Origin: Robertkochia flava | GTDB taxonomy: Bacteria; Bacteroidota; Bacteroidia; Flavobacteriales; Flavobacteriaceae | Assembly (NCBI RefSeq): GCF_020166515.1 | Contig: NZ_JAINZT010000006.1 | Span: 248,001 to 312,000 of the forward strand | Length of the DNA: 64,000 nucleotides | Direction: 5' to 3' | Part shown: in pieces, positions 1 to 64,000 of the stretch | Layout: every line of letters starts with the position of its first letter | Position numbering within the stretch: the first letter of the stretch is position 1 | The notes under the pieces: model-generated | What the model was told of the DNA's origin: nothing | The model's database searches: none | Seen by the model: the letters and a program-made list of their open reading frames with translations, nothing else | Program-made: the position numbers and the translations under genes

Positions 1-1418
1 AGGTATTAACCAATACCATCAGGCCCTACAGGGAGTTACTTGAGGATTATCAGGAGTTTCTTTCTCTTATGGATTTTGTTTCAGCCAAGGCCTTATATGC
101 CAGGGAGATCAATGGATTACTTCCGGAGATCAACCAGGAAAGAGAATTGTATTTCCGGGAGGCCTACCACCCTTTATTGCTGGTAACCAATAAAAGAGCT
201 CAAAAACCCACCTACCCGCAAACGGTTAAGCTTGAACAGGAAAACCGGATCATTGTGATATCCGGGCCTAACGCGGGAGGTAAAAGTATCACCCTAAAAA
301 CAGTGGGATTGCTGCAACTTATGTTGCAATGCGGCATTCTTATTCCTGTACATGAACGCAGTTCTACTTTTTTCTTCGAAAGGATTCTCACAGACATAGG
401 CGATAATCAATCCATAGAAAATCACCTGAGCACCTATAGTTACAGGTTAAAGAACATGAATTATTTCCTGAAAAAGTGTAATGACAAAACATTATTTCTT
501 ATTGATGAATTTGGAACAGGAAGTGATCCTGAACTTGGAGGCGCCCTGGCTGAAACATTTCTGGAAGTCTTCTACGAAAGAGCATCTTACGGCATTATCA
601 CCACCCACTATGCCAATTTAAAAATGCTGGCGAATGAACTTCCTCATGCCACCAACGCCAATATGATGTTCGACAGAAAAACCCTGGAGCCGGTATTCAG
701 ACTGGTACTTGGGGAAGCGGGTAGTTCTTTTACATTTGAGGTGGCTCAGAAAAACGGCATCCCTTACAGCCTCATTAACAGGGCGAAGAAAAAGATTGAA
801 CGCGGCAAAGTACGCTTTGATGCTACCATAGCCAAGCTCCAGAAGGAACGTAGTAAAATGGCTAAAACCTCCAGCTCCCTTAAGGAGGAAGAGGAAAAGA
901 CACGGGAGGAAGCAAAGCGTCTTGAATCCCTGAACCAAAAACTAAAGACGAAGCTGGAAGGCTACCAGGAACTCTTTGATCATAACCAACGGATGATCTA
1001 TCTCGGAAACAAGGTCAATGAAATCGCAGAAAAATATTTTATCAACAAGAAGAAGCGACCTTTGATCTCCGAATTTTTAAAGATCGTAGAGACCGAAAAT
1101 GCCAAACGTAAAAAGGAATCTGCAGCAGAAAAGCGCAACGAACGGGAGCGCAAGGAGAAGATCGCAAAAGAACTGGAGTCTAAGGTGGCCGTGATTCGGG
1201 AGAAGAAAAAGAAGGAGAAAAAGCAAAAGGTTGCTGAAATCCAAAAACCCAAACCTAGACCTGTTTTAAAAGTTGGCGACCGTGTCCGGCTGGAAGATGG
1301 AAAAGCTGTAGGAAGTATCGATGCTATTGAAAAAGATAAAGCTATCGTAAATTACGGCATGTTTACCACCACAGTGGCCATGACTAAGCTGGAATTGGTG
1401 GAAGCCAAGAAAAAATAA
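1..1418 (+). CDS. mutS2: MutS2 family ATPase, C-terminal part (5' end outside window)
   Basis: The frame is open from the first full codon at base 3, so the gene begins before the window and the ATG at 69 is internal. The visible part holds the MutS-type ATPase: Walker A GPNAGGKS near bases 264-287 and Walker B LFLIDEFGTGSDP near 490-530. A long charged coiled coil follows (about 780-1240), then a small KOW-like tail ending VEAKKK. MutS2 proteins are known to act on branched DNA or collided ribosomes rather than in classical mismatch repair. The Smr nuclease domain that ends the Bacillus-type protein is absent here; I believe this is usual in flavobacteria. Mismatch-repair MutS is unlikely because of the coiled-coil/KOW tail. 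Confidence 0.9.
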   Translation, partial: VLTNTIRPYRELLEDYQEFLSLMDFVSAKALYAREINGLLPEINQERELYFREAYHPLLLVTNKRAQKPTYPQTVKLEQENRIIVISGPNAGGKSITLKTVGLLQLMLQCGILIPVHERSSTFFFERILTDIGDNQSIENHLSTYSYRLKNMNYFLKKCNDKTLFLIDEFGTGSDPELGGALAETFLEVFYERASYGIITTHYANLKMLANELPHATNANMMFDRKTLEPVFRLVLGEAGSSFTFEVAQKNGIPYSLINRAKKKIERGKVRFDATIAKLQKERSKMAKTSSSLKEEEEKTREEAKRLESLNQKLKTKLEGYQELFDHNQRMIYLGNKVNEIAEKYFINKKKRPLISEFLKIVETENAKRKKESAAEKRNERERKEKIAKELESKVAVIREKKKKEKKQKVAEIQKPKPRPVLKVGDRVRLEDGKAVGSIDAIEKDKAIVNYGMFTTTVAMTKLELVEAKKK

Positions 1419-1447
1419 TACCTATTATAAATTGTTATATTTCGGGC

Positions 1448-1867
1448 ATGGAACTGGAAGCAGGTAAAAAAGTAATTTTATTCGACGGGGTTTGCAACCT
1501 CTGTAATGGTGCGATCAACTTCGTGATCAAAAGAGATCATCAGGATCGTTTCCGGTACGCCTCTCTGCAAAGTGAGATCGGAAAGGCCTTGCTGAAAGAG
1601 CGCAAAATTGATACCAATGAGATCGACTCCATAGTGCTGATAGAGCCCGGGGTAGCGTATTTTGTGAAATCCGATGCTGCCCTTGAAATTGCGGAGGGCC
1701 TTGGATGGCCCTGGAAAACCCTTTACGTTTTTAATTATATTCTCCCAGTGCAGTTGAGGGATAAACTCTACGATTTTGTTGCCCGAAACCGGTATAGGTG
1801 GTTCGGCAAAAAAGACCAGTGTATGATTCCTACCCCTGCATTGAGGTCGAAATTCCTGGACGCTTAA
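1448..1867 (+). CDS. DCC family thiol-disulfide oxidoreductase (DUF393)
   Basis: A 139-residue protein with the family-defining start: a beta strand followed by DGVCNLC, giving the DxxCxxC motif with Cys16 and Cys19. The rest has the expected thioredoxin-like pattern and a basic C-terminus (RNRYRWFGKKDQC). Members (YuxK type) are predicted thiol-disulfide oxidoreductases of unproven substrate, and length is normal for the family. It follows mutS2 by 29 bp on the same strand. A TATATTTC element sits about 10 bp before the ATG, so it may also have its own, nearly leaderless, transcript. No signal peptide is visible, so it is probably cytoplasmic. Confidence 0.85.
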   Translation: MELEAGKKVILFDGVCNLCNGAINFVIKRDHQDRFRYASLQSEIGKALLKERKIDTNEIDSIVLIEPGVAYFVKSDAALEIAEGLGWPWKTLYVFNYILPVQLRDKLYDFVARNRYRWFGKKDQCMIPTPALRSKFLDA

Positions 1868-1951
1868 CCTGGTATTAAAAAATAGTGGACTCCGAATAAT
1901 TTTAATGGCCCCGAAACGTTATTATTGTGATCCAAAACTTAATTCAATGCT

Positions 1952-3013
1952 ATGAGAATACTCCAAACCCTTACTTTATTTTTGTTCGTATGTGCAGGAT
2001 TGATTTCCTGCGGAAATGCCGATGATGACTTTGGGAACAACCAGGGTATAGATCCTTGCCTGGATCTGGGCACCTTCGAACTAAAGATCTCCATTCAGGA
2101 TGAATACACTACCCTACCGGGAAAGGTATCTGTTTTTTTTAAGGTGAATGACAAATCCGGAAATCCGGTTGCAGATTTAAGCGCAAGCGATTTTAAAATT
2201 TATGAAAAGGGAAGGAACGACAACTGTTTCAATCCTATTTCTCCGACAGAATCCAACGCGAGAATTTCTCCTAATGAACAAATTTTTAAGCAGAACACCA
2301 TATTGGTTCTGGATTTGAGTAATAGTGTACTTAGTGAAAGTCTGTTCGAATTAAAGAGTGCCTCTGTGAGTTTTATCAGGAATGTAATGCCCTTAAATCC
2401 CAACCCTTCTTATGAAATGGCCATCTATTGGTTTGACGGGGAAGATGAACTACATCAGTTGCAGGAGTTGAGCAGCGACAGAAATGTTTTGATCAATGCA
2501 GTGGAAAGTATTGATCAGAATATCAGCCAAGACCCGTCCACAGACCTTTACGGTGCAGTGATCAAGTCTACAGACATTGCAGAAAATTTGTTATCGCAAT
2601 CTGAAACCGAAGACATTATCTCTGCCGCTTCTGTGGTGATCTTTACTGACGGAACAGATCAGGCAGGTCGATACACCAGGGATGCTGCTCTGAATAAGGT
2701 TAAGAATGCCAATGACAACATCAGCTTTTTCAGTATCGGACTGGGGAGTGAGATTGACCAGGCAGTTCTTGAAAAGATAGGAAAGACCAGTAGTGTTTTT
2801 GCAGCAAATAAGGAAGAACTGGAAGCCACGTTTAATGAGATCTCTGATGCAGTCGGAGGCCAGGCCCGTAGTTTTTACCTCTTTGAATACTGCAGCCCGA
2901 AGCGAGACGGCAGTGGCGTGAATCAACTCGTAATACAAGCACTTGACGGCTCAAGAACCGGAGCGGTACAAACCAGTTTCGACGCCAGCGGATTTACCTC
3001 TGGATGCCAATAA
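1952..3013 (+). CDS. von Willebrand factor A domain lipoprotein
   Basis: A 353-residue exported lipoprotein. The signal peptide ends in the lipobox LISC with Cys20 as lipidation site, followed by an acidic DDD cluster. A VWA fold starts near residue 115, with the MIDAS motif DLSNS at Asp121 and the later strand VVIFTDGTDQ carrying the expected TDG. Such domains bind divalent metal and mediate protein contacts; here it would sit on the envelope, perhaps the cell surface. Residues 40-110 look like a short beta-rich domain. It ends at a strong hairpin terminator shared with the convergent helicase gene. The ligand is unknown. Confidence 0.85.
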   Translation: MRILQTLTLFLFVCAGLISCGNADDDFGNNQGIDPCLDLGTFELKISIQDEYTTLPGKVSVFFKVNDKSGNPVADLSASDFKIYEKGRNDNCFNPISPTESNARISPNEQIFKQNTILVLDLSNSVLSESLFELKSASVSFIRNVMPLNPNPSYEMAIYWFDGEDELHQLQELSSDRNVLINAVESIDQNISQDPSTDLYGAVIKSTDIAENLLSQSETEDIISAASVVIFTDGTDQAGRYTRDAALNKVKNANDNISFFSIGLGSEIDQAVLEKIGKTSSVFAANKEELEATFNEISDAVGGQARSFYLFEYCSPKRDGSGVNQLVIQALDGSRTGAVQTSFDASGFTSGCQ

Positions 3014-3040
3014 GATCAGGTTTGGCATGCGCATAAAAAA

Positions 3041-3066
3041 AGCACCCTTAACCGGGTGCTTTTTTT
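3041..3066. terminator. Bidirectional intrinsic terminator
   Basis: Stem AGCACCC/GGGTGCT (3041-3060) with A-rich sequence before it and a T run after it. It lies between the stop codons of two convergent genes and can serve both strands; the minus-strand helicase stop codon lies in the T run. Confidence 0.9.
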
Positions 3067-4567
3067 ATTGATAACACTTCACAATGTTTATTCTTAGTTT
3101 CTTAAAGTAATCCTCAGCGAGCCAGTCCCTGTAATTTTTGGTGCTTTTACTGATACACTGGGCATACCTGTTGATGCGGCATTCTATATCGTCTTTCAGT
3201 TCCATAGCCAGCATACGGGCTTCATAGGCATCCTCACTGTTATCCACACACATTTTGGTATGCTGTTCAAGAGATCGTTCCAGGATCACCTTAGACTTTA
3301 AACCGTTTTTAAGTACTTCATCGTAAACCTTTTCCACATCGAAGGTCACATCCTGAGTTTCTGCAAACTTTTCCCTGAGCTTTGCCGGCATCTGGTAAAA
3401 GAAATTTCTCTCGATTTCCTCATCATCCTTTATGCTCTCCAGGTAGAAATCGGGATATTTAAAGATATGCTTCCAGTCTACAGGCTCGTTCCACAATCCG
3501 AAACGTGCGACATTATTTCCCAGGTCAATTACCGTGAATTTATTTTTATTGGGTAAAACCCTTGAACCCCGGCCGATCATTTGAAAATACAGCGTCAGGG
3601 ATCGGGTCGCCCTGTTCAGGATGATACTTTCCACGGTAGGTTCGTCAAAACCAGTGGTCAGGATACTCACTGAACTTAAGATAGCATCAGGGGTATTGCG
3701 GAACCATCTTAGGATTTCCTTGCGATCTTTACCGCTGTGGGTATTGTCGAGGTGACGTACCGGGTAGCCAGCCTCCCTGAACAGCTCATAGACGTACCAG
3801 GAGGTGTTAATCCCATTATTGAAGATCAGGGTCTTCTTTCCTTTAGATCGTTCCTCATAGGCGGTCAGGAGTTTCTCCTGCATATCCAGTTTGGAGTAAA
3901 GCGCCTCGGAAGATTTCACCGTGTAATCTCCGTTAATACCTACTTTCAGAGAAGTAAGGCCCACGTCGTACGAATAGATCTCAGCCTTGGCCAGAAACCC
4001 TTTATCGATGAGCGCCTGAATGGGTTCCCCGGTAATAAGTTCATTGTAATTATCCTTCATCGGGAGCTTGATATTCGAGCTCAGAGGAGTGGCCGTAACC
4101 CCGATGATAAAACTCTGCTTAAAGAAAGACAAAAGTTTTCTGAACGAATTGTAATGCGCCTCGTCAATTATGACCAGGCCTACATCATCAATCTCAAGTT
4201 TGTTGTCATGCAGACGGTTCTTTAACGTCTCTACCATAGCAACAAAACACATATATTCATGCTGGTCGGGAAGATCCTTAACCTTACTGTTAATGATCTT
4301 GTTCTTTACATTGAATCCGCGCAGCATTTTTGAGGTTTGCTTACTGAGTTCTATCCGATGAGTTAGTACAACCACCTTCTTGCCAAAGGTTTCTATATAC
4401 CTCCTGACGATCTCCGAAAAAATAACCGTTTTCCCACCTCCCGTTGGCAATTGATACAACAAATGGTAATTAGAAGGGCGATGATTAATGCGATCGAAGA
4501 TCTGGTCTATAGCACCTTTCTGATAGTCGTATAGCTCTTTTTTCTCTATTTCATCTATCGCATACAT
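3065..4567 (-). CDS. DEAD/DEAH-box superfamily 2 helicase
   Basis: A 500-residue SF2 helicase with all core motifs in order: YQKGAI near the N-terminus, Walker A PTGGGKT near residue 41, DEAH near 136, the VTATP motif near 158, and motif VI QMIGRGSR near 335. It resembles the SSL2/RadD-like helicases that couple ATP hydrolysis to duplex remodelling. The C-terminal 150 residues are helical and charged, without a recognisable accessory domain. It stands alone, convergent with the VWA lipoprotein gene and divergent from the FKBP gene. It could belong to a defence or repair system, but no nuclease or methylase lies nearby, so a housekeeping repair role is more likely. Confidence 0.85.
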   Translation of the reverse strand: MYAIDEIEKKELYDYQKGAIDQIFDRINHRPSNYHLLYQLPTGGGKTVIFSEIVRRYIETFGKKVVVLTHRIELSKQTSKMLRGFNVKNKIINSKVKDLPDQHEYMCFVAMVETLKNRLHDNKLEIDDVGLVIIDEAHYNSFRKLLSFFKQSFIIGVTATPLSSNIKLPMKDNYNELITGEPIQALIDKGFLAKAEIYSYDVGLTSLKVGINGDYTVKSSEALYSKLDMQEKLLTAYEERSKGKKTLIFNNGINTSWYVYELFREAGYPVRHLDNTHSGKDRKEILRWFRNTPDAILSSVSILTTGFDEPTVESIILNRATRSLTLYFQMIGRGSRVLPNKNKFTVIDLGNNVARFGLWNEPVDWKHIFKYPDFYLESIKDDEEIERNFFYQMPAKLREKFAETQDVTFDVEKVYDEVLKNGLKSKVILERSLEQHTKMCVDNSEDAYEARMLAMELKDDIECRINRYAQCISKSTKNYRDWLAEDYFKKLRINIVKCYQ

Positions 4568-4797
4568 AGTTTCAGGGCTCCTAAATTTTAAACCAGCAAA
4601 ATTAACCGAAATAAGGGATACCCTGAAATTTTAAGCCCTTAAATCTCAAAATTAACAGTTGCTGAAGGATTTAGCTGCTGCCGGGAATTTCTATTTAGGG
4701 AATACTTAACATAATTCCCATGGTGTTCCGCCTAATAAAGAGTAGTTTCGCGTTTTAATTAAAAAACAGGCGTTTAGCCCAAATAAAAAAACGTTTT

Positions 4798-5226
4798 ATG
4801 AGTCAAGTAAAAGCGAACGACACTGTAAAAGTTCATTACACCGGAAAACTTTCTGACGGACAGGTTTTTGACAGTTCTCTCGAAAGAGAACCGTTAGAAT
4901 TCACCCTCGGACAAGGAATGCTTATTCCCGGTTTTGAAAACGGGATCCTGGATATGAAGGTGAACGAAAAGAAAACCCTTGAGATCCCGGTGGAACAAGC
5001 CTACGGTGAAGTGAGGCCAGAACTTGTTCAGGAAGTTCCAAAAAGTGACCTGCCTGAAGAGTTGGAACCTAAAGTAGGAATGGGACTGGTTTCTAAAACC
5101 CCGGACGGACGTGAGATCCCCCTGGTGGTTTCCGAGATCAAGGAAAACAGCATCATGGTGGATGCCAACCATCCGCTGGCCGGAAAAGACCTGATTTTTG
5201 AAGTTGAAGTTATCGAGATCCTTTGA
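4798..5226 (+). CDS. FKBP-type peptidyl-prolyl cis-trans isomerase (SlyD-like)
   Basis: A 142-residue SlyD-type protein: FKBP half-domain VKVHYTGKLSDGQVFDSS, then GQGMLIPGFENGI and an inserted flap (IF domain) around residues 65-120, then the closing strand FEVEVIEI. It should catalyse prolyl isomerisation and have chaperone activity in the cytoplasm. The His-rich metal-binding tail of enterobacterial SlyD is missing, so a nickel role is not supported. The gene stands alone; it starts at an ATG 51 bp after a TAGTTTCG element (one mismatch to the Bacteroidota -7 box) and ends at a strong terminator. Confidence 0.92.
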   Translation: MSQVKANDTVKVHYTGKLSDGQVFDSSLEREPLEFTLGQGMLIPGFENGILDMKVNEKKTLEIPVEQAYGEVRPELVQEVPKSDLPEELEPKVGMGLVSKTPDGREIPLVVSEIKENSIMVDANHPLAGKDLIFEVEVIEIL

Positions 5227-5251
5227 TCTGATAATAATTTGTTATAACGGG

Positions 5252-5288
5252 TCCGGGTATGCAGTTGCATACCCGGATTCTTTTTTTC
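5252..5288 (+). terminator. Intrinsic terminator after the FKBP gene
   Basis: A perfect 12-bp stem (5252-5263 paired with 5266-5277, arms TCCGGGTATGCA/TGCATACCCGGA) with a two-base spacer, followed by a T-rich run. Among the strongest terminators in the window. Confidence 0.93.
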
Positions 5289-5442
5289 ACCCCCTCCCTA
5301 CCCGCTTTACAGGTTTTTCCGGTCAATTCTCTTAAAATTATACTAAAGTTTCTGTAAAAGAGGTAGTTATCCTGTTGTCTTCTTGCTTTTCTGATAAAAA
5401 AATGTTATAAAGAGTGGGTAATTCCCTAATAACATCATTTTT

Positions 5443-6306
5443 ATGAGACAATTAAAGATCGTAAAGCAGGTTACGAACCGCGAATCCAAATCCCTGGACA
5501 AATACCTACAAGACATCAGTAAGATCGATATGATCACTGCAGATGAGGAGGTGGAACTGGCAAGGCGGATTAAACAGGGAGACCAGGCCGCTCTCGAGAA
5601 ACTCACCAAGGCTAATTTAAGATTTGTGGTATCGGTGGCCAAGCAGTACCAAAACCAGGGACTAAAGCTTTCCGATCTTATCAATGAAGGAAACATCGGG
5701 TTGGTAAAGGCCGCAAAGCGCTTCGATGAAACACGTGGATTCAAGTTTATATCCTATGCAGTATGGTGGATTCGGCAATCCATATTACAGGCACTGGCCG
5801 AGCAATCGCGAATTGTACGGTTACCGCTGAACAAAATAGGCTCGATCAACAAAATCAATAAAGCCTTCTCTTTCCTGGAGCAAAAACATGAACGCCCGCC
5901 ATCGGCAGAGGAGATCGCCCGCGAGCTGGACATGACCGTGAAAGACGTCAAGCAATCCTTGAAGAATGCAGGCCGCCATGTTTCAATGGATGCCCCGCTA
6001 AAGGAAGGAGAATCCTCCAACCTTTATGATGTGGTAAGATCCGCAGAATCACCCAATCCAGACAAAAAACTATTACATGACTCCCTGCATACAGAGATCA
6101 CCAGAGCTCTTGACACACTGTCGACCCGGGAAGCTGATGTGATCAAGCTCAATTATGGCATTGGCCTGGAGCAGCCAATGACCCTGGAAGAGATAGGAGA
6201 TATTTTCGATCTTACCAGAGAACGCGTAAGGCAGATACGGGAAAAAGGAATCCGGCGATTACGGCACAATTCAAGAAGTAAGATCCTTAAAATGTATTTG
6301 GGCTGA
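5443..6306 (+). CDS. rpoD: RpoD/SigA-family sigma-70 factor (primary-type, region 1.1 absent)
   Basis: A 287-residue sigma factor of the compact Bacteroidota type. Region 1.2 ([13 protein letters not shown]), region 2 with [15 protein letters not shown] and the [10 protein letters not shown] recognition/melting helix, region 3, and region 4 ([29 protein letters not shown]) are all present. It directs core RNA polymerase to TTTG/TAnnTTTG promoters. The acidic region 1.1 of proteobacterial RpoD is missing, as expected for the phylum. Compared with the flavobacterial housekeeping RpoD as I remember it, regions 1.2 and 4 carry many substitutions (for example GIGLEQPM and [13 protein letters not shown]), so it may be a paralogue used under particular conditions. 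No typical promoter is obvious upstream. Confidence 0.85.
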
Positions 6307-6381
6307 TTTTAGCAGCATTTTAAGACACCTCAAACATCCTTACCCTGCTTTTATTACGTATATCACACTAAAAGCTTTTGC

Positions 6382-8649
6382 ATGAGGTGGCACACACTAA
6401 ACACATATAAAAAAGTTTTGGCTATCATAATTGGTAGCCTTTTCTTTTTGTTTACCCTTTTTATTATTTCTGTTTTTTCCGGTTTCTGGGGTCCCCTCCC
6501 CTCCGGGAAAGATCTGGAGGAACTCCAACTGGACCTGGCAACCCTGATAACAGATCACAATGGAGTTCCCATTGGAAAGATCTATCAACAGGACAGGGAG
6601 CCCGTTCGGTATGAGGATTTACCCGAACATCTTACAGAAGCTCTTATCGCGACAGAGGATGCCCGATTTTATGAACACGATGGCACAGATACCAGGAGTC
6701 TTATGAGGGTATTCATTAAAACCATCCTTCTTCAGGATGCCTCTTCCGGCGGCGGAAGCACCATAACCCAGCAGCTAGCTAAAAACCTGTATGGCCGGAA
6801 AGAAATGGGATTTGTCGGACTGGTAGCGCATAAGATACGGGAATCTGTCATTGCTTCCAGGCTGGAAGCACTGTACACTAAGGAGGAAATCCTGGAAAAA
6901 TACCTGAACACGGTGTCATTTTCAGACAACACCTATGGAATAGAAAGCGCATCCAGGCATTTTTTCAGCACCCCGGCAAAAAATCTCAGTATTGATCAAG
7001 CAGCCGTGCTCATTGGTACCTTAAAGGCCACTCATACCTACAATCCCAGGTTATTCCCTGAGAAGAGCCGGGAGCGACGCAATGTGGTGCTCGCTCAGAT
7101 GACTAAGTACGGTAAACTTACGGAGGAGCGTTATGACAGCTTAACAAAACTGGAGATCGACCTCCGGTTAAATACGAACCGCACGAGCAGGGGGGTTGCC
7201 CCCTACTTCAGGGAACAGGTAAGAAAGCAACTGGTACAATGGGCCAGGGATTACCAAAAGGAATCAGGAGAAGAACTCGACATCTATGCAGACGGACTAA
7301 CCATTAAGACCACACTTGACCTTGAAATGCAGGTCAAGGCAGAAAATGCCTTGAGAACACATATGGCTCCATTGCAAAATGCATTTGAAAAATCTTATGG
7401 AAAGCAGGCACCATGGATAACCGACAAAAAACTTTTAGCCTCCCTGTACCGAAATTCTGCCCCTTATAAGGATCTGGCAAATAAGGGTCTTGGTGAAAGC
7501 GCCATAATGGACTCCCTGGATAAAAAAGTTACCCGGCAAGTGTTTAGCTGGACCGGAGATGAAATGAAGCAACTAAGCATAAAAGACAGTTTACAGCACT
7601 ACCTTAAACTTCTTAATGCAGGATGGGTAAGTGTTGAAGCCTCTACGGGAGCCGTGAAAACCTGGATCGGCGGCATTGATTACCGTTATTTCCAATATGA
7701 CCATGTGGCCCAAAGTAAACGCCAGGTGGGCTCGGTATTTAAACCTATTGTATACGCCACGGCTATCGAGCAGGGCATTCCTGCATGTAAATATTACGAG
7801 CTGAGAAAGGTGGAATACCAAAACCTGGAAGGCTGGACCCCGGACAATGCTTCAGACAAGGAAGACAAGAACTATATGAACTATTCTATGGAGTACGCTT
7901 TGAGCAGATCGGTTAATACGGTCGCTGTAAAAGTACTCGAAGACGCCGGGATAAACAATGTGATCACGACCGCTAAAAAAATGGGAATCGACACCGAGCT
8001 GCCTCAGGTCCCGTCATTGGCTCTGGGAACGGCCGAAATCTCTGTCCTGGAAATGGCAGAGGCCTACACCAGCTTTTTAAATGAGGGCAAGAGCAGTGAG
8101 CCGTATTTTATTACTGAGATCCTGAATAAGGAGGGAGAGGTACTTTATAGAAGGGAGGATCGTAATACAGAGAGGGAGGCCGCTTTTTCGCCACGTACGG
8201 CTAGTCTGGTTCTTCAAATGCTCCGTTCGGTGGTCAATGATGGTACGGCGAGAAGAATCAGGGATCAATACGGAATACAAAGTGATATTGCAGGAAAGAC
8301 AGGCACCACTCAAAACAATAAAGACGGCTGGTTTATAGGCCTTAGTAATGACCTGGTAAGTGTGTCGTGGGTCGGGCTGGATGATCAAAGGGTTGGATTC
8401 AGCAACACAGCTATAGGGCAAGGCGCCAATGCCGCATTACCTATGTTTGCCTTATGGTGGAAAGACCTCCAGAAAACACCTGAATTAAAACACGTTACCA
8501 ATAGGACTTTTGCTTCTCCGGAAGCGGATATTTTGGAAGATCTGGATTGCGACCCAACAAAAAAGGATGGATTTTTTAAACGATTGTTCAAGAACCCGAA
8601 TAAGACAAAACGCAAAAATTTCGAAGGCCTTACAGAAGAGACAAAATAA
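6382..8649 (+). CDS. mrcA: Class A penicillin-binding protein 1A (transglycosylase/transpeptidase)
   Basis: A 755-residue bifunctional peptidoglycan synthase. After a short cytoplasmic start, one membrane helix (about residues 13-34) anchors it in the inner membrane. The GT51 glycosyltransferase domain shows EDARFYEHDG and GGGSTITQQLAKNLY. The transpeptidase domain has the SxxK motif GSVFKP (active-site Ser), SVN within SRSVNTVAV, and KTGTT. It polymerises glycan strands from lipid II and crosslinks the peptides. The C-terminal 40 residues are basic and probably disordered. It follows the sigma factor gene by 75 bp and is followed by a separate promoter. Confidence 0.95.
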   Translation: MRWHTLNTYKKVLAIIIGSLFFLFTLFIISVFSGFWGPLPSGKDLEELQLDLATLITDHNGVPIGKIYQQDREPVRYEDLPEHLTEALIATEDARFYEHDGTDTRSLMRVFIKTILLQDASSGGGSTITQQLAKNLYGRKEMGFVGLVAHKIRESVIASRLEALYTKEEILEKYLNTVSFSDNTYGIESASRHFFSTPAKNLSIDQAAVLIGTLKATHTYNPRLFPEKSRERRNVVLAQMTKYGKLTEERYDSLTKLEIDLRLNTNRTSRGVAPYFREQVRKQLVQWARDYQKESGEELDIYADGLTIKTTLDLEMQVKAENALRTHMAPLQNAFEKSYGKQAPWITDKKLLASLYRNSAPYKDLANKGLGESAIMDSLDKKVTRQVFSWTGDEMKQLSIKDSLQHYLKLLNAGWVSVEASTGAVKTWIGGIDYRYFQYDHVAQSKRQVGSVFKPIVYATAIEQGIPACKYYELRKVEYQNLEGWTPDNASDKEDKNYMNYSMEYALSRSVNTVAVKVLEDAGINNVITTAKKMGIDTELPQVPSLALGTAEISVLEMAEAYTSFLNEGKSSEPYFITEILNKEGEVLYRREDRNTEREAAFSPRTASLVLQMLRSVVNDGTARRIRDQYGIQSDIAGKTGTTQNNKDGWFIGLSNDLVSVSWVGLDDQRVGFSNTAIGQGANAALPMFALWWKDLQKTPELKHVTNRTFASPEADILEDLDCDPTKKDGFFKRLFKNPNKTKRKNFEGLTEETK

Positions 8650-8684
8650 AACACAGACAGGTTTTTAAACTCTGGAAATCCCCT

Positions 8685-8692
8685 TACTTTTG
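8685..8692 (+). promoter_or_regulatory. Promoter -7 element for the MscS-type channel gene
   Basis: TACTTTTG is a perfect match to the Bacteroidota -7 consensus TAnnTTTG. Transcription would begin near 8698. A possible TTG start at 8690 lies inside this box, so the real start must be the ATG at 8714. The -33 region is only T-rich. Confidence 0.6.
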
Positions 8693-8713
8693 TGGGTGGA
8701 AATTCTTCGAAAT

Positions 8714-9985
8714 ATGACAGAGCCCGGACTATTAAACAATACCTACACCTGGATCAAGGATTTTCTTCTGGAACAGGGTTATTCCGCGATCATGGCCAAC
8801 CAGATTAACCTGGGGGTTAACCTGGTGCTGACCATTATGATGGTCATCATCCTGGACAGAATTCTCAGAAAACTGATCATTACCAGTTTCAGGAAATTTT
8901 CAAACACCACCACCACAAGCTTTGATGACTTCCTTGCCGAAAGTAATTTCCCAAAGTACACCGCTCATATCATTCCCTTTATTCTTTTTGAAAGGCTCAT
9001 TCCTTATATTTTCCAGGATTTTCCAGGATGGAGGGATTTTTTCATGAATGTTACCGATATCTACCTGGTCATTCTCCTGGTGTGGATCGTAAGAAGTGTA
9101 ATTAAATCAACAAAGGAGTATTTAAAGACCAAACCCTATTTCAAGGACAAACCCCTGGATTCCTACAGTCAGATCGTTATTATATTTTTATGGGCTTTTG
9201 GCGGACTGGTCATTTTCTCGACCCTGACAGACCAGGATATTTTTCAATTCCTTGCCACCCTGGGGGCCGCCTCAGCCATCATCATATTAATGTTCAGGGA
9301 TACCATCTTAGGCTTTGTTGCCAGTATACAGGTTTCTGTGAACGATATGGTGCGCATTGGCGATTGGATTACTCTGGATAAATTTGGGGCCGATGGAGAT
9401 GTTATTGAGATCAATCTCACTACAGTGAAGGTTCAAAATTTTGACAACACCATAACCACCATACCCACCTATTCCCTGATCTCAGATTCCTTCAGGAACT
9501 GGAGAGGTATGACAGAAAGCGGTGGGCGAAGAATAAAGCGAACTCTATATCTTAAATCCGGGAGTGTTAAGTTCCTCTCTGAAAGCGATATCGAAAAATT
9601 AAAAGCCATACAGCTTATCGCCCCCTATCTGGATAAACGCCAAAGTGATATCAACAGGTTTAACAGAGACAGGAATATTGATAAATCCATCCCTATCAAT
9701 GGAAGAAATCAGACCAACCTGGGGGTATTTCGGAAATACTGCGATCAATACCTTCAGAATCACCCTGCCATTAATAAAGACCTCCTGATGATGACCCGCA
9801 TCCTTCCCCCTACTACAGAGGGTATCCCTTTGGAGATCTATGCATTTTCCTCAGATAAGGTATGGCAGAATTACGAACGCATTCAGGCCGACATTCTTGA
9901 ACACCTGTTCGCCTCCATTTCCTTTTTCGACCTGGAGCTTCATGAAAAACCAACCGGAAGCGACATTAACAGGCTGAAAATCTGA
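8714..9985 (+). CDS. MscS-family mechanosensitive ion channel
   Basis: A 423-residue membrane protein. Hydrophobic segments near residues 25-50, 75-95, 105-125, 150-170 and a pore-lining helix (FLATLGAASAIIILMFRDTILGFVASIQVS) precede the MscS beta domain (VRIGDWITLDKFGADGDVIEINLTTVKVQNFDN). It should open under membrane tension and release solutes on hypo-osmotic shock. The large cytoplasmic C-terminal region and the DxxxFRxWRGM-like segment match the YbdG/MSMEG-type long family members better than small MscS. The start is chosen at ATG 8714 because the longer TTG start at 8690 overlaps the promoter box. Confidence 0.88.
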   Translation: MTEPGLLNNTYTWIKDFLLEQGYSAIMANQINLGVNLVLTIMMVIILDRILRKLIITSFRKFSNTTTTSFDDFLAESNFPKYTAHIIPFILFERLIPYIFQDFPGWRDFFMNVTDIYLVILLVWIVRSVIKSTKEYLKTKPYFKDKPLDSYSQIVIIFLWAFGGLVIFSTLTDQDIFQFLATLGAASAIIILMFRDTILGFVASIQVSVNDMVRIGDWITLDKFGADGDVIEINLTTVKVQNFDNTITTIPTYSLISDSFRNWRGMTESGGRRIKRTLYLKSGSVKFLSESDIEKLKAIQLIAPYLDKRQSDINRFNRDRNIDKSIPINGRNQTNLGVFRKYCDQYLQNHPAINKDLLMMTRILPPTTEGIPLEIYAFSSDKVWQNYERIQADILEHLFASISFFDLELHEKPTGSDINRLKI

Positions 9986-10045
9986 AATTTAATACCGTCT
10001 TAAGATAAGAAGCCGTATTGATTCCGTAAATTTTCAAGAAAAGCT

Positions 10046-10267
10046 ATGAAATCAACGGCAATGATACTGGTGCTCGTGGTGTCTGTTTTCCTGGTACTCT
10101 TTACGGCACTTGCCCAAATGGAGGTGAGATTCGATATCTTGTTTTACATGATGATGATCGGGCAGTTCTTAGTTGTGGTGATGGTCTATAAGGTTTTAAC
10201 CGATAATTATAAAACCGATAAGACCTTTGATCATTGGTATGAAGATCATCCCCAGGAACAGGAATAA
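10046..10267 (+). CDS. Small two-helix membrane protein of unknown function
   Basis: A 73-residue protein with two hydrophobic segments (about residues 5-23 and 27-49) joined by a very short loop, and a charged C-terminal tail (KTDKTFDHWYEDHPQEQE). It would form a hairpin in the inner membrane with a cytoplasmic tail. No family name is recognised; similar short proteins occur in flavobacteria. It follows the channel gene by 60 bp on the same strand and may be cotranscribed. The clear membrane topology and the absence of a competing frame support it as a real gene. Confidence 0.65.
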   Translation: MKSTAMILVLVVSVFLVLFTALAQMEVRFDILFYMMMIGQFLVVVMVYKVLTDNYKTDKTFDHWYEDHPQEQE

Positions 10268-10321
10268 CCATCCTATATTCAGAATTTATTCACAGTAAAC
10301 CGCTAAAAATCTAATCGTTAC

Positions 10322-10343
10322 GTTAAATTAATTGTAATTTAAC
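10322..10343. repeat. Inverted repeat upstream of the small exported protein gene
   Basis: Perfect 9-bp arms GTTAAATTA (10322-10330) and TAATTTAAC (10335-10343) with a 4-base spacer. It lies 66 bp before the ATG at 10409. It is AT-only apart from the ends and lacks a T run, so it is more like an operator or chance palindrome than a terminator. Confidence 0.4.
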
Positions 10344-10408
10344 CTTAAAGGCTACATAATTAAGCGTTAATGGTACTAACTTTCAGAAAACCAATAAGTA
10401 AAACCATT

Positions 10409-10606
10409 ATGAAAACGCTTGTCTATCTACTCGCCATGCTGATCTCCTCAGCGATAAGCAGCAGCACCGAAGGAGAAAAAGAACGGAAGAACTGCGATAT
10501 GCAGCCAACTCCGGAGAAATGCCATAAGCTATCTGAAAACATCTTAAATGATAACTTTAAGTTGGATGAGTGCAACCCTTTTATTTACAGGGAAAAAGTG
10601 TCTTGA
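10409..10606 (+). CDS. Small exported protein with three cysteines, unknown function
   Basis: Read from the ATG at 10409, the 65-residue product has a signal peptide (MKTLVYLLAMLISSAIS) and a mature part of about 45 polar residues with three cysteines (NCDMQ, EKCHK, DECNP). A start at 10370 would add 13 residues before the hydrophobic core, which is less typical for a signal peptide. No family is recognised. The odd cysteine count could mean dimerisation or a bound cofactor, but this is a guess. It is convergent with the aldehyde dehydrogenase gene, with only 14 bp between stop codons. Confidence 0.5.
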   Translation: MKTLVYLLAMLISSAISSSTEGEKERKNCDMQPTPEKCHKLSENILNDNFKLDECNPFIYREKVS

Positions 10607-10620
10607 TTTAAACTATCACT

Positions 10621-11976
10621 TTAATAGTTGACATAGATAGTCTTAACATTCACAAAGGCACGAATTCCGGCCCTACCAAGCTCCCTGCCATATCCGGAAG
10701 ACTTAACACCTCCGAAGGGCAGTCTGGGATCTGACTTGACCAGTTCGTTAATAAAAAGCGCCCCCTCCTCGAATGCATCAGACCTTGCAACGATACGATC
10801 AGGATCACCGGTAAATACCGAAACACCCAGGCCGAATGCTGTGCTGTTAGATACGTCGATGGCCTCATCCAGAGTATCAAAAACATATGCGGCAATGAGT
10901 GGGCCAAAGGTTTCTTCCTGCATTACGGGAATTGCAGTATTAGTCACTTTCAATACGGTAGGCTCAAAGTAGGCGTCATCCCTTTCTCCTCCCAGAAGCA
11001 ATTCAGCTCCGGCATTCAATGAACGTTTCATTTGGTCCTCCAGGGTTTCCGCCAGATCTTTCCTTGCCATAACACCTATATAGGTATCCTCCTCCAGCGG
11101 ATCCCCGGATTTTAATTCCTTTACCCGTTTTATATAGGCATTGAGAAATTCCTGGGCCACTCCCTTTTGTAAAAGAAGTCTTTTGGCGGCAATACAGCTT
11201 TGCCCTGTATTCTGATACCGGGCATTTACCGCAACCTCTACAGCCTTTTTAAGATCTGCGTCTTCCAGAACGATAAACGCATTACTACCCCCCAGCTCTA
11301 ATAAGGAACTTTTAATTTCCCGACCGGCAACCTCCGCAACGGCCTTGCCGGCGCGTTCGCTTCCGGTAAGACTTACCGCCTTCACCTCTTTCTGCTGCAG
11401 CACGAAGGCTACCTTTTCACTTCCGATCACCAGATTCTGAAAAGCACCATCAGGAAAACCACAATCCTTAAACATCTTTTCGATGGCAGTGGCGCATCCC
11501 ATTACATTAGAGGCGTGCTTTAGAACAGCTGTATTGCCTGCCATCAAAGTGGGAACCGCGAAACGAAATACCTGCCAGAACGGAAAGTTCCATGGCATAA
11601 CAGCCATGATTACTCCCAAAGGCTCATAGGCAATAAGGCTTTTCCCGGCATCGGTTTCAATTTCTTCGGATCTGAGGAATTTATCTGCATGATGGGCATA
11701 ATATTCGCATAGCCAGGCACATTTTTCAATTTCGGCAATCCCCTGGGTTACCGGCTTTCCCATCTCCCTGCCCATCAATTCGGCCAGTTCCTTCTTATTC
11801 GTTTGGAGATGCGTTTTAAGTCGGAGAAAGAACTGTGCCCGCTCCTTTATAGTCACCTTTTTCCAGGACTTGTAACAGGCTTCTCCTTTTATGAGTTTCT
11901 CAAGGATCTCTTCCTCTTTCAATTCCCGGTATTTCCCGAGTATTTTCCCGTTGTATGGATTTATGGTTTTAATCAT
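10621..11976 (-). CDS. NAD(P)-dependent aldehyde dehydrogenase, succinate-semialdehyde type
   Basis: A 451-residue ALDH-superfamily enzyme. Visible features are PWNFPFWQ in the cofactor domain, GSERAGKAVAE, the general-base Glu in LLELGGSNAFIV and the nucleophilic Cys in NTGQSCIAAKR, followed by EETFGPL and PFGGVKSSGYGRE. The short length and sequence style match the Sad/YneI group that oxidises succinate semialdehyde to succinate. It has its own transcription unit on the minus strand. The substrate is inferred from family likeness only; other short-chain semialdehydes are possible. Confidence 0.88.
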   Translation of the reverse strand: MIKTINPYNGKILGKYRELKEEEILEKLIKGEACYKSWKKVTIKERAQFFLRLKTHLQTNKKELAELMGREMGKPVTQGIAEIEKCAWLCEYYAHHADKFLRSEEIETDAGKSLIAYEPLGVIMAVMPWNFPFWQVFRFAVPTLMAGNTAVLKHASNVMGCATAIEKMFKDCGFPDGAFQNLVIGSEKVAFVLQQKEVKAVSLTGSERAGKAVAEVAGREIKSSLLELGGSNAFIVLEDADLKKAVEVAVNARYQNTGQSCIAAKRLLLQKGVAQEFLNAYIKRVKELKSGDPLEEDTYIGVMARKDLAETLEDQMKRSLNAGAELLLGGERDDAYFEPTVLKVTNTAIPVMQEETFGPLIAAYVFDTLDEAIDVSNSTAFGLGVSVFTGDPDRIVARSDAFEEGALFINELVKSDPRLPFGGVKSSGYGRELGRAGIRAFVNVKTIYVNY

Positions 11977-12109
11977 ATCTTTTCTTTTAAAGATACCAAT
12001 TGTATCAAACTCTGGAGCATCCGTATGTTTATAAATCGGTTGAAAACCTTAACTTACTTTTCACCTTAGCAGAAAGTGAATTTGCTATATTTAAGAAAAC
12101 TACTTCATT

Positions 12110-12517
12110 ATGGCTACACGTAAAGAGAGTCTTCTCAACCTCCGACCCGAAGTTCCGAATGCGATGATCTATGACAATATGAGTAAGGACGAACGTTTTC
12201 AGAATATTACCCTGAGACCGGTGATCAAACTTCAGAGTGAGTTGCTTACAGAGGCTTTTAAGAATTATGCCAACAAGCATAAAGGGGTTTTCTACACCCT
12301 CTCCCTTCCAAAAAAGATGAGGTATATAGAAAACGCCGTACAGAAAGACATCAAGTTCCGAAATTCACTAAAAGGCATCATCATCGGTCAATTCACCGTT
12401 GAAGAGTTCCTGGCCTATACGGATAATTCCTCGGCCTTAAATAAAAGGATGATGAAGATTGTGATCGAACGCCTGAAAGACCAGCTTCAATTGCTTGAAA
12501 ATGAGTCTGTAGCCTAA
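12110..12517 (+). CDS. Conserved flavobacterial protein of unknown function
   Basis: A 135-residue soluble, mostly helical protein (MATRKESLLNL at the start, IIGQFTVEEFLAYTDNSSALNKRM in the middle). I recognise this pattern from flavobacterial genomes, where it is sometimes named glyoxalase, but I see no metal-ligand pattern or beta-alpha-beta-beta-beta repeats to support that name. It starts 17 bp after a TATATTTA element (one mismatch to the -7 consensus) and is followed closely by the Gre-like gene on the same strand. No signal peptide or membrane helix. Confidence 0.75.
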   Translation: MATRKESLLNLRPEVPNAMIYDNMSKDERFQNITLRPVIKLQSELLTEAFKNYANKHKGVFYTLSLPKKMRYIENAVQKDIKFRNSLKGIIIGQFTVEEFLAYTDNSSALNKRMMKIVIERLKDQLQLLENESVA

Positions 12518-12527
12518 AGTTTTTCTA

Positions 12528-12535
12528 TAAATTTG
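12528..12535 (+). promoter_or_regulatory. Candidate -7 element before the Gre-like gene
   Basis: TAAATTTG matches TAnnTTTG exactly, with a weak -33 (TCTG, 18 bp upstream). It would start transcription near 12541, 40 bp before the ATG. Confidence 0.45.
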
Positions 12536-12580
12536 TAATAGCGTTCCTCCCCCGGGGACAATTTCAAAAAATCAACTTCT

Positions 12581-13027
12581 ATGATCAAAAAAGAGGTGTA
12601 CCAGAGATGCATGGACGTGCTCAATGGCAGAATAGAAAAATACAGGAATGAGATTGCTCTTTTAAAGGAGTCTGCAGAGAATGAAGATCACCACAAGGAA
12701 AGTGAGGAAGACGGCACTACGGAGGGAGGCTATGGTGAGAACTACACCCAGACGATGCGCTATCTCGATGAGACTTTAAAATTGAAGGAGCAATTAAAGC
12801 ACATAGATATTTTTCAGAACAACGACAATGTAAAAATGGGATCCCTGGTACATACAGACCGGGGGACTTTCTTCTTAAGTGTGCCGCTGGGAATTCTGGA
12901 GGCTAATGGTGAAAAATTCACGGCCATTTCAGGCAAAGCTCCTGTTGCTGAACTGTTACTACATAAAAAGGAAGGTGAAACCATCACTTTTAACAATAAC
13001 AGTTTTACTATCCAGAAGATCGAATGA
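12581..13027 (+). CDS. GreA/GreB-like transcription factor family protein
   Basis: A 148-residue protein. The N-terminal half (about 1-85) is a charged helical region ending in a predicted coiled coil, with an acidic segment ENEDHHKESEEDGTTEGG that interrupts it. The C-terminal half has the FKBP-like beta fold of Gre factors (VKMGSLVHTDRGTFFLSVPLG, then SGKAPVAELLLHKKEGETITFNN). The motif in which a product sits in a state 'AP..LL..K.GD...' fits GreA/GreB/Rnk C-terminal domains. It probably binds RNA polymerase near the secondary channel, but whether it stimulates transcript cleavage is unclear because the acidic fingertip is not typical. Flavobacterial homologues are sometimes misnamed 3-oxoacyl-ACP synthase. 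Confidence 0.7.
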   Translation: MIKKEVYQRCMDVLNGRIEKYRNEIALLKESAENEDHHKESEEDGTTEGGYGENYTQTMRYLDETLKLKEQLKHIDIFQNNDNVKMGSLVHTDRGTFFLSVPLGILEANGEKFTAISGKAPVAELLLHKKEGETITFNNNSFTIQKIE

Positions 13028-13708
13028 TCATTCCAGGAGGGAAACCCCATTCAGGTCAGTTGTTAGCACCTCGCTCATATAATTAAACCATGGCCTGATC
13101 GCTGCGAAACTTTGGTTAACCTCCTCCGGGAACCCAGGAGCTATTACCTGGGCATCGGTGAATTTCCTGGTAACTATATACTGTTTTTTACGAATCAGAT
13201 CTATGGCAGGATGATCTCTGTCAAAGCCTTTCGGAGCCGTCTTCAGCTCTTCCCCCTCCAGTCCGTTAAATATTTTTTCGAACGCCTCGGAGGATAGGAA
13301 TTTACGCATGGGGGCATCATCGATCTCAAATTCTTTCCGTATCCTGAGAAGATCATCTTTCTCCGGGTTCCAGAAACCGGCAGCCAGGAAGCTTTTCCCG
13401 GGTTCAATATGGAGGTAATAACCTCCCCTGTATTTTGGTTTAGTCCTGTGAAAAGACGCTGAAAAATGCGTTTTGTAAGGCGTTTTATCTTTAGAGAAAC
13501 GGATATCACGATAGATCCTGAAAACCTTATACTGATCTACTTCATCATGAGATTGCAATTGTGAAAACAGGTCTTCAAAAAAAGCTTTTATCTGTTTTTG
13601 TTCTTTCTTAAAATGTTTCTTATTTGTGTCAAACCACTCCCTGTTATTATTAATTTTTAACTCCTTAAGATATTGGAGAACCGATACCGGCACAGTTGTC
13701 CTGTCCAT
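13028..13708 (-). CDS. DUF2461 (TIGR02453) family protein
   Basis: A 226-residue protein with the family landmarks: NNREWFDTNKKHF near the start, YKVFRIYRDIRFSKDKTPYKTH, GGYYLHIEPGKSFLAAGFW, and a C-terminal QVIAPGFPEEV segment. Function of the family is unknown. The start is set at the ATG at 13708; the frame is open for 50 more codons, but those are hydrophobic, unlike the family, and run into the cysE promoter region. It is divergent from cysE and its stop directly abuts the stop of the Gre-like gene (no gap). Confidence 0.85.
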   Translation of the reverse strand: MDRTTVPVSVLQYLKELKINNNREWFDTNKKHFKKEQKQIKAFFEDLFSQLQSHDEVDQYKVFRIYRDIRFSKDKTPYKTHFSASFHRTKPKYRGGYYLHIEPGKSFLAAGFWNPEKDDLLRIRKEFEIDDAPMRKFLSSEAFEKIFNGLEGEELKTAPKGFDRDHPAIDLIRKKQYIVTRKFTDAQVIAPGFPEEVNQSFAAIRPWFNYMSEVLTTDLNGVSLLE

Positions 13709-13777
13709 AAAATGCAGTAAATAATGTATGAAGCCTAAAGTTAATATAAATTCACTTCTAAGGCGATTCAGAATGTT

Positions 13778-13785
13778 TAAATTTG
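13778..13785 (+). promoter_or_regulatory. Candidate -7 element for cysE-cysM
   Basis: TAAATTTG matches TAnnTTTG exactly, 22 bp before the cysE ATG, giving a predicted start of transcription near 13791. No clear TTTG at the -33 distance. Confidence 0.45.
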
Positions 13786-13807
13786 AGATGATAAAAATGC
13801 GCCAGGA

Positions 13808-14599
13808 ATGAGAGATGGGTTGATTAGAAAGATTGAACGTCATAAAATTACTCCTCACCTTAAATTGCGACTAAAGGAGGAGACAGAACGCTTTACCCGG
13901 GAATTGTTCTATACCTTATTTGATTCAGAAACCGATGTCGCCTCCCATATGGAAGATCTTCAGGAACTGTTCTCTGAACTTGTAAAACTGGCCTGCTGGA
14001 AACCGGAGAATCCCTGTGTAAAGGTATGGGAAAACTATATTGAAACGTTACCGGAATTGCTGGAGCGACTTAATCTCGACGCTAAGGCTATCTACAGTTG
14101 TGATCCGGCTGCCCGTTCGGTAGAAGAGGTCTACCTGTCATATCCCGGTTTCTACGCCATAGCCATCTACCGGCTTGCGCACGAATTATTCAGGGTCGGG
14201 TTCCCGTTAGTACCCCGTCTGATGACCGAATATGCCCATCGCCTTACCGGTGTTGACATACACCCGGGCGCACAAATAGGCACCTCGTTTTTTATCGATC
14301 ACGCCACCGGGGTGGTAATTGGAGAAACCACTGTTATTAAAAATAACGTTAAGCTTTACCAGGGCGTTACCCTGGGGGCCCTTTATGTGGCTAAAGACCT
14401 GGAAAATAAAAAAAGACATCCCACTATTGAGGAAGGAGTAACTATTTATGCCAATGCCACTATTCTTGGTGGTGATACCGTCATTGGCGCAAAAAGTATT
14501 ATTGGCGGAAACGTATGGCTCACCTCCTCGATCCCCCCTAATTCTGTGGTCACCCACACACCTGATATCAAAATAAAGACTACTTCAAATGAAAAGTGA
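13808..14599 (+). CDS. cysE: Serine O-acetyltransferase
   Basis: A 263-residue SAT. The N-terminal helical domain (about 1-140) is followed by a left-handed beta helix of hexapeptide repeats ([30 protein letters not shown]). The His of DHATG and the conserved GET and GGNVW segments are as in characterised SATs. It transfers acetyl from acetyl-CoA to L-serine, giving O-acetylserine, the substrate of the next gene. The C-terminus ends in a lysine-rich tail ([10 protein letters not shown]) that overlaps cysM by 11 bp, implying translational coupling. Feedback inhibition by cysteine is usual for the family but cannot be read here. Confidence 0.95.
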
Positions 14600-15482
14600 T
14601 TCTATTCTTGAACAGATCGGAAACACCCCTTTAATACGCTCCAGGGCCCTGGTTCACAAACCGGGTGTAGAGCTCTGGTTTAAGCTGGAAGGGCATAATC
14701 CCGGCGGCAGTGTTAAAGACCGCCCGGCCTATAATATGATTAAAAGTGCCCTGGAGCGCGGAGAAATTGATGAAAATTCAAAACTCATAGAAGCCACCAG
14801 CGGAAACACCGGAATAGCGCTGGCCATGATCGCCGGCCTCTTTCATCTTAACCTGGAACTGGTAATGCCCGAAAATTCCACGGAAGAACGAATTCTTACC
14901 ATGCGGGCTTTCGGAGCGAAACTAACACTTACCCCGGCAGAACATGGTATTGAGGGATCACGGGATTATGCAGAGGATAAGGTAAAAAATGAAGGGTATA
15001 TCATGTTGAATCAATTTGGAAACCCGGATAACTGGAAAGCACACTACAAAACCACAGGCCCTGAGATCTGGAAGGACACCGAAGGGAAAATAACGCATTT
15101 TGTATCCTCTATGGGAACTACGGGCACCATTATGGGAACTTCCACATTTTTAAAAGAGAAAGACCACAGAATACAAATTGTAGGGGTTCAACCTACCGAT
15201 GATTCCAGGATCCCCGGGATTCGAAAATGGCCCAAAGCCTACCTGCCTGCAATATTTAACCCTTCAAAAGTAGATCAGGTTATCGAAGTAAGCGAGCTGG
15301 AAGCCGCAGAAACGGCCAGGCGACTCGCCGCCGAAGAGGGTGTGTTTTCCGGAATGAGCAGCGGGGGTGCAGTAACGGCCGCCCTGAAACTTATCGACAC
15401 CCTGGAAAAAGGAGTGGTAGTGGTTATAATTTGTGACAGAGGCGACAGATACCTCTCATCAGACCTGTTTCGTAACGAATAG
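14589..15482 (+). CDS. cysM: Cysteine synthase (O-acetylserine sulfhydrylase B type)
   Basis: A 297-residue PLP enzyme. The PLP lysine lies in GGSVKDRPA near residue 42, the substrate loop is [11 protein letters not shown] near residue 70, and a [10 protein letters not shown] phosphate-binding loop follows. It replaces the acetyl group of O-acetylserine with sulfide (or thiosulfate in CysM-type enzymes) to make cysteine. The start ATG overlaps the end of cysE, forming a two-gene cysteine operon. CysM rather than CysK is chosen from the short length and the [12 protein letters not shown] region; CysK activity is possible. It ends 2 bp from the convergent corA stop. Confidence 0.92.
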
Positions 15483-15484
15483 CT

Positions 15485-16576
15485 TTACAGCCAGTTCTTT
15501 TTTCTAAAGTAGATCAGCATCAGGATCACCATAAGTACCATGACCCCAATTACAATGGGATAACCATAGGTGTACTCCAACTCCGGCATGTATCTGAAAT
15601 TCATGCCATAAATGCCTGCGATAAAGGTCAGCGGAATAAAAATACTTGCCATTATGGTTAGGACCTTCATCACCTCGTTCATCTTATTGCTCATATTACT
15701 CATATAGATCTCCATAAGGCTCATACTCATCTCCCTGTAAAGATCAATGGTATCCTGAATTTCATTGCAATGATCGAGAATGTCCCGGTAGAAAGGCCTG
15801 GTATCTTCTGAAATGAGCGGGTGATCGAGATTGATCAATTGATTGATGAGTTCCTTAACCGGTCTTATATTTTTCCGCAATTCCAAAACCTCCTTTTTAA
15901 GGGCCTGGATCTCATAAACCGTATCCGATTTGGGATGGTTATACACCTTTTCCTCCAGGGCCTCTACCCTGTTCCCTACATGCTCCATTACGATAAAGTA
16001 CTGGTCTACGATGGCATCGAGAAGGGCAAACAGCAGGTAATCTGCCAGACGGCTTCGGATACGACCGAAAGACCCCCGTAAACGCTCTCTGACCCCTTCA
16101 AATACATCCTTTTCCACCTCCTGGAAAAGCAATACCGATTTTCTGAGCAACACCAGGGCCACATGCTCCACATTAATGTTATTGGTATCATCGAGGTAGA
16201 TCATTTTTAAGACCACAAAGAGATAATCATCAAAATAATCCAGCTTTGGCCTCTGATCCGTATTTACAATGTCTTCCAGGGTAAGCGGAATCAACCCGAA
16301 TGATCTGCCGAAAGCATCTACCTCTTGGGTGTTGGATAGTCCCTTTATATTAAACCAGTTCACCCCATTATTACCAGGTGCCGGAACAAAAGCCTCCGGG
16401 CGTTCCATCGAGATTTCAGTATACTCCTCCGGACTGAAATGTGTAAAGGTTACCTCAAATTTTTCATCCTTGCGCTTTCCCAAATAGATCACCGTACCCG
16501 GGGCCTGACCTATCTTAGAATGGCGCTTAAAAGGTCTTCCAATGACCTTATTAATGGCATTTCGTTTCTTGATCAT
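15485..16576 (-). CDS. corA: Magnesium/cobalt transporter CorA
   Basis: A 363-residue channel with a large N-terminal cytoplasmic funnel domain (about 1-295) rich in charged helices, then two membrane helices. The first is followed by the diagnostic GMN signature in GIYGMNFRYMPELEY; the second (VIGVMVLMVILMLIYF) ends in the basic tail RKKNWL. It carries Mg2+ (and Co2+/Ni2+) into the cell as a pentamer. It lies downstream of hisIE on the same strand with a 56-bp gap and no clear terminator between, so read-through from the his operon is possible though functionally unrelated. Confidence 0.95.
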   Translation of the reverse strand: MIKKRNAINKVIGRPFKRHSKIGQAPGTVIYLGKRKDEKFEVTFTHFSPEEYTEISMERPEAFVPAPGNNGVNWFNIKGLSNTQEVDAFGRSFGLIPLTLEDIVNTDQRPKLDYFDDYLFVVLKMIYLDDTNNINVEHVALVLLRKSVLLFQEVEKDVFEGVRERLRGSFGRIRSRLADYLLFALLDAIVDQYFIVMEHVGNRVEALEEKVYNHPKSDTVYEIQALKKEVLELRKNIRPVKELINQLINLDHPLISEDTRPFYRDILDHCNEIQDTIDLYREMSMSLMEIYMSNMSNKMNEVMKVLTIMASIFIPLTFIAGIYGMNFRYMPELEYTYGYPIVIGVMVLMVILMLIYFRKKNWL

Positions 16577-16632
16577 GGGATTAAATTAGGATAATTTAAG
16601 CAATCTTAGGAATATTAAGATCACAAATCATT

Positions 16633-17229
16633 TCAGAGATGCCGCTCCTGAAGTGTCTTACTGATATCCTGAAGTTCAAATCCTTTGGCCTGCAGAAGAA
16701 TCAGGTAGTGAAAAAGCAGGTCTGCAGCTTCATTAAGAAAGAGGTCGTCGTTGTTATCTTTGGCTTCAATTACCGTCTCTACAGCCTCTTCTCCTACCTT
16801 TTGCGCGATCTTGTTGATCCCTTTTTCAAAAAGGCTGCTCACGTAGCTGCCCTCCGGCATCTCCTTTTTCCTATCGCTTATAACCGCTTCCAGAGCGGTT
16901 AAAAAGCCAAAGGTTTCCTTATTCGTCTCTCCCCAACAAGTGTCTGTTCCCGTATGGCAAACCGGTCCCAGAGGCCTGGCCATAATAAGGATCGTATCCT
17001 TATCGCAATCCAATTCCATGGATTGAAGCATCAGGAAATTGCCACTTTCTTCACCCTTTACCCATAGCCGCTGTTTAGACCTGCTGAAAAAACACACCTT
17101 TTTATCCTTTATGGTTTTTTCGTAGGCTTCTTCGTTCATATACCCCAGCATGAGCACCTTAAGGGTTTGCACATCCTGGATAATGGCCGGAATAAGCCCG
17201 TCCTTATTTTTATTGAAATCTGGTTTCAT
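16633..17229 (-). CDS. hisI: Bifunctional phosphoribosyl-AMP cyclohydrolase / phosphoribosyl-ATP pyrophosphatase
   Basis: A 198-residue HisIE fusion. Residues 1-105 are the cyclohydrolase, with metal-ligand region LDCDKDTILIMARPLGPVCHTGTDTCW; residues 110-198 are the pyrophosphohydrolase, with the EEAVETVIEAK and NEAADLLFHYL helices. It carries out steps 2 and 3 of histidine synthesis. It is the last gene of the his operon, 11 bp after hisF. Length and domain order are standard. Confidence 0.96.
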   Translation of the reverse strand: MKPDFNKNKDGLIPAIIQDVQTLKVLMLGYMNEEAYEKTIKDKKVCFFSRSKQRLWVKGEESGNFLMLQSMELDCDKDTILIMARPLGPVCHTGTDTCWGETNKETFGFLTALEAVISDRKKEMPEGSYVSSLFEKGINKIAQKVGEEAVETVIEAKDNNDDLFLNEAADLLFHYLILLQAKGFELQDISKTLQERHL

Positions 17230-17240
17230 GTATAGAATTT

Positions 17241-17996
17241 TTATAGTCGTACAGATATATTTTCCTTTTGCAAATAAGACTTGAGTTCGGGGATGGGAAT
17301 TTCACGGTAATGAAAAACACTTGCAGCAAGTGCAGCATCTGCTTTCCCTACGGTAAAGGTATCTTTGAAGTGCTCTTTTGAACCTGCTCCCCCTGACGCT
17401 ATCACCGGAATATGCAACATGGTGGATAATCTTGACAGCGCCTCGTTTGCAAAGCCATTTTTTGTTCCGTCGTGATCCATCGAAGTGAAGAGTATCTCTC
17501 CTGCTCCGCGATCCTGGACCTCCAATGCCCAATCAAACAGTTCGATCTCAGTGGGTACCTTACCTCCAACGAGGTGCACGATCCATTGGCCATCGATCAT
17601 TTTGGCATCTATGGCAACCACCACACATTGCGAACCGAATTTCTGCGCCAGTTCATTGATGAGTTCCGGTCTTTTCACGGCAGCTGAGTTCACAGAAATC
17701 TTATCTGCACCTGCTCTCAACAAAATCCCTACATCTTCGGCACTGCTGATACCGCCGCCCACCGTAAATGGGATATTTACTTTCTCTGCAACGTGATACA
17801 CCAACTCTGCAAGGGTTTTTCTCTTTTCTTCTGTAGCCGAGATATCTAAAAATACCAACTCATCTGCCCCTTCCCGGGCATAACGTTCGGCAAGGGCTAC
17901 CGGGTCTCCTGCATCCATAAGCCCTTTAAAATTCACCCCCTTTACCGTTCTCCCGTCTTTTATATCCAGGCAAGGAATAATTCTTTTTGTGAGCAT
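17241..17996 (-). CDS. hisF: Imidazole glycerol phosphate synthase cyclase subunit
   Basis: A 251-residue (beta/alpha)8 barrel with the active-site Asp in [13 protein letters not shown] near residue 11 and the second Asp in VVAIDAKM near 130. Phosphate-binding loops are GGGIS and ASGGAGS. With HisH it converts PRFAR and ammonia to IGP and AICAR. It lies between hisA and hisIE; the 28-bp gap to hisA is the largest between cistrons in the operon. Confidence 0.97.
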
Positions 17997-18024
17997 TGTT
18001 CTTCAGTTATTAATGATACAATGG

Positions 18025-18747
18025 TTAAATAAACTTTTCGAGGGCTTTAAGTGTAATGGCACCTTCATAAATCGCCTTCCCAATTATGGCTCCTTCACAG
18101 CCGGCAGCGATCAATTCGGTAATATCGCTTATACTGGTTACCCCTCCTGAAGCAATAAGATGAATCCTGTCCCTTCCACAAGCCTGAAGGATATCCTTAT
18201 AAAGATCGAGAGAAGGCCCTTGCAGCAACCCGTCCTTTGAAATATCTGTACAAACCACATACTGCAATCCTTCCTTCAGGTATTCTTCGATAAATGGAAT
18301 CACTTCCTCCTCTGAGGTAGAGGTCCATCCTGAGACTGCAATCTTATTATCCCTTGCATCTGCCCCGAGGATGATCTTTTCCGGACCGTATTGAGCCACC
18401 CATGACATGAATAAGGGTTTATCCTTTACGGCAACACTTCCTCCTGTAACCTGGCCGGCTCCGCTGTTAAATGCAATACGAAGATCTTCATCAGACCGTA
18501 TTCCACCCCCAAAATCAATTTTAAGTTGTGTACGGGAAGCAATTTTCTCCAGTACCTTATAATTAATTACCCTCCTGGCCTTCGCTCCGTCCAGATCTAC
18601 CAGGTGCAGGTGCTGAATTCCGTGGGCTTCAAATTCCAATGCCACCTCCAGGGGGTCTTCATTATATATTTTTTTGGTTTCGTAATCGCCCTGAGAAAGA
18701 CGAACACATTTCCCTTCTATCAGGTCTATAGCGGGTATAATTCTCAT
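18025..18747 (-). CDS. hisA: Phosphoribosylformimino-AICAR ribotide isomerase
   Basis: A 240-residue barrel homologous to HisF: starts [20 protein letters not shown] with the catalytic Asp8, has [13 protein letters not shown] and a second Asp in [14 protein letters not shown], and ends with [11 protein letters not shown]. It catalyses the Amadori rearrangement at step 4 of histidine synthesis. It begins 3 bp after the hisH stop, so translation is probably coupled. Confidence 0.97.
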
Positions 18748-18750
18748 GCC

Positions 18751-19335
18751 TTAATCGATTTTTAAAAAATTTTCCAGGATCAGGGCTCCTGCATCGCCAC
18801 TTTTTTCCGGATGAAACTGGGTGCCGTAAAAATTGTTCTTATGCAAAGCCGAAGCATAGGAAACACCATATGTCGTTTTGGCTATGGCGAATGTATTTTC
18901 CGGAACATAATAACTGTGTACCAAATACATATAACTTCCCTCTTTAATTCCCTTGAATAAGGGAGATTGCAGACCCTCTATAGTATTCCATCCTATCTGA
19001 GGAACCTTCAGCCCGGTGTCAAACTTCAGGACATCGGTGTCAAATATTCCCAATCCGGAAGTATCTCCCTCCTTGCTGTGAGCACACATGAGCTGCATGC
19101 CAAGGCAAATACCCAAAACCGGTTGTTTCAGGGACGGTATGACATTTTCCAGGTTATGTTCCCGAATTTTATGCATCGCACTTCCAGCCTCCCCCACTCC
19201 GGGAAAGATCACCCGATCTGATTGGGTAATAATTTCAGGATTGTCTGTTACCACCGGTTCAATACCCAGCCGCCTGAAAGCAAAAATGAGACTTTGAATA
19301 TTACCTGCCCCGTAATCTATGATACTAAGCTTCAT
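18751..19335 (-). CDS. hisH: Imidazole glycerol phosphate synthase glutaminase subunit
   Basis: A 194-residue class I glutamine amidotransferase: oxyanion/nucleophile region VLGICLGMQLM (catalytic Cys), and the His/Glu pair in QFHPEKSG near the C-terminus. It makes ammonia from glutamine and channels it to HisF. It sits between hisB and hisA; the 10-bp and 3-bp gaps fit one polycistronic message. Confidence 0.97.
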   Translation of the reverse strand: MKLSIIDYGAGNIQSLIFAFRRLGIEPVVTDNPEIITQSDRVIFPGVGEAGSAMHKIREHNLENVIPSLKQPVLGICLGMQLMCAHSKEGDTSGLGIFDTDVLKFDTGLKVPQIGWNTIEGLQSPLFKGIKEGSYMYLVHSYYVPENTFAIAKTTYGVSYASALHKNNFYGTQFHPEKSGDAGALILENFLKID

Positions 19336-19345
19336 TCTCCGATTT

Positions 19346-20479
19346 TTAAAGTATTCCTTTAGTAGTTGGCAGGATCATGCGATCCGGATCCCGTTTTACG
19401 GCCATCTTTACTGCTTTGGCGAATGCCTTGAATATCGCCTCGATCTTATGATGTTCGTTAATTCCTTCGGCCTTGATATTGAGATTGGCTCTGGCGCCAT
19501 CTGTAAACGATTTAAAGAAATGCATGAACATTTCTGTGGGCATTTGCCCGATCATTTCGCGTTTAAATTCCGCTTCCCATACCAGCCAGTTTCGTCCCCC
19601 GAAATCGATGGCCACCTGGGCCAATGCATCGTCCATGGGCAGGTAAAACCCATAGCGTTCAATACCTCTCTTATCTCCCAGGGCTTTATGGAAAACCTCT
19701 CCCAGGGCTATTGCAGTATCTTCTATGGTGTGATGTTCATCAACTTCGAGATCACCTTTAACTTCTACCGTAAGATCTAATTGTCCATGCTTCCCCAATT
19801 GATCCAGCATATGGTCGAAAAAGGCAATTCCGGTGGCTATCCTGGTCTTGCCGTTTCCATCCAGGTTCAGGGAAATGGACACATCGGTCTCCCGGGTTTT
19901 GCGGTGAACATCTACCCGCCTTGACCCCAGGAACAAAAATTCGCGTATCCTTTCCCAGGATTCGGTTTCAAGAGCAATGACCTCGTCAAGCGCCTTCTTA
20001 TTTTCGACGAGCTCATGATTGCCAAGATTGCGTTTATTATCAATAAAGATAGCCTTACATCCCAGGTTTTGGGCTAGCTTCACATCAGTTAGCCGATCTC
20101 CGATCACAAAAGAATTTTCAATATCATAGTCCCCGCCCAGATAGGCGGTCAGCGCTCCCGTATTGGGTTTTCTGTTAGGAGAATTCTCGTGAGGAAAAGT
20201 CTTATCTATGACCACCTCGTCAAAATGAATACCTTCATTTTCAAGGGTTCTCATAATAAAGTCCTGAATGGGCCAGAAGGATGCCTCCGGGTAATTAGGG
20301 GTTCCCAATCCATCCTGATTGGTCACCATAACAAGTTTAAAATTTCCGGTCTTATAGATATCGGATAAATACCTTAGCGTTCCGGGAAGAAATTCGAGTT
20401 TTACAAGGGAATCTACCTGTTCATCTTCAGGCTCCCTTATCAGGGTTCCGTCCCGGTCAATAAAAAGGATCTTTTTCAT
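19346..20479 (-). CDS. hisB: Bifunctional histidinol-phosphatase / imidazoleglycerol-phosphate dehydratase
   Basis: A 377-residue fusion. The N-terminal HAD phosphatase (about 1-165) begins [10 protein letters not shown] with the nucleophile and acid Asp pair. The C-terminal dehydratase (about 188-377) has the Mn-binding motifs [13 protein letters not shown] and [14 protein letters not shown]. It covers steps 6 and 8 of the pathway, so no separate hisN is needed. The fused form resembles enterobacterial HisB and is common in Bacteroidota. It is 2 bp downstream of hisC. Confidence 0.97.
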
Positions 20480-20481
20480 AA

Positions 20482-21549
20482 TTATTCAGGAAGTTGATTT
20501 AATATGGTTACTAACTGCCGGTTCTCTTCCGGTGTGCCGACAGTGATTCTGAGGGTTTGGTTACAGCCCGGCAGTGAAGACCGGTTTCGTACCACGATGC
20601 CTTTTTCCAGCAGCTGTGTATAGCGCTTACCTGCATCATCGACGCGAATCAAGAGAAAGTTTGCTTCTGAAGGAAATACCTTCTTCACAAAGGGAAGAAC
20701 CTCCAGTTGCTGGGTCAGGTAACTTCTTTCCACCACAAGGGATTTCAGCAAGGCCCTTGCCGAAGCAGGGTTATTTAATACCTCCAGGGCATGGTCCTGG
20801 CTTAACTGATTTACATTGTAAGGTGGTTTTATCTTATTTAGGAAGCCTATGATTCCGGGGGAGGTGATCGCATAGCCCACTCGGGCCCCTGCCAATGCGA
20901 ATGCTTTTGAGAGGGTTTGCACGATGACCAGATTAGGAAATACATCGAGTTCTTTCGCCCAGCTTTTAACCTGAGCAAAATCAATATAGGCTTCATCGAT
21001 AACCACCAGGCCCCTGAATTGCTCCAGTAGCCTTTTAACCCGGGAGGCATTCATAAGATTACCGGTAGGGTTGTTTGGGGAACACAAAAAAAGTATCCGG
21101 GTGTTTTCATCGGCAATATTCAGGATATCATCTACCCTGGGCTGAAAATTTTCATCCAGTGCCACACTGCGCACCTCCACGTTATTTATACCTGCCAGGA
21201 CCTCGTACATACCATAGGTAGGAGGCAATGTGATTACATTAGCTTCTCCGGGTTCACAAAAAACACGAAACAGCAGATCGAGCACTTCGTCGCTGCCATT
21301 ACCGATAAGGATCTGCTCAGGGTCAACTCCTCTTACAGTGGCCAGGGCTTCTTTCAATTTTTTCTGATACGGGTCCGGATACCGGTTGATCGGTGTGCCG
21401 AAAGGATTCTCATTGGCATCCAGAAAAATCATTTCTTCAGATCCGGTGCTAAACTCATCCCTTGCGGAGCTGTAAGGCTGCAGCTTTAGGACCGATGGCC
21501 TTACCATTTTTTCCAATTCAAAGGTTGTTTTTACGGGTGCTGTACTCAT
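20482..21549 (-). CDS. hisC: Histidinol-phosphate aminotransferase
   Basis: A 355-residue fold-type I PLP aminotransferase with [17 protein letters not shown] at the N-terminus, the CSPNNPTG substrate loop, DEAYIDF and the PLP lysine in [16 protein letters not shown]. It converts imidazole-acetol phosphate and glutamate to histidinol phosphate (step 7). Its ATG overlaps the hisD stop region by one base (21549), implying coupling. Confidence 0.97.
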
Positions 21550-22841
21550 TATTCTTGGTTTTCGAGGTCTCTCAACCGGATTGATACTGCATTCTTGTGA
21601 GCAAAAAGCCCTTCGGCTTCTGCCATTTTCTCAATGGTAACCCCCAGGTTTTTTATCCCGGTCGCATCGAGCTTCTGATAGGTGACGCTCTTGGTGAAAC
21701 TGTCCAGATTCACCCCGCTATACTGACGGGAGTAACCATTGGTAGGCAAGGTGTGGTTGGTTCCTGAGGCATAGTCTCCCGCACTTTCCGGAGTATAATT
21801 ACCCAGGAAAACCGAGCCTGCGTTTATTACAGCTCTACATATGTCTTCCTCATCTGCACTTGAAATAATGAGGTGTTCCGGTCCGTAGCTATTGATGACA
21901 TCAATCATCATCCGGGTATTTTCGACGACCACCATCCTGGAGTTTTCTATGGCTGCAGAGGCAATTTCCTTTCTGGGAAGCTTCTCTATTTGCTTTGTGA
22001 TCTCCTGTTCCACCTGCTCACAAAATTCATTGGAAGTACTCACCAGGATCACCTGACTATCTTTTCCGTGTTCTGCCTGCGACAAGAGATCGGCCGCCAC
22101 ATATTCCGGTTGGGCAGTCTTATCGGCCGCCACCATAAGTTCTGAGGGACCTGCCGGCATATCAATAGCCACCTGGTATCGCGTAGCCCATTGTTTGGCT
22201 ACTGTGACAAACTGATTTCCGGGTCCGAAAATTTTATACACAGCGGGGATGGTCCCGGTTCCGAAAGTCATTGCGGCAATAGCCTGAATGCCTCCTACCT
22301 TAAATACCTTCTTCACCCCACAAAGGGTTGCGGCAAAAAGAATAACGGGGTTCACACTTTGATCTTTTCCCGGTGGTGTGCAAATTACGATTTCCCTGCA
22401 GCCTGCGGCTCTTGCAGGAATAGCCAGCATAAGCACGGTGGAAAACAAGGGCGCTGTACCCCCCGGAATATAGAGACCAATTTTCTCAATAGGTTTCTTC
22501 TCCTGCCAACAAACTACCCCGGGCATGGTTTCTACCCTGACGCTATCAGTTTTTTGTGCCAGGTGAAACTTTTCAATATTAGCTGCAGCTGTTCTTATTG
22601 CTTCTTTGAGATCTTCCGGCACCTTTTTCCCAGCTTCTTCCATTTCTTTGGGAGAGACTTGCCAGGTATCCGGGGTAACCCCGTCAAAGAGTTCCGTATA
22701 CTTTAATAATGCCTCATCTCCCTTTTGAGCTACTTCATTAAAAACCTGCTCAACCAGGGGTTCAAGCTCGTTAAGACCGGGAGTAGGGCGCTTTAAAAGT
22801 GTTTCCAATTCTGAAGCGCTTGGATTTATATACTTTTTCAT
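21549..22841 (-). CDS. hisD: Histidinol dehydrogenase
   Basis: A 430-residue zinc enzyme carrying out the last two oxidations, histidinol to histidine. Landmarks: KIGLYIPGGTAPLFSTVLM, the GPGNQFVTVAKQ loop, DMPAGPSELMV, the catalytic Glu-His pair in SYGPEHLIIS, and SAGDYASGTNHTLPT. It follows hisG by 10 bp as second gene of the operon. Length is normal. Confidence 0.97.
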   Translation of the reverse strand: MKKYINPSASELETLLKRPTPGLNELEPLVEQVFNEVAQKGDEALLKYTELFDGVTPDTWQVSPKEMEEAGKKVPEDLKEAIRTAAANIEKFHLAQKTDSVRVETMPGVVCWQEKKPIEKIGLYIPGGTAPLFSTVLMLAIPARAAGCREIVICTPPGKDQSVNPVILFAATLCGVKKVFKVGGIQAIAAMTFGTGTIPAVYKIFGPGNQFVTVAKQWATRYQVAIDMPAGPSELMVAADKTAQPEYVAADLLSQAEHGKDSQVILVSTSNEFCEQVEQEITKQIEKLPRKEIASAAIENSRMVVVENTRMMIDVINSYGPEHLIISSADEEDICRAVINAGSVFLGNYTPESAGDYASGTNHTLPTNGYSRQYSGVNLDSFTKSVTYQKLDATGIKNLGVTIEKMAEAEGLFAHKNAVSIRLRDLENQE

Positions 22842-22851
22842 GCTGCTTATT

Positions 22852-23715
22852 TTATAATACCATTTTTTCGATAGGACATACCAGAATACCTTCAGCGCCG
22901 AGGGATTTCAATTCATCGATGATCTCCCAGAATTTTTCTTTCTGAATTACCGTATGAAGGGAACTCCATCCTTGTTCTGCCAGGGGCAATACCGTTGGAC
23001 TGCGCATCCCCGGCAACACCTTAATGATTGCGTCGATCTTTTCATTCGGAGCGTTCAATAAAACGTATCGGGCTTCCCTGGCCTGAAGCACAGACTCCAG
23101 CCTGAATAATAGCTTTTGCACCAAAAGCCTTTGAGCATCTCCCATTACAGGAGATCCGGCCAGTACGGCCTCGCTTTTGATCAGGGTATGCACTTCCTTA
23201 AGATTATTCTTAAACAAGGTACTTCCACTGGATACAATATCCACAATGGCATCTGCCAACCCGATATTTGGGGCTATCTCCACACTCCCGCTAATCATAT
23301 GGAGATCGGCAGTAATTCCATTCTCTTCCAGGAATTCATTTACTGTATTGGGATAAGAAGTCGCTATTTTTTTACCTTCCAGATCCGATAGCCCTTTAAA
23401 TTCAGTTCCTTTTGGAACGGCCAGGGAAACCCGGCATTTGGAGAACCCCAGTTTTTGCAGGATTTCGAGGTCGCCCCCCTTTTCCACCAGCAGGTTCTCT
23501 CCGATAATCCCAATATCGGCCACCCCGTCTTTGAGGTATTGCGGAATATCCCCGTTTCTGAGATACATGATTTCCAGAGGGAAATTTCTTGCACGAACTT
23601 TTAGCTGGTCCCTGCCGTTGTCAATAGAAATACCGCAATCCTTAAGGATTTTCAGAGATTCCTCAAATAACCTCCCTGATTTCTGAACTGCAATTTTTAA
23701 TGTTTCTGTACTCAT
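22852..23715 (-). CDS. hisG: ATP phosphoribosyltransferase, long form
   Basis: A 287-residue HisG of the long (HisG_L) type: the catalytic domain (LKIAVQKSGRLFEES; DIVSSGSTLFKNNL phosphate loop) is followed by an extra ACT-like regulatory domain (about 215-287, ending EGILVCPIEKMVL), so no HisZ partner is needed. It catalyses the first step, joining ATP and PRPP, and the C-terminal domain normally binds histidine for feedback inhibition. The start is set at 23715 (MSTETLKIAV). The frame is open up to 23778, but that extension reads through the attenuator hairpin and is not coding. Confidence 0.96.
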   Translation of the reverse strand: MSTETLKIAVQKSGRLFEESLKILKDCGISIDNGRDQLKVRARNFPLEIMYLRNGDIPQYLKDGVADIGIIGENLLVEKGGDLEILQKLGFSKCRVSLAVPKGTEFKGLSDLEGKKIATSYPNTVNEFLEENGITADLHMISGSVEIAPNIGLADAIVDIVSSGSTLFKNNLKEVHTLIKSEAVLAGSPVMGDAQRLLVQKLLFRLESVLQAREARYVLLNAPNEKIDAIIKVLPGMRSPTVLPLAEQGWSSLHTVIQKEKFWEIIDELKSLGAEGILVCPIEKMVL

Positions 23716-23750
23716 CAGCAATTTTTTTTTATTTGAGTACGCAGAAGGGA

Positions 23751-23787
23751 TAAAAAAAACACCCGTCTGAATACTCAAACGGGTGTT
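23751..23787 (-). terminator. Attenuator terminator of the his operon
   Basis: On the minus strand a 9-bp stem (23787-23779 with 23766-23758, AACACCCGT/ACGGGTGTT) closes a 12-base loop and is followed by a run of seven to eight Ts. It lies between the His-rich leader peptide and hisG. The segment CGTTTGAGT (23781-23773), which includes part of the stem's 5' arm, can pair over 9 bp (two G-U) with ACTCAGGCG inside the leader coding region (23832-23824), giving a competing antiterminator. Confidence 0.88.
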
Positions 23788-23817
23788 AATGATATTTAAA
23801 ATTTATGCAGTATCATT

Positions 23818-23874
23818 CTACCTCGCCTGAGTGCGTGGATGAGAATGATGATGATGCATAAAAATAGAAGTCAT
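23818..23874 (-). CDS. hisL: his operon leader peptide
   Basis: An 18-codon ORF read from the minus strand: MTSIFMHHHHSHPRTQAR, then TAG. Five of six consecutive residues at positions 7-12 are histidine. It begins 13-14 nt after the predicted transcription start and ends 31 bp before the attenuator hairpin. By analogy with enterobacterial hisL, ribosomes would stall on the CAT codons when charged tRNA-His is scarce, leaving ACTCAGGCG free to pair with the terminator's 5' arm and allowing hisG expression. When histidine is plentiful the ribosome reaches TAG, covers that segment, and the terminator forms. The second ATG (codon 6) could also be the start. Confidence 0.88.
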   Translation of the reverse strand: MTSIFMHHHHSHPRTQAR

Positions 23875-23892
23875 TTTCTCGATTTTCTGACA

Positions 23893-23925
23893 CAAATATA
23901 ACGCATAAACTTTTTAAAAATCAAA
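23893..23925 (-). promoter_or_regulatory. his operon promoter
   Basis: Minus strand: TTTG at 23925-23922, 21-bp spacer, then TATATTTG at 23900-23893, both perfect Bacteroidota consensus. The transcript would begin near 23887 and carry the leader peptide and attenuator. Confidence 0.8.
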
Positions 23926-24096
23926 TATCCCTGGCGATAATTTTTATTAGGAGTTGCCTCACCCTTCCACAAGGCTCTAGATATAAGCTGTTTGAATGCC
24001 TCATAATAATATTTTTTCTATATTAGAAATAAGAAAAACCTGCATATTTAAACCTTTAATGTGCATCATATGCTTATTTAACTCAGACTTTATACC

Positions 24097-24645
24097 ATGG
24101 AACCTACTATTTTCAGCTTCAGCTCCGGCAGTTTTTGGGCCTTTATTGTGATTGCCTTCGGATTGGGATACCTGCTTGCCAGTTTGTTCATCAAGAACAA
24201 GTATAAAAATGAACTGGAGAAATGCCTGTAAGAGAAAAGTACCTTGCTCAATAATGTTCATAATGTACCCGGAGAAATTGAAACGGGAAATGCCATAAAG
24301 GCGGTTCAGACCCGGGGTCGAAGCGGCCTTGCTGTTAAGGTTCCTGAAATAAAGATCACTGGAAAGGCACACCTGAGAGGAAAACTCGACTTTGAACGCC
24401 TGGGGGAAGGAAATTCTGAACTCGCTAACGATCTGAAGATGATAGACGGAATCGGTCCATTTATAGAGGAGAAATTGAACCATCTTGGGATCTATAATTT
24501 TGAACAATTAAGCCGCCTTAAAGAGGAGGATATAAAAATTATTACAGAACTACTTGAATTTTTTCCCGGAAGAATAGACAGGGATAACTGGATAGGCCAG
24601 GCGAAAAAATTATCAAAAAAATACCCGGTCACCAAAGAGGTCTGA
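24097..24645 (+). pseudogene. Membrane-anchored helix-hairpin-helix protein, interrupted by one in-frame stop
   Basis: One continuous frame reads MEPTIFSFSSGSFWAFIV... with a membrane helix (about residues 13-32), then a short charged stretch NKYKNELEKCL, a TAA at 24229-24231, and goes on in the same frame for 138 codons (EKSTLLNNV...) to a stop at 24643-24645. The second part contains a helix-hairpin-helix-like domain (LKMIDGIGPFIEEKLNHLGIYNFEQLSRL) and FFPGRIDRDNWIGQAKKL. In flavobacteria these two parts normally form one protein, as far as I recall. The TAA is one base away from AAA, CAA or GAA. No ATG exists soon after the stop (only TTG at 24244), so the downstream part is probably not translated alone. 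A sequencing error would also explain it. Confidence 0.65.
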
Positions 24646-24654
24646 CCGGGTATT
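24611..24654 (-). terminator. Intrinsic terminator of the prohibitin-like gene, inside the opposite coding frame
   Basis: Stem AATACCCGGTC (24620-24630) with GACCGGGTATT (24644-24654). On the minus strand it is followed by TTTTTTGATAATTTTTT. It therefore suits the prohibitin-like gene that ends at 24697, but lies within the last codons of the convergent split gene. Confidence 0.75.
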
Positions 24655-24696
24655 TCTGTAAAAATAGCCTTTTCAAAATCAGGCCTTTACTAGATA

Positions 24697-25512
24697 CTAT
24701 TGATTTCCGAGTATAATGGGAAGACCATCTCCTCCTCCCCCAACTACAATTATTTTAGAGTTTTGTGATTCCGAAAGTTTCAGTGTGGCCTCAATCCCCT
24801 TGTCCTGAAGGATTTTATCGGTAAGAGATGCACTTAAAATCCGGTTTGCATCTGCTTTACCCTGGGCTTCTATTCGTTGTTTTTCAGCCTCTTTTTCAGC
24901 CTTCTCCAGGCGGTATTCATATTCCAGAGACTCTTGTTCCTGTCTCAATTTTCGCTCAATAGCATCCTTGATCGTGGGAGGTAAGGTAACATCCCTCACC
25001 AGGATTTCATTGAGTTGTATGTATTGTGCATCCACAATCTTTTTAGTTTCCGCGAAGATCTCTTCCTGGATCGCATCGCGCTTACTTGAGTACAACTGCT
25101 CCGGCGTATAGCGACCTACCACGCTTCTCGCAGCAGAGCGTATGGAAGGCATAAGGATTCGCGTAACATATTCCTCACTTTTCTCCTGGTGCAATTTCCC
25201 CAGCAATTCATACTTAGGCTGAAACCAGGCGGATGCATCAATCTTGATCTCCAGACCATTCGACGACAAAACAGTCATCTTCTCATAGATCTCCTGCTGT
25301 CTCACCTCATAGATAAAAATCTTATTCCAGGGTGCCACCAGATGAAAACCTTCACTCATCGGAGGCTCATCGGTAACTACCCCACCACCAAAGGTTCGGT
25401 ATAGTACGCCGGCCTCTCCGGACCCAATGGTCACAGCAGATTTAGATATGAGGATGACCACGGCAATGATCAGGATAATTAGTGGTATGCCTATTTTGGG
25501 CAATCTGTCCAT
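24697..25512 (-). CDS. SPFH/prohibitin family membrane protein
   Basis: A 271-residue protein with one N-terminal membrane helix (about residues 8-28), then an SPFH domain (SGEAGVLYRTFGGGV ... SSNGLEIKIDASAWFQPKYELLGKLH) and a long alanine/glutamate-rich coiled coil (about 185-235) with the characteristic EAQGKADANRIL. These proteins form large ring or scaffold assemblies on the inner membrane and often modulate FtsH-type proteases. The C-terminal tail is glycine-rich (VVGGGGDGLPIILGNQ). It lies 27 bp downstream of the VWA membrane protein gene on the same strand. No FtsH is in the window. Confidence 0.88.
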   Translation of the reverse strand: MDRLPKIGIPLIILIIAVVILISKSAVTIGSGEAGVLYRTFGGGVVTDEPPMSEGFHLVAPWNKIFIYEVRQQEIYEKMTVLSSNGLEIKIDASAWFQPKYELLGKLHQEKSEEYVTRILMPSIRSAARSVVGRYTPEQLYSSKRDAIQEEIFAETKKIVDAQYIQLNEILVRDVTLPPTIKDAIERKLRQEQESLEYEYRLEKAEKEAEKQRIEAQGKADANRILSASLTDKILQDKGIEATLKLSESQNSKIIVVGGGGDGLPIILGNQ

Positions 25513-25539
25513 AGTATTGAAGTTTTAGTTTTTAGTTAT

Positions 25540-27570
25540 TTATATTAATCCGTTGTATTTTCTGGTAAACCATTCTATTGCGAATAACAAAGCTATGGTA
25601 AAGAGCAACCATTGCCATTCCAATAAAGGTACGATATTCTCTCTTCTCTTTTGTACCGGCTTCAATGCTGTGTTACTTTTAAGCTCCTCTATCAACTGAG
25701 GAAGCATCCCCAGCCGTGTCATTTTACCCCCGGTTATTTCCGCAAGATGCTTCATTCTGGAATCATCTGTATTTACAAATTGCTTTTCCACCTCATATTC
25801 AAGTACAGTAAACTGTCCGGACCTGCTCAGGTTTTGTGAAGGTACTCTGATCGAAAAATCGTATTGTCCGGGAGGGAGACCGCTTAAGACCGCCTCATAA
25901 TTGTTTTCTCCTGCCCTGAAGGGAATGGACCGGACCCTTGACGAGTCCTGGTGTTTCAGCGCCAACTCCAGGCGCTCTCCCGCATCAAATTCGAAATTTT
26001 TATCATAATATCCTGCTATAAGCCGGACCGTGGAATTTGCGTAATATAAAGGGTCATAGCTCACGCTAAGTCTTTCCTTTTTTATCCCTGAAGAGAGGAA
26101 TTGGATAAGTTTATTCCAATATTCATCATAGGATTCAAAAGATTCGTTTTGATTATAATGCCACAGCCGCCATTTCCATATTCCCGTTGCATCCAGCACT
26201 GCAATGCGCTGTTCATTGGTTTCCGAGGTAAACAATAAAGGGCGGTCGGCATAGATACCACTTATTGTTTTATAGATCAGGGTTTCAAAAGCTCCATGTA
26301 AGATAAAATCTCCCAAAAGTGAATTTAAAGGAGGGTACCCCTCAACTCCGGGATCTACCGCCTGAAAGGCCCCGAACCCGGGATTTAATTGTCCGGTAAC
26401 TTCTTCTGCAGTGTAGGTAACCTCGCGGGTAAATACGTTTTGATTTTCGTTTACTACCCTCCAGTCAGTAGCCTCCCCACCGATGAGCCAATAATTTATT
26501 TTGCCCTCCTCAAGTGTTTTAAAGAGCGAGGTGAACGAATCCCCGGGCTGGTAAAGAATATACAGGTCAAATTCTGTTGCATTCTCTACCTGAGCAGGAG
26601 ACAGTATCTCTACAGATCGCTGGTTACTGCTTTCCAGAATATGCTTCAGGCTACCCAGATCGGGATGCATAATTTCTGATACCAGCGCGATTCGGTTGCG
26701 CTGGTCTATGACCTCTACTGCAAACGTACTCCGGTTATTATCGGTATTCTTTTCTACCGGGAGTTCACTAATACTCACCTTAAATTTCTTTACCCCGGAG
26801 GCCTCTGCTTCCAGTTCAAAATGTTCTGCCGGTCTGGCCACACCGGGTTCTATAGTGATCCTCTTTCTGGCCAAAACACGATTATTCCCCAAAATCTCAA
26901 CTTCTGCCGTCGTTTTATTCTGCCCGTCGTACCCGACAAAAACTTCTACAGGAAATTTATTATTCAGATAGGCATACCGGTTTACATTGATCCGTTCGAT
27001 GAACAGGTCTTCATACGTTGTGGTATCTCCAACCGAAAGGGTATACACAGGGCCGGAAATTCCGGAGGAATTGTACTGATAATCTCCTCCGTAGGTACTG
27101 TTCCCATCACTAATGAGCACGGTAGCAGATCGTTCAGGGCCCTCAAGATTCTTTAATCGCTGAAAGGCTCGGGCAATATTCGTTTTCCCACCATTAAACC
27201 CGGGGGTGGTATCGGTGGTATACAATTCCTGATCAAAAAGATAGGTTCGCACATCGAACATTTCCCGGATATCTTTGTCATTCTGCAAAGTTTCCAGGCC
27301 CTGTTTAATGCTTTCAGGATCTTCCAGGTATGCCATCGATGCCGAATTATCTACCAGGATATTAAGGGACGGCTTCTCAGTGACCAGGGTATATTTCCGG
27401 ATTACAGGGTTGATCAATAACAGGGCCAGACCCCAGAGTGCCAGACCTCTCAGGACGAAGAACAAAAGAAAGACCCTCCCTCTGCTCATACCGTCTCTGT
27501 ACCATAGGTAAGCTATGGTAAAGGAAAGAATAAAAGATGTAATGATGAGCAGATAGGTAGTGCCGTTCAT
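25540..27570 (-). CDS. VWA domain membrane protein (BatA/CoxE-like, DUF-type)
   Basis: A 676-residue protein with hydrophobic helices at the N-terminus (about residues 5-22 and 33-55) and one near the C-terminus (about 648-668), so the bulk lies in the periplasm. The VWA fold begins near residue 69 with MIDAS DNSASM and continues with TVLISDGNSTYGGD. Beta-rich, Ig-like segments follow (about 190-300 and 500-620). The arrangement resembles the uncharacterised flavobacterial VWA proteins related to Bat aerotolerance proteins, but no MoxR or BatB partner is adjacent. It follows a terminator hairpin that isolates it from fabG. Confidence 0.8.
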   Translation of the reverse strand: MNGTTYLLIITSFILSFTIAYLWYRDGMSRGRVFLLFFVLRGLALWGLALLLINPVIRKYTLVTEKPSLNILVDNSASMAYLEDPESIKQGLETLQNDKDIREMFDVRTYLFDQELYTTDTTPGFNGGKTNIARAFQRLKNLEGPERSATVLISDGNSTYGGDYQYNSSGISGPVYTLSVGDTTTYEDLFIERINVNRYAYLNNKFPVEVFVGYDGQNKTTAEVEILGNNRVLARKRITIEPGVARPAEHFELEAEASGVKKFKVSISELPVEKNTDNNRSTFAVEVIDQRNRIALVSEIMHPDLGSLKHILESSNQRSVEILSPAQVENATEFDLYILYQPGDSFTSLFKTLEEGKINYWLIGGEATDWRVVNENQNVFTREVTYTAEEVTGQLNPGFGAFQAVDPGVEGYPPLNSLLGDFILHGAFETLIYKTISGIYADRPLLFTSETNEQRIAVLDATGIWKWRLWHYNQNESFESYDEYWNKLIQFLSSGIKKERLSVSYDPLYYANSTVRLIAGYYDKNFEFDAGERLELALKHQDSSRVRSIPFRAGENNYEAVLSGLPPGQYDFSIRVPSQNLSRSGQFTVLEYEVEKQFVNTDDSRMKHLAEITGGKMTRLGMLPQLIEELKSNTALKPVQKRRENIVPLLEWQWLLFTIALLFAIEWFTRKYNGLI

Positions 27571-27572
27571 TT

Positions 27573-27621
27573 AAAAAAAATTAAGGGTATACTTAAGGAT
27601 TTTCTTCCTTTAAGTATACCC
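27573..27621 (-). terminator. Intrinsic terminator of fabG
   Basis: On the minus strand, arms 27621-27606 and 27599-27585 (GGGTATACTTAAAGGA/TCCTTAAGTATACCC) pair over 15 bp with a single-base bulge, followed by TTAATTTTTTTTAA. It ends the fabG transcript a few bases before the VWA gene's ATG. Confidence 0.85.
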
Positions 27622-27734
27622 GAAATTACGAATTTATATTCTTTTATCTACAGATTTCCCCGGATTAGCCTGAAGCGAACTTCTAAGGTCTCTCCCGAGT
27701 ACAGCCGATCAAAAAGTTACATGGACTCCACCTT

Positions 27735-28481
27735 CTAGGTTAACATACCACCATCGACATTGATGACCTGTCCTGTGATGTAAGCGGACATATCTGATGC
27801 CAGGAATACGCATGCGTTGGCGATATCTTCAGGAGTACCTCCACGCTTTAACGGGATATTATCTCTCCATCCCTGAACCGTTTTCTCATCAAGGGCGGCT
27901 GTCATTTCCGTTTCAATAAATCCAGGTGCGATCACATTGCTCCTGATATTCCTCGAACCGAGCTCCAGGGCCACCGACTTAGAGAAGCCAATAATACCGG
28001 CTTTAGAGGCCGCATAATTGGTTTGCCCGGCATTTCCTTTAACTCCTACCACAGAACTCATGTTGATAATAGACCCATTACGCTGCTTAAGCATAGTGCG
28101 CTGAACAGCTTTGGTCATATTAAAAACAGATTTAAGATTCACATCGATCACCTTGTCAAAATCTTCTTCAGACATACGCATCAGCAGATTGTCTTTAGTA
28201 ATCCCGGCATTATTGATCAGGATATCGATAGCTCCAAATTCATTCAGCACATCCTCTGCCAGTTTTTGCGCCTCTTCATAACTTGCGGCATTACTTTTAT
28301 AAGCCTTGGCTTTAACACCTAATCCGGCAAGCTCATTTTCCAATTCTCTTGCAGCCTCATCTGAAGAGCTGTAGGTGAATGCTACATTGGCTCCCTGTTG
28401 AGCAAAAACCTGAGCGATTCCTTTTCCTATTCCTCTGCTGGCCCCTGTAATTATGGCCGTTTTACCTTCTAGTAATTTCAT
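27735..28481 (-). CDS. fabG: 3-oxoacyl-[acyl-carrier-protein] reductase
   Basis: A 248-residue short-chain dehydrogenase. NADPH site TGASRGIGKGIA at the N-terminus, NNAGIT near residue 88, catalytic Ser in INMSSVVG and YAASK near 150-155, and PGFIETEMT. The closing segment SAYITGQVINVDGGMLT is typical of FabG. It reduces 3-oxoacyl-ACP in each round of fatty-acid elongation. It has its own terminator and is separated from sucD by another, so it is probably monocistronic. Confidence 0.94.
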   Translation of the reverse strand: MKLLEGKTAIITGASRGIGKGIAQVFAQQGANVAFTYSSSDEAARELENELAGLGVKAKAYKSNAASYEEAQKLAEDVLNEFGAIDILINNAGITKDNLLMRMSEEDFDKVIDVNLKSVFNMTKAVQRTMLKQRNGSIINMSSVVGVKGNAGQTNYAASKAGIIGFSKSVALELGSRNIRSNVIAPGFIETEMTAALDEKTVQGWRDNIPLKRGGTPEDIANACVFLASDMSAYITGQVINVDGGMLT

Positions 28482-28591
28482 TGATTTTAATTGATAGTTT
28501 GATTAGTACGCAGTTCAAAGATAATAATTCCTTGAAGCTGATACTTTAAATTTTAATTTTTTAAGCCCTTGCTCCTGTCCCGATAATCACT

Positions 28592-28621
28592 AAAAAAAGC
28601 CCGTTTTTTCAAACGGGCTTT
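28592..28621 (-). terminator. Intrinsic terminator of sucD
   Basis: Arms AAAGCCCGTTT (28596-28606) and AAACGGGCTTT (28611-28621) with a short T-rich loop; the minus-strand read ends in a T run (28597-28592). It lies 24 bp after the sucD stop. Confidence 0.88.
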
Positions 28622-28644
28622 CCTGTACTATTTGTGATCCGGAA

Positions 28645-29517
28645 TTATCCCAGAACTTCAGCAACTTTCTTTCCGATCTCTGCAGGAGAGTCTACAACGT
28701 GAATTCCACAAGCGCTCATAATGGCTTTTTTAGCCTCTGCGGTATCATCTGCTCCACCTACGATTGCTCCGGCATGTCCCATGGTTCTTCCTTTAGGAGC
28801 TGTTTCTCCTGCAATAAAACCAACAACGGGCTTTTTATTACCGTTTTCCTTCACCCAACGTGCAGCATCTGCTTCCAACTGTCCGCCAATCTCCCCGATC
28901 ATAACGATACAGGCAGTTTCCTCATCATTCATCAGCAGCTCTACTGCTTCCTTGGTGGTTGTTCCAATAATAGGATCCCCACCGATACCGATCGCTGTGG
29001 TAATTCCCAGTCCCTGCTTAACCACCTGGTCTGCTGCTTCATAGGTAAGGGTACCGGATTTAGAAACGATACCTACATTACCTTTTTTGAAAACAAAGCC
29101 TGGCATAATACCAACCTTAGCTTCCTCCGGAGTGATCACTCCAGGGCAATTAGGACCGATGAGTCTGCATTCTTTTCCTTTAATATAATTAGCAGCCTTG
29201 ATCATATCGGCTACAGGAATTCCTTCCGTGATAGTGATCACCACTTTAATTCCGGCGTCTGCAGCTTCCATAATGGCATCTGCAGCGAAGGCCGGCGGAA
29301 CGAAGATGATGCTCACATCGGCTCCGGTGGCATCCACAGCATCCTTTACCGTGTTAAAAACCGGTTTGTCCAGGTGGGTTTGCCCACCCTTGCCGGGAGT
29401 TACACCACCTACCACATTGGTTCCGTAGGCAATCATTTGTTCTGCGTGGAAAGTACCTTCACTACCGGTAAATCCCTGAACAATTATTTTAGAATCTTTA
29501 TTTACTAATACACTCAT
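28645..29517 (-). CDS. sucD: Succinyl-CoA ligase, alpha subunit
   Basis: A 290-residue subunit: CoA-binding Rossmann start [55 protein letters not shown], and the phosphorylated His in GHAGAIVGG near residue 246. With SucC it interconverts succinyl-CoA and succinate with nucleotide phosphorylation in the TCA cycle. SucC is not in the window, as is usual in flavobacteria. A TATTTTTG promoter element lies upstream and a terminator downstream, suggesting a single-gene unit. Confidence 0.96.
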
Positions 29518-29541
29518 TAGGATAGATTTTTAAAAGCTTGA

Positions 29542-29549
29542 CAAAAATA
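29542..29549 (-). promoter_or_regulatory. Candidate -7 element for sucD
   Basis: Minus strand TATTTTTG is an exact TAnnTTTG match, 25 bp before the sucD ATG. The -33 region has no good TTTG. Confidence 0.5.
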
Positions 29550-29602
29550 GTTTTTTGTAGGAGAAAACAGAAATATTCGAATAGTAATTCCGTTCGTCCA
29601 AT

Positions 29603-30028
29603 CTACATTTCTTCAGGTTCGGGCAATCTTGAAAACGAGATCATATTTTCGGGAGTTTCATCTGCGAGATAGCTCATTTCATATCCTTTAAAGAGCTTTC
29701 CGTCTTTCAACTCCCAAATGGCCATGAAATGCACCAGTGGGACCTCTTCATCAGGATTTTCAAAAGGCACCACAAAATAGGTGAGCCGAACTGCAGCGCG
29801 ATCTTCTTCGGTGATCAGGTGAGTGATCTCTGCCCGTACTTCGCGATATTCTGAACGGATATCATTGATAAGGTCAAGAATCTGATTCTTCCCGTATTTC
29901 CGGAATCCCTTGGTACTGTTCCAGTAAAGAACGATATCGTCATGCAGAACCGATTTGGTTTCATCAATATCACCCTCGGAATTCCAGGCATAAAACTTTT
30001 TTACAATGGCTTTGGTCGTTTCTGACAT
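29603..30028 (-). CDS. NTF2-like / SnoaL-fold protein
   Basis: A 141-residue protein with the cone-shaped NTF2-like pattern: N-terminal helix (TTKAIVKKFYAWNSEGD), then ETKSVLHDDIVLYWNSTKGFRKYGKNQIL and alternating strands ending in HFMAIWELKDGKLFKGYEMSYL. Such domains serve as isomerases, hydrolases or binding modules, and the sequence does not say which. It follows the LpxD paralogue by 12 bp at the end of the lipid A/efp gene run, so it is probably cotranscribed. No signal peptide. Confidence 0.8.
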   Translation of the reverse strand: MSETTKAIVKKFYAWNSEGDIDETKSVLHDDIVLYWNSTKGFRKYGKNQILDLINDIRSEYREVRAEITHLITEEDRAAVRLTYFVVPFENPDEEVPLVHFMAIWELKDGKLFKGYEMSYLADETPENMISFSRLPEPEEM

Positions 30029-30040
30029 ATGAAAAGGTTT

Positions 30041-30970
30041 TTAACCCAGTTTTTCTAAAATTGAAGGAATCAGCCTTATGGCAGCTAGTTCCTTATGTTT
30101 TTTTCGCGCTTCCTCGGCAGGATATCCAAAGTAGGTTTTACCCACCTCTAAGGATTTACTGACTCCGGATTGCCCAAGGATAACGGCTTTTGCGCCTACC
30201 CTCACCCCGGAAGCCATTCCCACTTGCCCCCAGATGGTGACTTCGTCTTCAATAACCACGCATCCGGCTATTCCGGTTTGGGAGGCAATAAGGCATTTTT
30301 CCCCTATTACGGTATCATGGCCTACATGCACCTGATTATCGATTTTGGTTCCCTTCCTGATAGTTGTATCACCGGTTACCCCCTTATCAATGGTACAGGC
30401 TGCTCCGAGCTCCACATGATCTTCAAGAATCACCCTGCCTCCTGACAGCAATTTATCATAGCCCTCAGGGCGCTTTTTATAGTAAAAGGCGTCTCCCCCA
30501 AGAACAGTTCCTGCATGTATGGTAACATGATCCCCTATGACACAGTTGTCATAAATACTCACATTAGAATGTATAAGGCAATTCTTTCCAATACGAACAT
30601 TATTCCCTATAAAACACCCTGGCTGTAATATGGTACCTTCGCCTATTTGTGCAGAAGGTGAAACCATGACATTGGAACGGTCAAAGGGTTTAAAATACCG
30701 GGTAAGCTTATTAAAATCGGAAAAAGGATCATCAGAAATCAACAGGGCCTTGCCCTCAGGGCATTCCACTTCCTTATTGATAAGTACAATGGTTGCTGCA
30801 GAGCTCAATGCCTTATTATAGTATTTCGGATGATCTACAAAAACGATATCTCCGGGTTCCACCACATGGATCTCATTCATGCCGTATACCGGAAATTCAG
30901 GCGCTCCGACATACCTGCAATTCAAAATCGTGGCTATTTGCTCAAGAGTATGTAACTGAGGAAATTTCAT
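30041..30970 (-). CDS. LpxD-like UDP-acylglucosamine N-acyltransferase paralogue
   Basis: A 309-residue left-handed beta-helix acyltransferase. It has an LpxD-type N-terminal uridine-binding domain (about 1-95, with GDIVFVDHPKYYNKALSSAATIVLIN), many hexapeptide repeats, and NQVHVGHDTVIGEKCLIASQTGIAG, where the His corresponds to the LpxD catalytic position. It is more divergent and shorter than the second LpxD of this locus (33762-34784). It might acylate a different sugar or use a different chain length. It lies directly downstream of efp (9 bp). Confidence 0.8.
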   Translation of the reverse strand: MKFPQLHTLEQIATILNCRYVGAPEFPVYGMNEIHVVEPGDIVFVDHPKYYNKALSSAATIVLINKEVECPEGKALLISDDPFSDFNKLTRYFKPFDRSNVMVSPSAQIGEGTILQPGCFIGNNVRIGKNCLIHSNVSIYDNCVIGDHVTIHAGTVLGGDAFYYKKRPEGYDKLLSGGRVILEDHVELGAACTIDKGVTGDTTIRKGTKIDNQVHVGHDTVIGEKCLIASQTGIAGCVVIEDEVTIWGQVGMASGVRVGAKAVILGQSGVSKSLEVGKTYFGYPAEEARKKHKELAAIRLIPSILEKLG

Positions 30971-30979
30971 GAACTCCTC

Positions 30980-31546
30980 TTATTCTTTAACGCGTTCCAT
31001 GTAGGTACCCTTATCGGTCTCTACTTTAATCTTGTCTCCTTCATTAATAAACAAAGGAACATTAACCGAGGCTCCGGTTTCTACTGTAGCCGGTTTTGTT
31101 GCGTTGGTAGCTGTATTTCCTTTAACCCCTGGCTCGGTATGGGTCACCTCAAGAATAACATGGGCCGGCATCTCTACCGATAGGGGCATACTGTCTTCGG
31201 TATTGAAAAGTATGGTTACCACCTCTCCTTCCTTAAGAAGATCAGGAGAATCCAGCGAATCTTTCTCCAGAGTGATCTGGTTGTAATCGTCTGTGTTCAT
31301 AAAGTGAAAGGTATTACCCTCTGCGTACAAGAACTGATACGAACGGGTTTCCACACGAACATCCTCAATTTTATGCCCTGCAGAAAAAGTATTGTCGAGC
31401 ACTTTTCCTGTAGTTACACTTTTAAGTTTGGTTCTAACAAAAGCCGGACCTTTTCCCGGTTTAACGTGTAAAAACTCAATGATCTTATAGATGTCGTTGT
31501 TATACCTGATACAAAGTCCTTTACGGATATCTGATGTACTTGCCAT
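30980..31546 (-). CDS. efp: Translation elongation factor P
   Basis: A 188-residue EF-P with the three beta-barrel domains. The tip loop of domain I reads VKPGKGPAF, with Lys32 at the position that is modified in many bacteria. It relieves ribosome stalling at polyproline stretches. The loop has the palindromic PGKGP form, which in Actinobacteria was reported to work without modification. No EpmA, EarP or YmfI-type modifier is in the window. It sits between lpxA and the LpxD paralogue, 13 and 9 bp away, inside the lipid A operon. Confidence 0.96.
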   Translation of the reverse strand: MASTSDIRKGLCIRYNNDIYKIIEFLHVKPGKGPAFVRTKLKSVTTGKVLDNTFSAGHKIEDVRVETRSYQFLYAEGNTFHFMNTDDYNQITLEKDSLDSPDLLKEGEVVTILFNTEDSMPLSVEMPAHVILEVTHTEPGVKGNTATNATKPATVETGASVNVPLFINEGDKIKVETDKGTYMERVKE

Positions 31547-31559
31547 GATGAAATTAAAA

Positions 31560-32345
31560 TTAAATTTTACTAAAATATCCTTTCATGATTCCTCGCTGGG
31601 AATCCTTAATAAACTGAAGGATCTCATCCCTTTCCGGGGTGGCCTCCATCTCTGCTTCGATGATTTCAACAGCCTGAGAATTGTTGTAGTTCATCTGGTA
31701 GAGAATCCTGTAAATATGTTGAATTTCACGGATCTTTTCGGTGGTGTACCCACGTCTTCGAAGCCCTACGGAGTTAATACCTACATAGGAAAGGGGTTCA
31801 CGGGCAGCTTTTGTAAAGGGCGGCACATCTTTTCTCACAAGAGATCCTCCGGTTACAAAGGCATGGTTACCGATGGAACAGAACTGGTGTACCGCTGTCA
31901 TCCCGGCCAGAACCACATAATCCCCAACGGTGATATGTCCGGCGAGGGTCGAATTATTGGAGAAAATACAGTGGTCTCCCACGATACAATCGTGCGCGAT
32001 ATGGCTATAAGCCATAATGAGGCAGTTTTTCCCCACTACGGTCTTCATCCTGTCGGTTGTTCCTTTATTGATGGTTACACACTCCCGGATCGTGGTATTA
32101 TCCCCGATCTCAGCAGTGGTTTCCTCTTCGTTGTATTTCAGATCCTGAGGAACAGCAGAAATCACTGCTCCCGGAAAAATATTACAGTTCTTACCGATCC
32201 GTGCACCCTCCATAATGGTTACATTACTTCCGATCCAGGATCCTTCCCCGATCACAACATTGTTGTGAATTGTTGCGAAGGGTTCGATCACCACGTTCTT
32301 GGCGATCTTGGCCCCGGGATGTACATATGCTAAGGGTTGATTCAT
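31560..32345 (-). CDS. lpxA: UDP-N-acetylglucosamine O-acyltransferase
   Basis: A 261-residue left-handed beta-helix enzyme: hexapeptide repeats from residue 8 (VHPGAKIAKNVVIEPFATI), the catalytic His in AYSHIAHDCIVG, and the LpxA-specific ending GLRRRGYTTEKIREIQHIYRILY. It transfers a 3-hydroxyacyl chain from ACP to UDP-GlcNAc, the first step of lipid A synthesis. It is 4 bp downstream of lpxC-fabZ. Confidence 0.96.
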   Translation of the reverse strand: MNQPLAYVHPGAKIAKNVVIEPFATIHNNVVIGEGSWIGSNVTIMEGARIGKNCNIFPGAVISAVPQDLKYNEEETTAEIGDNTTIRECVTINKGTTDRMKTVVGKNCLIMAYSHIAHDCIVGDHCIFSNNSTLAGHITVGDYVVLAGMTAVHQFCSIGNHAFVTGGSLVRKDVPPFTKAAREPLSYVGINSVGLRRRGYTTEKIREIQHIYRILYQMNYNNSQAVEIIEAEMEATPERDEILQFIKDSQRGIMKGYFSKI

Positions 32346-32349
32346 AAAA

Positions 32350-33765
32350 TTATGATTGATCTTTATCTTTTACTTTAACTATTTGCGCCATGAGTTCGGC
32401 CTCTGCGGCAATCTTCCCATTGGCGTATGCATAGGCTTGCATATGGCAAATCCCTCTTCTGATCGGAGAAAGCAGATCCATCTTGAATACAAGGGTATCC
32501 CCTGGATGAACCTGTTGCTTAAACTTCACATTATCTATCTTCATAAAATAGGTGAGATAGTTTTCCGGATCCGGTACTGTATTCAGAACCAGGATACCTC
32601 CGGTTTGGGCCATGGCCTCTACCTGCAATACTCCGGGCATTACGGGTGCTCCCGGAAAATGCCCCACAAAAAACGGTTCGTTCATGGTAACATTCTTAAC
32701 ACCCACCACATGGGTGTCGGAAAGTTCAAGAATCTTATCTACCAATAAGAACGGAGGCCTGTGTGGCAACATGTTCATGATCTGAGTCACATCCATCAAT
32801 GGCGGCTTGTTCAGATCGAATTTCGGGATCTTATTACGTCTTTCTATTTTAATGATCTTGGATAACTTTTTAGCAAACTGGGTGTTTACAAAGTGACCGG
32901 GTTTGTTCGCAATAACCTTACCTCTTATGCGCGTTCCGGCCAGGGCGAGGTCCCCGATAACATCCAGTAATTTATGACGGGCTGCCTCATTGGGGTGATG
33001 CAGGGTCAGGTTATCAAGAATTCCGTTAGGTTTTACGGATATGGAATCTTTATCAAATGCGATCTTGAGCTTTTCCATGGTTTCCGGGGAAAGCTCCTTG
33101 TCTACATAAACAATGGCATTATTAAGGTCACCTCCCTTGATAAGCCCGTGCTCCAGCAAGGTCTCCAGCTCATGCAGGAAAGAAAAGGTTCTGGCATCTG
33201 CAATTTCTGTTTTAAATTCAGAAAGGTGTTTCAGGGTGGCATTCTGGGTTCCCAATACCTTGGTGCCGAAATCAACCATTGTGGTTACCTGATACTCTTC
33301 AGCGGGAATCACGGTGATCTCACTCCCCGATTCTTCATCGATATAGGAGATCACATCAGTGACTACAAACTCTTCCCTTATCGCCTCCTGCTCTACCGAT
33401 CCTGCCTTTTCTATGGCCTCTACAAAATACTTTGAAGACCCGTCCATAATCGGGGGTTCTGAGGCATCGAGTTCGATAAGGACGTTATCCAGATCCATCC
33501 CTACGAGGGCAGCCAAGACATGCTCCGATGTCTGGATCTTCACCCCCATCTTTTCAAGGTTAGTACCCCTTTGAGTATTTACCACATAATTTGCATCAGC
33601 TTCAATTACCGGGTGACCTTCCAGGTCTATCCTTTTGAAAGCAAATCCATGGTTTACGGGAGCCGGCTTAAAAGTCATCGTGACATTTTGCCCGGTATGC
33701 AATCCCACACCTTCAAGAGTAATCTCCTTAGCGATGGTACGCTGTTTTACAGCTTGCTCACTCAT
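32350..33765 (-). CDS. lpxC: Fused UDP-3-O-acyl-GlcNAc deacetylase / 3-hydroxyacyl-ACP dehydratase
   Basis: A 471-residue fusion. LpxC occupies about residues 1-310: [24 protein letters not shown] (zinc His), and [19 protein letters not shown] (zinc ligands). FabZ occupies about 325-471: [15 protein letters not shown] with the catalytic His, and [23 protein letters not shown]. LpxC commits UDP-3-O-acyl-GlcNAc to lipid A; FabZ dehydrates 3-hydroxyacyl-ACP for fatty-acid synthesis. The fusion is characteristic of Bacteroidota and places both users of 3-hydroxyacyl-ACP on one chain. It overlaps lpxD by 4 bp (ATGA). Confidence 0.97.
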
Positions 33766-34784
33766 TTCTTATTATTTTTTTCTAATTGATGAATTCTGTC
33801 TACAATTGTACCGAGATTCTTAAAATGGACATACGACTTGTTATAAGCCGAGTAACCTAATGCCGGGGAGCCCTGCAGGACCTCGCCATCTTTTACATTG
33901 CGCCCTATACCACTCTGCGCCTGTATCTTAACTCCGTCACCTATGGTGATATGACCAACGATACCTACCTGCCCGCCTATCATGCAGTTCTTCCCTATTT
34001 TGGTAGACCCTGCAATTCCGGTTTGGGCTGCTATTACGGTATTCTGTCCAATTTCAACATTATGTGCAATCTGGATCTGGTTATCCAGTTTTACGCCTTT
34101 CCTGATCACCGTAGAGCCTAAAGTGGCCCGGTCTATAGTAGTGGCCGCACCAACATCAACGTGATCTTCCAAAATTACATTACCGGTTTGGGGCACCTTT
34201 TGCAGGGCACCGTTTTCATCCGGGGCATAACCGAATCCGTCTGCCCCTATGATACAACCACTGTTGATCACACAACTCTTCCCGATCACCGTTTCTGAAT
34301 AGATCTTGGCTCCCGCAAAAACAATCGTGTTATCACCAATAGTTACGTTATCTCCAATAAAAACGTTAGGGTAGATCTTTACATTACTCCCTATTCGCAC
34401 ATTCTCCCCGAGATAAGAAAAAGCACCTATGTAAATCTCCTCCCCCAGGGAAGCAGATTCTGCGACAAATACCGGTTGTTCTATACCGGTTTTATTCATC
34501 TTTACCTGGTTGTAATACTCCAGAAGCCTGGAAAATGATTTATAAGCATCTTCCACCTTGATCAGGGTGGTGGTTAAAGGCTTATCGGCTTCAAAATCCT
34601 TATTTACAATTGTTATGCTGGCCTGAGTAGAATAAATATAATTGGTATACTTAGGATTGGCAAGAAAGGTCAAAGACCCTGACTCTCCCTCTTCTATCTT
34701 TGATAATTTGGAAACTTCGGTCTCCGGATCTCCCACAATTTCTCCTTCCAGGATCCCCGCTATTTGTAAGGCTGTAAATTTCAT
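33762..34784 (-). CDS. lpxD: UDP-3-O-(3-hydroxyacyl)glucosamine N-acyltransferase
   Basis: A 340-residue LpxD: N-terminal uridine-binding domain ([40 protein letters not shown]), then a hexapeptide beta helix with the catalytic His in [27 protein letters not shown], and a C-terminal helical extension ([18 protein letters not shown]). It adds the N-linked acyl chain in step 3 of lipid A synthesis. It is the full-length canonical copy and the first lipid A gene of the run, downstream of the HD protein by 30 bp. Confidence 0.96.
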
Positions 34785-34814
34785 CAGGGCAAAAGTATAA
34801 AAAAACTCCTATTT

Positions 34815-36044
34815 CTATTTAGGATGACAAAGGTAATATTTCGTGACAGGCTGGGAAAGTGCCTTGAGATTAAACTGATCAGATGCTCTTGCGACATCCT
34901 TAATTTTTCCGGATTTCATAAAAATATTAATGTTCTGCCGATCTACGCTGTAGGCCTGGTTCCTGATCTCTCCGTCAAAAACCAGATACTCGGCTTCTTC
35001 CGCACTCCATTGCTCCCGCTCCATAACCTGCTGAAGCAGCGCCGCTTTCTTGTCCCGGTCAAAGGGTTTATCCTTAAGTCTGATCTTCAGAAGCTGGCGA
35101 TTGATCAACATATCACATAAACGGGAAAGCACCGGATCATCATGGGATTGCCAGTCTTTCATTGCCGATTGAATATCAACATCATCCAAACGTGCAAACT
35201 GTTCGATCACATTTTCGTCAAAATCTTCCACCCCGATATTGTGGTCCATAAAAAAACGCAATGCCCGGGTTCCCGGAAGGTCCTCGCCTTCGGAGACTAA
35301 AAACTTCGCCCTCTGAAGCATCCGGATCAGAAGCTGCTCGGCAACCAGTCCCGTTTTATGAAGATAGACCTGCCAATACATCAGTCTTCGGGCCACCAGA
35401 AACTTTTCCACAGAGTAGATCCCCTTCTCCTCTACCACCAGCTGATCGTTAACCACATTCAGCATGGTAATAATGCGTTCACTGTTTATATTCCCCTCAG
35501 AAACCCCGGTATAGAAACTGTCCCTTTTCAGATAATCGGCCCGGTCCATATCCAGCTGACCGGAAATGAGCTGGTTCATGAATTTACGATGATATTCTCC
35601 CTTAAAGATCTTAATAGCCAGCTCGAGCTCGCCATTAAACTCGGCATTCAACAACTCCATGAACCTTAACGAGATATGTTCATGAGAAATCCCGTTTACT
35701 ATAGAGTGCTCCATGGCATGGGAGAAAGGTCCGTGACCTATATCGTGCAACAGGATGGCTACCTGAAGTGCCTGTTCCTCCTCTGCTGAAATTACTACTC
35801 CTTTAAAACGCAGAGCACTTATTGCCCTGGTCATTAAATGCATACAACCAATGGCGTGATGAAACCGGGTGTGATGGGCACCGGGATAGACCAGATAGGA
35901 CAGTCCCATCTGAGATATTCGTCGCAGCCGCTGAAAGTAACGGTGTTCGATCAGATCAAAAATTAGTGCACTTGGAATAGTAATAAAACCGTAAATTGGA
36001 TCGTTAAATATTTTTAACTTGTTTGTAGTGTTCAAATCCGGCAT
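34815..36044 (-). CDS. HD domain phosphohydrolase (dGTPase-like family)
   Basis: A 409-residue cytoplasmic enzyme with the HD metal site spread over RFHHAIGCMHL (first His), ILLHDIGHGPFSHAMEH (HD pair and following His), and DMDRADYLKRD (last Asp). The start KIFNDPIYGFITIP is typical of the YwfO/SAMHD1-related dNTP triphosphohydrolases. The nucleotide substrate cannot be told from sequence. It is divergent from porX, with only 33 bp between the ATGs, a neighbourhood I remember as conserved in flavobacteria. Confidence 0.9.
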   Translation of the reverse strand: MPDLNTTNKLKIFNDPIYGFITIPSALIFDLIEHRYFQRLRRISQMGLSYLVYPGAHHTRFHHAIGCMHLMTRAISALRFKGVVISAEEEQALQVAILLHDIGHGPFSHAMEHSIVNGISHEHISLRFMELLNAEFNGELELAIKIFKGEYHRKFMNQLISGQLDMDRADYLKRDSFYTGVSEGNINSERIITMLNVVNDQLVVEEKGIYSVEKFLVARRLMYWQVYLHKTGLVAEQLLIRMLQRAKFLVSEGEDLPGTRALRFFMDHNIGVEDFDENVIEQFARLDDVDIQSAMKDWQSHDDPVLSRLCDMLINRQLLKIRLKDKPFDRDKKAALLQQVMEREQWSAEEAEYLVFDGEIRNQAYSVDRQNINIFMKSGKIKDVARASDQFNLKALSQPVTKYYLCHPK

Positions 36045-36077
36045 TTAAGTGTTGCTTACAAATATACAGCTTATAGA

Positions 36078-37625
36078 ATGAATGAAATAAAGATACTTTG
36101 GGTAGATGATGAGATCGATCTTTTAAAACCACATATCCTTTTCCTGGAGAAAAAGAACTACAGCGTAGACACCTGTCAAAGCGGGGTGGATGCGGTGGAA
36201 AAAGTGAGATCCGAGAGTTACGACATTGTATTTCTCGACGAAAACATGCCCGGTATCACTGGTTTAGAGACGCTGAGTGAGATCAAGGCAATCCGACCCG
36301 CCCTGCCGGTGGTCATGATCACTAAGAGCGAAGAAGAATACATTATGGAGGAGGCCATTGGGAGTAAGATCGCAGATTACCTGATCAAACCGGTGAACCC
36401 TAACCAGATCCTGTTAAGCCTGAAAAAGACCCTCGATCACTCCCGCCTTGTTTCTGAAAAGACCACCTCCAATTATCAGCAGGAATTCCGGAAGATTGCC
36501 ATGGATATGGTCATGATTAACTCTTACCAGGAGTGGATAGCTTTGTACAAAAAGCTGCTCTACTGGGAGATTGAACTTGAAAACATTGAAGATGCAGGAA
36601 TGATCGAGATCCTGGAGTCTCAGAAGGTAGAAGCCAACAGCATGTTCGGCAAGTTCATCGAAAAGAACTACCATCGCTGGTTTACCGAAGATGATCATCC
36701 GGTCATGTCGCATACCATGTTTCGGGAATGGGTAGTACCTGAATTGCAAACAGGACCTCCTACCCTTTTAGTGGTCATCGACAATCTGAGGTACGACCAA
36801 TGGAAGAGTATCGAAGGCGCTGTAAACACCCATTATAAAAAGAAAAAGGAAAACGCCTATTTCAGCATTCTCCCTACCGCCACCCAATATGCCAGAAATG
36901 CGATTTTCAGCGGATTAATGCCTTCTGAAATGGAACGGCTTTATCCGGAGTTCTGGAAGAATGATACCGATGAAGGAGGAAAGAACCTGTATGAAAAAGA
37001 CTTCCTGGAACAGCAGATCAGAAGAATGGGCTTAAAACTGAACTGGGAATACCATAAGATCTCCAGTTTGAAATCAGGAAAACAACTCGCTCAAAACTTT
37101 CCGAGTCAAAAAAAGAACGATCTCACGGTACTCGTATATAATTTCGTGGACATGCTTTCTCACTCTAAAACAGAAATGGAAGTGGTAAAAGAGCTGGCCT
37201 CTAACGACAAGGCGTACAGGTCGCTAACCCAAAGCTGGTTTCGCAACTCGCCTTTGCTGGATATCATTCAGCAGGCACAGCGCTTAGGCTTCAAATTAAT
37301 CATTACCACAGACCACGGAACCATCAACGCTAAAAATCCTTCAAAGGTAATCGGCGACAGGGATACGAGTCTTAATCTCCGTTATAAAACAGGGAGGAGC
37401 CTCACCTTTGAAGAAAAAGAAGTTTACGCGGTCAAAGACCCCAAAAGCATCTTTCTTCCAACGATCAACATGAGCAGCTCATTTATCTTTGCCAAAGGGG
37501 ATCTTTTCTTCGCATATCCCAACAATTACAATCACTATGTGAGCTACTACAAAAACACCTATCAACACGGAGGGATTTCTCTTGAAGAAATGATCATCCC
37601 CTTTGCGGTGTTAACCCCGAGGTAA
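36078..37625 (+). CDS. porX: PorX, response regulator with PglZ domain (type IX secretion regulator)
   Basis: A 515-residue protein. Residues 1-125 are a receiver domain with acidic pair Asp10/Asp11, phospho-acceptor Asp54 in FLDENMPG, and Lys in YLIKPVNP. A helical linker leads to a PglZ domain of the alkaline phosphatase superfamily (about 205-515): VVIDNLRYDQW, LPTATQYARNAIFSG with candidate nucleophile Thr near 267-269, and IITTDHGT. PorX controls T9SS gene expression and secretion through PorY and SigP in Porphyromonas, and its PglZ domain was described as a zinc phosphodiesterase acting on oligonucleotides. Its presence implies a T9SS elsewhere in the genome. Confidence 0.94.
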   Translation: MNEIKILWVDDEIDLLKPHILFLEKKNYSVDTCQSGVDAVEKVRSESYDIVFLDENMPGITGLETLSEIKAIRPALPVVMITKSEEEYIMEEAIGSKIADYLIKPVNPNQILLSLKKTLDHSRLVSEKTTSNYQQEFRKIAMDMVMINSYQEWIALYKKLLYWEIELENIEDAGMIEILESQKVEANSMFGKFIEKNYHRWFTEDDHPVMSHTMFREWVVPELQTGPPTLLVVIDNLRYDQWKSIEGAVNTHYKKKKENAYFSILPTATQYARNAIFSGLMPSEMERLYPEFWKNDTDEGGKNLYEKDFLEQQIRRMGLKLNWEYHKISSLKSGKQLAQNFPSQKKNDLTVLVYNFVDMLSHSKTEMEVVKELASNDKAYRSLTQSWFRNSPLLDIIQQAQRLGFKLIITTDHGTINAKNPSKVIGDRDTSLNLRYKTGRSLTFEEKEVYAVKDPKSIFLPTINMSSSFIFAKGDLFFAYPNNYNHYVSYYKNTYQHGGISLEEMIIPFAVLTPR

Positions 37626-37637
37626 AAGAGGAAGTTA

Positions 37638-37943
37638 TTATTTGTAGCGGATCTTACTTCCGAAAACCAATTTGAGGTAATCTTCGACCACAAAAAGCAT
37701 CGGGGTATGTATATACTGGTTTGAGCTTTTTATATCATCGGGCAGGGATTCATAGAGAGCGATCACCGGTAAGGCGTCAAGTTCTCCGAAAGGTTGCAAA
37801 CCGATGTCTTCCTGAAACCAAAGGTCATCACGGTCGTCGATAAAGAAAGTCAGGTAACCAGGCTGATTGTACTCCTGAAGGGTCAATAGAAAAAGAAGTT
37901 TTTTCCCATTGAAATTATCAATGTCTAGCGGTAGAATAGGCAT
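37638..37943 (-). CDS. Hypothetical protein, small acidic
   Basis: A 101-residue ORF rich in aromatic and acidic residues (YLTFFIDDRDDLWFQEDIGLQPFGEL; VVEDYLKLVFGSKIRYK). It has no signal peptide and no family I recognise. It is the only plausible reading frame in the 410 bp between porX and the HTH gene, is convergent with porX (12-bp gap), and its composition looks like a folded protein. It marks the left edge of the accessory DNA between porX and tsaE. Confidence 0.55.
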   Translation of the reverse strand: MPILPLDIDNFNGKKLLFLLTLQEYNQPGYLTFFIDDRDDLWFQEDIGLQPFGELDALPVIALYESLPDDIKSSNQYIHTPMLFVVEDYLKLVFGSKIRYK

Positions 37944-38004
37944 AAGTTGGTTGGTTTTTTAACAATTATTAAGATTTGGCACCACAAGTATATCGAATTT
38001 TTTC

Positions 38005-38012
38005 TATTTTTG
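38005..38012 (+). promoter_or_regulatory. Candidate -7 element for the HTH gene
   Basis: TATTTTTG matches TAnnTTTG exactly, 22 bp before the ATG. A TTTG lies 26 bp upstream, somewhat too far for the usual -33 spacing. Confidence 0.5.
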
Positions 38013-38034
38013 AAAAAAACTTAGATAAAAAAAT

Positions 38035-38403
38035 ATGGCAAAAGCAATAGACAGAATCTTCACCATTATCAAATCTCTCGGCATGAGTGCCAGGCAGTTC
38101 GACATGTCGATAGGTGCATCCAATGGATACACCCTTCGTATGAAAAAGAACAACGCCTCTGTTGGGAGTGATATTTTGGAGAGGATCGTAGAGAAATATC
38201 CTTTTGTAAACATCAACTGGATAATCACAGGCCGTGGGAATATGTTTGGCATTGATGCCGAGGAAAAGCCAGCAAGAGAACTCACATTTGAAGAGGTGGA
38301 GGCCATCATAGATGCAAAAATTAAAGCTAACGAAAAAGAAGACCTGGAGGCTTTGATGGATAAGATCAAAGCTGAGATCAACAAAACTGAAAACAACAAC
38401 TAA
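38035..38403 (+). CDS. CI-repressor-like helix-turn-helix protein
   Basis: A 122-residue protein. The N-terminal 75 residues fit the phage CI-type HTH found in many Bacteroidota: TIIKSLGMSARQFDMSIGASNGYTLRMKKNN as the DNA-binding helices, then SDILERIVEKYPFVNINWIITGRGNMF, a phrase shared by these regulators. The C-terminal part (about 80-122) is a charged coiled coil (EEVEAIIDAKIKANEKEDLEALMDKIKAEI) and probably dimerises the protein. The peptidase domain of full CI repressors is absent. It has its own promoter and terminator. It probably represses itself or neighbouring genes; no operator was identified. Confidence 0.75.
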   Translation: MAKAIDRIFTIIKSLGMSARQFDMSIGASNGYTLRMKKNNASVGSDILERIVEKYPFVNINWIITGRGNMFGIDAEEKPARELTFEEVEAIIDAKIKANEKEDLEALMDKIKAEINKTENNN

Positions 38404-38406
38404 TAG

Positions 38407-38433
38407 AAACCGGGGTCCATCCCCGGTTTTTTT
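38407..38433 (+). terminator. Intrinsic terminator after the HTH gene
   Basis: Arms AAACCGGGG (38407-38415) and CCCCGGTTT (38421-38429) with loop TCCAT and a following T run to 38433. It also separates the convergent membrane protein gene. Confidence 0.9.
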
Positions 38434-39688
38434 ATGACTGTTCCTTACTCAATTCTTCCAGCCGCTTCTTTATGCCTTTCAGCCTTTCCAGATATTCGGA
38501 TGGAGCGTACTTTTTATGGTCTTTGATCAAGGCGGTTAATTCCTTTTTTAGGTTTTTCTTTTTCTCGCTTTGCGAATGATATGATAAATATTTTATAGTC
38601 TTATTTATTTTAATCTCCATAATGTTGTAAAACTCTAAAAGCAACACATAGTTCCTGAACCTTCGGGTCAACACAACCATGACAACAGAAATCAAGAGAA
38701 TAATTGGGACCAAATTGAAAAATTTATAGCCATCAACTTCAGAGGTACTACTCAAAATCTCAAGCAATTGAAATAAACCTACCGAAAATGGGATTAAAAG
38801 AAAATATTTCCACCAATGTCGGTTAGAAAAGAACCATAATGATACTGGTATTATCAATATAATTTTTGCGCAAACCACCCAGAAGAATGTTCGTAAATCA
38901 GGAAACCCAAACAATGGCATATTCATGCCAAGAAAATTTAATTCCCTAACCCCAGGAGCTACAAAATCATATAAACTCAACAACAAAGGGGTTAATACTA
39001 ATATTAGAGCCAGTAAGACTTCTAGGATCAATTTAGGAATGAAGGAATATGTTTGACGTGCAAAATCTTCACTTTTCAAATAATCGCTAGTTTCATTTAA
39101 GTAGTTATACTCTTTGTAAATAGTATTTAATTGATCTCTATTTAAATTTTCCTGATCAAGAACACCCTTTACCTTTGTAATTCTAGATTTATTTTCTTTC
39201 GATCTAGGCAGAAGATAAAGGTTTTCAGAATCTATATTAAATTTAGCACCAATATTAAACCGATAATATTTAAGATAGTTATTAATCATAACGATTAACA
39301 CCAGGTAAACACCAACTAGTATTAGCTCAAAAGAATCGAAAGGCAAAATTCCAAATTCATCCTGTAAATTTGAGATCAGCTGAAAACTTAAAAATGCGAT
39401 CGGAACTAAAATAGAAAATCTCCACCAATGTTTTTCCGTAATAAACCAAATGGAAAAGAATATGATTGGAGAAATCTTAACGAGGGTATGATAAGCTAAC
39501 GCTTGAACTGTAGGGGTTATTTTAGGAGTAATACTAAAGAAAACTGTTTCCCATTCTTTAACATCTGGAACTAAATGATGAAAATAAACTAAAAATGAAG
39601 AAGATATTATTAAAAATATTAGTGTGAAATCTACCAAAAATAAACTTGTTGAGCTTTTTTTGATACTTTTAGATGTGGAGACTTGCAT
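38432..39688 (-). CDS. Eight-helix membrane protein with duplicated KHWW unit, unknown function
   Basis: A 418-residue protein from the ATG at 39688 (a TTG at 39730 is the only longer start). It is two copies of a four-helix unit. In each, helix 2 ends WF(x)2(K/R)HWW or WFFSNRHWW, helix 3 reads L(V/I)P(I/F)xxxxFQL, and helix 4 follows an acidic loop (DSFEL; DGYKFF). The copies are joined by a soluble linker (about 150-215) and followed by a basic coiled-coil tail of about 75 residues. The single-unit protein at 42050-42571 is a clear homologue. I know no named family. Base composition is visibly more AT-rich than in porX or tsaE, suggesting acquisition by transfer. Confidence 0.7.
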   Translation of the reverse strand: MQVSTSKSIKKSSTSLFLVDFTLIFLIISSSFLVYFHHLVPDVKEWETVFFSITPKITPTVQALAYHTLVKISPIIFFSIWFITEKHWWRFSILVPIAFLSFQLISNLQDEFGILPFDSFELILVGVYLVLIVMINNYLKYYRFNIGAKFNIDSENLYLLPRSKENKSRITKVKGVLDQENLNRDQLNTIYKEYNYLNETSDYLKSEDFARQTYSFIPKLILEVLLALILVLTPLLLSLYDFVAPGVRELNFLGMNMPLFGFPDLRTFFWVVCAKIILIIPVSLWFFSNRHWWKYFLLIPFSVGLFQLLEILSSTSEVDGYKFFNLVPIILLISVVMVVLTRRFRNYVLLLEFYNIMEIKINKTIKYLSYHSQSEKKKNLKKELTALIKDHKKYAPSEYLERLKGIKKRLEELSKEQS

Positions 39689-39774
39689 ATGGGTTTGTTC
39701 CTTTATATTGGTAAAAATAAATTTTTCCAAACATTATTGCCTTACAATTTAAAAAATTGCTAACACTATCCCCT

Positions 39775-40182
39775 ATGAGTAAATTTTCCTATAGCATAGA
39801 CCAGCTTGATGAAGCCTGCCAGTTTATTCTAGATCATGCGAAATCCAGGGTCATATTATTCAAAGGTGCTATGGGTGCCGGAAAAACAACGCTGATCAAA
39901 TCGATGGTGAAACTCCTGGGCAGCTCAGACAATGTAACCTCTCCTACTTTTTCCCTGGTCAATGAATACCACACCCTAGCCGGGCCCGTTTATCATTTTG
40001 ATCTTTACCGTCTCGAAGATGAAGAGGAAGCTTCTGAAATAGGACTGGAAGAATACCTGTACAGCGGGGCCTGGTGTTTTGTGGAATGGCCGGAAAAAGC
40101 ACAAGGCCTCTTCCCTGAAAAAACAGCCCTGGTCGATATTATCACACATTTAAACGGAATAAGGACCTTGGAAATTTCTTAA
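39775..40182 (+). CDS. tsaE: tRNA threonylcarbamoyladenosine biosynthesis ATPase TsaE
   Basis: A 135-residue P-loop ATPase from the ATG at 39775 (a TTG at 39757 is upstream but unneeded). Walker A GAMGAGKTTLIKSM near residue 34, then the TsaE motifs SPTFSLVNEY, YHFDLYRLEDEEEASEIGLEEYL and CFVEWPEKA. It works with TsaB and TsaD in the transfer of threonylcarbamoyl to A37 of ANN-decoding tRNAs (t6A). I expect it next to porX and ald in relatives; here it is flanked by accessory genes on both sides. Confidence 0.95.
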   Translation: MSKFSYSIDQLDEACQFILDHAKSRVILFKGAMGAGKTTLIKSMVKLLGSSDNVTSPTFSLVNEYHTLAGPVYHFDLYRLEDEEEASEIGLEEYLYSGAWCFVEWPEKAQGLFPEKTALVDIITHLNGIRTLEIS

Positions 40183-40695
40183 AAGCATAGTTTTATCTCC
40201 TACATTTTATCGCCTCAAATCGTTGTATATTAAAAAATTATCTAATATACGATAAAGGTTTTTATTATCCATACCCGATTTTTTGATAGGTTTGACTACG
40301 TTAAATAAAGTAAAAGTAGCACCATGTCTATCATAATATTCTTACAAATTTAATTAGTATACCCCCCAAATGTCCCCCATAAAAACATTTGACGGTTACC
40401 TGTGCCTGAAACCGAAAAAACCAATGATCCCGGATAGCCGTTTATAACAAAACCAGAAACCAAAAGATAACAGCCTAACCAGATCTTAAAATGAAAGCCA
40501 CCAAGAGCTACTACAATCTCCTGTTTCCTGATCCAGGGAAGCTTTCCAAAAAATCAAACTTTGCACCATGGCGGAATTCAGGTCGAATCTCCACTGCTCA
40601 CTAGGTGCATTATCCTGTTTTCCTGGAAGGCACTGCCTAAATATCTTAAATCAGTAGATTATTCAACTATCAGAACCTTATAAAACACCATTATC
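40183..40695. other. 513-bp stretch without a convincing gene
   Basis: It holds two short inverted repeats: GTATATTA/TAATATAC (40225-40250) and CAAATGT/ACATTTG (40367-40391), the latter around a CCCCC block. A 37-codon ORF at 40491-40604 (MKATKSYYNLL...) has no ribosome site and looks like a gene remnant or chance. No tRNA, known riboswitch or strong promoter is visible. The stretch may carry the promoter or scar of the lipoprotein array that follows. Confidence 0.5.
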
Positions 40696-40857
40696 ATGAA
40701 AACAACCGGAAAAATTTTATCATTTGTTTTTGCCATCGGCATCCTGAGCATTAGTGTCGTATCCTGCTCTAAATCATCTGTTGCTGACGAAGATTCTCTT
40801 TACGAACAACACGAAGGAGTTGACAGATATAAAGTTCAGGTGCCTGAAAACGGTTAA
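40696..40857 (+). CDS. Small lipoprotein, array copy 1
   Basis: A 53-residue lipoprotein: signal peptide MKTTGKILSFVFAIGILSIS, lipobox VVSC (Cys24), mature peptide of 30 residues (CSKSSVADED ... EGVDRYKVQVPENG). The signal peptide differs from the other five copies, while the mature part is the same as copies 4 and 5, which suggests recombination or gene conversion at the lipobox. First gene of the array and the one nearest to any promoter. Confidence 0.78.
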   Translation: MKTTGKILSFVFAIGILSISVVSCSKSSVADEDSLYEQHEGVDRYKVQVPENG

Positions 40858-40903
40858 TCTTTAATAACAAATTTTATCAAACTAACATCTTAAACAATCA
40901 CAC

Positions 40904-41062
40904 ATGAAACCTTCAAAACTAATAACCTGCACCTTCGCTATTGCCCTGCTGGGACTAACCACCGTATCCTGTTCTAAATCATCTGTTGCTGACGAAGATT
41001 CTCTTTACGAACAACCCGAAGGAGTTGACAGATATAAAGTTCAGGTGCCTGAAAACGGTTAA
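40904..41062 (+). CDS. Small lipoprotein, array copy 2
   Basis: A 52-residue lipoprotein: MKPSKLITCTFAIALLGLT then lipobox TVSC (Cys23) and the shared 30-residue mature peptide. The one change is EQPEG for EQHEG. Function unknown; it would be anchored by lipids at the envelope. The first acidic cluster (DED) starts at mature position 8, so the classical surface-export signal right after the Cys is not obvious. Confidence 0.78.
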   Translation: MKPSKLITCTFAIALLGLTTVSCSKSSVADEDSLYEQPEGVDRYKVQVPENG

Positions 41063-41109
41063 TCCTTAATAACAAATTTCTATCAAACTAACATCTTAAA
41101 CAATCACAC

Positions 41110-41268
41110 ATGAAACCTTCAAAACTAATAACCTGCACCTTCGCTATTGCCCTGCTGGGGCTAACCACCGTATCCTGCTCTAAATCTGCTGTTGCAGACG
41201 AAGATTCCCTTTACGAACAACACGAAGGAGTTGACAGATATAAAGTTCAGGTGCCTGAAAACGGTTAA
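41110..41268 (+). CDS. Small lipoprotein, array copy 3
   Basis: Same signal peptide as copy 2, lipobox TVSC, mature start CSKSAVADED with Ala for Ser at mature position 5, and otherwise the shared sequence ending KVQVPENG. This Ala is also found in copy 6. Confidence 0.78.
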   Translation: MKPSKLITCTFAIALLGLTTVSCSKSAVADEDSLYEQHEGVDRYKVQVPENG

Positions 41269-41315
41269 TCTTTAATAACAAATTTCTATCAAACTAACAT
41301 CTTAAACAATCACAC

Positions 41316-41474
41316 ATGAAACCTTCAAAACTAATAACCTGCACCTTCGCTATTGCCCTACTGGGACTAACCACCGTATCCTGTTCTAAATCATCTGTTG
41401 CTGACGAAGATTCTCTTTACGAACAACACGAAGGAGTTGACAGATATAAAGTTCAGGTGCCTGAAAACGGTTAA
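41316..41474 (+). CDS. Small lipoprotein, array copy 4
   Basis: Identical in protein sequence to copy 2 except for the consensus His (EQHEG). Lipobox TVSC. It represents the consensus of the array. Confidence 0.78.
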   Translation: MKPSKLITCTFAIALLGLTTVSCSKSSVADEDSLYEQHEGVDRYKVQVPENG

Positions 41475-41521
41475 TCTTTAATAACAAATTTTTATCAAAC
41501 TAACATCTTAAACGATCACAC

Positions 41522-41680
41522 ATGAAACCTTCAAAACTAATAACCTGCACCTTCACTATTGTCCTGCTGGGACTAACCACCGTATCCTGTTCTAAATCAT
41601 CTGTTGCTGACGAAGATTCTCTTTACGAACAACACGAAGGAGTTGACAGATATAAAGTTCAGGTGCCTGAAAACGGTTAA
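41522..41680 (+). CDS. Small lipoprotein, array copy 5
   Basis: Signal peptide variant MKPSKLITCTFTIVLLGLT (two changes inside the hydrophobic core), lipobox TVSC, mature peptide identical to copies 1 and 4. Changes are confined to the part that is cleaved off. Confidence 0.78.
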   Translation: MKPSKLITCTFTIVLLGLTTVSCSKSSVADEDSLYEQHEGVDRYKVQVPENG

Positions 41681-41727
41681 TCTTTAATAACAAATTTCAT
41701 CAAATTACCTTCCAAAAATAATCACAT

Positions 41728-41886
41728 ATGAAACTTTCAAAACTGATTACCTTCACCTTCGCTATCGCCCTGCTGGGACTGACCTCCGTATCCTGCTCTA
41801 AATCTGCTGTTGCTGATGAAGATGCCCTCTATGAACAACACGAAGGAGTTGACAGATATAAAGTTCAGGTACCTGAAAACGGTTAA
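41728..41886 (+). CDS. Small lipoprotein, array copy 6 (most diverged)
   Basis: Signal peptide MKLSKLITFTFAIALLGLTS, lipobox SVSC, mature CSKSAVADEDALYEQ then the shared ending. Relative to copy 4 the mature coding part has several synonymous changes (GAC/GAT, CTT/CTC, TAC/TAT, GTG/GTA) but only two Ser-to-Ala replacements, which suggests purifying selection on the peptide. It is followed by 163 bp with a -7 element for the next gene. Confidence 0.78.
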   Translation: MKLSKLITFTFAIALLGLTSVSCSKSAVADEDALYEQHEGVDRYKVQVPENG

Positions 41887-42010
41887 GTAAAGTATAAGTA
41901 CAAGTCTTTTTTTTAGAATTTAACATACCATGACTTAATTGGACTTATCACTAAGCAATCTTCAAAAATTATTTTTGCAAGATAATTCTTAGCCATTTTG
42001 TCAAATTATT

Positions 42011-42018
42011 TAATTTTG
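42011..42018 (+). promoter_or_regulatory. Candidate -7 element for the single KHWW membrane gene
   Basis: TAATTTTG matches TAnnTTTG exactly; transcription would start near 42024, 26 bp before the ATG. No TTTG at the right -33 distance. Confidence 0.5.
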
Positions 42019-42049
42019 GTATTATAGTTATTTCAAAGCCCCTAGAAAT

Positions 42050-42571
42050 ATGATACCTACTAAATTCAAGAAACGCAAAGAGTCTTTCAACTTGGTCACT
42101 GGCTCTATAGTTGCAATTTTAATTGCGGTTTCACCTTATATATTTTATTTATACGAAAGTTTCCCTCGTGAAGAAACTTGGAAAACTTGGTTTTTTTATT
42201 TCTCAAGTAAAAGAGATCTTTTTACAACTGCTTGGCTAATTTTCAGCAAGCTAGTACCACTATATTTAATTACTATTTGGTTTCTAACTTGTAAACACTG
42301 GTGGTATCATGCTATACTTATTCCTATATCAATGTATGTTTTCCAACTAATGAGTTTATTCAATGAAGATATTCGTTTTATTGATGAATTTGAAATATAT
42401 TATATCATTCCCATTATGATGATCGTAATTCCTCTTGTCTATCTTATCCGATTAAAAATTTTCGATAAGGTTGTACATGGAATTGATCTAAAACAAATTG
42501 ATAAGGAATTGGAAAAATACGATGCTCTTGACCGGGAATTGGAGCGGGAGTCCAGATTCTACCAATCTTAA
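42050..42571 (+). CDS. Four-helix membrane protein with KHWW motif, unknown function
   Basis: A 173-residue protein with four hydrophobic segments (about residues 17-36, 60-80, 84-103, 117-138). Helix 2 ends TIWFLTCKHWW, helix 3 reads ILIPISMYVFQLMSLF, the loop before helix 4 is DEFEIYY, and a charged tail (about 145-173) follows. It matches each half of the duplicated protein at 38432-39688 in order and spacing. No named family is recognised. It is strongly AT-rich against the ald gene that follows 38 bp later. It sits directly after the lipoprotein array. Confidence 0.7.
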   Translation: MIPTKFKKRKESFNLVTGSIVAILIAVSPYIFYLYESFPREETWKTWFFYFSSKRDLFTTAWLIFSKLVPLYLITIWFLTCKHWWYHAILIPISMYVFQLMSLFNEDIRFIDEFEIYYIIPIMMIVIPLVYLIRLKIFDKVVHGIDLKQIDKELEKYDALDRELERESRFYQS

Positions 42572-42609
42572 AAAGATTACTTAACTTTAGGGAATTCAAT
42601 TAACCGGCC

Positions 42610-43809
42610 ATGTCCTATCCAAATTCGCCCTTCAGCAAACAGGAACTCATTCCTCAGGAAGAAACGCTGGAGATCCTCAAGAAAAAAGGAGAGTTATTCA
42701 TTGGAATTCCCAAAGAAAGCTCTTACCAGGAACGGCGTGTATGCCTCACTCCGGATGCTGTAAATGCCTTAACAGCCCATGGACATCGGGTAATTATAGA
42801 ATCCAAAGCCGGAGAAGGGGCTAATTACAGTGATCGGGAATATAGTGAGGCTGGGGCCGAGATCACTTCCGACACCCAGAAAGTATACTCCTGCCCCATT
42901 GTCCTCAAAGTAGAACCCCCTTCCCTTAAAGAACTGGAATTGATCAACCCACAAACGATCATTATTTCAGCCCTTCAAATAAAAACACAAAGCAAAAAGT
43001 ACTTTGAAACCCTGGCCAAAAAACGCATCACGGCCATGGCTTTCGAATTCATCAAGGATGAGGTTGGCAACTACCCTGCCGTTCGTGCCCTAAGTGAAAT
43101 AGCCGGTACTGCTTCGGTGCTTATAGCCGCCGAGCTCATGACCAATATGAATCACGGTAACGGACTCATGTTTGGTAATATCACCGGGGTACCTCCGGTA
43201 AATGTAGTGATCCTTGGCGCCGGCACCGTTGGGGAATTCGCTGCCAGGGCCGCACTTGGACTAGGAGCCGATGTTAAGATCTTCGACAACTCCATCACGC
43301 GCCTAAGAAGCCTCCAAAACAACCTGAACAGGATCCTGTACACCTCTACCCTTCAGCCCAAGAATCTGCTGAAAGCACTAAAAAGATGCGATGTGCTTAT
43401 CGGTGCAGTAAGAGGAATTGAAAGAGCTCCTGTAGTGGTAACAGAAACCATGGTCGAAAACATGAAGAACGGAGCCGTACTTATAGACGTAAGTATAGAC
43501 ATGGGAGGCTGTATCGAAACTTCGGAGATTACCACCCACGATAACCCTACCTTTGTCAAGCACGGCGTCACCCATTATTGTGTACCCAACATCCCTTCGA
43601 GGTATGCCCGCTCTGCCTCCGTGTCTATCAGCAATATATTTACGCCTTATCTTCTGAAAATTGGCGAAGATGGCGGACTTGAACAATCCTTAAGATTTGA
43701 CAAGGGTTTAAGAAATGGTTTGTATTTTTACCACGGAATTTTAACCAGCAAGGCTGTTGCCGACTGGTTTGATCTTTCCTATCGCGATATAAACCTATTG
43801 ATCTTTTAA
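42610..43809 (+). CDS. ald: Alanine dehydrogenase
   Basis: A 399-residue enzyme of the alanine dehydrogenase/transhydrogenase family: IGIPKESSYQERRVCLTPDAVNAL near the N-terminus (after an extra ~28-residue lead), NAD site VVILGAGTVGEFAARAALGLGADV near residues 198-220, and DVSIDMGGCIETS. It interconverts alanine with pyruvate and ammonia using NAD. The N-terminal extension is, as I recall, usual in Bacteroidota. It is followed within 7 bp by the DUF4258 gene. Confidence 0.93.
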   Translation: MSYPNSPFSKQELIPQEETLEILKKKGELFIGIPKESSYQERRVCLTPDAVNALTAHGHRVIIESKAGEGANYSDREYSEAGAEITSDTQKVYSCPIVLKVEPPSLKELELINPQTIIISALQIKTQSKKYFETLAKKRITAMAFEFIKDEVGNYPAVRALSEIAGTASVLIAAELMTNMNHGNGLMFGNITGVPPVNVVILGAGTVGEFAARAALGLGADVKIFDNSITRLRSLQNNLNRILYTSTLQPKNLLKALKRCDVLIGAVRGIERAPVVVTETMVENMKNGAVLIDVSIDMGGCIETSEITTHDNPTFVKHGVTHYCVPNIPSRYARSASVSISNIFTPYLLKIGEDGGLEQSLRFDKGLRNGLYFYHGILTSKAVADWFDLSYRDINLLIF

Positions 43810-43816
43810 TTCAAGA

Positions 43817-44194
43817 ATGTCTTTTCTAAAAAAAATCGGATTTTACCTTATTGGCCTTTCTATCGGTATTGTTTTTCTCACCTTTTTCTTAAAAGGTAAG
43901 AACACAGAGATTTGCTACTTCCCTACTTGTCGTGTACTTAAGGATATCAGATCCAAAGATCTTAACTACAGTCCTCAGGTCCAGGAACTCCTGAACAACA
44001 ACGTATTAAAATCCGAGCAGATCGACCTGATCCTGCGAAACGGAGATATCGATTTTGGTCGTAGCGAAACCGAGAGCAAACCCTGCAAATCGTATATTAT
44101 TGAAGGGGATATCAATGAAAAAGCCATCGAGCTGGTGGTAAAAAGCTGCGATGGCTATGCTGAAATCGTTTCTGTAACGGAACTTCAGGATTAA
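43817..44194 (+). CDS. DUF4258 domain membrane-anchored protein
   Basis: A 125-residue protein with one N-terminal membrane helix (KIGFYLIGLSIGIVFLTFF) and a DUF4258 domain outside it (LKSEQIDLILRNGDIDFGRSETESKPCKSYIIEG). Two CYF/PTC cysteines follow the helix (ICYFPTCRV). DUF4258 is related to RelE-like and other small domains, but its role is unknown. It follows ald by 7 bp, so it is probably cotranscribed, and overlaps the convergent proline dehydrogenase gene by 4 bp. Confidence 0.82.
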   Translation: MSFLKKIGFYLIGLSIGIVFLTFFLKGKNTEICYFPTCRVLKDIRSKDLNYSPQVQELLNNNVLKSEQIDLILRNGDIDFGRSETESKPCKSYIIEGDINEKAIELVVKSCDGYAEIVSVTELQD

Positions 44195-45360
44195 TTTAGT
44201 TTTCTCCTTCTTCGCTCCTCAGTGAGTAAACTCAATTCTCTTGTGGTTTGTCCGGCTACAGAGGTATTCTCCTCTGCCCTGCGTATCAGGTAGGGCATCA
44301 CGTCCCGCACCGGTCCAAATGGAAGGTATTTGGCAACGTTATAGCCATTTCCGGCAAGGTTAAAACTAATATGATCACTCATACCATAAAGCTGGCCGAA
44401 CCATATCCGGGGATCATTTTGTTCGATTCCTTTTTGCGCCATAAGATCCATAAGAAGGTATGAACTATCCTCGTTATGAGTTCCCAGAAATACAGCCATC
44501 TCTTCGAGATGCTCCATCATATAATGCACGGTTGCATTAAAATTATCATCCGTATCTTTCTTTGAGGCACAGATCGGAGTGGGATAGTTCTTTTCCTTCG
44601 CCCTGGCATTTTCCTTCTCCATATAAGCCCCTCTTACCAACTTCATTCCAATCACGAATTTTTCTTCCCGGGCTTTTTGATGGAGGGCCTTCAGGTAATC
44701 CAGTCTGTCCCAACGATAGAGTTGAAGGGTGTTGTACACTACAGCTCTTTCTTTATTGTACTTCTTCATCATAAGTTCGCAGAGCTCATCTGCGGCATCC
44801 TGCATCCAGCTCTCTTCTGAATCGATAAGTAAGGAAATCTCCAGCTCATAGGCCTTTTTACAAATCACTTCATAGCGCTTTTTCACACGATTCCACTCGT
44901 TGATCTCCTCTTCATTAAGCGCCTCACCTGAACTTACTTTTTTATACAGATCGAATCTTCCAACCGCCGTGGGTTTAAAGACCGCGAAAGGAATCGCATC
45001 CTTTTCCTTTACAAAATCGAGTATCTTCAGGGTTCTGGCCACTACATCATCAAATTGCCTGTCTGATTCTTTTCCTTCTACTGAATAGTCGAGTACGGAG
45101 CTCACTCCGGCCTCATACATTTTATCAATTACCGGCATACAATCCAACTCGCTTACTCCTCCGCAAAAATGGTCAAATACCGTAGCGCGGATCAAACCGT
45201 CTACAGGTAAATGCGCTTTAATAGCAAAATTGGTAACGGCAGTGCCGATACGAACCAGGGGTTCATTTGCAATCATGCGGAAAAGGAAGTATGCCCTTTC
45301 CAGTTCAGAGTCACTTTTAAGCTGAAATGCAACCTGAGTATTGTTAAATATCTTATCCAT
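44191..45360 (-). CDS. Proline dehydrogenase
   Basis: A 389-residue FAD-dependent (beta/alpha)8 enzyme: the conserved barrel strands DFCGG-like start (VFDHFCGG), LLIDSEESWMQDAAD, VYNTLQLYRWDRLDYL, GMKLVRGAYMEKE and the C-terminal FGQLYGMSDHISFNLAGNGYNVAKYLPFGPV, which binds FAD and substrate. It oxidises proline to pyrroline-5-carboxylate and passes electrons to quinone. It is the single-domain form; the P5C dehydrogenase partner is not in the window. It has a perfect promoter facing away from aroB. Confidence 0.93.
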   Translation of the reverse strand: MDKIFNNTQVAFQLKSDSELERAYFLFRMIANEPLVRIGTAVTNFAIKAHLPVDGLIRATVFDHFCGGVSELDCMPVIDKMYEAGVSSVLDYSVEGKESDRQFDDVVARTLKILDFVKEKDAIPFAVFKPTAVGRFDLYKKVSSGEALNEEEINEWNRVKKRYEVICKKAYELEISLLIDSEESWMQDAADELCELMMKKYNKERAVVYNTLQLYRWDRLDYLKALHQKAREEKFVIGMKLVRGAYMEKENARAKEKNYPTPICASKKDTDDNFNATVHYMMEHLEEMAVFLGTHNEDSSYLLMDLMAQKGIEQNDPRIWFGQLYGMSDHISFNLAGNGYNVAKYLPFGPVRDVMPYLIRRAEENTSVAGQTTRELSLLTEERRRRKLN

Positions 45361-45380
45361 AAGCCACTTTCAATCTTTGG

Positions 45381-45414
45381 CAAATATAGGAAGTGGAAAT
45401 TGTATATTTTCAAA
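45381..45414 (-). promoter_or_regulatory. Promoter of the proline dehydrogenase gene
   Basis: Minus strand: TTTG (45414-45411), 22-bp spacer, TATATTTG (45388-45381), both exact matches. Transcription should begin near 45375, 15 bp before the ATG. A weaker plus-strand signal for aroB (TTG at 45400-45402, TTATTTTG at 45425-45432) overlaps it, so the two genes have face-to-back promoters. Confidence 0.75.
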
Positions 45415-45456
45415 CAAAATCTTCTTATTTTGCCCCTGTTTATTAACAACCGGACC

Positions 45457-46527
45457 ATGCAAGAATTATCCGCCGGGAACGAACAGGCTCCCGTATATTT
45501 CTCAGATCAATACCTTCTTTTAGAAGAATTTCTGGCAACGGCAAAACCTTCCAGAATCTTTATCCTCGTAGACGATCAAACGCATCAGTTTTGCCTTCCC
45601 TTATTTCTGTCGAGACTACAGCAAGTTTATGATACAGAGGTGATAGAGGTGCCTTCCGGGGAAGAAAACAAACAAGTAGAGACCTGTATCGGGGTTTGGA
45701 ATGCACTATCTGAGTTAGGGGCCGATCGGAAATCCCTGCTCATCAATCTTGGTGGCGGCGTAGTCACAGACATGGGTGGTTTTATTGCAGGGACCTTTAT
45801 GAGAGGTATCTCCTTTATTAACATCCCCACTACCCTTCTGGCGATGGTAGATGCCTCTGTAGGAGGAAAAACAGGGGTAGATCTTGGCGGATTAAAAAAT
45901 CAGGTCGGACTTATTCTGGAACCGGAAATGGTACTTATAGACAGTGAATACCTGAACACCCTGCCCTCCAGAGAACTGAGGAGCGGACTTGCGGAAATGC
46001 TAAAACACGGCCTTATCCGGGACGCCCGCTACTGGGAGCAGCTGGCAGGTATGAAAGATCTCACCCTGGATGATCTCGATCGTCTTATCCAACATTCCGT
46101 AAACATCAAAAGCGAAGTGGTGGCACAAGATCCCCGGGAAGGCGGCTTACGGAAGATCCTGAATTTCGGGCATACCCTCGGTCACGCCATTGAATCGTTT
46201 TTCCTTCAGAATGAAGACAGGGAAACCTTACTGCACGGAGAAGCTATTGCCATTGGAATGGTCATGGAAGCCTACCTGTCTCATGAACTCTGCCAACTTC
46301 CCCTGGAAAAAGCAGAATGGATTAAAAAGTGCTTTCTGGAATACTTCGGGAAGGTGGAAATTAGTGCAGAAGATCTTCAGGAGATCATCTCACTTTTAAA
46401 GTTTGACAAGAAAAATGCATCGGGAACGGTCAATTTTGTATTACTGCGGGATATCGGAAAGCCCGAGACCGACAAGGCAGTTTCAAATGAATTGATATCC
46501 AAGTCTTTAGCATTTTACAATAATTAA
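45457..46527 (+). CDS. aroB: 3-dehydroquinate synthase
   Basis: A 356-residue NAD- and zinc-dependent enzyme: EVPSGEENKQVET, NLGGGVVTDMGGFIAGTFMRGI with the NAD loop, PTTLLAMVDASVGGKTGVD, the zinc ligands Glu (LAEMLKHGLI) and His (NFGHTLGHAIE), and HGEAIAIGM. It makes 3-dehydroquinate from DAHP in the shikimate pathway. The frame is open from 45211, but the first 82 codons run through the proline dehydrogenase gene on the other strand and its promoter; the ATG at 45457 gives the normal start (MQELSAGNEQ). Confidence 0.95.
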   Translation: MQELSAGNEQAPVYFSDQYLLLEEFLATAKPSRIFILVDDQTHQFCLPLFLSRLQQVYDTEVIEVPSGEENKQVETCIGVWNALSELGADRKSLLINLGGGVVTDMGGFIAGTFMRGISFINIPTTLLAMVDASVGGKTGVDLGGLKNQVGLILEPEMVLIDSEYLNTLPSRELRSGLAEMLKHGLIRDARYWEQLAGMKDLTLDDLDRLIQHSVNIKSEVVAQDPREGGLRKILNFGHTLGHAIESFFLQNEDRETLLHGEAIAIGMVMEAYLSHELCQLPLEKAEWIKKCFLEYFGKVEISAEDLQEIISLLKFDKKNASGTVNFVLLRDIGKPETDKAVSNELISKSLAFYNN

Positions 46528-46531
46528 GTTT

Positions 46532-46566
46532 TTTGTTTGGAGGGAATAAAAAAAAACTTAATCTTG
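46532..46566 (+). promoter_or_regulatory. Distal promoter before the polyamine operon
   Basis: TTTG at 46536-46539 (a second TTTG at 46532), 19-bp spacer, then TAATCTTG at 46559-46566 (one mismatch to TAnnTTTG). The start would be near 46572, about 245 bp before the arginine decarboxylase ATG. Confidence 0.5.
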
Positions 46567-46585
46567 CACCTGTAATTATGAATAG

Positions 46586-46735
46586 ATGAAGCTAAATTCA
46601 GCCTTTGGCTTTTGGCAATTTGTAACCAAAACAGGCTCCGCCATTCCATACAGCGTAGTATACTGTTATGGCGGGTTCATCAAAACCAGAAGCATTCCCT
46701 ATTTCTTCCCATCCAATAGCTATCTACGGATTTGA
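46586..46735 (+). other. Possible 49-codon ORF or structured leader RNA
   Basis: Just after the distal promoter, an ATG at 46586 opens a 49-codon frame (MKLNSAFGFWQFVTKTGSAI...) ending at TGA 46735. Inside it, CCGCCAT (46638-46644) pairs with ATGGCGG (46668-46674), with a further ACAG/CTGT match within, so the RNA can form a stable hairpin. It has no signal peptide and no recognisable family. It may be a small peptide, a regulatory RNA or an upstream element of the polyamine operon; I cannot choose between them. Confidence 0.3.
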
Positions 46736-46762
46736 TTGAAGACCCCTCTTTATTTAGTTTTG
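46731..46762 (+). promoter_or_regulatory. Proximal promoter of the polyamine operon
   Basis: TTTG (46731-46734), 20-bp spacer, TAGTTTTG (46755-46762), both exact. Transcription would start near 46768, leaving a 48-base leader before the arginine decarboxylase ATG. Confidence 0.75.
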
Positions 46763-46815
46763 TGTAAAATCCTACAATCAATTTTTTAATTTTTAAATTC
46801 TTACGATCCGATAGA

Positions 46816-48213
46816 ATGAAAACCAAATACATCGATCTGATTGACCAAACCTACTACTTCCCACAGGAAGAGTTCACCCTTAAAGACAATTGTCTGAGAT
46901 TTCACGATATCGACCTGATGGAACTCATTAAAGAGTATGGTGCTCCTTTAAAGTTCACCTACCTCCCTCAGATATCCAATAATATAAAAAGGGCTAAGTA
47001 CTGGTTTGGCAATGCCATGAAAAAGCACGATTATAAAGGGAAGTACCACTATTGTTACTGTACCAAAAGTTCTCATTTTGAACATGTACTTACCGAAGCC
47101 TTAAAAAATGATATCCACATAGAAACTTCTTCCGCCTTTGATATTGATATTGTCAATCATCTTATCAAAACAGGAAAGCTCACCAAAGACCAGTATGTCA
47201 TTTGTAACGGATTTAAAAGAGATCAGTACATTAACAATATTGCCGATCTTATCAACAATTCCCACAAGAATTGCATCCCCGTTATCGATAATTACGAAGA
47301 ATTAAAATTACTGGAGGAAGCTACCACATCCCCTTTCCAGATCGGGATACGAATCGCTTCTGAGGAAGAACCAAAATTCGAGTTCTACACCAGCAGATTG
47401 GGCATTGGGTATAAGAACATTGTTCCTTTCTACAACAGAGAGATCAAGGAGAACCCAAGGGTAAACCTTAAAATGTTGCACTTCTTTATCAACACAGGGA
47501 TCCGCGACACTGCCTATTACTGGAACGAACTCCAAAAATGCCTTAAGGTTTATATTGAACTAAAAAAGGTATCCCCCTCTTTGGATTCCCTTAACATCGG
47601 AGGTGGATTCCCGATAAAGAACTCCCTTACTTTCGAATATGATTACGAGTATATGATCGATGAGATCATTTACCAAATCAAGGCATCCTGCGAAGAAGCC
47701 GGGGTGGATGTACCTAATATCTTTACCGAATTCGGCAGTTTTACAGTAGGAGAAAGCGGAGGAGCCATTTACGAGGTGCTTTACCAGAAACAGCAAAACG
47801 ACAGGGAAAAGTGGAACATGATTAATTCATCTTTTATCACCACCCTGCCCGACAGCTGGGCGATAAGCAAGCGCTTTCTGATGCTGGCGGTTAACCGGTG
47901 GAACGATGAATATGAAAGGGTATTACTTGGTGGGCTCACCTGCGACAGCGACGATTATTACAACTCTGAGCAAAACATGAATGCCATTTACCTTCCCAAA
48001 TACAGCAAGGCAAAACCCCTTTATATCGGGTTCTTTAATACCGGTGCCTACCAGGAAAGCATAGGTGGATTCGGGGGCTTACAGCACTGCCTGATCCCCA
48101 GTCCGAAACACATCCTGATCGACAGGGATGAGGAAGGAAACATCACAACAAAATTATTTTCTGAACAACAAAAAGCAACCGACTTCTTAAAAATTCTTGG
48201 ATACGATGAGTAA
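46816..48213 (+). CDS. speA: Arginine decarboxylase (alanine-racemase-fold PLP type)
   Basis: A 465-residue PLP enzyme of the ornithine/DAP/arginine decarboxylase group 2 fold. The PLP lysine should lie in HYCYCTKSSHFEHVL near residue 80; SLNIGGGFP is the phosphate loop and GLTCDSDDYY holds the Cys/Asp of the second active site. It is shorter than proteobacterial SpeA and matches the group found in flavobacteria. Context supports arginine as substrate, since agmatinase follows with an 8-bp overlap. A related substrate such as carboxynorspermidine is less likely. Confidence 0.87.
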   Translation: MKTKYIDLIDQTYYFPQEEFTLKDNCLRFHDIDLMELIKEYGAPLKFTYLPQISNNIKRAKYWFGNAMKKHDYKGKYHYCYCTKSSHFEHVLTEALKNDIHIETSSAFDIDIVNHLIKTGKLTKDQYVICNGFKRDQYINNIADLINNSHKNCIPVIDNYEELKLLEEATTSPFQIGIRIASEEEPKFEFYTSRLGIGYKNIVPFYNREIKENPRVNLKMLHFFINTGIRDTAYYWNELQKCLKVYIELKKVSPSLDSLNIGGGFPIKNSLTFEYDYEYMIDEIIYQIKASCEEAGVDVPNIFTEFGSFTVGESGGAIYEVLYQKQQNDREKWNMINSSFITTLPDSWAISKRFLMLAVNRWNDEYERVLLGGLTCDSDDYYNSEQNMNAIYLPKYSKAKPLYIGFFNTGAYQESIGGFGGLQHCLIPSPKHILIDRDEEGNITTKLFSEQQKATDFLKILGYDE

Positions 48214-49090
48214 AAAAAACTATGCAGGTATTCCTGACAAATACGGTCGCCTGGAAGACGCACAAGTGGTATTGATCCCGGTTCCTTATGACGGTACTTC
48301 TACCTGGCAAAAGGGGGCAGACAAAGGCCCTGAAGCATTTTTGGAAGCTTCTGAGAACATGGAGCTCTTCGATATTGAAACCCGGTCTGAACCTTATAAA
48401 AAAGGAGTATATCTCGCGCCACCGGTTAGCGAAAACAGCTCTCCTGAAAAAATGGTGGAGGCCGTTCATAAAACAACGAAGAATTATATTAAACAGGATA
48501 AGTTCGTTACACTTTTCGGAGGAGAGCATTCTATTTCCATAGGATCGATACGAGCCTTTAACGAATGTTTTTCGGACCTCACCGTACTCCAGATCGATGC
48601 GCACGCCGACCTGAGAGAGGAATACGAAGGTTCTAAATGTAATCATGCATGTGCAGTTCACGAAGCCAGTAAGAACACCAAACTGATCCAGGTGGGAATA
48701 CGAAGCATGGATATCAGTGAATTAGAACATATGACTGAAGACCAGGTTTATTTTGCGCATCAGATGATCAGTGACGAAGACTGGATGACAGATTCTATTA
48801 ATCAAATGACAGAAAATGTATTCATCACCATTGATCTCGATGCCTTCGACCCCTCTATCCTTCCCTCAACCGGAACTCCGGAGCCCGGGGGTATTTTGTG
48901 GTACGAAATGACGGAATACCTGAAAAAGGTCTTTAAAAAGAAGAATGTGGTAGGTTTTGACATAGTTGAACTTTGCCCGAACCCGGAAGAAAGATCTTCT
49001 GATTTCCTGGCGGCAAAGCTTTATTACAAAATGCTTGCCTATAAATTCAAATACTCCAATAACAAAAATCAAGATGACGATGAAGACTAA
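48206..49090 (+). CDS. speB: Agmatinase (ureohydrolase family)
   Basis: A 294-residue manganese ureohydrolase with all metal-binding motifs: GGEHSISIGSIRAF, QIDAHADLREEYEG and TIDLDAFDPSILPSTGTPEPGG. It splits agmatine to putrescine and urea. Start is the ATG at 48206, overlapping the decarboxylase stop by 8 bp; this suggests translational coupling. The C-terminus (NNKNQDDDED) is acidic and overlaps the DHS-like start. An arginase is not favoured because of the decarboxylase partner. Confidence 0.92.
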   Translation: MSKKNYAGIPDKYGRLEDAQVVLIPVPYDGTSTWQKGADKGPEAFLEASENMELFDIETRSEPYKKGVYLAPPVSENSSPEKMVEAVHKTTKNYIKQDKFVTLFGGEHSISIGSIRAFNECFSDLTVLQIDAHADLREEYEGSKCNHACAVHEASKNTKLIQVGIRSMDISELEHMTEDQVYFAHQMISDEDWMTDSINQMTENVFITIDLDAFDPSILPSTGTPEPGGILWYEMTEYLKKVFKKKNVVGFDIVELCPNPEERSSDFLAAKLYYKMLAYKFKYSNNKNQDDDED

Positions 49091-50054
49091 AGGAGCAATC
49101 ACAGAATTCATTCAGAAATATTACCTGCATTTTAATGCTGCCGCACTTGTTGATGCGGCTAAAGGCTACGAAGAGCAGCTCGAGAAGGGTGCCAAAATGA
49201 TGGTTACCCTGGCCGGAGCCATGAGTACGGCAGAACTGGGTAAGATCTTTGCTGAAATGATTCGCAAGGATAAGGTGCAGATCATCTCCTGTACCGGAGC
49301 CAACCTGGAAGAAGATATCATGAACCTGGTGGCTCACAGCCATTACAGAAGGGTTCCTAACTACAGAGACCTAACTCCCAAAGAAGAATGGGAATTGCTT
49401 GAAAAGGGACTCAACCGGGTTACCGATACCTGTATCCCGGAGGAAGAAGCCTTCCGAAGACTTCAAAAACACATTTACAAGATCTGGAAAGATGCCGAAG
49501 CCAAAGGAGAGCGTTATTTTCCGCATGAATTCATGTATAAAATGCTCCTTTCCGGAGTATTGGAAGAATACTATGAGATCGACCTGAAAGACTCCTGGAT
49601 GTACGCTGCGGCCGAGAAAAACCTCCCTATCGTAGTTCCGGGATGGGAAGACAGCACCATGGGGAATATTTTTGCATCCTACGTCATGAAAGGTGAGCTC
49701 AAAGCCTCTACCATGAAAAGCGGAATTGAATATATGACCTACCTGGCCGACTGGTACACTAAAAATTCATCCAACGGTGTTGGATTTTTTCAGATCGGAG
49801 GCGGAATTGCCGGAGATTTTCCGATATGTGTGGTGCCAATGCTTTACCAGGATATGGAGATGGAAGACATTCCATTCTGGAGTTATTTCTGCCAGATCTC
49901 TGATTCAACCACTAGTTACGGTTCGTACTCCGGAGCAGTACCCAATGAAAAGATTACCTGGGGGAAACTCGATATTGATACACCAAAGTTCATCATTGAA
50001 TCTGATGCCACTATCGTAGCGCCCCTGATCTTTGCCTATTTGCTAGATATGTAA
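49074..50054 (+). CDS. Deoxyhypusine-synthase-like protein
   Basis: A 326-residue NAD-binding protein of the deoxyhypusine synthase family: LAGAMSTAELGKIFAEMIRK, SCTGANLEEDIMNL, PIVVPGWEDSTMGNIFASYV, and the closing SYSGAVPNEKITWGKL and ESDATIVAPLIFAYL. In human DHS the lysine that carries the aminobutyl group sits in GGGMVKHH; here the aligned segment is GGGIAGDFPI, so this lysine is missing. It therefore probably does not make deoxyhypusine in the known way. As third gene after arginine decarboxylase and agmatinase (17-bp overlap), it more likely uses putrescine, for instance toward homospermidine or spermidine. ATG 49074 or 49080 could be the start. Confidence 0.85.
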   Translation: MTMKTKGAITEFIQKYYLHFNAAALVDAAKGYEEQLEKGAKMMVTLAGAMSTAELGKIFAEMIRKDKVQIISCTGANLEEDIMNLVAHSHYRRVPNYRDLTPKEEWELLEKGLNRVTDTCIPEEEAFRRLQKHIYKIWKDAEAKGERYFPHEFMYKMLLSGVLEEYYEIDLKDSWMYAAAEKNLPIVVPGWEDSTMGNIFASYVMKGELKASTMKSGIEYMTYLADWYTKNSSNGVGFFQIGGGIAGDFPICVVPMLYQDMEMEDIPFWSYFCQISDSTTSYGSYSGAVPNEKITWGKLDIDTPKFIIESDATIVAPLIFAYLLDM

Positions 50055-50070
50055 TTTAGATCAAAAAAGT

Positions 50071-50103
50071 TTTGGGTATAATCTTTTTTTTCGTTTACAT
50101 TTA
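50071..50103 (+). promoter_or_regulatory. Promoter of the acidic small protein gene
   Basis: TTTG (50071-50074), 21-bp spacer, TACATTTA (50096-50103; one mismatch). Transcription would start near 50109, 16 bp before the ATG. Confidence 0.55.
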
Positions 50104-50124
50104 AATAACCGTTACAGTCACGCT

Positions 50125-50424
50125 ATGAAAAGAGTAATTGTTGATTTTAAGAAACTTACGAACGAAATCCTCACCATGCTGGTGGAAAAATATCCGGACG
50201 GTTATGGTGACGACGACATCATCCGATTCCGCAATGCCAACAACGAAACGGTGGAAGCCGTAGAGGTTCGTACGGAAGATACCGTGTACCTGGTCAAGGT
50301 AAGCACCAAGCTTGCTGACACCATGGAAAATTTTGACGAAGACGATGATGATTTCGGATCTGACAACTCTGACCTGGAATCAGATAACCTGGAAATCCCC
50401 GATGAGTCGGACGACGATAAATAA
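50125..50424 (+). CDS. Conserved acidic protein of unknown function
   Basis: A 99-residue cytoplasmic protein. The first 70 residues look folded (VDFKKLTNEILTMLVEKYPDGYGDDDIIRF ... VEVRTEDTVYLVKVSTKL), the rest is a very acidic tail (DEDDDDFGSD and similar). I recognise it as a conserved flavobacterial gene that is sometimes labelled DNA primase without basis. The tail could bind basic proteins or metals. It has its own promoter and terminator. Confidence 0.78.
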   Translation: MKRVIVDFKKLTNEILTMLVEKYPDGYGDDDIIRFRNANNETVEAVEVRTEDTVYLVKVSTKLADTMENFDEDDDDFGSDNSDLESDNLEIPDESDDDK

Positions 50425-50445
50425 TTCTTCAGTAAAAATCTCTAT

Positions 50446-50470
50446 AAAGCCCCGATAAGGGGCTTTTTTT
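50446..50470 (+). terminator. Intrinsic terminator
   Basis: Arms AAAGCCCC (50446-50453) and GGGGCTTT (50459-50466) with loop GATAA and a T run after it. It ends the acidic protein gene and touches the stop of the convergent DinB-like gene (50469). Confidence 0.92.
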
Positions 50471-50990
50471 ATTTCGCCAGATACCTGTCTTTTAACACTA
50501 ATTCATGATGTTTCTGATGCCCGCTTATCATAAAACCCAAGGCGCGAACACTTACATCCTTCCCGTCTGCCTGTCCAACACGCAACATGGAAGAACTGGA
50601 AAAACTTCGGAATAAAGCAAGAGAAGCAGCTCTAACCGCATTAAACTCCTCCCTTAAGGAAACTAGACTCCGTTTTTCGGCTTCAGAGGCTTTCACATAG
50701 GTATCCTGGTCATATCCTGGAAACGAGGTCATATCCCCTCTTGCTATGCACAAGGCCCGATACTGAAAAACCCTTTCCGCGTCGATAATATGAAGAATCA
50801 ACTCCGCAATGGTCCACTTACCCGGGGCATAGCTATACCCCAAATCGTGTTGTTCTAAGCCATTTAAAATAGTATTGAACGCCTTTTGCCTGGCCACCAG
50901 TTCCTCCAATAAGTCAACCGCTCCCACTACATTTATATAGGGTGCGTAAAATATCGCATACTCACTTTTATTCAGGTCTTTTGTCTTCAT
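50469..50990 (-). CDS. DinB family protein (DinB_2 four-helix bundle)
   Basis: A 173-residue protein with the DinB/YfiT-like helical pattern: LGYSYAPGKWTIAELILHIIDAERVFQYRAL, where the His of LILHIIDAE is the usual first metal ligand, and SGHQKHHELVLKDRYL near the C-terminus with the second His cluster. Members are metal-binding enzymes that often act in thiol or stress metabolism. The exact role is unknown. It is a single gene, sharing its 3' end region with the terminator of the acidic protein gene. Confidence 0.85.
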   Translation of the reverse strand: MKTKDLNKSEYAIFYAPYINVVGAVDLLEELVARQKAFNTILNGLEQHDLGYSYAPGKWTIAELILHIIDAERVFQYRALCIARGDMTSFPGYDQDTYVKASEAEKRSLVSLREEFNAVRAASLALFRSFSSSSMLRVGQADGKDVSVRALGFMISGHQKHHELVLKDRYLAK

Positions 50991-51148
50991 ACAATATTTC
51001 TTTATCTTAGATAGATTCTAAGTATTTTGAGGCGTAATTTTAAGGAATTTTTCCATATTATTGCTGCGGTTTGAAGGTTTGGTTATCAAAAATAACGTTG
51101 TAGCCTTAATCAAGATATTCCCTTAATTCAATAAATGATCCTGTGTAA

Positions 51149-53968
51149 GTGTTGAAGCCTTTTACTTATTACCTTATTTTCTTTCTCCTCCTGGTTTGTA
51201 AGGGACTAACTGCTCAAAACAGTCATCGAATTCGCGCACAGCTACTCAACGAAACCAAATCCCTGCAGATTCAACAGGAAATCATCTTCTATAATCACAG
51301 CCAGGACACCCTGAATGAAATCTGGTTATACGACTGGAACCATGCGTATTCCAATAAAAGTACCCCCCTGGCCAAGCGGTTTACTGAAGATTTTAAAAAA
51401 GAGTTTCATCTTGCCAAGACATATCAGCGGGGACGAACCAAGGTCCAGAATATAGCCGACAGGAATTTTAATTTCCTCAATTGGGACCGCACCCCTGAAG
51501 ATGACCTGATCAGAATTCAGCTTCAATTTCCGGTATATCCCGGGAAATACTATTTGCTGCGACTCAATTACACCACCGAATTTCCCTCTGACCAATTTAC
51601 CGGATACGGCTACAGCGATAACCTGGAATACAATTTAAGGTATTGGTATCTTACCCCTGCCCTGTACCGGGACGGCTGGCATAAGTACAGTAATAAAGAC
51701 CTGAATGACATTAGTCAATGGCATGAAAGTTTTGAACTCAAAATTACCTATCCGGGAAATTACACCCTCTTGTCGGATCTCAACCTTACAGAGAAAGACA
51801 GAAGCCGACTTTATCATACAGACTTACTTTATGGCGAAAACCGTGGAGACATTAAACTTTTCCTTCGCAAGAAGAATGATTTTGAAATTTTTCAAAACGA
51901 AAACCTTTCACTGATCACTAATATAAAAAGTGAGGACCTGTCGGTAATCACAAGGGTTAATGCGGCAAACCGGGTTATTAATTTCATTCATGAGAAACTG
52001 GGCGATTACCCGCACGACAAACTCCTGGTTTCTCAGCAGGAATACAATGCCAATCCACTCTACGGCCTCACCCAGCTTCCTTCATTTTTAAGGCCCTTCC
52101 CGGAAGAATTTCAATATGAATTCAAATTACTTAAGACCACGGTTCAGAATTATTTGCAGAACAGCATATTTACAGATCAGCGAAAGGAGCGCTGGGTAAC
52201 GGATGCTATTCAGATTTGGCTCATGATGGATTATAAAGACCGCTATTATCCCGACATGAAAATGCTGGGAAAGCTCTCCAACTCTTTTCTCCTTAGCCGC
52301 CTGAAACTGGCGGAAATGGATTTTAACGAACAATATCCATTTTTTCAAATGCTCATGGCCCGAAGAAACCAGGACCAGTCACTCCTTACCCCTACAGATT
52401 CCCTGGTGAAATTCAATGAAAAAATCGCTAATAAATACAAAGCCGGAGTTGGACTAACCTACCTGGAGAGTTATTTAGGTAATGACTATCTGAACCAAAG
52501 TATAAGCGAATATTTCAGCACCTATAAAGAACGTTATGCTACGGCATCTGATTTTGAAGCCGTTCTAAGGGAAAAGGCCACGAAGGATATAGACTGGTTT
52601 CTCGAAGAGTATGTACGTCAGAACAGGCGTATCGATTTTAAGATCAAAGATTACGAAAAACAAGGCGACAGCATTTTAGTTTCCCTGAAAAACAAGACCG
52701 GAGCAAAGGTGCCTGTAACCCTTTTTGGACTGGATAAAGATGAGCATATTCTGTTTAAAGAGTGGGTTTCCGATATCGAAAATGAAAAGCAGGTCACCGT
52801 GTCAAACGGAGATGTTAACCGCCTGGTTCTTAACTATGATCACGTAATTCCTGAATTCAACCAAAGAGATAACTGGAAATCCCTTGGAGGGTTCTTTTCA
52901 ACGAACCGCAGGCTGAAACTGCAATTTTTTAAAGATGCAGAAGATCCCAATTACAACCAGATCTTTTATGTTCCGGCCTTCAACTATAACATTTATGACG
53001 GCCTTACCCCTGCCCTTCGTTTACATAACAAGACCCTGAGAGACCGCCCATTTATTTTTGACGTTTCTCCGGGCTACGCACTAAAAGAAAAATCCCTGGT
53101 AGGGAATGGTTCCCTGACCTACAGGAAATACTTCCAGGAAGGAAACCTGTATGTAATCAGCGCTGCGATATCAGGAGCCAGTTTTCATTATGCGGAAAAT
53201 TTAAGATACAGTACCATAACCCCTTTTCTCAACTTCGGATTTCGCGATAGCGATCTGAGATCTAACGAAAGACAATTTCTCTATACACGGTTTGTCAACG
53301 TTCTACGCCAAAACTCTCCTACAATAGATACAGATCCCGATTACAGTATTTTCAATGCCAGGTTTAGTTACAGCAATAACGGGATCGTGAAATATAAATC
53401 CTGGTTCATCGATCTTCAGATCGCAGCAGAATTCTCGAAAATATCCTTTAACTGGGAGTGGAGAAAACTGTTTCAGAACAACAGGCAGCTCAACCTGAGG
53501 TTCTTTGCTGGGAAATTTATATATAACGAAAGTGAGTCCGATTTTTTCAGTTATGCCCTTGACCGCCCAACCGATTATCTTTTCGATTACGGCTATCTGG
53601 GTCGTTCCGAAGAAACCGGATTTGCCAGTCAGCAGGTCATCATTGCCGAGGGAGGTTTTAAATCTAAACTCCCTGACCCCTTTGCCAACGACTGGATCAC
53701 CACCTTTAATGCCTCCATGAACATCTGGAGATGGGTTGAGCTGTATGGCGATATTGGCTTTATTCACAGTAAGGATGAAAGTACGCGATTTGTATACGAT
53801 TCCGGGGTGCGATTAAACCTGGTTACAGATTACTTTGAATTGTACTTCCCTGTCTACTCGAATCTTGGATGGGAAATTGCTCAGGACCGGTACGACCAGA
53901 AGATAAGGTTCGTGGTCACACTGTCGCCAAGAATCCTGAGCGGACTTTTTACGCGTAAATGGTTCTGA
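51149..53968 (+). CDS. Degenerate M1-peptidase-like protein with C-terminal beta-barrel
   Basis: A 939-residue exported protein. Signal peptide LKPFTYYLIFFLLLVCKGLTA, then an M1-aminopeptidase-like region (about 25-520). Where M1 enzymes have HExxH with a downstream Glu, this protein has LLKTTVQNYLQNSIF and then ERWVTDAIQIWLMM, so the zinc ligands are gone. From about 590 the sequence has alternating strands and ends LSGLFTRKWF; a final aromatic residue is typical of outer-membrane barrels. An in-frame TAA stands right before GTG 51149, so it must start at GTG 51149 or TTG 51152. Flavobacteria have such proteins, often labelled aminopeptidase. Confidence 0.72.
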   Translation: MLKPFTYYLIFFLLLVCKGLTAQNSHRIRAQLLNETKSLQIQQEIIFYNHSQDTLNEIWLYDWNHAYSNKSTPLAKRFTEDFKKEFHLAKTYQRGRTKVQNIADRNFNFLNWDRTPEDDLIRIQLQFPVYPGKYYLLRLNYTTEFPSDQFTGYGYSDNLEYNLRYWYLTPALYRDGWHKYSNKDLNDISQWHESFELKITYPGNYTLLSDLNLTEKDRSRLYHTDLLYGENRGDIKLFLRKKNDFEIFQNENLSLITNIKSEDLSVITRVNAANRVINFIHEKLGDYPHDKLLVSQQEYNANPLYGLTQLPSFLRPFPEEFQYEFKLLKTTVQNYLQNSIFTDQRKERWVTDAIQIWLMMDYKDRYYPDMKMLGKLSNSFLLSRLKLAEMDFNEQYPFFQMLMARRNQDQSLLTPTDSLVKFNEKIANKYKAGVGLTYLESYLGNDYLNQSISEYFSTYKERYATASDFEAVLREKATKDIDWFLEEYVRQNRRIDFKIKDYEKQGDSILVSLKNKTGAKVPVTLFGLDKDEHILFKEWVSDIENEKQVTVSNGDVNRLVLNYDHVIPEFNQRDNWKSLGGFFSTNRRLKLQFFKDAEDPNYNQIFYVPAFNYNIYDGLTPALRLHNKTLRDRPFIFDVSPGYALKEKSLVGNGSLTYRKYFQEGNLYVISAAISGASFHYAENLRYSTITPFLNFGFRDSDLRSNERQFLYTRFVNVLRQNSPTIDTDPDYSIFNARFSYSNNGIVKYKSWFIDLQIAAEFSKISFNWEWRKLFQNNRQLNLRFFAGKFIYNESESDFFSYALDRPTDYLFDYGYLGRSEETGFASQQVIIAEGGFKSKLPDPFANDWITTFNASMNIWRWVELYGDIGFIHSKDESTRFVYDSGVRLNLVTDYFELYFPVYSNLGWEIAQDRYDQKIRFVVTLSPRILSGLFTRKWF

Positions 53969-54132
53969 GACAAGGACTTAAAGCCTTAAGATCATTATCT
54001 GCAACCTGTTGATCGTGTGTTTTGCAATTGCGATATTCTTAAAAATGTCTAATAATTTCAATTAAATATCCATTTTTTACTAAAATTATGAAGATTTATT
54101 AAGGATTTGTTATTATTATTAGCAAAAGCTGA

Positions 54133-54163
54133 TTGTTTTTGAACCGCTTTTTATCTACTTTTG
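54133..54163 (+). promoter_or_regulatory. Promoter of the E1 fusion gene
   Basis: TTG (54133-54135), 20-bp spacer, TACTTTTG (54156-54163), exact -7 match. Transcription near 54169. A TTG codon at 54161 that would lengthen the protein lies in the -7 box and cannot be the start. Confidence 0.75.
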
Positions 54164-54184
54164 CAAGAGTCTCATAAATTACAT

Positions 54185-56593
54185 ATGGAAACCAAAACAG
54201 AATCACACAAAGACATTTCATTCGAAACTTTTAAAAGTCAGGTACTTAACGATTACCGCATTGCGGTAACCAGCAGAGAGTGCAGTCTTCTGGGGCGTAG
54301 AGAGGTGCTTACCGGAAAAGCCAAATTCGGAATTTTCGGTGACGGAAAAGAGGTGCCGCAATTAGCGATGGCCCGAGCCTTTAGAAATGGTGATTTCAGA
54401 AGCGGTTATTACCGTGATCAAACCTTTATGATGGCTATCGGCGAATTGACGGTAAAGAACTTCTTCGCCGGACTTTATGCCCATACGGACGCTGAGAAGG
54501 AACCCATGAGCGCCGGACGTCAAATGGGTGGCCATTTCCAGACCGAATCCATCAATGCCGATGGTTCCTGGAAAGACCTCACCAAGCAAAAAAACAGCAG
54601 CTCCGATATCTCCCCCACTGCAGGGCAAATGCCAAGGTTACTTGGTTTGGCACAGGCTTCTAAAATTTACAGAAATGTAAAGGATGCAGATGCTACAGGT
54701 TTCTCCGAGAACGGAAATGAAGTTGCATGGGGAACCATTGGAAATGCCAGTACCAGTGAAGGGTTGTTTTTTGAAGCCTTTAATGCGGCAGGTGTAATGC
54801 AGGTACCTATGGTAATAAGTATCTGGGATGATGCCTACGGTATTTCTGTTCCTGCCAAATATCAGACCACTAAAGAAAATATCTCTGAGATCCTGAAAGG
54901 GTTTCAAAGAGATGGAGATCAAAACGGCTACGAGATCATAAAGGTTCAGGGATGGGATTATCCTGCCTTGATAGCGGCCTATGAAAAAGCAGGTAAAATT
55001 GCCCGCGAAGAGCACGTCCCTGTTATGATCCATGTGATCGAGCTTACCCAGCCACAGGGTCACTCCACTTCCGGTTCTCATGAACGCTACAAGAGTGAGG
55101 AGCGCCTGGAATGGGAAAAGCTTCACGATTGCAATTTGAAGATGCGCGAATGGATGCTGGAAAATGAGCTGGCCACAACTGAAGAGCTCGAAACCCTGGA
55201 GAAAGAGATCAGGAAAGAGGTTAGAAATGCCAAAAAAGAAGCCTGGAATGAATTCCTGGCTCCTATGAAAGCGTCGAAACAGGAAGTGGTAACCCTCCTG
55301 GAAAAACTCGCTGCATCCAGCAATAATAAAGCCTTTATTGATAAACTGAAAAATGACCTTATCGCCAAAGACGAACCGATCAAGCGACATGTGATCACCG
55401 CGGCGAGAAAGGCCTTAAAATACGTTGCCGGAGAAACCTCTCCGGAGAAAAAAGCACTCAAAGCCTGGATCGATCAGTATTACCAGCTCACCCAACCTGA
55501 GTACAGTTCACATCTGTACAGCGAAAACCGAAATAATGCTACGAATATTGCAGAGGTTGATGCCTCTTACGATGAGGAGGCGCAGATGGTTGACGGAAGG
55601 ATCGTTATCCGTGAGAATTTTGATAAGCTTTTCAGCAAACATCCCAACAGCCTTATCTTCGGGGAAGATACCGGTAATATCGGAGATGTGAACCAGGGCC
55701 TTGAAGGTCTGCAGGATAAATACGGAGAATTAAGAATTGCGGATACCGGAATTCGGGAAGCCACCATCATAGGACAGGGCATTGGAATGGCCATGCGAGG
55801 TTTGCGCCCCATTGCCGAGATACAATATCTGGATTACATTCATTATGCACTCAATGTTCTAAGTGACGATCTTGCAACCCTGCTATACAGAAGCGCAGGA
55901 AAGCAAAAGGCCCCACTGATCGTGCGAACCAGGGGCCATCGCCTGGAAGGAATATGGCATGCCGGATCGCCAATGGGAGGGCTTATTCACCTGCTCAGAG
56001 GGATGTACATACTCACGCCCAGAAATATGACCAAGGCCGCAGGATTTTACAATACCCTGATGGAAAGTGAAGAGCCGGCCCTGGTAGTAGAGTGCCTTAA
56101 CGGGTATCGTTTAAAAGAAAAACTCCCTAATAACCTTGGGGAACTCAAAACCCCTATCGGGGTGGTGGAAACCATTAAGGAAGGGAAGGATATCACTATT
56201 GTTTCCTACGGTTCAACCCTGCGCATTGTAGAACAGGTTGCCAAAGAACTCCTTGAGGTGGATATTGATGCTGAAGTCATCGATGCCCAGACTCTTCTTC
56301 CTTTTGATATTGACCATAATACGGTCAAGAGCCTGAAGAAAACCAATCGACTGCTGGTGGTAGATGAAGATGTACCCGGAGGCGCATCTGCCTATCTCAT
56401 GCAGGAGATTCTTGAAAATCAGGGCGGGTACCGCTATTTAGACAGCGCTCCTCAAACTCTTACTGCAAAAGAACACAGGCCGGCTTACGCCAGTGACGGC
56501 GATTATTTCTCCAAGCCTAATGCAGAGGATATTTTCGAAAAGGTCTATGCCATGATGCATGAGGCCAACCCAAAGAAATATCCAGAATTGTAA
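54185..56593 (+). CDS. Fused alpha-ketoacid dehydrogenase E1 alpha/beta subunits
   Basis: An 802-residue thiamine-diphosphate enzyme. Residues 1-~440 are E1 alpha: GDGKEVPQLAMARAF, RSGYYRDQTFMMAIGE, GRQMGGHF, and the ThDP region TIGNASTSEGLFFEAFN. Residues ~470-802 are E1 beta: IFGEDTGNIGDVNQG, GIREATIIGQGIGMAMRGLRPIAEIQ and the closing transketolase C-domain with DEDVPGG. It decarboxylates a 2-oxoacid and hands the acyl group to an E2 lipoyl protein, probably in branched-chain oxoacid breakdown or fatty-acid primer supply. E2 and E3 are not in the window. The fusion is typical of Bacteroidota. Start at ATG 54185. Confidence 0.92.
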   Translation: METKTESHKDISFETFKSQVLNDYRIAVTSRECSLLGRREVLTGKAKFGIFGDGKEVPQLAMARAFRNGDFRSGYYRDQTFMMAIGELTVKNFFAGLYAHTDAEKEPMSAGRQMGGHFQTESINADGSWKDLTKQKNSSSDISPTAGQMPRLLGLAQASKIYRNVKDADATGFSENGNEVAWGTIGNASTSEGLFFEAFNAAGVMQVPMVISIWDDAYGISVPAKYQTTKENISEILKGFQRDGDQNGYEIIKVQGWDYPALIAAYEKAGKIAREEHVPVMIHVIELTQPQGHSTSGSHERYKSEERLEWEKLHDCNLKMREWMLENELATTEELETLEKEIRKEVRNAKKEAWNEFLAPMKASKQEVVTLLEKLAASSNNKAFIDKLKNDLIAKDEPIKRHVITAARKALKYVAGETSPEKKALKAWIDQYYQLTQPEYSSHLYSENRNNATNIAEVDASYDEEAQMVDGRIVIRENFDKLFSKHPNSLIFGEDTGNIGDVNQGLEGLQDKYGELRIADTGIREATIIGQGIGMAMRGLRPIAEIQYLDYIHYALNVLSDDLATLLYRSAGKQKAPLIVRTRGHRLEGIWHAGSPMGGLIHLLRGMYILTPRNMTKAAGFYNTLMESEEPALVVECLNGYRLKEKLPNNLGELKTPIGVVETIKEGKDITIVSYGSTLRIVEQVAKELLEVDIDAEVIDAQTLLPFDIDHNTVKSLKKTNRLLVVDEDVPGGASAYLMQEILENQGGYRYLDSAPQTLTAKEHRPAYASDGDYFSKPNAEDIFEKVYAMMHEANPKKYPEL

Positions 56594-56609
56594 AATAACG
56601 ATCAAAAAA

Positions 56610-56638
56610 AATCCCGGACATATCCGGGATTTTTTTTA
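56610..56638. terminator. Bidirectional intrinsic terminator
   Basis: Stem AATCCCGGA (56610-56618) with TCCGGGATT (56623-56631), A run before and T run after. It lies between the convergent E1 fusion and holA genes. Confidence 0.92.
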
Positions 56639-57646
56639 ATACATGATCTTGAACATCAATTCTTTATAAAGGTCACCAGGAGGAAGCTGATACACCCCCA
56701 CCCCTTTGGATTTAGCATCGACTTCCCTCAAGACATGAATAATATTACTCACCTTTTTCATCGGGTAATTTCTTGCTGCAGTACCTATATCCCTTAAAGG
56801 ATAGGTTCCTTTTAATCCTATTGCCCTGGCTACGGCATTTTTATCATGATGACTGGGCAAACCCTGGTATGCCAAAACCTGTGCGAAAAAACTGTGCAAA
56901 AGAGCAACGGTAAGCAATACCGGATGGTCTCCGGGATTTTGTGAGAAATACTTAATGATCCTGCCTGCCTTCATCACGTCGCGTTCTGCTATGGCACTTT
57001 TAAGCTCAAAATTATTAAAGTCCTTGCTGATCCCAATATTGGTCTCTATATGCTCGGGAGTAATTACCTCGGTCCGGGGAATAATACCTTTCAGCTTTTC
57101 AAGCTCATTGGCAATACGTCCCAGATCATTCCCTAAAAATTCAACCAGCATCTCAGAAGCTTTAGGGTCTATGGTATATCCACCTCCCTTAAGTACACGT
57201 CTGATCCAATCCGGAATCTGATTGTCATAGAGTTTTTTGGCATCGAGAATAACCCCATTCTTCTGAAGGGCCTTGTAGATCTTCTTGCGTTTATCCAGAG
57301 ACTTTCCCTTGTAAGCAAAAACCAATACAGTAGTGGGTTGCGGCTGTTCTGCGTAAGGCAGGAGTTTATCTATAGAACGCACCAGGTGCTGGGCCTCCCG
57401 AACCACTATCACCTGCCGCTCTGCCATCATAGGATACCGCTTGGCATTGGAGATCACTTCATCCATATCCACATCCTTTCCGTACAATATCACCTGGTTA
57501 AATCCTTTTTCTTCTTCACTTAGGATATTATTCTCGATGTATTTGGTAAGGCTGTCGATATAATAAGATTCTTCTCCCATCAAAAAATAGATGGGTCGGA
57601 TCTCTCCTTTTTTAATATCAGAAACAATGCCTTTGATCTCGTTCAT
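56636..57646 (-). CDS. holA: DNA polymerase III delta subunit
   Basis: A 336-residue clamp-loader subunit: GEIRPIYFLMGEESYYIDSLTKYI at the N-terminus, the RYPMMAERQVIVVREAQHL segment (delta AAA+ region I/II), PTTVLVFAYKGKSLDKRKKI, and the helical collar domain after residue 210 (ISKDFNNFELKSAIAERDVMKAGRII). Delta opens the beta clamp during loading. The start MNEIKGIVSDI at 57646 is preferred over an ATG 10 codons upstream. It is divergent from the HsdR_N-type gene. Confidence 0.93.
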   Translation of the reverse strand: MNEIKGIVSDIKKGEIRPIYFLMGEESYYIDSLTKYIENNILSEEEKGFNQVILYGKDVDMDEVISNAKRYPMMAERQVIVVREAQHLVRSIDKLLPYAEQPQPTTVLVFAYKGKSLDKRKKIYKALQKNGVILDAKKLYDNQIPDWIRRVLKGGGYTIDPKASEMLVEFLGNDLGRIANELEKLKGIIPRTEVITPEHIETNIGISKDFNNFELKSAIAERDVMKAGRIIKYFSQNPGDHPVLLTVALLHSFFAQVLAYQGLPSHHDKNAVARAIGLKGTYPLRDIGTAARNYPMKKVSNIIHVLREVDAKSKGVGVYQLPPGDLYKELMFKIMY

Positions 57647-57688
57647 GATGTGTGTGTTTTCTGGGACCAGCCCCACATGACCTTTTTC

Positions 57689-57719
57689 TTTGTAAAATGC
57701 GGTTGAATTAGCATCTTTG
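57689..57719 (+). promoter_or_regulatory. Promoter of the HsdR_N-type gene
   Basis: TTTG (57689-57692), 19-bp spacer, CATCTTTG (57712-57719; one mismatch to TAnnTTTG). The predicted start falls at or next to the ATG at 57724, so the message could be leaderless. Confidence 0.5.
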
Positions 57720-57723
57720 TGGC

Positions 57724-58170
57724 ATGCAGAAACTTAATTTTCCGGAATACTCCTTCCGATTCAAAAATAGGGAAAATACCCTCCAGATCTTTGATCCGGT
57801 CAGGAAAAAATTTCTGGTTTTACAGCCTGAAGAATGGGTTCGGCAGCATGTGATTCAGTTTTTGCTAGTAGAAAAAAAATGCCCACTATCCCTGGTAAAT
57901 GCTGAAAAAGAACTGAAAGTGAACGGGTTGCGAAAACGTTATGATGTGGTCGTTTATAATTCAGACGGGAGTATTTTCCTGATCGTGGAATGCAAGGCTC
58001 CGGAGGTTAAAATTACCCAGGATACTTTTGATCAGATAGCCAGGTACAACCTTCGGCTCCAGGCGCAATACCTGATGATCACTAACGGATTGCAGCATTA
58101 TTTCTGCAAGATGGATTACGCACTTGAAAAATACAGTTTTATCAAGGATATTCCGGCCTATATACTTTAA
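57724..58170 (+). CDS. Type I restriction R-subunit N-terminal-like nuclease-fold protein (HSDR_N)
   Basis: A 148-residue protein equal to the HSDR_N domain alone. The nuclease core is RKRYDVVVYNSDGSIFLIVECKAP, which holds the D..ExK motif (Asp, Glu, Lys of the PD-(D/E)xK fold), followed by DQIARYNLRLQAQYLMITNGLQHY. In HsdR this fold cuts DNA; the translocase and modification partners are not nearby, and it lies next to holA in many Bacteroidota as I recall. It could be a small repair or defence nuclease or a remnant module. It is followed closely by the glycosyltransferase gene on the same strand. Confidence 0.8.
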   Translation: MQKLNFPEYSFRFKNRENTLQIFDPVRKKFLVLQPEEWVRQHVIQFLLVEKKCPLSLVNAEKELKVNGLRKRYDVVVYNSDGSIFLIVECKAPEVKITQDTFDQIARYNLRLQAQYLMITNGLQHYFCKMDYALEKYSFIKDIPAYIL

Positions 58171-58211
58171 TTTGCAAGTCTTTGAACCCTAAATACCTTA
58201 CTTAACAAAAC

Positions 58212-59210
58212 ATGCACATCGCAATCGTCATCTTAAACTGGAACGGAAAGGAATTACTTAAAAGATTTCTTCCTAAGGTTCTGGATTATAGCGAAGGCGC
58301 TACGATTTATGTGGCCGACAATGCCTCTGATGATGATTCTGTCGAATACATCAAAGACAACCACCCTGAAGTAAAGATCATTAAGAACGCAGAAAACGGT
58401 GGCTTTGCCAAAGGATATAACGATGCGCTGAAAAGCGCGGAAGGAGACCTGTGGTGCCTTTTAAATTCTGATGTCGAAGTTACTCCGGGATGGCTGGAAC
58501 CGATCAGGGCATTGTTTAAAGCATATCCCGACACAGCCATCGCCCAACCAAAGATCCTGGATCACAAAAAACCCGCTTTCTTTGAATATGCCGGTGCAGC
58601 CGGAGGATTCATTGACCGGTTGGGTTACCCATTTTGCAGGGGAAGAATTTTCCAGTCGCTCGAGGAAGACCATGGTCAATACGATGATATAAGGGAAATA
58701 TTCTGGGCAACAGGGGCCTGCATGTTTATACGTGCTGAAATATACAGGCTGCTCGGAGGATTTGACGAAGATTATTTCGCACACCAGGAAGAGATTGACC
58801 TGTGCTGGAGGGCCCACAATAAAGGATATATGGTGAGGTATACCGGACATTCCAGGGTTTATCATGTAGGTGGAGCCACCCTGAATAACATGAACCCCCA
58901 AAAGACCTTTTTAAATTTCAGGAATTCATTATATTCCATCACGAAAAACTTGCCTAAACGAAAGGTTTTTCCTTTATTGCTGGCACGTTTGATCCTTGAC
59001 GGAGTGGCAGGTTTGCACTTTCTTAGTCAGGGAAAACTTAAACATTTTTTGGCTATAATTCGCGCTCATTCAAGTTATTACAAAAACTTTATGCGGATTT
59101 TCCTTAAAAGAGATGAAATAAATAAAGACTTTAAATATTTCAGCTGCACATCCGTGGTGTGGAGTTATTACGTATATAATAAGAAATTGTTTAACCAGAT
59201 TACGGACTAA
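58212..59210 (+). CDS. Family 2 glycosyltransferase (rhamnosyltransferase-like)
   Basis: A 332-residue GT-A fold enzyme: IAIVILNWNGKELLKRFLP start, YVADNASDDDSVEYI, NGGFAKGYNDAL, the metal/nucleotide SDVEV motif, and FDEDYFAHQEEIDLCWRAHNKGYMVRYTG with the ED-type acceptor motif. It probably moves a sugar (often rhamnose in this group) onto cell-surface glycans. The final 60 residues are basic and partly hydrophobic, suggesting membrane association. No other glycan genes surround it. 41 bp separate it from the HSDR_N gene. Confidence 0.9.
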   Translation: MHIAIVILNWNGKELLKRFLPKVLDYSEGATIYVADNASDDDSVEYIKDNHPEVKIIKNAENGGFAKGYNDALKSAEGDLWCLLNSDVEVTPGWLEPIRALFKAYPDTAIAQPKILDHKKPAFFEYAGAAGGFIDRLGYPFCRGRIFQSLEEDHGQYDDIREIFWATGACMFIRAEIYRLLGGFDEDYFAHQEEIDLCWRAHNKGYMVRYTGHSRVYHVGGATLNNMNPQKTFLNFRNSLYSITKNLPKRKVFPLLLARLILDGVAGLHFLSQGKLKHFLAIIRAHSSYYKNFMRIFLKRDEINKDFKYFSCTSVVWSYYVYNKKLFNQITD

Positions 59211-59265
59211 GCGACCGGGACGGCAAGGGTATTTGTATTTAATAAAATATTAACGAATTCCCCCG

Positions 59266-59294
59266 TTTGAGGTATTGCTTTTTCTATAATTTTG
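59266..59294 (+). promoter_or_regulatory. Promoter of the OmpA-family lipoprotein gene
   Basis: TTTG (59266-59269), 17-bp spacer, TAATTTTG (59287-59294), both exact. Transcription near 59300, 43 bp before the ATG. One of the two best promoters in the window. Confidence 0.8.
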
Positions 59295-59342
59295 CGGTAA
59301 ACTGAAACTGTTAACACTTAAAATTTTAGTAAATCATTCATT

Positions 59343-60206
59343 ATGAAAAAAATTCTTTTACTCGGTGCTGCAGGAGCCTTAATCCTTTCTTCATGTGTTT
59401 CTTCAAAGAAGTATTCTGAACTGGAATCTAAACAAAAAGAAACTCAGGATCTTTTGGACTCAGCAACTGTTAAATTAAACAGCTGTCTGGAAGACAAGGC
59501 CACCGCTGACGCTGAGCTTGCCTCGCTTAGAGAACAAAACGCCATGTTACGCGCCAATAACCAGGAGCTTATCAACAACATGGGTAACCTGACCACACTG
59601 ACAACCAAAGGAGCCGAAAATCTTGAGAAATCTCTGGAAAGCCTGAGAGAGAAAGACCTGACCATTCGTAAACTTCAGGATGCAGTAACTAGAAGAGATT
59701 CTATCAACCTGGCACTCGTACAAAGCCTGAAAGGTGTACTTGGTAACCTTGACGACGAAGACATCAACATCAGCGTTGAAAAAGGTGTTGTTTACGTGAA
59801 CATTTCCGACAAGCTTCTTTTCGCTTCAGGAAGTACCACAGTAACAAAAAGAGCCAAAGAGGTTTTAGGAAAAGTTGCTACTGTTGTTAAGAACAAGCCT
59901 GACTTCGAATTTATGGTTGAAGGACATACAGACAGCGATAAGGTAAAATCTACTGCTCCTTTCAAAGACAACTGGGACCTGAGTGTACTTAGAGCTACTG
60001 CAGTTGTTAGAATCCTTCAGGATGACTTCGGAGTATCTCCAGCAAGAATGACTGCTGCAGGTCGCGGAGAGTACGTTCCTGTTGCAGACAACGAGTCTAG
60101 CGAAGGAAAAGCTAAAAACAGAAGAACCCGTATCGTAGTATTACCTAAGATCGATCAGTTCTACAGCATGATTGAAGAGGGACTTACAGATCCTGAAATC
60201 AACTAA
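59343..60206 (+). CDS. OmpA family outer-membrane lipoprotein
   Basis: A 287-residue lipoprotein: signal peptide with lipobox LSSC (Cys18), a long coiled coil (about 25-115) and a C-terminal OmpA domain (about 145-270) with ISDKLLFASGSTTVTKRAKEVL and FMVEGHTDSDKV, and the peptidoglycan-binding segment NWDLSVLRATAVVRIL. It should tie the outer membrane to peptidoglycan. It has a perfect promoter and a strong terminator, so it is a single-gene unit; the codon use looks suited to high expression. Confidence 0.93.
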   Translation: MKKILLLGAAGALILSSCVSSKKYSELESKQKETQDLLDSATVKLNSCLEDKATADAELASLREQNAMLRANNQELINNMGNLTTLTTKGAENLEKSLESLREKDLTIRKLQDAVTRRDSINLALVQSLKGVLGNLDDEDINISVEKGVVYVNISDKLLFASGSTTVTKRAKEVLGKVATVVKNKPDFEFMVEGHTDSDKVKSTAPFKDNWDLSVLRATAVVRILQDDFGVSPARMTAAGRGEYVPVADNESSEGKAKNRRTRIVVLPKIDQFYSMIEEGLTDPEIN

Positions 60207-60230
60207 ACTGTTTCAGTTCACTATAAATAA

Positions 60231-60259
60231 AAAGCGTTCCCATGTGGAACGCTTTTTTT
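60231..60259 (+). terminator. Intrinsic terminator after the OmpA gene
   Basis: Arms AAAGCGTTCC (60231-60240) and GGAACGCTTT (60246-60255), loop CATGT, then a T run. The A run before it could also let it serve the convergent minus-strand gene that ends at 60278. Confidence 0.93.
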
Positions 60260-60277
60260 ATTTCAGGTCGTGAAAAA

Positions 60278-60904
60278 TTATCCCAGGATCAGGTCTGCAT
60301 CACCCTTACCCTGCCTGATCACCTCCGGTACTGCCCCGGAAAGATCGATCACCGTGGTTGGAATATTATCGCCATACCCCCCATCGATAACCACATCCAC
60401 CAGTTTTTCCCATTTCTCCCTGATCAGTTCCGGATCGGTGGTATACTCTATCACTTCATCCTCGTCGTAAATTGAAGTGGAAACAATAGGATTCCCTAAC
60501 TGTTCCACCAACAAACGGGCAATACTATTATCGGGCACCCTGATCCCTACGGTCTTTCTTTTCTTGAAGACCTTGGGCAGGTTATTATTACCCGGAAGAA
60601 TAAATGTAAAAGGCCCGGGAAGGGCTTTTTTAAGGATCTTAAAGGTTGGGGTGTCGATCTGTCGCACATAGTCCGACAGGTTGCTCAGATCTGCGCAGAT
60701 AAAGGAGAAATTTGCCTTTTCAAGCTTTACACCACGAATACGGGCAATCTGCTCCAGGGCACGTGTATTGGTAATATCGCATCCCAGTCCGTAGACCGAA
60801 TCCGTCGGATAGATCACAAGGCCACCATCCCGTAAGATATCCACTACCTTTTTGATAGCACGCGGATCCGGATTCTCCTCGTAAATTCGAATTAACTGGG
60901 CCAT
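60278..60904 (-). CDS. Sua5/YciO/YrdC family L-threonylcarbamoyladenylate synthase
   Basis: A 208-residue protein with the family motifs GGLVIYPTDSVYGLGCD, LPGPFTFIL, VGIRVPDNSIARLLVEQL and TTVIDLSG. The order and details (ARIRGVKLEKANFSFICADL and VSTSIYDED) match E. coli YciO more than YrdC/TsaC. It may make threonylcarbamoyl-AMP from threonine, bicarbonate and ATP for t6A, a pathway also represented here by tsaE; E. coli YciO is not thought to do this efficiently, so the role is uncertain. It ends near the OmpA terminator and is upstream of nothing on its strand. Confidence 0.85.
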   Translation of the reverse strand: MAQLIRIYEENPDPRAIKKVVDILRDGGLVIYPTDSVYGLGCDITNTRALEQIARIRGVKLEKANFSFICADLSNLSDYVRQIDTPTFKILKKALPGPFTFILPGNNNLPKVFKKRKTVGIRVPDNSIARLLVEQLGNPIVSTSIYDEDEVIEYTTDPELIREKWEKLVDVVIDGGYGDNIPTTVIDLSGAVPEVIRQGKGDADLILG

Positions 60905-60972
60905 ATCGACGTCGCTTTATAAGAACAATAGTAAATGTTCCTATAAAGTTAACTTAATCTGGCGGAATATAA

Positions 60973-63309
60973 TTATTCGAGAATGGTCAATTTCGCAAAA
61001 CGAAGTAAAAGTTTCTTCACTCCCCCTGTTTCAAATTTGATCTCGGCTTTTTTGTCATTTCCGAATCCTTCCAGGCTAATAATCTCCCCTTTCCCGAATC
61101 TGCTATGCTCTACCCGCTTTCCCACTTCCAGCTCATTTATGAAATCTGAACTCGCGTTGTTCGCCTTTGGTACACCAAGATCGGGTTTGATCTTTCGCAA
61201 CTTCCTGAGTTTATCTTCAGAAGGTTTATGATGCGATGGCGGGGTTCCTGCAATGGGTTTTGTAGTGCGCAGCTTACTCTTATCCACAGGGCCAAAAATA
61301 TCATCATCCATCATGGGCTTATAGCGATACCCCGATGCCATCGGGGGAGTAAGATGCTCCAGGAACTCATCGTCTATTTCTTCTATAAACCTGCTGGGCT
61401 CGGCATCGATTAGTTTTCCCCAACGGTACCTGCTCACAGTATAAGTGAGATAGGCCTGCTTCTCTGCCCGGGTCAGGGCCACATAGAACAAGCGCCTTTC
61501 CTCCTCCAGTTCACTACGGGTGTTCATGCTCATGGCAGAAGGAAAGAGATCTTCTTCCATACCAACTATATAGACATAGGGAAACTCCAAACCTTTTGCC
61601 AAATGGATGGTCATAAGCGCAACCCGGTCGTCATCACCGGTATCCTGATCCAGGTCGGTTGCCAGGGCCACATCCTCTAAAAACTCACTGAGGTTTCCTG
61701 TGGCATCAGCCAGTTCCTTTTGCCCCTCAACAAAATCCTGTATCCCGTTTAACAGCTCCTCAACATTTTCCATCCGCTGTATTCCCTCCGGGGTACCATC
61801 CTTTTTGAACTCCTGTAAAATTCCGGTTTGTTTGGCTACCTGTTCAGCCAGTTGAAAGGCATCCACAGATTGGTTGGCGACCTGAAAGCTGCGGATCATC
61901 GTTACAAAATCTTCCAGTTTTCGCTTTGTGCCCCCGTGAATTTTAAGATCGATCTTATCGAGATTAGCCATAACCTCGAAAATGGATCTTTTGTAGTGAT
62001 TTGCAGCTACAGTAAGCTTCTCAACAGTAGTCTGGCCTATCCCTCTTGCCGGGAAGTTAATAACCCTTTTCAGCGCCTCTTCATCTTTAGGATTAATGAC
62101 CAGGCGAAGGTAAGACAGCACATCCTTGATCTCCTTACGCTGGTAGAAAGACAATCCTCCATAGATACGATAGGGAATATCCTTTCTCCTGAGGGCATCC
62201 TCAATAGCTCTTGACTGGGAATTGGTTCTGTACAACACTGCAAAATCCCCATAGGTCAGTTGCTTTTGCATGGCGTTTTCAAAAACGGATGACGCCACAA
62301 ACCTTCCTTCTTCAGCATCTGTATCCGAACGGTGCACTTTAATGAGATTCCCGTCATCATTGGCGGTCCAAACCACCTTATCCAACCGGCTCTTATTTTT
62401 TTCGATCACAGAATTTGCCGCCCTTACAATATTCCCGGTTGAGCGGTAATTCTGTTCCAGGCGATACATGGCTACGTTATCATAATCTTTTTGAAAGTTC
62501 AGGATGTTGTTGATGTTCGCACCCCGAAAAGCATAAATACTTTGGGCGTCGTCGCCTACCACACATATATTCTGGTACCTGTCGCTAAGCGCCTTCACTA
62601 TAAGGTATTGCGAATGATTGGTATCCTGGTACTCATCCACCAGGATATAGCGAAAACGATCCTGGTATTTAGCGAGCACCTCTGGAAACCTGGTCAGCAA
62701 TTCATTGGTTTTCAGTAAGAGGTCATCAAAATCCATGGCCCCCGCCTTAAAACACCTTTCGCAATATTCATTATAGATCTCTCCCATCCGTGGTCTTTTG
62801 GCCATGGCATCGGCCTCCATCAGATCCGGATTGTTGAAATATGCCTTTACGGTGATCAGACTGTTCTTAAAGGATGAGATCCTGCTTTGTACCTGCTTGT
62901 ACTTATACACATCTTTATCCAGACCCATCTCCTTGATAATAGCACTTATCAGGCGTTGAGAATCCTGGGTATCGTAAATGGTGAAATTATTGGGATACCC
63001 CAGCTTATCACCCTCGATCCTGAGGATCTTTGCGAAAACCGAGTGAAAGGTACCCATCCAAAGATTTTTGGCTTCACTACTTCCTACAATAGAGGCAATA
63101 CGCCCCTTCATCTCACGCGCTGCCTTGTTGGTAAAGGTAAGTGCCAGGATATTAAACGGATCTACCCCCTGATACATCAGGTAGGCAATACGATAAGTTA
63201 ACACCCGGGTTTTTCCGGATCCCGCGCCGGCAATTACCATTAATGCACCATCCTTATGTAAAACAGGCGCCCTTTGCGCATCATTCAGTTCAGCTATATA
63301 ATTCTCCAA
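60973..63309 (-). CDS. UvrD/PcrA-type ATP-dependent DNA helicase
   Basis: A 778-residue SF1A helicase: Walker A AGAGSGKT at residues 27-34, DEYQDTNHSQY, the QNYRSTGNI motif IV, MTIHLAKGLEFPYVYIVGMEEDLFP, and VALTRAEKQAYLTYTVSRYRWG. The C-terminus has the Tudor-like domain of PcrA/UvrD (VGKRVEHSRFGKGEIISL). It unwinds 3'-5' in repair and replication restart. The start codon is TTG at 63309: an in-frame TAG lies 4-6 bases upstream and the next Met is residue 24, inside the nucleotide-binding domain. Confidence 0.94.
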   Translation of the reverse strand: MENYIAELNDAQRAPVLHKDGALMVIAGAGSGKTRVLTYRIAYLMYQGVDPFNILALTFTNKAAREMKGRIASIVGSSEAKNLWMGTFHSVFAKILRIEGDKLGYPNNFTIYDTQDSQRLISAIIKEMGLDKDVYKYKQVQSRISSFKNSLITVKAYFNNPDLMEADAMAKRPRMGEIYNEYCERCFKAGAMDFDDLLLKTNELLTRFPEVLAKYQDRFRYILVDEYQDTNHSQYLIVKALSDRYQNICVVGDDAQSIYAFRGANINNILNFQKDYDNVAMYRLEQNYRSTGNIVRAANSVIEKNKSRLDKVVWTANDDGNLIKVHRSDTDAEEGRFVASSVFENAMQKQLTYGDFAVLYRTNSQSRAIEDALRRKDIPYRIYGGLSFYQRKEIKDVLSYLRLVINPKDEEALKRVINFPARGIGQTTVEKLTVAANHYKRSIFEVMANLDKIDLKIHGGTKRKLEDFVTMIRSFQVANQSVDAFQLAEQVAKQTGILQEFKKDGTPEGIQRMENVEELLNGIQDFVEGQKELADATGNLSEFLEDVALATDLDQDTGDDDRVALMTIHLAKGLEFPYVYIVGMEEDLFPSAMSMNTRSELEEERRLFYVALTRAEKQAYLTYTVSRYRWGKLIDAEPSRFIEEIDDEFLEHLTPPMASGYRYKPMMDDDIFGPVDKSKLRTTKPIAGTPPSHHKPSEDKLRKLRKIKPDLGVPKANNASSDFINELEVGKRVEHSRFGKGEIISLEGFGNDKKAEIKFETGGVKKLLLRFAKLTILE

Positions 63310-63490
63310 GACCTAACGCTTTAATTTTCTGAAATTTACATTCTCACATGTTCCCTGCAGGAATATCCGCATGGTACTCCTCACAAAAATTGCGACAATT
63401 TAACCAATACCTGCCTATTTCAGGCGATGTAATTTGATAATTTATAAACATCATGGATGATTATATTATATTAGCATTAAAACCAAAAAC

Positions 63491-64000
63491 ATGAATAAAA
63501 ACCTACTGCTTTTTTCCTTCCTCCTTCTATCTGGATTTTTCGGCACATACGCACAGCTTCAGACCAAAACAGGCCCCATGTCCAAAAATTTCGGGCCGGT
63601 CTACCCGGTTCCCGAAGCTAATTTCCGCACAGATAAAAGCGCGAAGTTCCATGCCGTTTTTGATGTCAGCAGAAAACCGGCTGATTCCTCCCGGGTAAAT
63701 CCCAGCTTAGAAACCGCAGCCCGTTACCTGAATCTACACCTGCAAAATGGATTTGAAAAGCAAAACCTGAAGGTGGCCATGGTGATTCATGGAAAAGCAG
63801 TAAAGGATCTACTGCTATCCGAATCTTACCAGCAGGAATTCGGCATCGATAATCCAAACCTGCCATTGGTGCGCACCCTGATCGAGGCAGGGGTAGAATT
63901 GGTGCTTTGCGGGCAGTCTTCTGCCTACCACGGAGTACAACTGTCCGAGACGATTCCGGGAACCCAAATGGCCCTCTCAGCAATGACCGCTTTGGTGCAA
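63491..64000 (+). CDS. DsrE/F-like family exported protein, 3' end outside window
   Basis: The frame starts at ATG 63491 and has no stop up to the window end (170 codons). A signal peptide MNKNLLLFSFLLLSGFFGTYA is followed by a mature part with FHAVFDVSRKP, LNLHLQNGFEKQNLKVAMVIHGKAV, and LIEAGVELVLCGQSSAYHGV. This fits the DsrE/YchN-like fold that binds or moves sulfur; the Cys of LVLCGQS is in the position where DsrE-like proteins carry theirs. Periplasmic versions occur in Bacteroidota. Its function is not known, and the C-terminus cannot be judged. Confidence 0.8.
   Translation, partial: MNKNLLLFSFLLLSGFFGTYAQLQTKTGPMSKNFGPVYPVPEANFRTDKSAKFHAVFDVSRKPADSSRVNPSLETAARYLNLHLQNGFEKQNLKVAMVIHGKAVKDLLLSESYQQEFGIDNPNLPLVRTLIEAGVELVLCGQSSAYHGVQLSETIPGTQMALSAMTALVQ

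Follow-up and report, generated by a model that had tools for sequence, protein, structure and literature searches.

Six tandem microprotein genes in Robertkochia flava and their conserved pairing with a membrane protein gene in the Flavobacteriaceae

Results

An array of six small lipoprotein genes precedes TM1

The window analysed here is a stretch of 64,000 nucleotides from Robertkochia flava, and its relevant features are collected in Table 1. Six microprotein genes follow one another head to tail on the forward strand, all of them intact, with start-to-start steps of 208, 206, 206, 206 and 206 bp. Tandem Repeats Finder described the array as a repeat of period 206 with 5.5 copies, 94% matches and a score of 1976. 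By eye, every copy starts with basic residues, followed by a hydrophobic stretch and a V-S-C lipobox, and the mature part of each consists of 30 residues with the cysteine first. An earlier note on this DNA had described six lipoprotein reading frames with a VSC lipobox at a 206-bp period; the ORF list confirms the reading frames, and Tandem Repeats Finder the period.

Table 1. Features of the microprotein locus, in window coordinates
Feature	Position	Strand	Basis
porX, T9SS response regulator, conserved neighbour	36078..37625	+	NCBIfam search, synteny
TM2x, membrane protein, 432 aa, two TM1-like domains	38432..39730	-	TM1 profile search
tsaE, conserved neighbour upstream (alternative start 39775)	39757..40182	+	Pfam search, synteny
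Candidate promoter box TAGGTTTG, fits flavobacterial -7 box TAnnTTTG, 409 nt before copy 1	40287..40294	+	Pattern match
Long leader, promoter box to copy 1	40295..40695	+	Sequence comparison
Microprotein copy 1, 53 aa, divergent signal peptide, mature part as in the others	40696..40857	+	ORF list, copy comparison
Microprotein copy 2, 52 aa	40904..41062	+	ORF list, copy comparison
Microprotein copy 3, 52 aa	41110..41268	+	ORF list, copy comparison
Microprotein copy 4, 52 aa	41316..41474	+	ORF list, copy comparison
Microprotein copy 5, 52 aa	41522..41680	+	ORF list, copy comparison
Microprotein copy 6, 52 aa, the most divergent among copies 2-6, chiefly synonymous	41728..41886	+	ORF list, copy comparison, dN/dS
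Second possible TM1 promoter box TATTTTTG	at 41970		Pattern match only
Possible TM1 own promoter box TAATTTTG	42011..42018	+	Pattern match only
TM1, membrane protein, 173 aa, conserved partner gene of the microprotein	42050..42571	+	Profile searches, synteny, structure model
ald, alanine dehydrogenase-like, conserved neighbour downstream	42610..43809	+	303.9 bits, below the NCBIfam cut-off of 391.85

The copies are distinct genes and not the assembly duplication of a single one, since copies 2-6 all differ from each other (5 to 56 differences over 206 nt). No further array copy was found elsewhere in the 13-contig host genome, the next matches having E values of 0.22 and 0.80. Copy 6 is separated from copies 2-5 by 10-12 synonymous and 4-7 replacement changes (dS 0.32-0.41, dN 0.035-0.062). 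With synonymous changes far exceeding replacements, the array genes are coding and under purifying selection. The dN/dS comparison, which the earlier note had proposed as a check, thus agrees with its view that the synonymous-rich copy 6 reflects selection on the peptide. Its remark that copy 1 combines another signal peptide with the same mature sequence also holds: relative to copy 2, the signal-peptide DNA of copy 1 carries 31 mismatches and 3 gaps, and only 2 of the 93 bases of the mature part differ.

The TM1 profile also matched both domains of TM2x, at contig positions 287287-287673 (3.1e-22) and 286552-287040 (3.7e-20). The leader preceding copy 1 showed no significant similarity to the repeat unit, and only short matches with the R. 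marina and R. sediminum leaders.

The microprotein is paired with TM1 throughout the Flavobacteriaceae

TM1 was found in 178 of 249 sampled Flavobacteriaceae genomes, and in a class-wide sample of 198 genomes it was found in the window genome only. The usual gene order is porX, tsaE, microprotein, TM1, ald, DUF4258, proline dehydrogenase and aroB. The microprotein lies directly upstream of TM1 in 38 of 39 compared loci, a set that includes one Zhouia genome twice (L084 = L092); the one deviating locus, L048, represents another type of site.

A wider count was restricted to a single TM1 place in each genome and covered 146 of the 178 TM1 genomes, those among the matches listed, the second or third TM1 places in G206, G174 and G031 being excluded. 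At 132 of these 146, a profile-recognised microprotein precedes TM1 in the same orientation, at a distance of -120 to 450 nt, the microprotein matches considered being those close to TM1 places or the strongest. Of the other 14, 13 have at this position a small ORF, more diverged and hydrophobic at its N-terminus, that was picked out by eye, a similar loose criterion being satisfied at 18 of 381 random points; in the last one, L203, the microprotein lies downstream of TM1. With 132, 13 and 1 of 146, nearly every examined TM1 place has the pair, and these genome comparisons establish the pairing of the microprotein with TM1. The earlier note knew no family for the peptide, and in this respect it is superseded by the syntenic relatives found throughout the Flavobacteriaceae. 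The two genes also stay together where the neighbourhood has changed, namely without ald in L093 and L094 and without an adjacent tsaE in L103.

Amplification occurs at the level of gene, pair and motif

Copy number varies within Robertkochia from one to seven, a comparison of relatives that the earlier note had recommended. The window has 6 microprotein genes, R. marina 7 and R. sediminum 4, and R. solimangrovi and Robertkochia sp. have one each. Outside this genus, one Zhouia genome (G025) carries 6, Z. amylolytica (G276) no fewer than 2 and Galbibacter pacificus 3. The numbers for R. sediminum and Z. amylolytica are lower bounds because a run of N lies inside each of these arrays, which represents either an assembly gap or a masked stretch. 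Within arrays, units and spacers are near-identical. In three other loci it is the microprotein-TM1 pair that has been multiplied, threefold in L090 and L091 and twofold in L181.

Multiplication also occurs inside single proteins, where the conserved tail described below is repeated: six times in L149, four times in L046 and L150, three times in L107, L108, L119, L128 and L203, and twice in L098, L105, L155 and L156. Comparison of adjacent tail units pooled over these 12 repeat proteins gave pS 0.659 and pN 0.094, with a pN of 0.069 in a seven-protein subset without L105, L108 and L155. Per protein, pN ranged from 0.03 (L149 and L203) to 0.44 in L108, whose middle repeat has diverged. In L149 each of the six units encodes the same 11 residues.

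On a tree of 85 TM1 proteins, the minimum number of changes was 4 for gene, 3 for pair and 6 for motif multiplication, and 11 for amplification of any kind; these counts treat L203 as single, some changes may be losses, and 33 of the 82 inner branches are well supported with bootstrap unsettled. On the sequence evidence, amplification at three levels is thus scattered over the TM1 tree. The repeated multiplication of a conserved tail suggests that its amount matters. The earlier idea that gene dosage may be important has become likely, given this repeated amplification together with selection on the units.

As for the origin of the window array, it is relevant that copy 1 of R. marina and R. 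sediminum also has a different signal peptide (25 and 21 of 69 mismatches relative to copy 2), with 11 and 5 differences, respectively, over the 93 bases of the mature part. Since copy 1 is distinct in its signal peptide and matches the others from there on, we infer that unequal crossing-over took place between two older copies within their common mature part. The array would be the outcome of this process, and the odd signal peptide of copy 1 could be explained without special selection.

The arrays might also be a neutral by-product of frequent recombination between short repeats, with a drifting copy number. The near-identity of units and spacers would fit recent unequal crossing-over. However, copy 6 and the repeats within proteins keep the peptide despite synonymous change, and the arrays free of N have regular steps in the copy comparison, so that no broken copy is hidden among the intact ones. 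Neutral drift is therefore a highly improbable account of the arrays.

Promoter boxes and terminator-like hairpins suggest an excess of microprotein over TM1

The promoter and terminator set comprised 83 loci, L084 (which gave no candidate) and L203 being excluded. A -7 box of the flavobacterial promoter consensus, TAnnTTTG (PMC9723704), precedes the microprotein by 20-75 nt in 66 of 80 loci. Controls gave 4 of 80 for a more distant upstream window and, after shuffling, a mean of 5.3 and a maximum of 14. These 80 do not include the three Robertkochia array genomes, whose box is too distant, lying 331-417 nt upstream of copy 1. A terminator-like hairpin was found within 220 nt past the microprotein stop in 65 of 83 loci (controls: shuffled sequence, 1-5 of 83; a more distal stretch, 6 of 83), and 25 of these 65 hairpins fall within the TM1 reading frame. 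The TM1 profile match starts ahead of the microprotein stop in 28 of the 83 loci.

A promoter of its own and a following hairpin suggest a short transcript and thereby more microprotein than TM1; judging from these elements, such an excess is likely in most species. The same test found no terminator-like hairpin in the window, R. marina, R. sediminum, one Zhouia and G. pacificus, where an excess would depend solely on copy number. In these five of the six array genomes, copy number may replace the role of the terminator, although kinship among them confounds the comparison. A counterpoint to excess is provided by L090, L091 and L181, in which microprotein and TM1 were multiplied together.

The position of the hairpins, including the 25 within the TM1 frame, and the start of the TM1 profile match ahead of the microprotein stop could also be read as signs of leader-peptide attenuation, with translation of the microprotein controlling read-through into TM1 and the peptide itself being secondary. 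A leader peptide, however, needs no secretion signal, conserved tail, arrays or internal repeats, and the low pN relative to pS of the repeats points to the peptide. The window itself has no such terminator. Attenuation thus appears very unlikely as the main explanation.

Lipidated and soluble microproteins share a tail

The lipobox pattern is present in all 45 lipidated relatives. In a second TM1 clade of 20 loci (L162-L181), the microprotein has 45-48 residues, and the lipobox cysteine is absent in 17 and present in 3. The 17 cysteine-less proteins retain the hydrophobic N-terminus and, mostly, the conserved tail, and by eye most of them resemble SPase I substrates. It had been proposed that loss of the lipobox in homologues would argue against coding; this does not apply here, where 17 of 20 loci lack the cysteine and the tail is mostly kept. 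A profile of the soluble type matched in 115 of the 178 TM1-positive genomes and in 2 of the 71 TM1-negative ones.

Between the two types, lipidated and soluble, the mature parts are alignable only over the tail, which reads approximately IDKxKIKVPxxG (hhalign probability 91.9, with 60 column-shuffled controls at or below 3.0). A regular expression for the tail matched 56 of 66 proteins (lipidated, 37 of 45; soluble, 19 of 21), against a mean of 19.7 and a maximum of 45 for shuffled tails. The motif is loose, and its VP part is absent in some members, e.g., L100 and L116. The head of the lipidated type, C..SVADEDxLYE, is common to 11 other small lipoproteins (probability 95.8, controls at or below 6.1). 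These 11, out of 21 loci inspected, lie near genes for proteins of 621-697 and 202-229 residues. Pfam was applied to the large neighbour in two loci: TPR was recognised in both, and HATPase_c, the histidine-kinase ATPase domain, exceeded its cut-off in L113 and narrowly missed it in L124 (25.3 vs 26.4 bits). These comparisons suggest that the tail is associated with TM1 and the head with lipidation, L179-L181 being exceptions; the microprotein would then be built from a TM1-linked tail module and a lipidation-linked head module.

The tail repeats and the shared head bring to mind a multi-copy peptide signal. The ligand would be the tail, either released or displayed, TM1 would receive or process it, and the head relatives next to TPR kinases would form a second branch. 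Proteins such as L149, with six units, look like multi-copy precursors, and the units are individually conserved. The 11 head-sharing lipoproteins near genes for the large TPR and the 202-229-residue proteins would fit as well. In addition, 5 of 45 relatives weakly match the NprX pheromone family of NCBIfam (best E 0.0011), probably because of signal-peptide similarity. On the other hand, no conserved processing site between units is apparent by eye, and Pfam and NCBIfam revealed no kinase or other known signalling domain in TM1. The soluble-type mature part showed no relationship to the kinase-linked lipoproteins (hhalign probability 0.0), and Pfam found no response-regulator domain in the 221-residue protein of L124. 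Taken together, a peptide signal of this kind is rather unlikely.

The microprotein probably faces the periplasm

The known surface-export signal of Bacteroidota lipoproteins consists of acidic residues within positions +2 to +6 after the cysteine (PMC5080379). None of the 45 lipidated relatives has two or more D/E at +2 to +6, their acidic residues clustering at +8 to +10. A periplasm-facing lipoprotein is therefore more likely, and the surface peptide considered in the earlier note is disfavoured.

The absence of this surface-export signal is also what would be expected of a bulk structural lipoprotein at the periplasmic face of the envelope, similar to Lpp, whose adjacency to TM1 is historical and whose extra copies simply raise its amount. 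Its own promoter and terminator at most loci and the amplification at gene level would suit such a role, and synteny of the porX-tsaE-ald block could hold neighbours together for other reasons. Nevertheless, the microprotein stays next to TM1 where the block is altered (L093 and L094 without ald, L103 without tsaE), microprotein-TM1 pairs have been co-duplicated in L090, L091 and L181, and there are soluble versions without any anchor. We thus regard a purely structural role as unlikely.

TM1 has acidic loops predicted to face the periplasm

In the predicted structure of TM1 (pLDDT 82.3, pTM 0.51), a short hairpin separates the first and second of four long helices, and a further helix forms the C-terminus. 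Averaged over 47 TM1 proteins, the charge is +4.5 at the N-terminus, -2.1 in the helix 1-2 loop, +1.0 in the helix 2-3 loop, -4.0 in the helix 3-4 loop and -0.3 in the C-terminal part. By the positive-inside rule, these averages place the helix 1-2 and 3-4 loops in the periplasm; with a C-terminal part of only -0.3, charge backs the predicted topology in part. In 66 microproteins the last 14 residues have a mean charge of +1.5 and the preceding 18 residues -3.2, so that the microprotein as a whole is not basic. Based on these charges and on the TM1 model, it is possible that the tail docks on the periplasmic loops of TM1.

Family searches gave little for either protein. Window TM1 had nothing in Pfam up to E 1, nothing in PHROGs and a single NCBIfam row at E 0.83. 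Among the 47 TM1 relatives, Pfam returned only scattered matches to four families with at most 3 members each (best 0.00088), and NCBIfam matched one member to the prolipoprotein diacylglyceryl transferase model (7.6e-5). The TM1 profile gave a best E value of 0.39 against PDB sequences, and the predicted structure, at a pTM of 0.51, had no clear fold match. The window microprotein had no Pfam, NCBIfam or PHROG family above a cut-off, copy 2 had no Pfam match up to E 1, and the 21 soluble-type microproteins had no Pfam match; of the 45 lipidated relatives, 2 matched ETRAMP (best 0.005) and 1 LPAM_1 (0.0089). Literature searches found no paper on the microprotein-TM1 locus.

A small secreted peptide adjoining a small multi-helix membrane protein is also what a toxic peptide and its immunity protein, here TM1, would look like. 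Toxin-immunity pairs are, however, usually patchy in distribution, and this pair has a conserved chromosomal position and a wide presence in the family. Such a function for the locus is barely credible.

Discussion

The reading that we tentatively favour, while giving it somewhat less than an even chance, is that of a periplasmic microprotein produced in excess and acting with TM1 through its tail. According to this proposal, the microprotein would reside in the periplasm, lipid-anchored in the clade of the window and soluble in others, and its lysine-bearing tail would dock on the acidic periplasmic loops of TM1 and thereby set the activity or the stability of TM1. Excess over TM1 would be achieved in most species by a promoter of its own and a terminator placed before or within TM1, and in other species by additional gene copies or tandem tails. 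The six copies in the window would then multiply the dose of the tail, the array being a local, recombination-driven amplification of a microprotein gene conserved in Flavobacteriaceae; this view of the array is part of the same reading and shares its tentative standing.

A more far-reaching possibility is that of a modular periplasmic signalling code. A secreted peptide active through its tail, made from arrays or from precursors of up to six units, would be read at the inner membrane by TM1, and a branch carrying the lipidated head would feed TPR histidine kinases, anchors and ligands being exchangeable. We consider this distinctly unlikely; if true, it would represent a previously undescribed peptide system extending over the whole Flavobacteriaceae family.

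TM1 is present in 178 of 249 genomes, with the microprotein at all 146 places (13 by eye), and no family entry or described function was found for either protein. Multiplication of a tail with most units under selection may mark an interaction that depends on dose or valency, and may point to its key residues. Tiny secreted proteins and repeat arrays are easily overlooked, and two array loci read N inside the array.

Several known systems invite comparison. The PG1828 family lipoprotein (NF050142) is likewise a very small Bacteroidota lipoprotein, with a similar signal peptide and mature start, and 20 of 45 relatives match its model at E values of 0.01 or below (best 1.2e-5). However, the match of window copy 1 covers only residues 10-34, i.e., the signal peptide and the first mature residues, and its 18.6 bits fall short of the cut-off of 50; copies 2 and 4 gave no match at the thresholds used. 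Lpp, the Braun lipoprotein of E. coli, is an abundant small lipoprotein facing the periplasm. The microprotein is also small and would share this orientation and perhaps the abundance, but its sequence is unlike that of Lpp and no peptidoglycan anchor is evident by eye. Tandem lipoprotein genes, as in the window, are found in the lpl clusters of Staphylococcus and in entericidin EcnAB; the microprotein differs from these in that copy 2 has no Pfam match, and in its paired TM1 and the tail repeats within single proteins. In its proposed mode of action, the microprotein would work like MgrB, a small regulator acting on one membrane partner, PhoQ: here too there is a single membrane partner, to which binding is presumed, although TM1 has no kinase domain. 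A microprotein beside a membrane partner is a known kind of arrangement, and it is the amplification at three levels, with selection on the units, that sets the microprotein-TM1 system apart.

Genes and leader around the array

The promoter box upstream of the array, a match to the flavobacterial TAnnTTTG, is separated from copy 1 by a long leader (Table), and copy 1 likewise follows a long leader in two relatives, of 331 nt in R. marina and 417 nt in R. sediminum. When the three leaders were compared, only short matches were found beyond the first ~40 nt. By eye, an ACTAC...GTAGT inverted pair lies directly 3' of the promoter box in the window.

Table. Features beside the array, and loci with hairpins inside TM1
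Feature	Location	Strand	Remark
Leader, ~400 nt	window 40287-40695		promoter box to copy 1
Membrane protein with two TM1-like domains, 432 aa	38432-39730	-	flanked by HTH-like gene and tsaE
122-aa protein, helix-turn-helix-like	38035-38403	+	by eye
TM1-internal terminator-like hairpins	L087-L089, L115, L154, L162-L169, L171-L179, L181, L202, L204

The HTH-like gene beside porX is kept in many relatives, though not in all, and a Pfam search with its product gave no match. Relatives of the 432-aa gene occur in runs of three in L085, L095 and L111.

Terminator-like hairpins lie inside the coding sequence of TM1, the membrane protein gene downstream of the array, in 25 loci. In L087-L089, L101 and L115, the hairpin is made up of the codons for the conserved loop that follows TM1 helix 1.

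Variant loci and possible paralogues

Among 146 TM1 places, L203 (genome G246) is the only one with the microprotein downstream, and the protein there contains three copies of the tail repeat KIEKARxTxQMIA. Because N runs interrupt the arrays of R. sediminum (L039, 6530-6711) and Zhouia amylolytica (L084, about 5600-5990), their copy numbers are lower bounds.

Lipoproteins of ~50 aa with the head C..SVADxDxLYETQATEGDDG are encoded in L110, L112, L113, L118, L120, L121, L122, L123, L124, L127 and L048. They neighbour genes for a 621-697-aa and a 202-229-aa protein, and at several loci a gene for a ~250-aa protein is also nearby. The 621-697-aa proteins of two loci, L113 and L124, were searched against Pfam: TPR repeats are present in both, as is a histidine-kinase ATPase domain, whose score in L124 falls just under the cut-off.

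In L114, L117 and L126, a small lipoprotein gene is followed by two others, one encoding a membrane protein of 153-173 aa and one a protein of ~100 aa. Since the membrane proteins of L126 (1.4e-7) and L117 (7.8e-6) are weakly TM1-like in a search among three proteins (L114, 0.026), paralogues of the microprotein-TM1 pair may exist.
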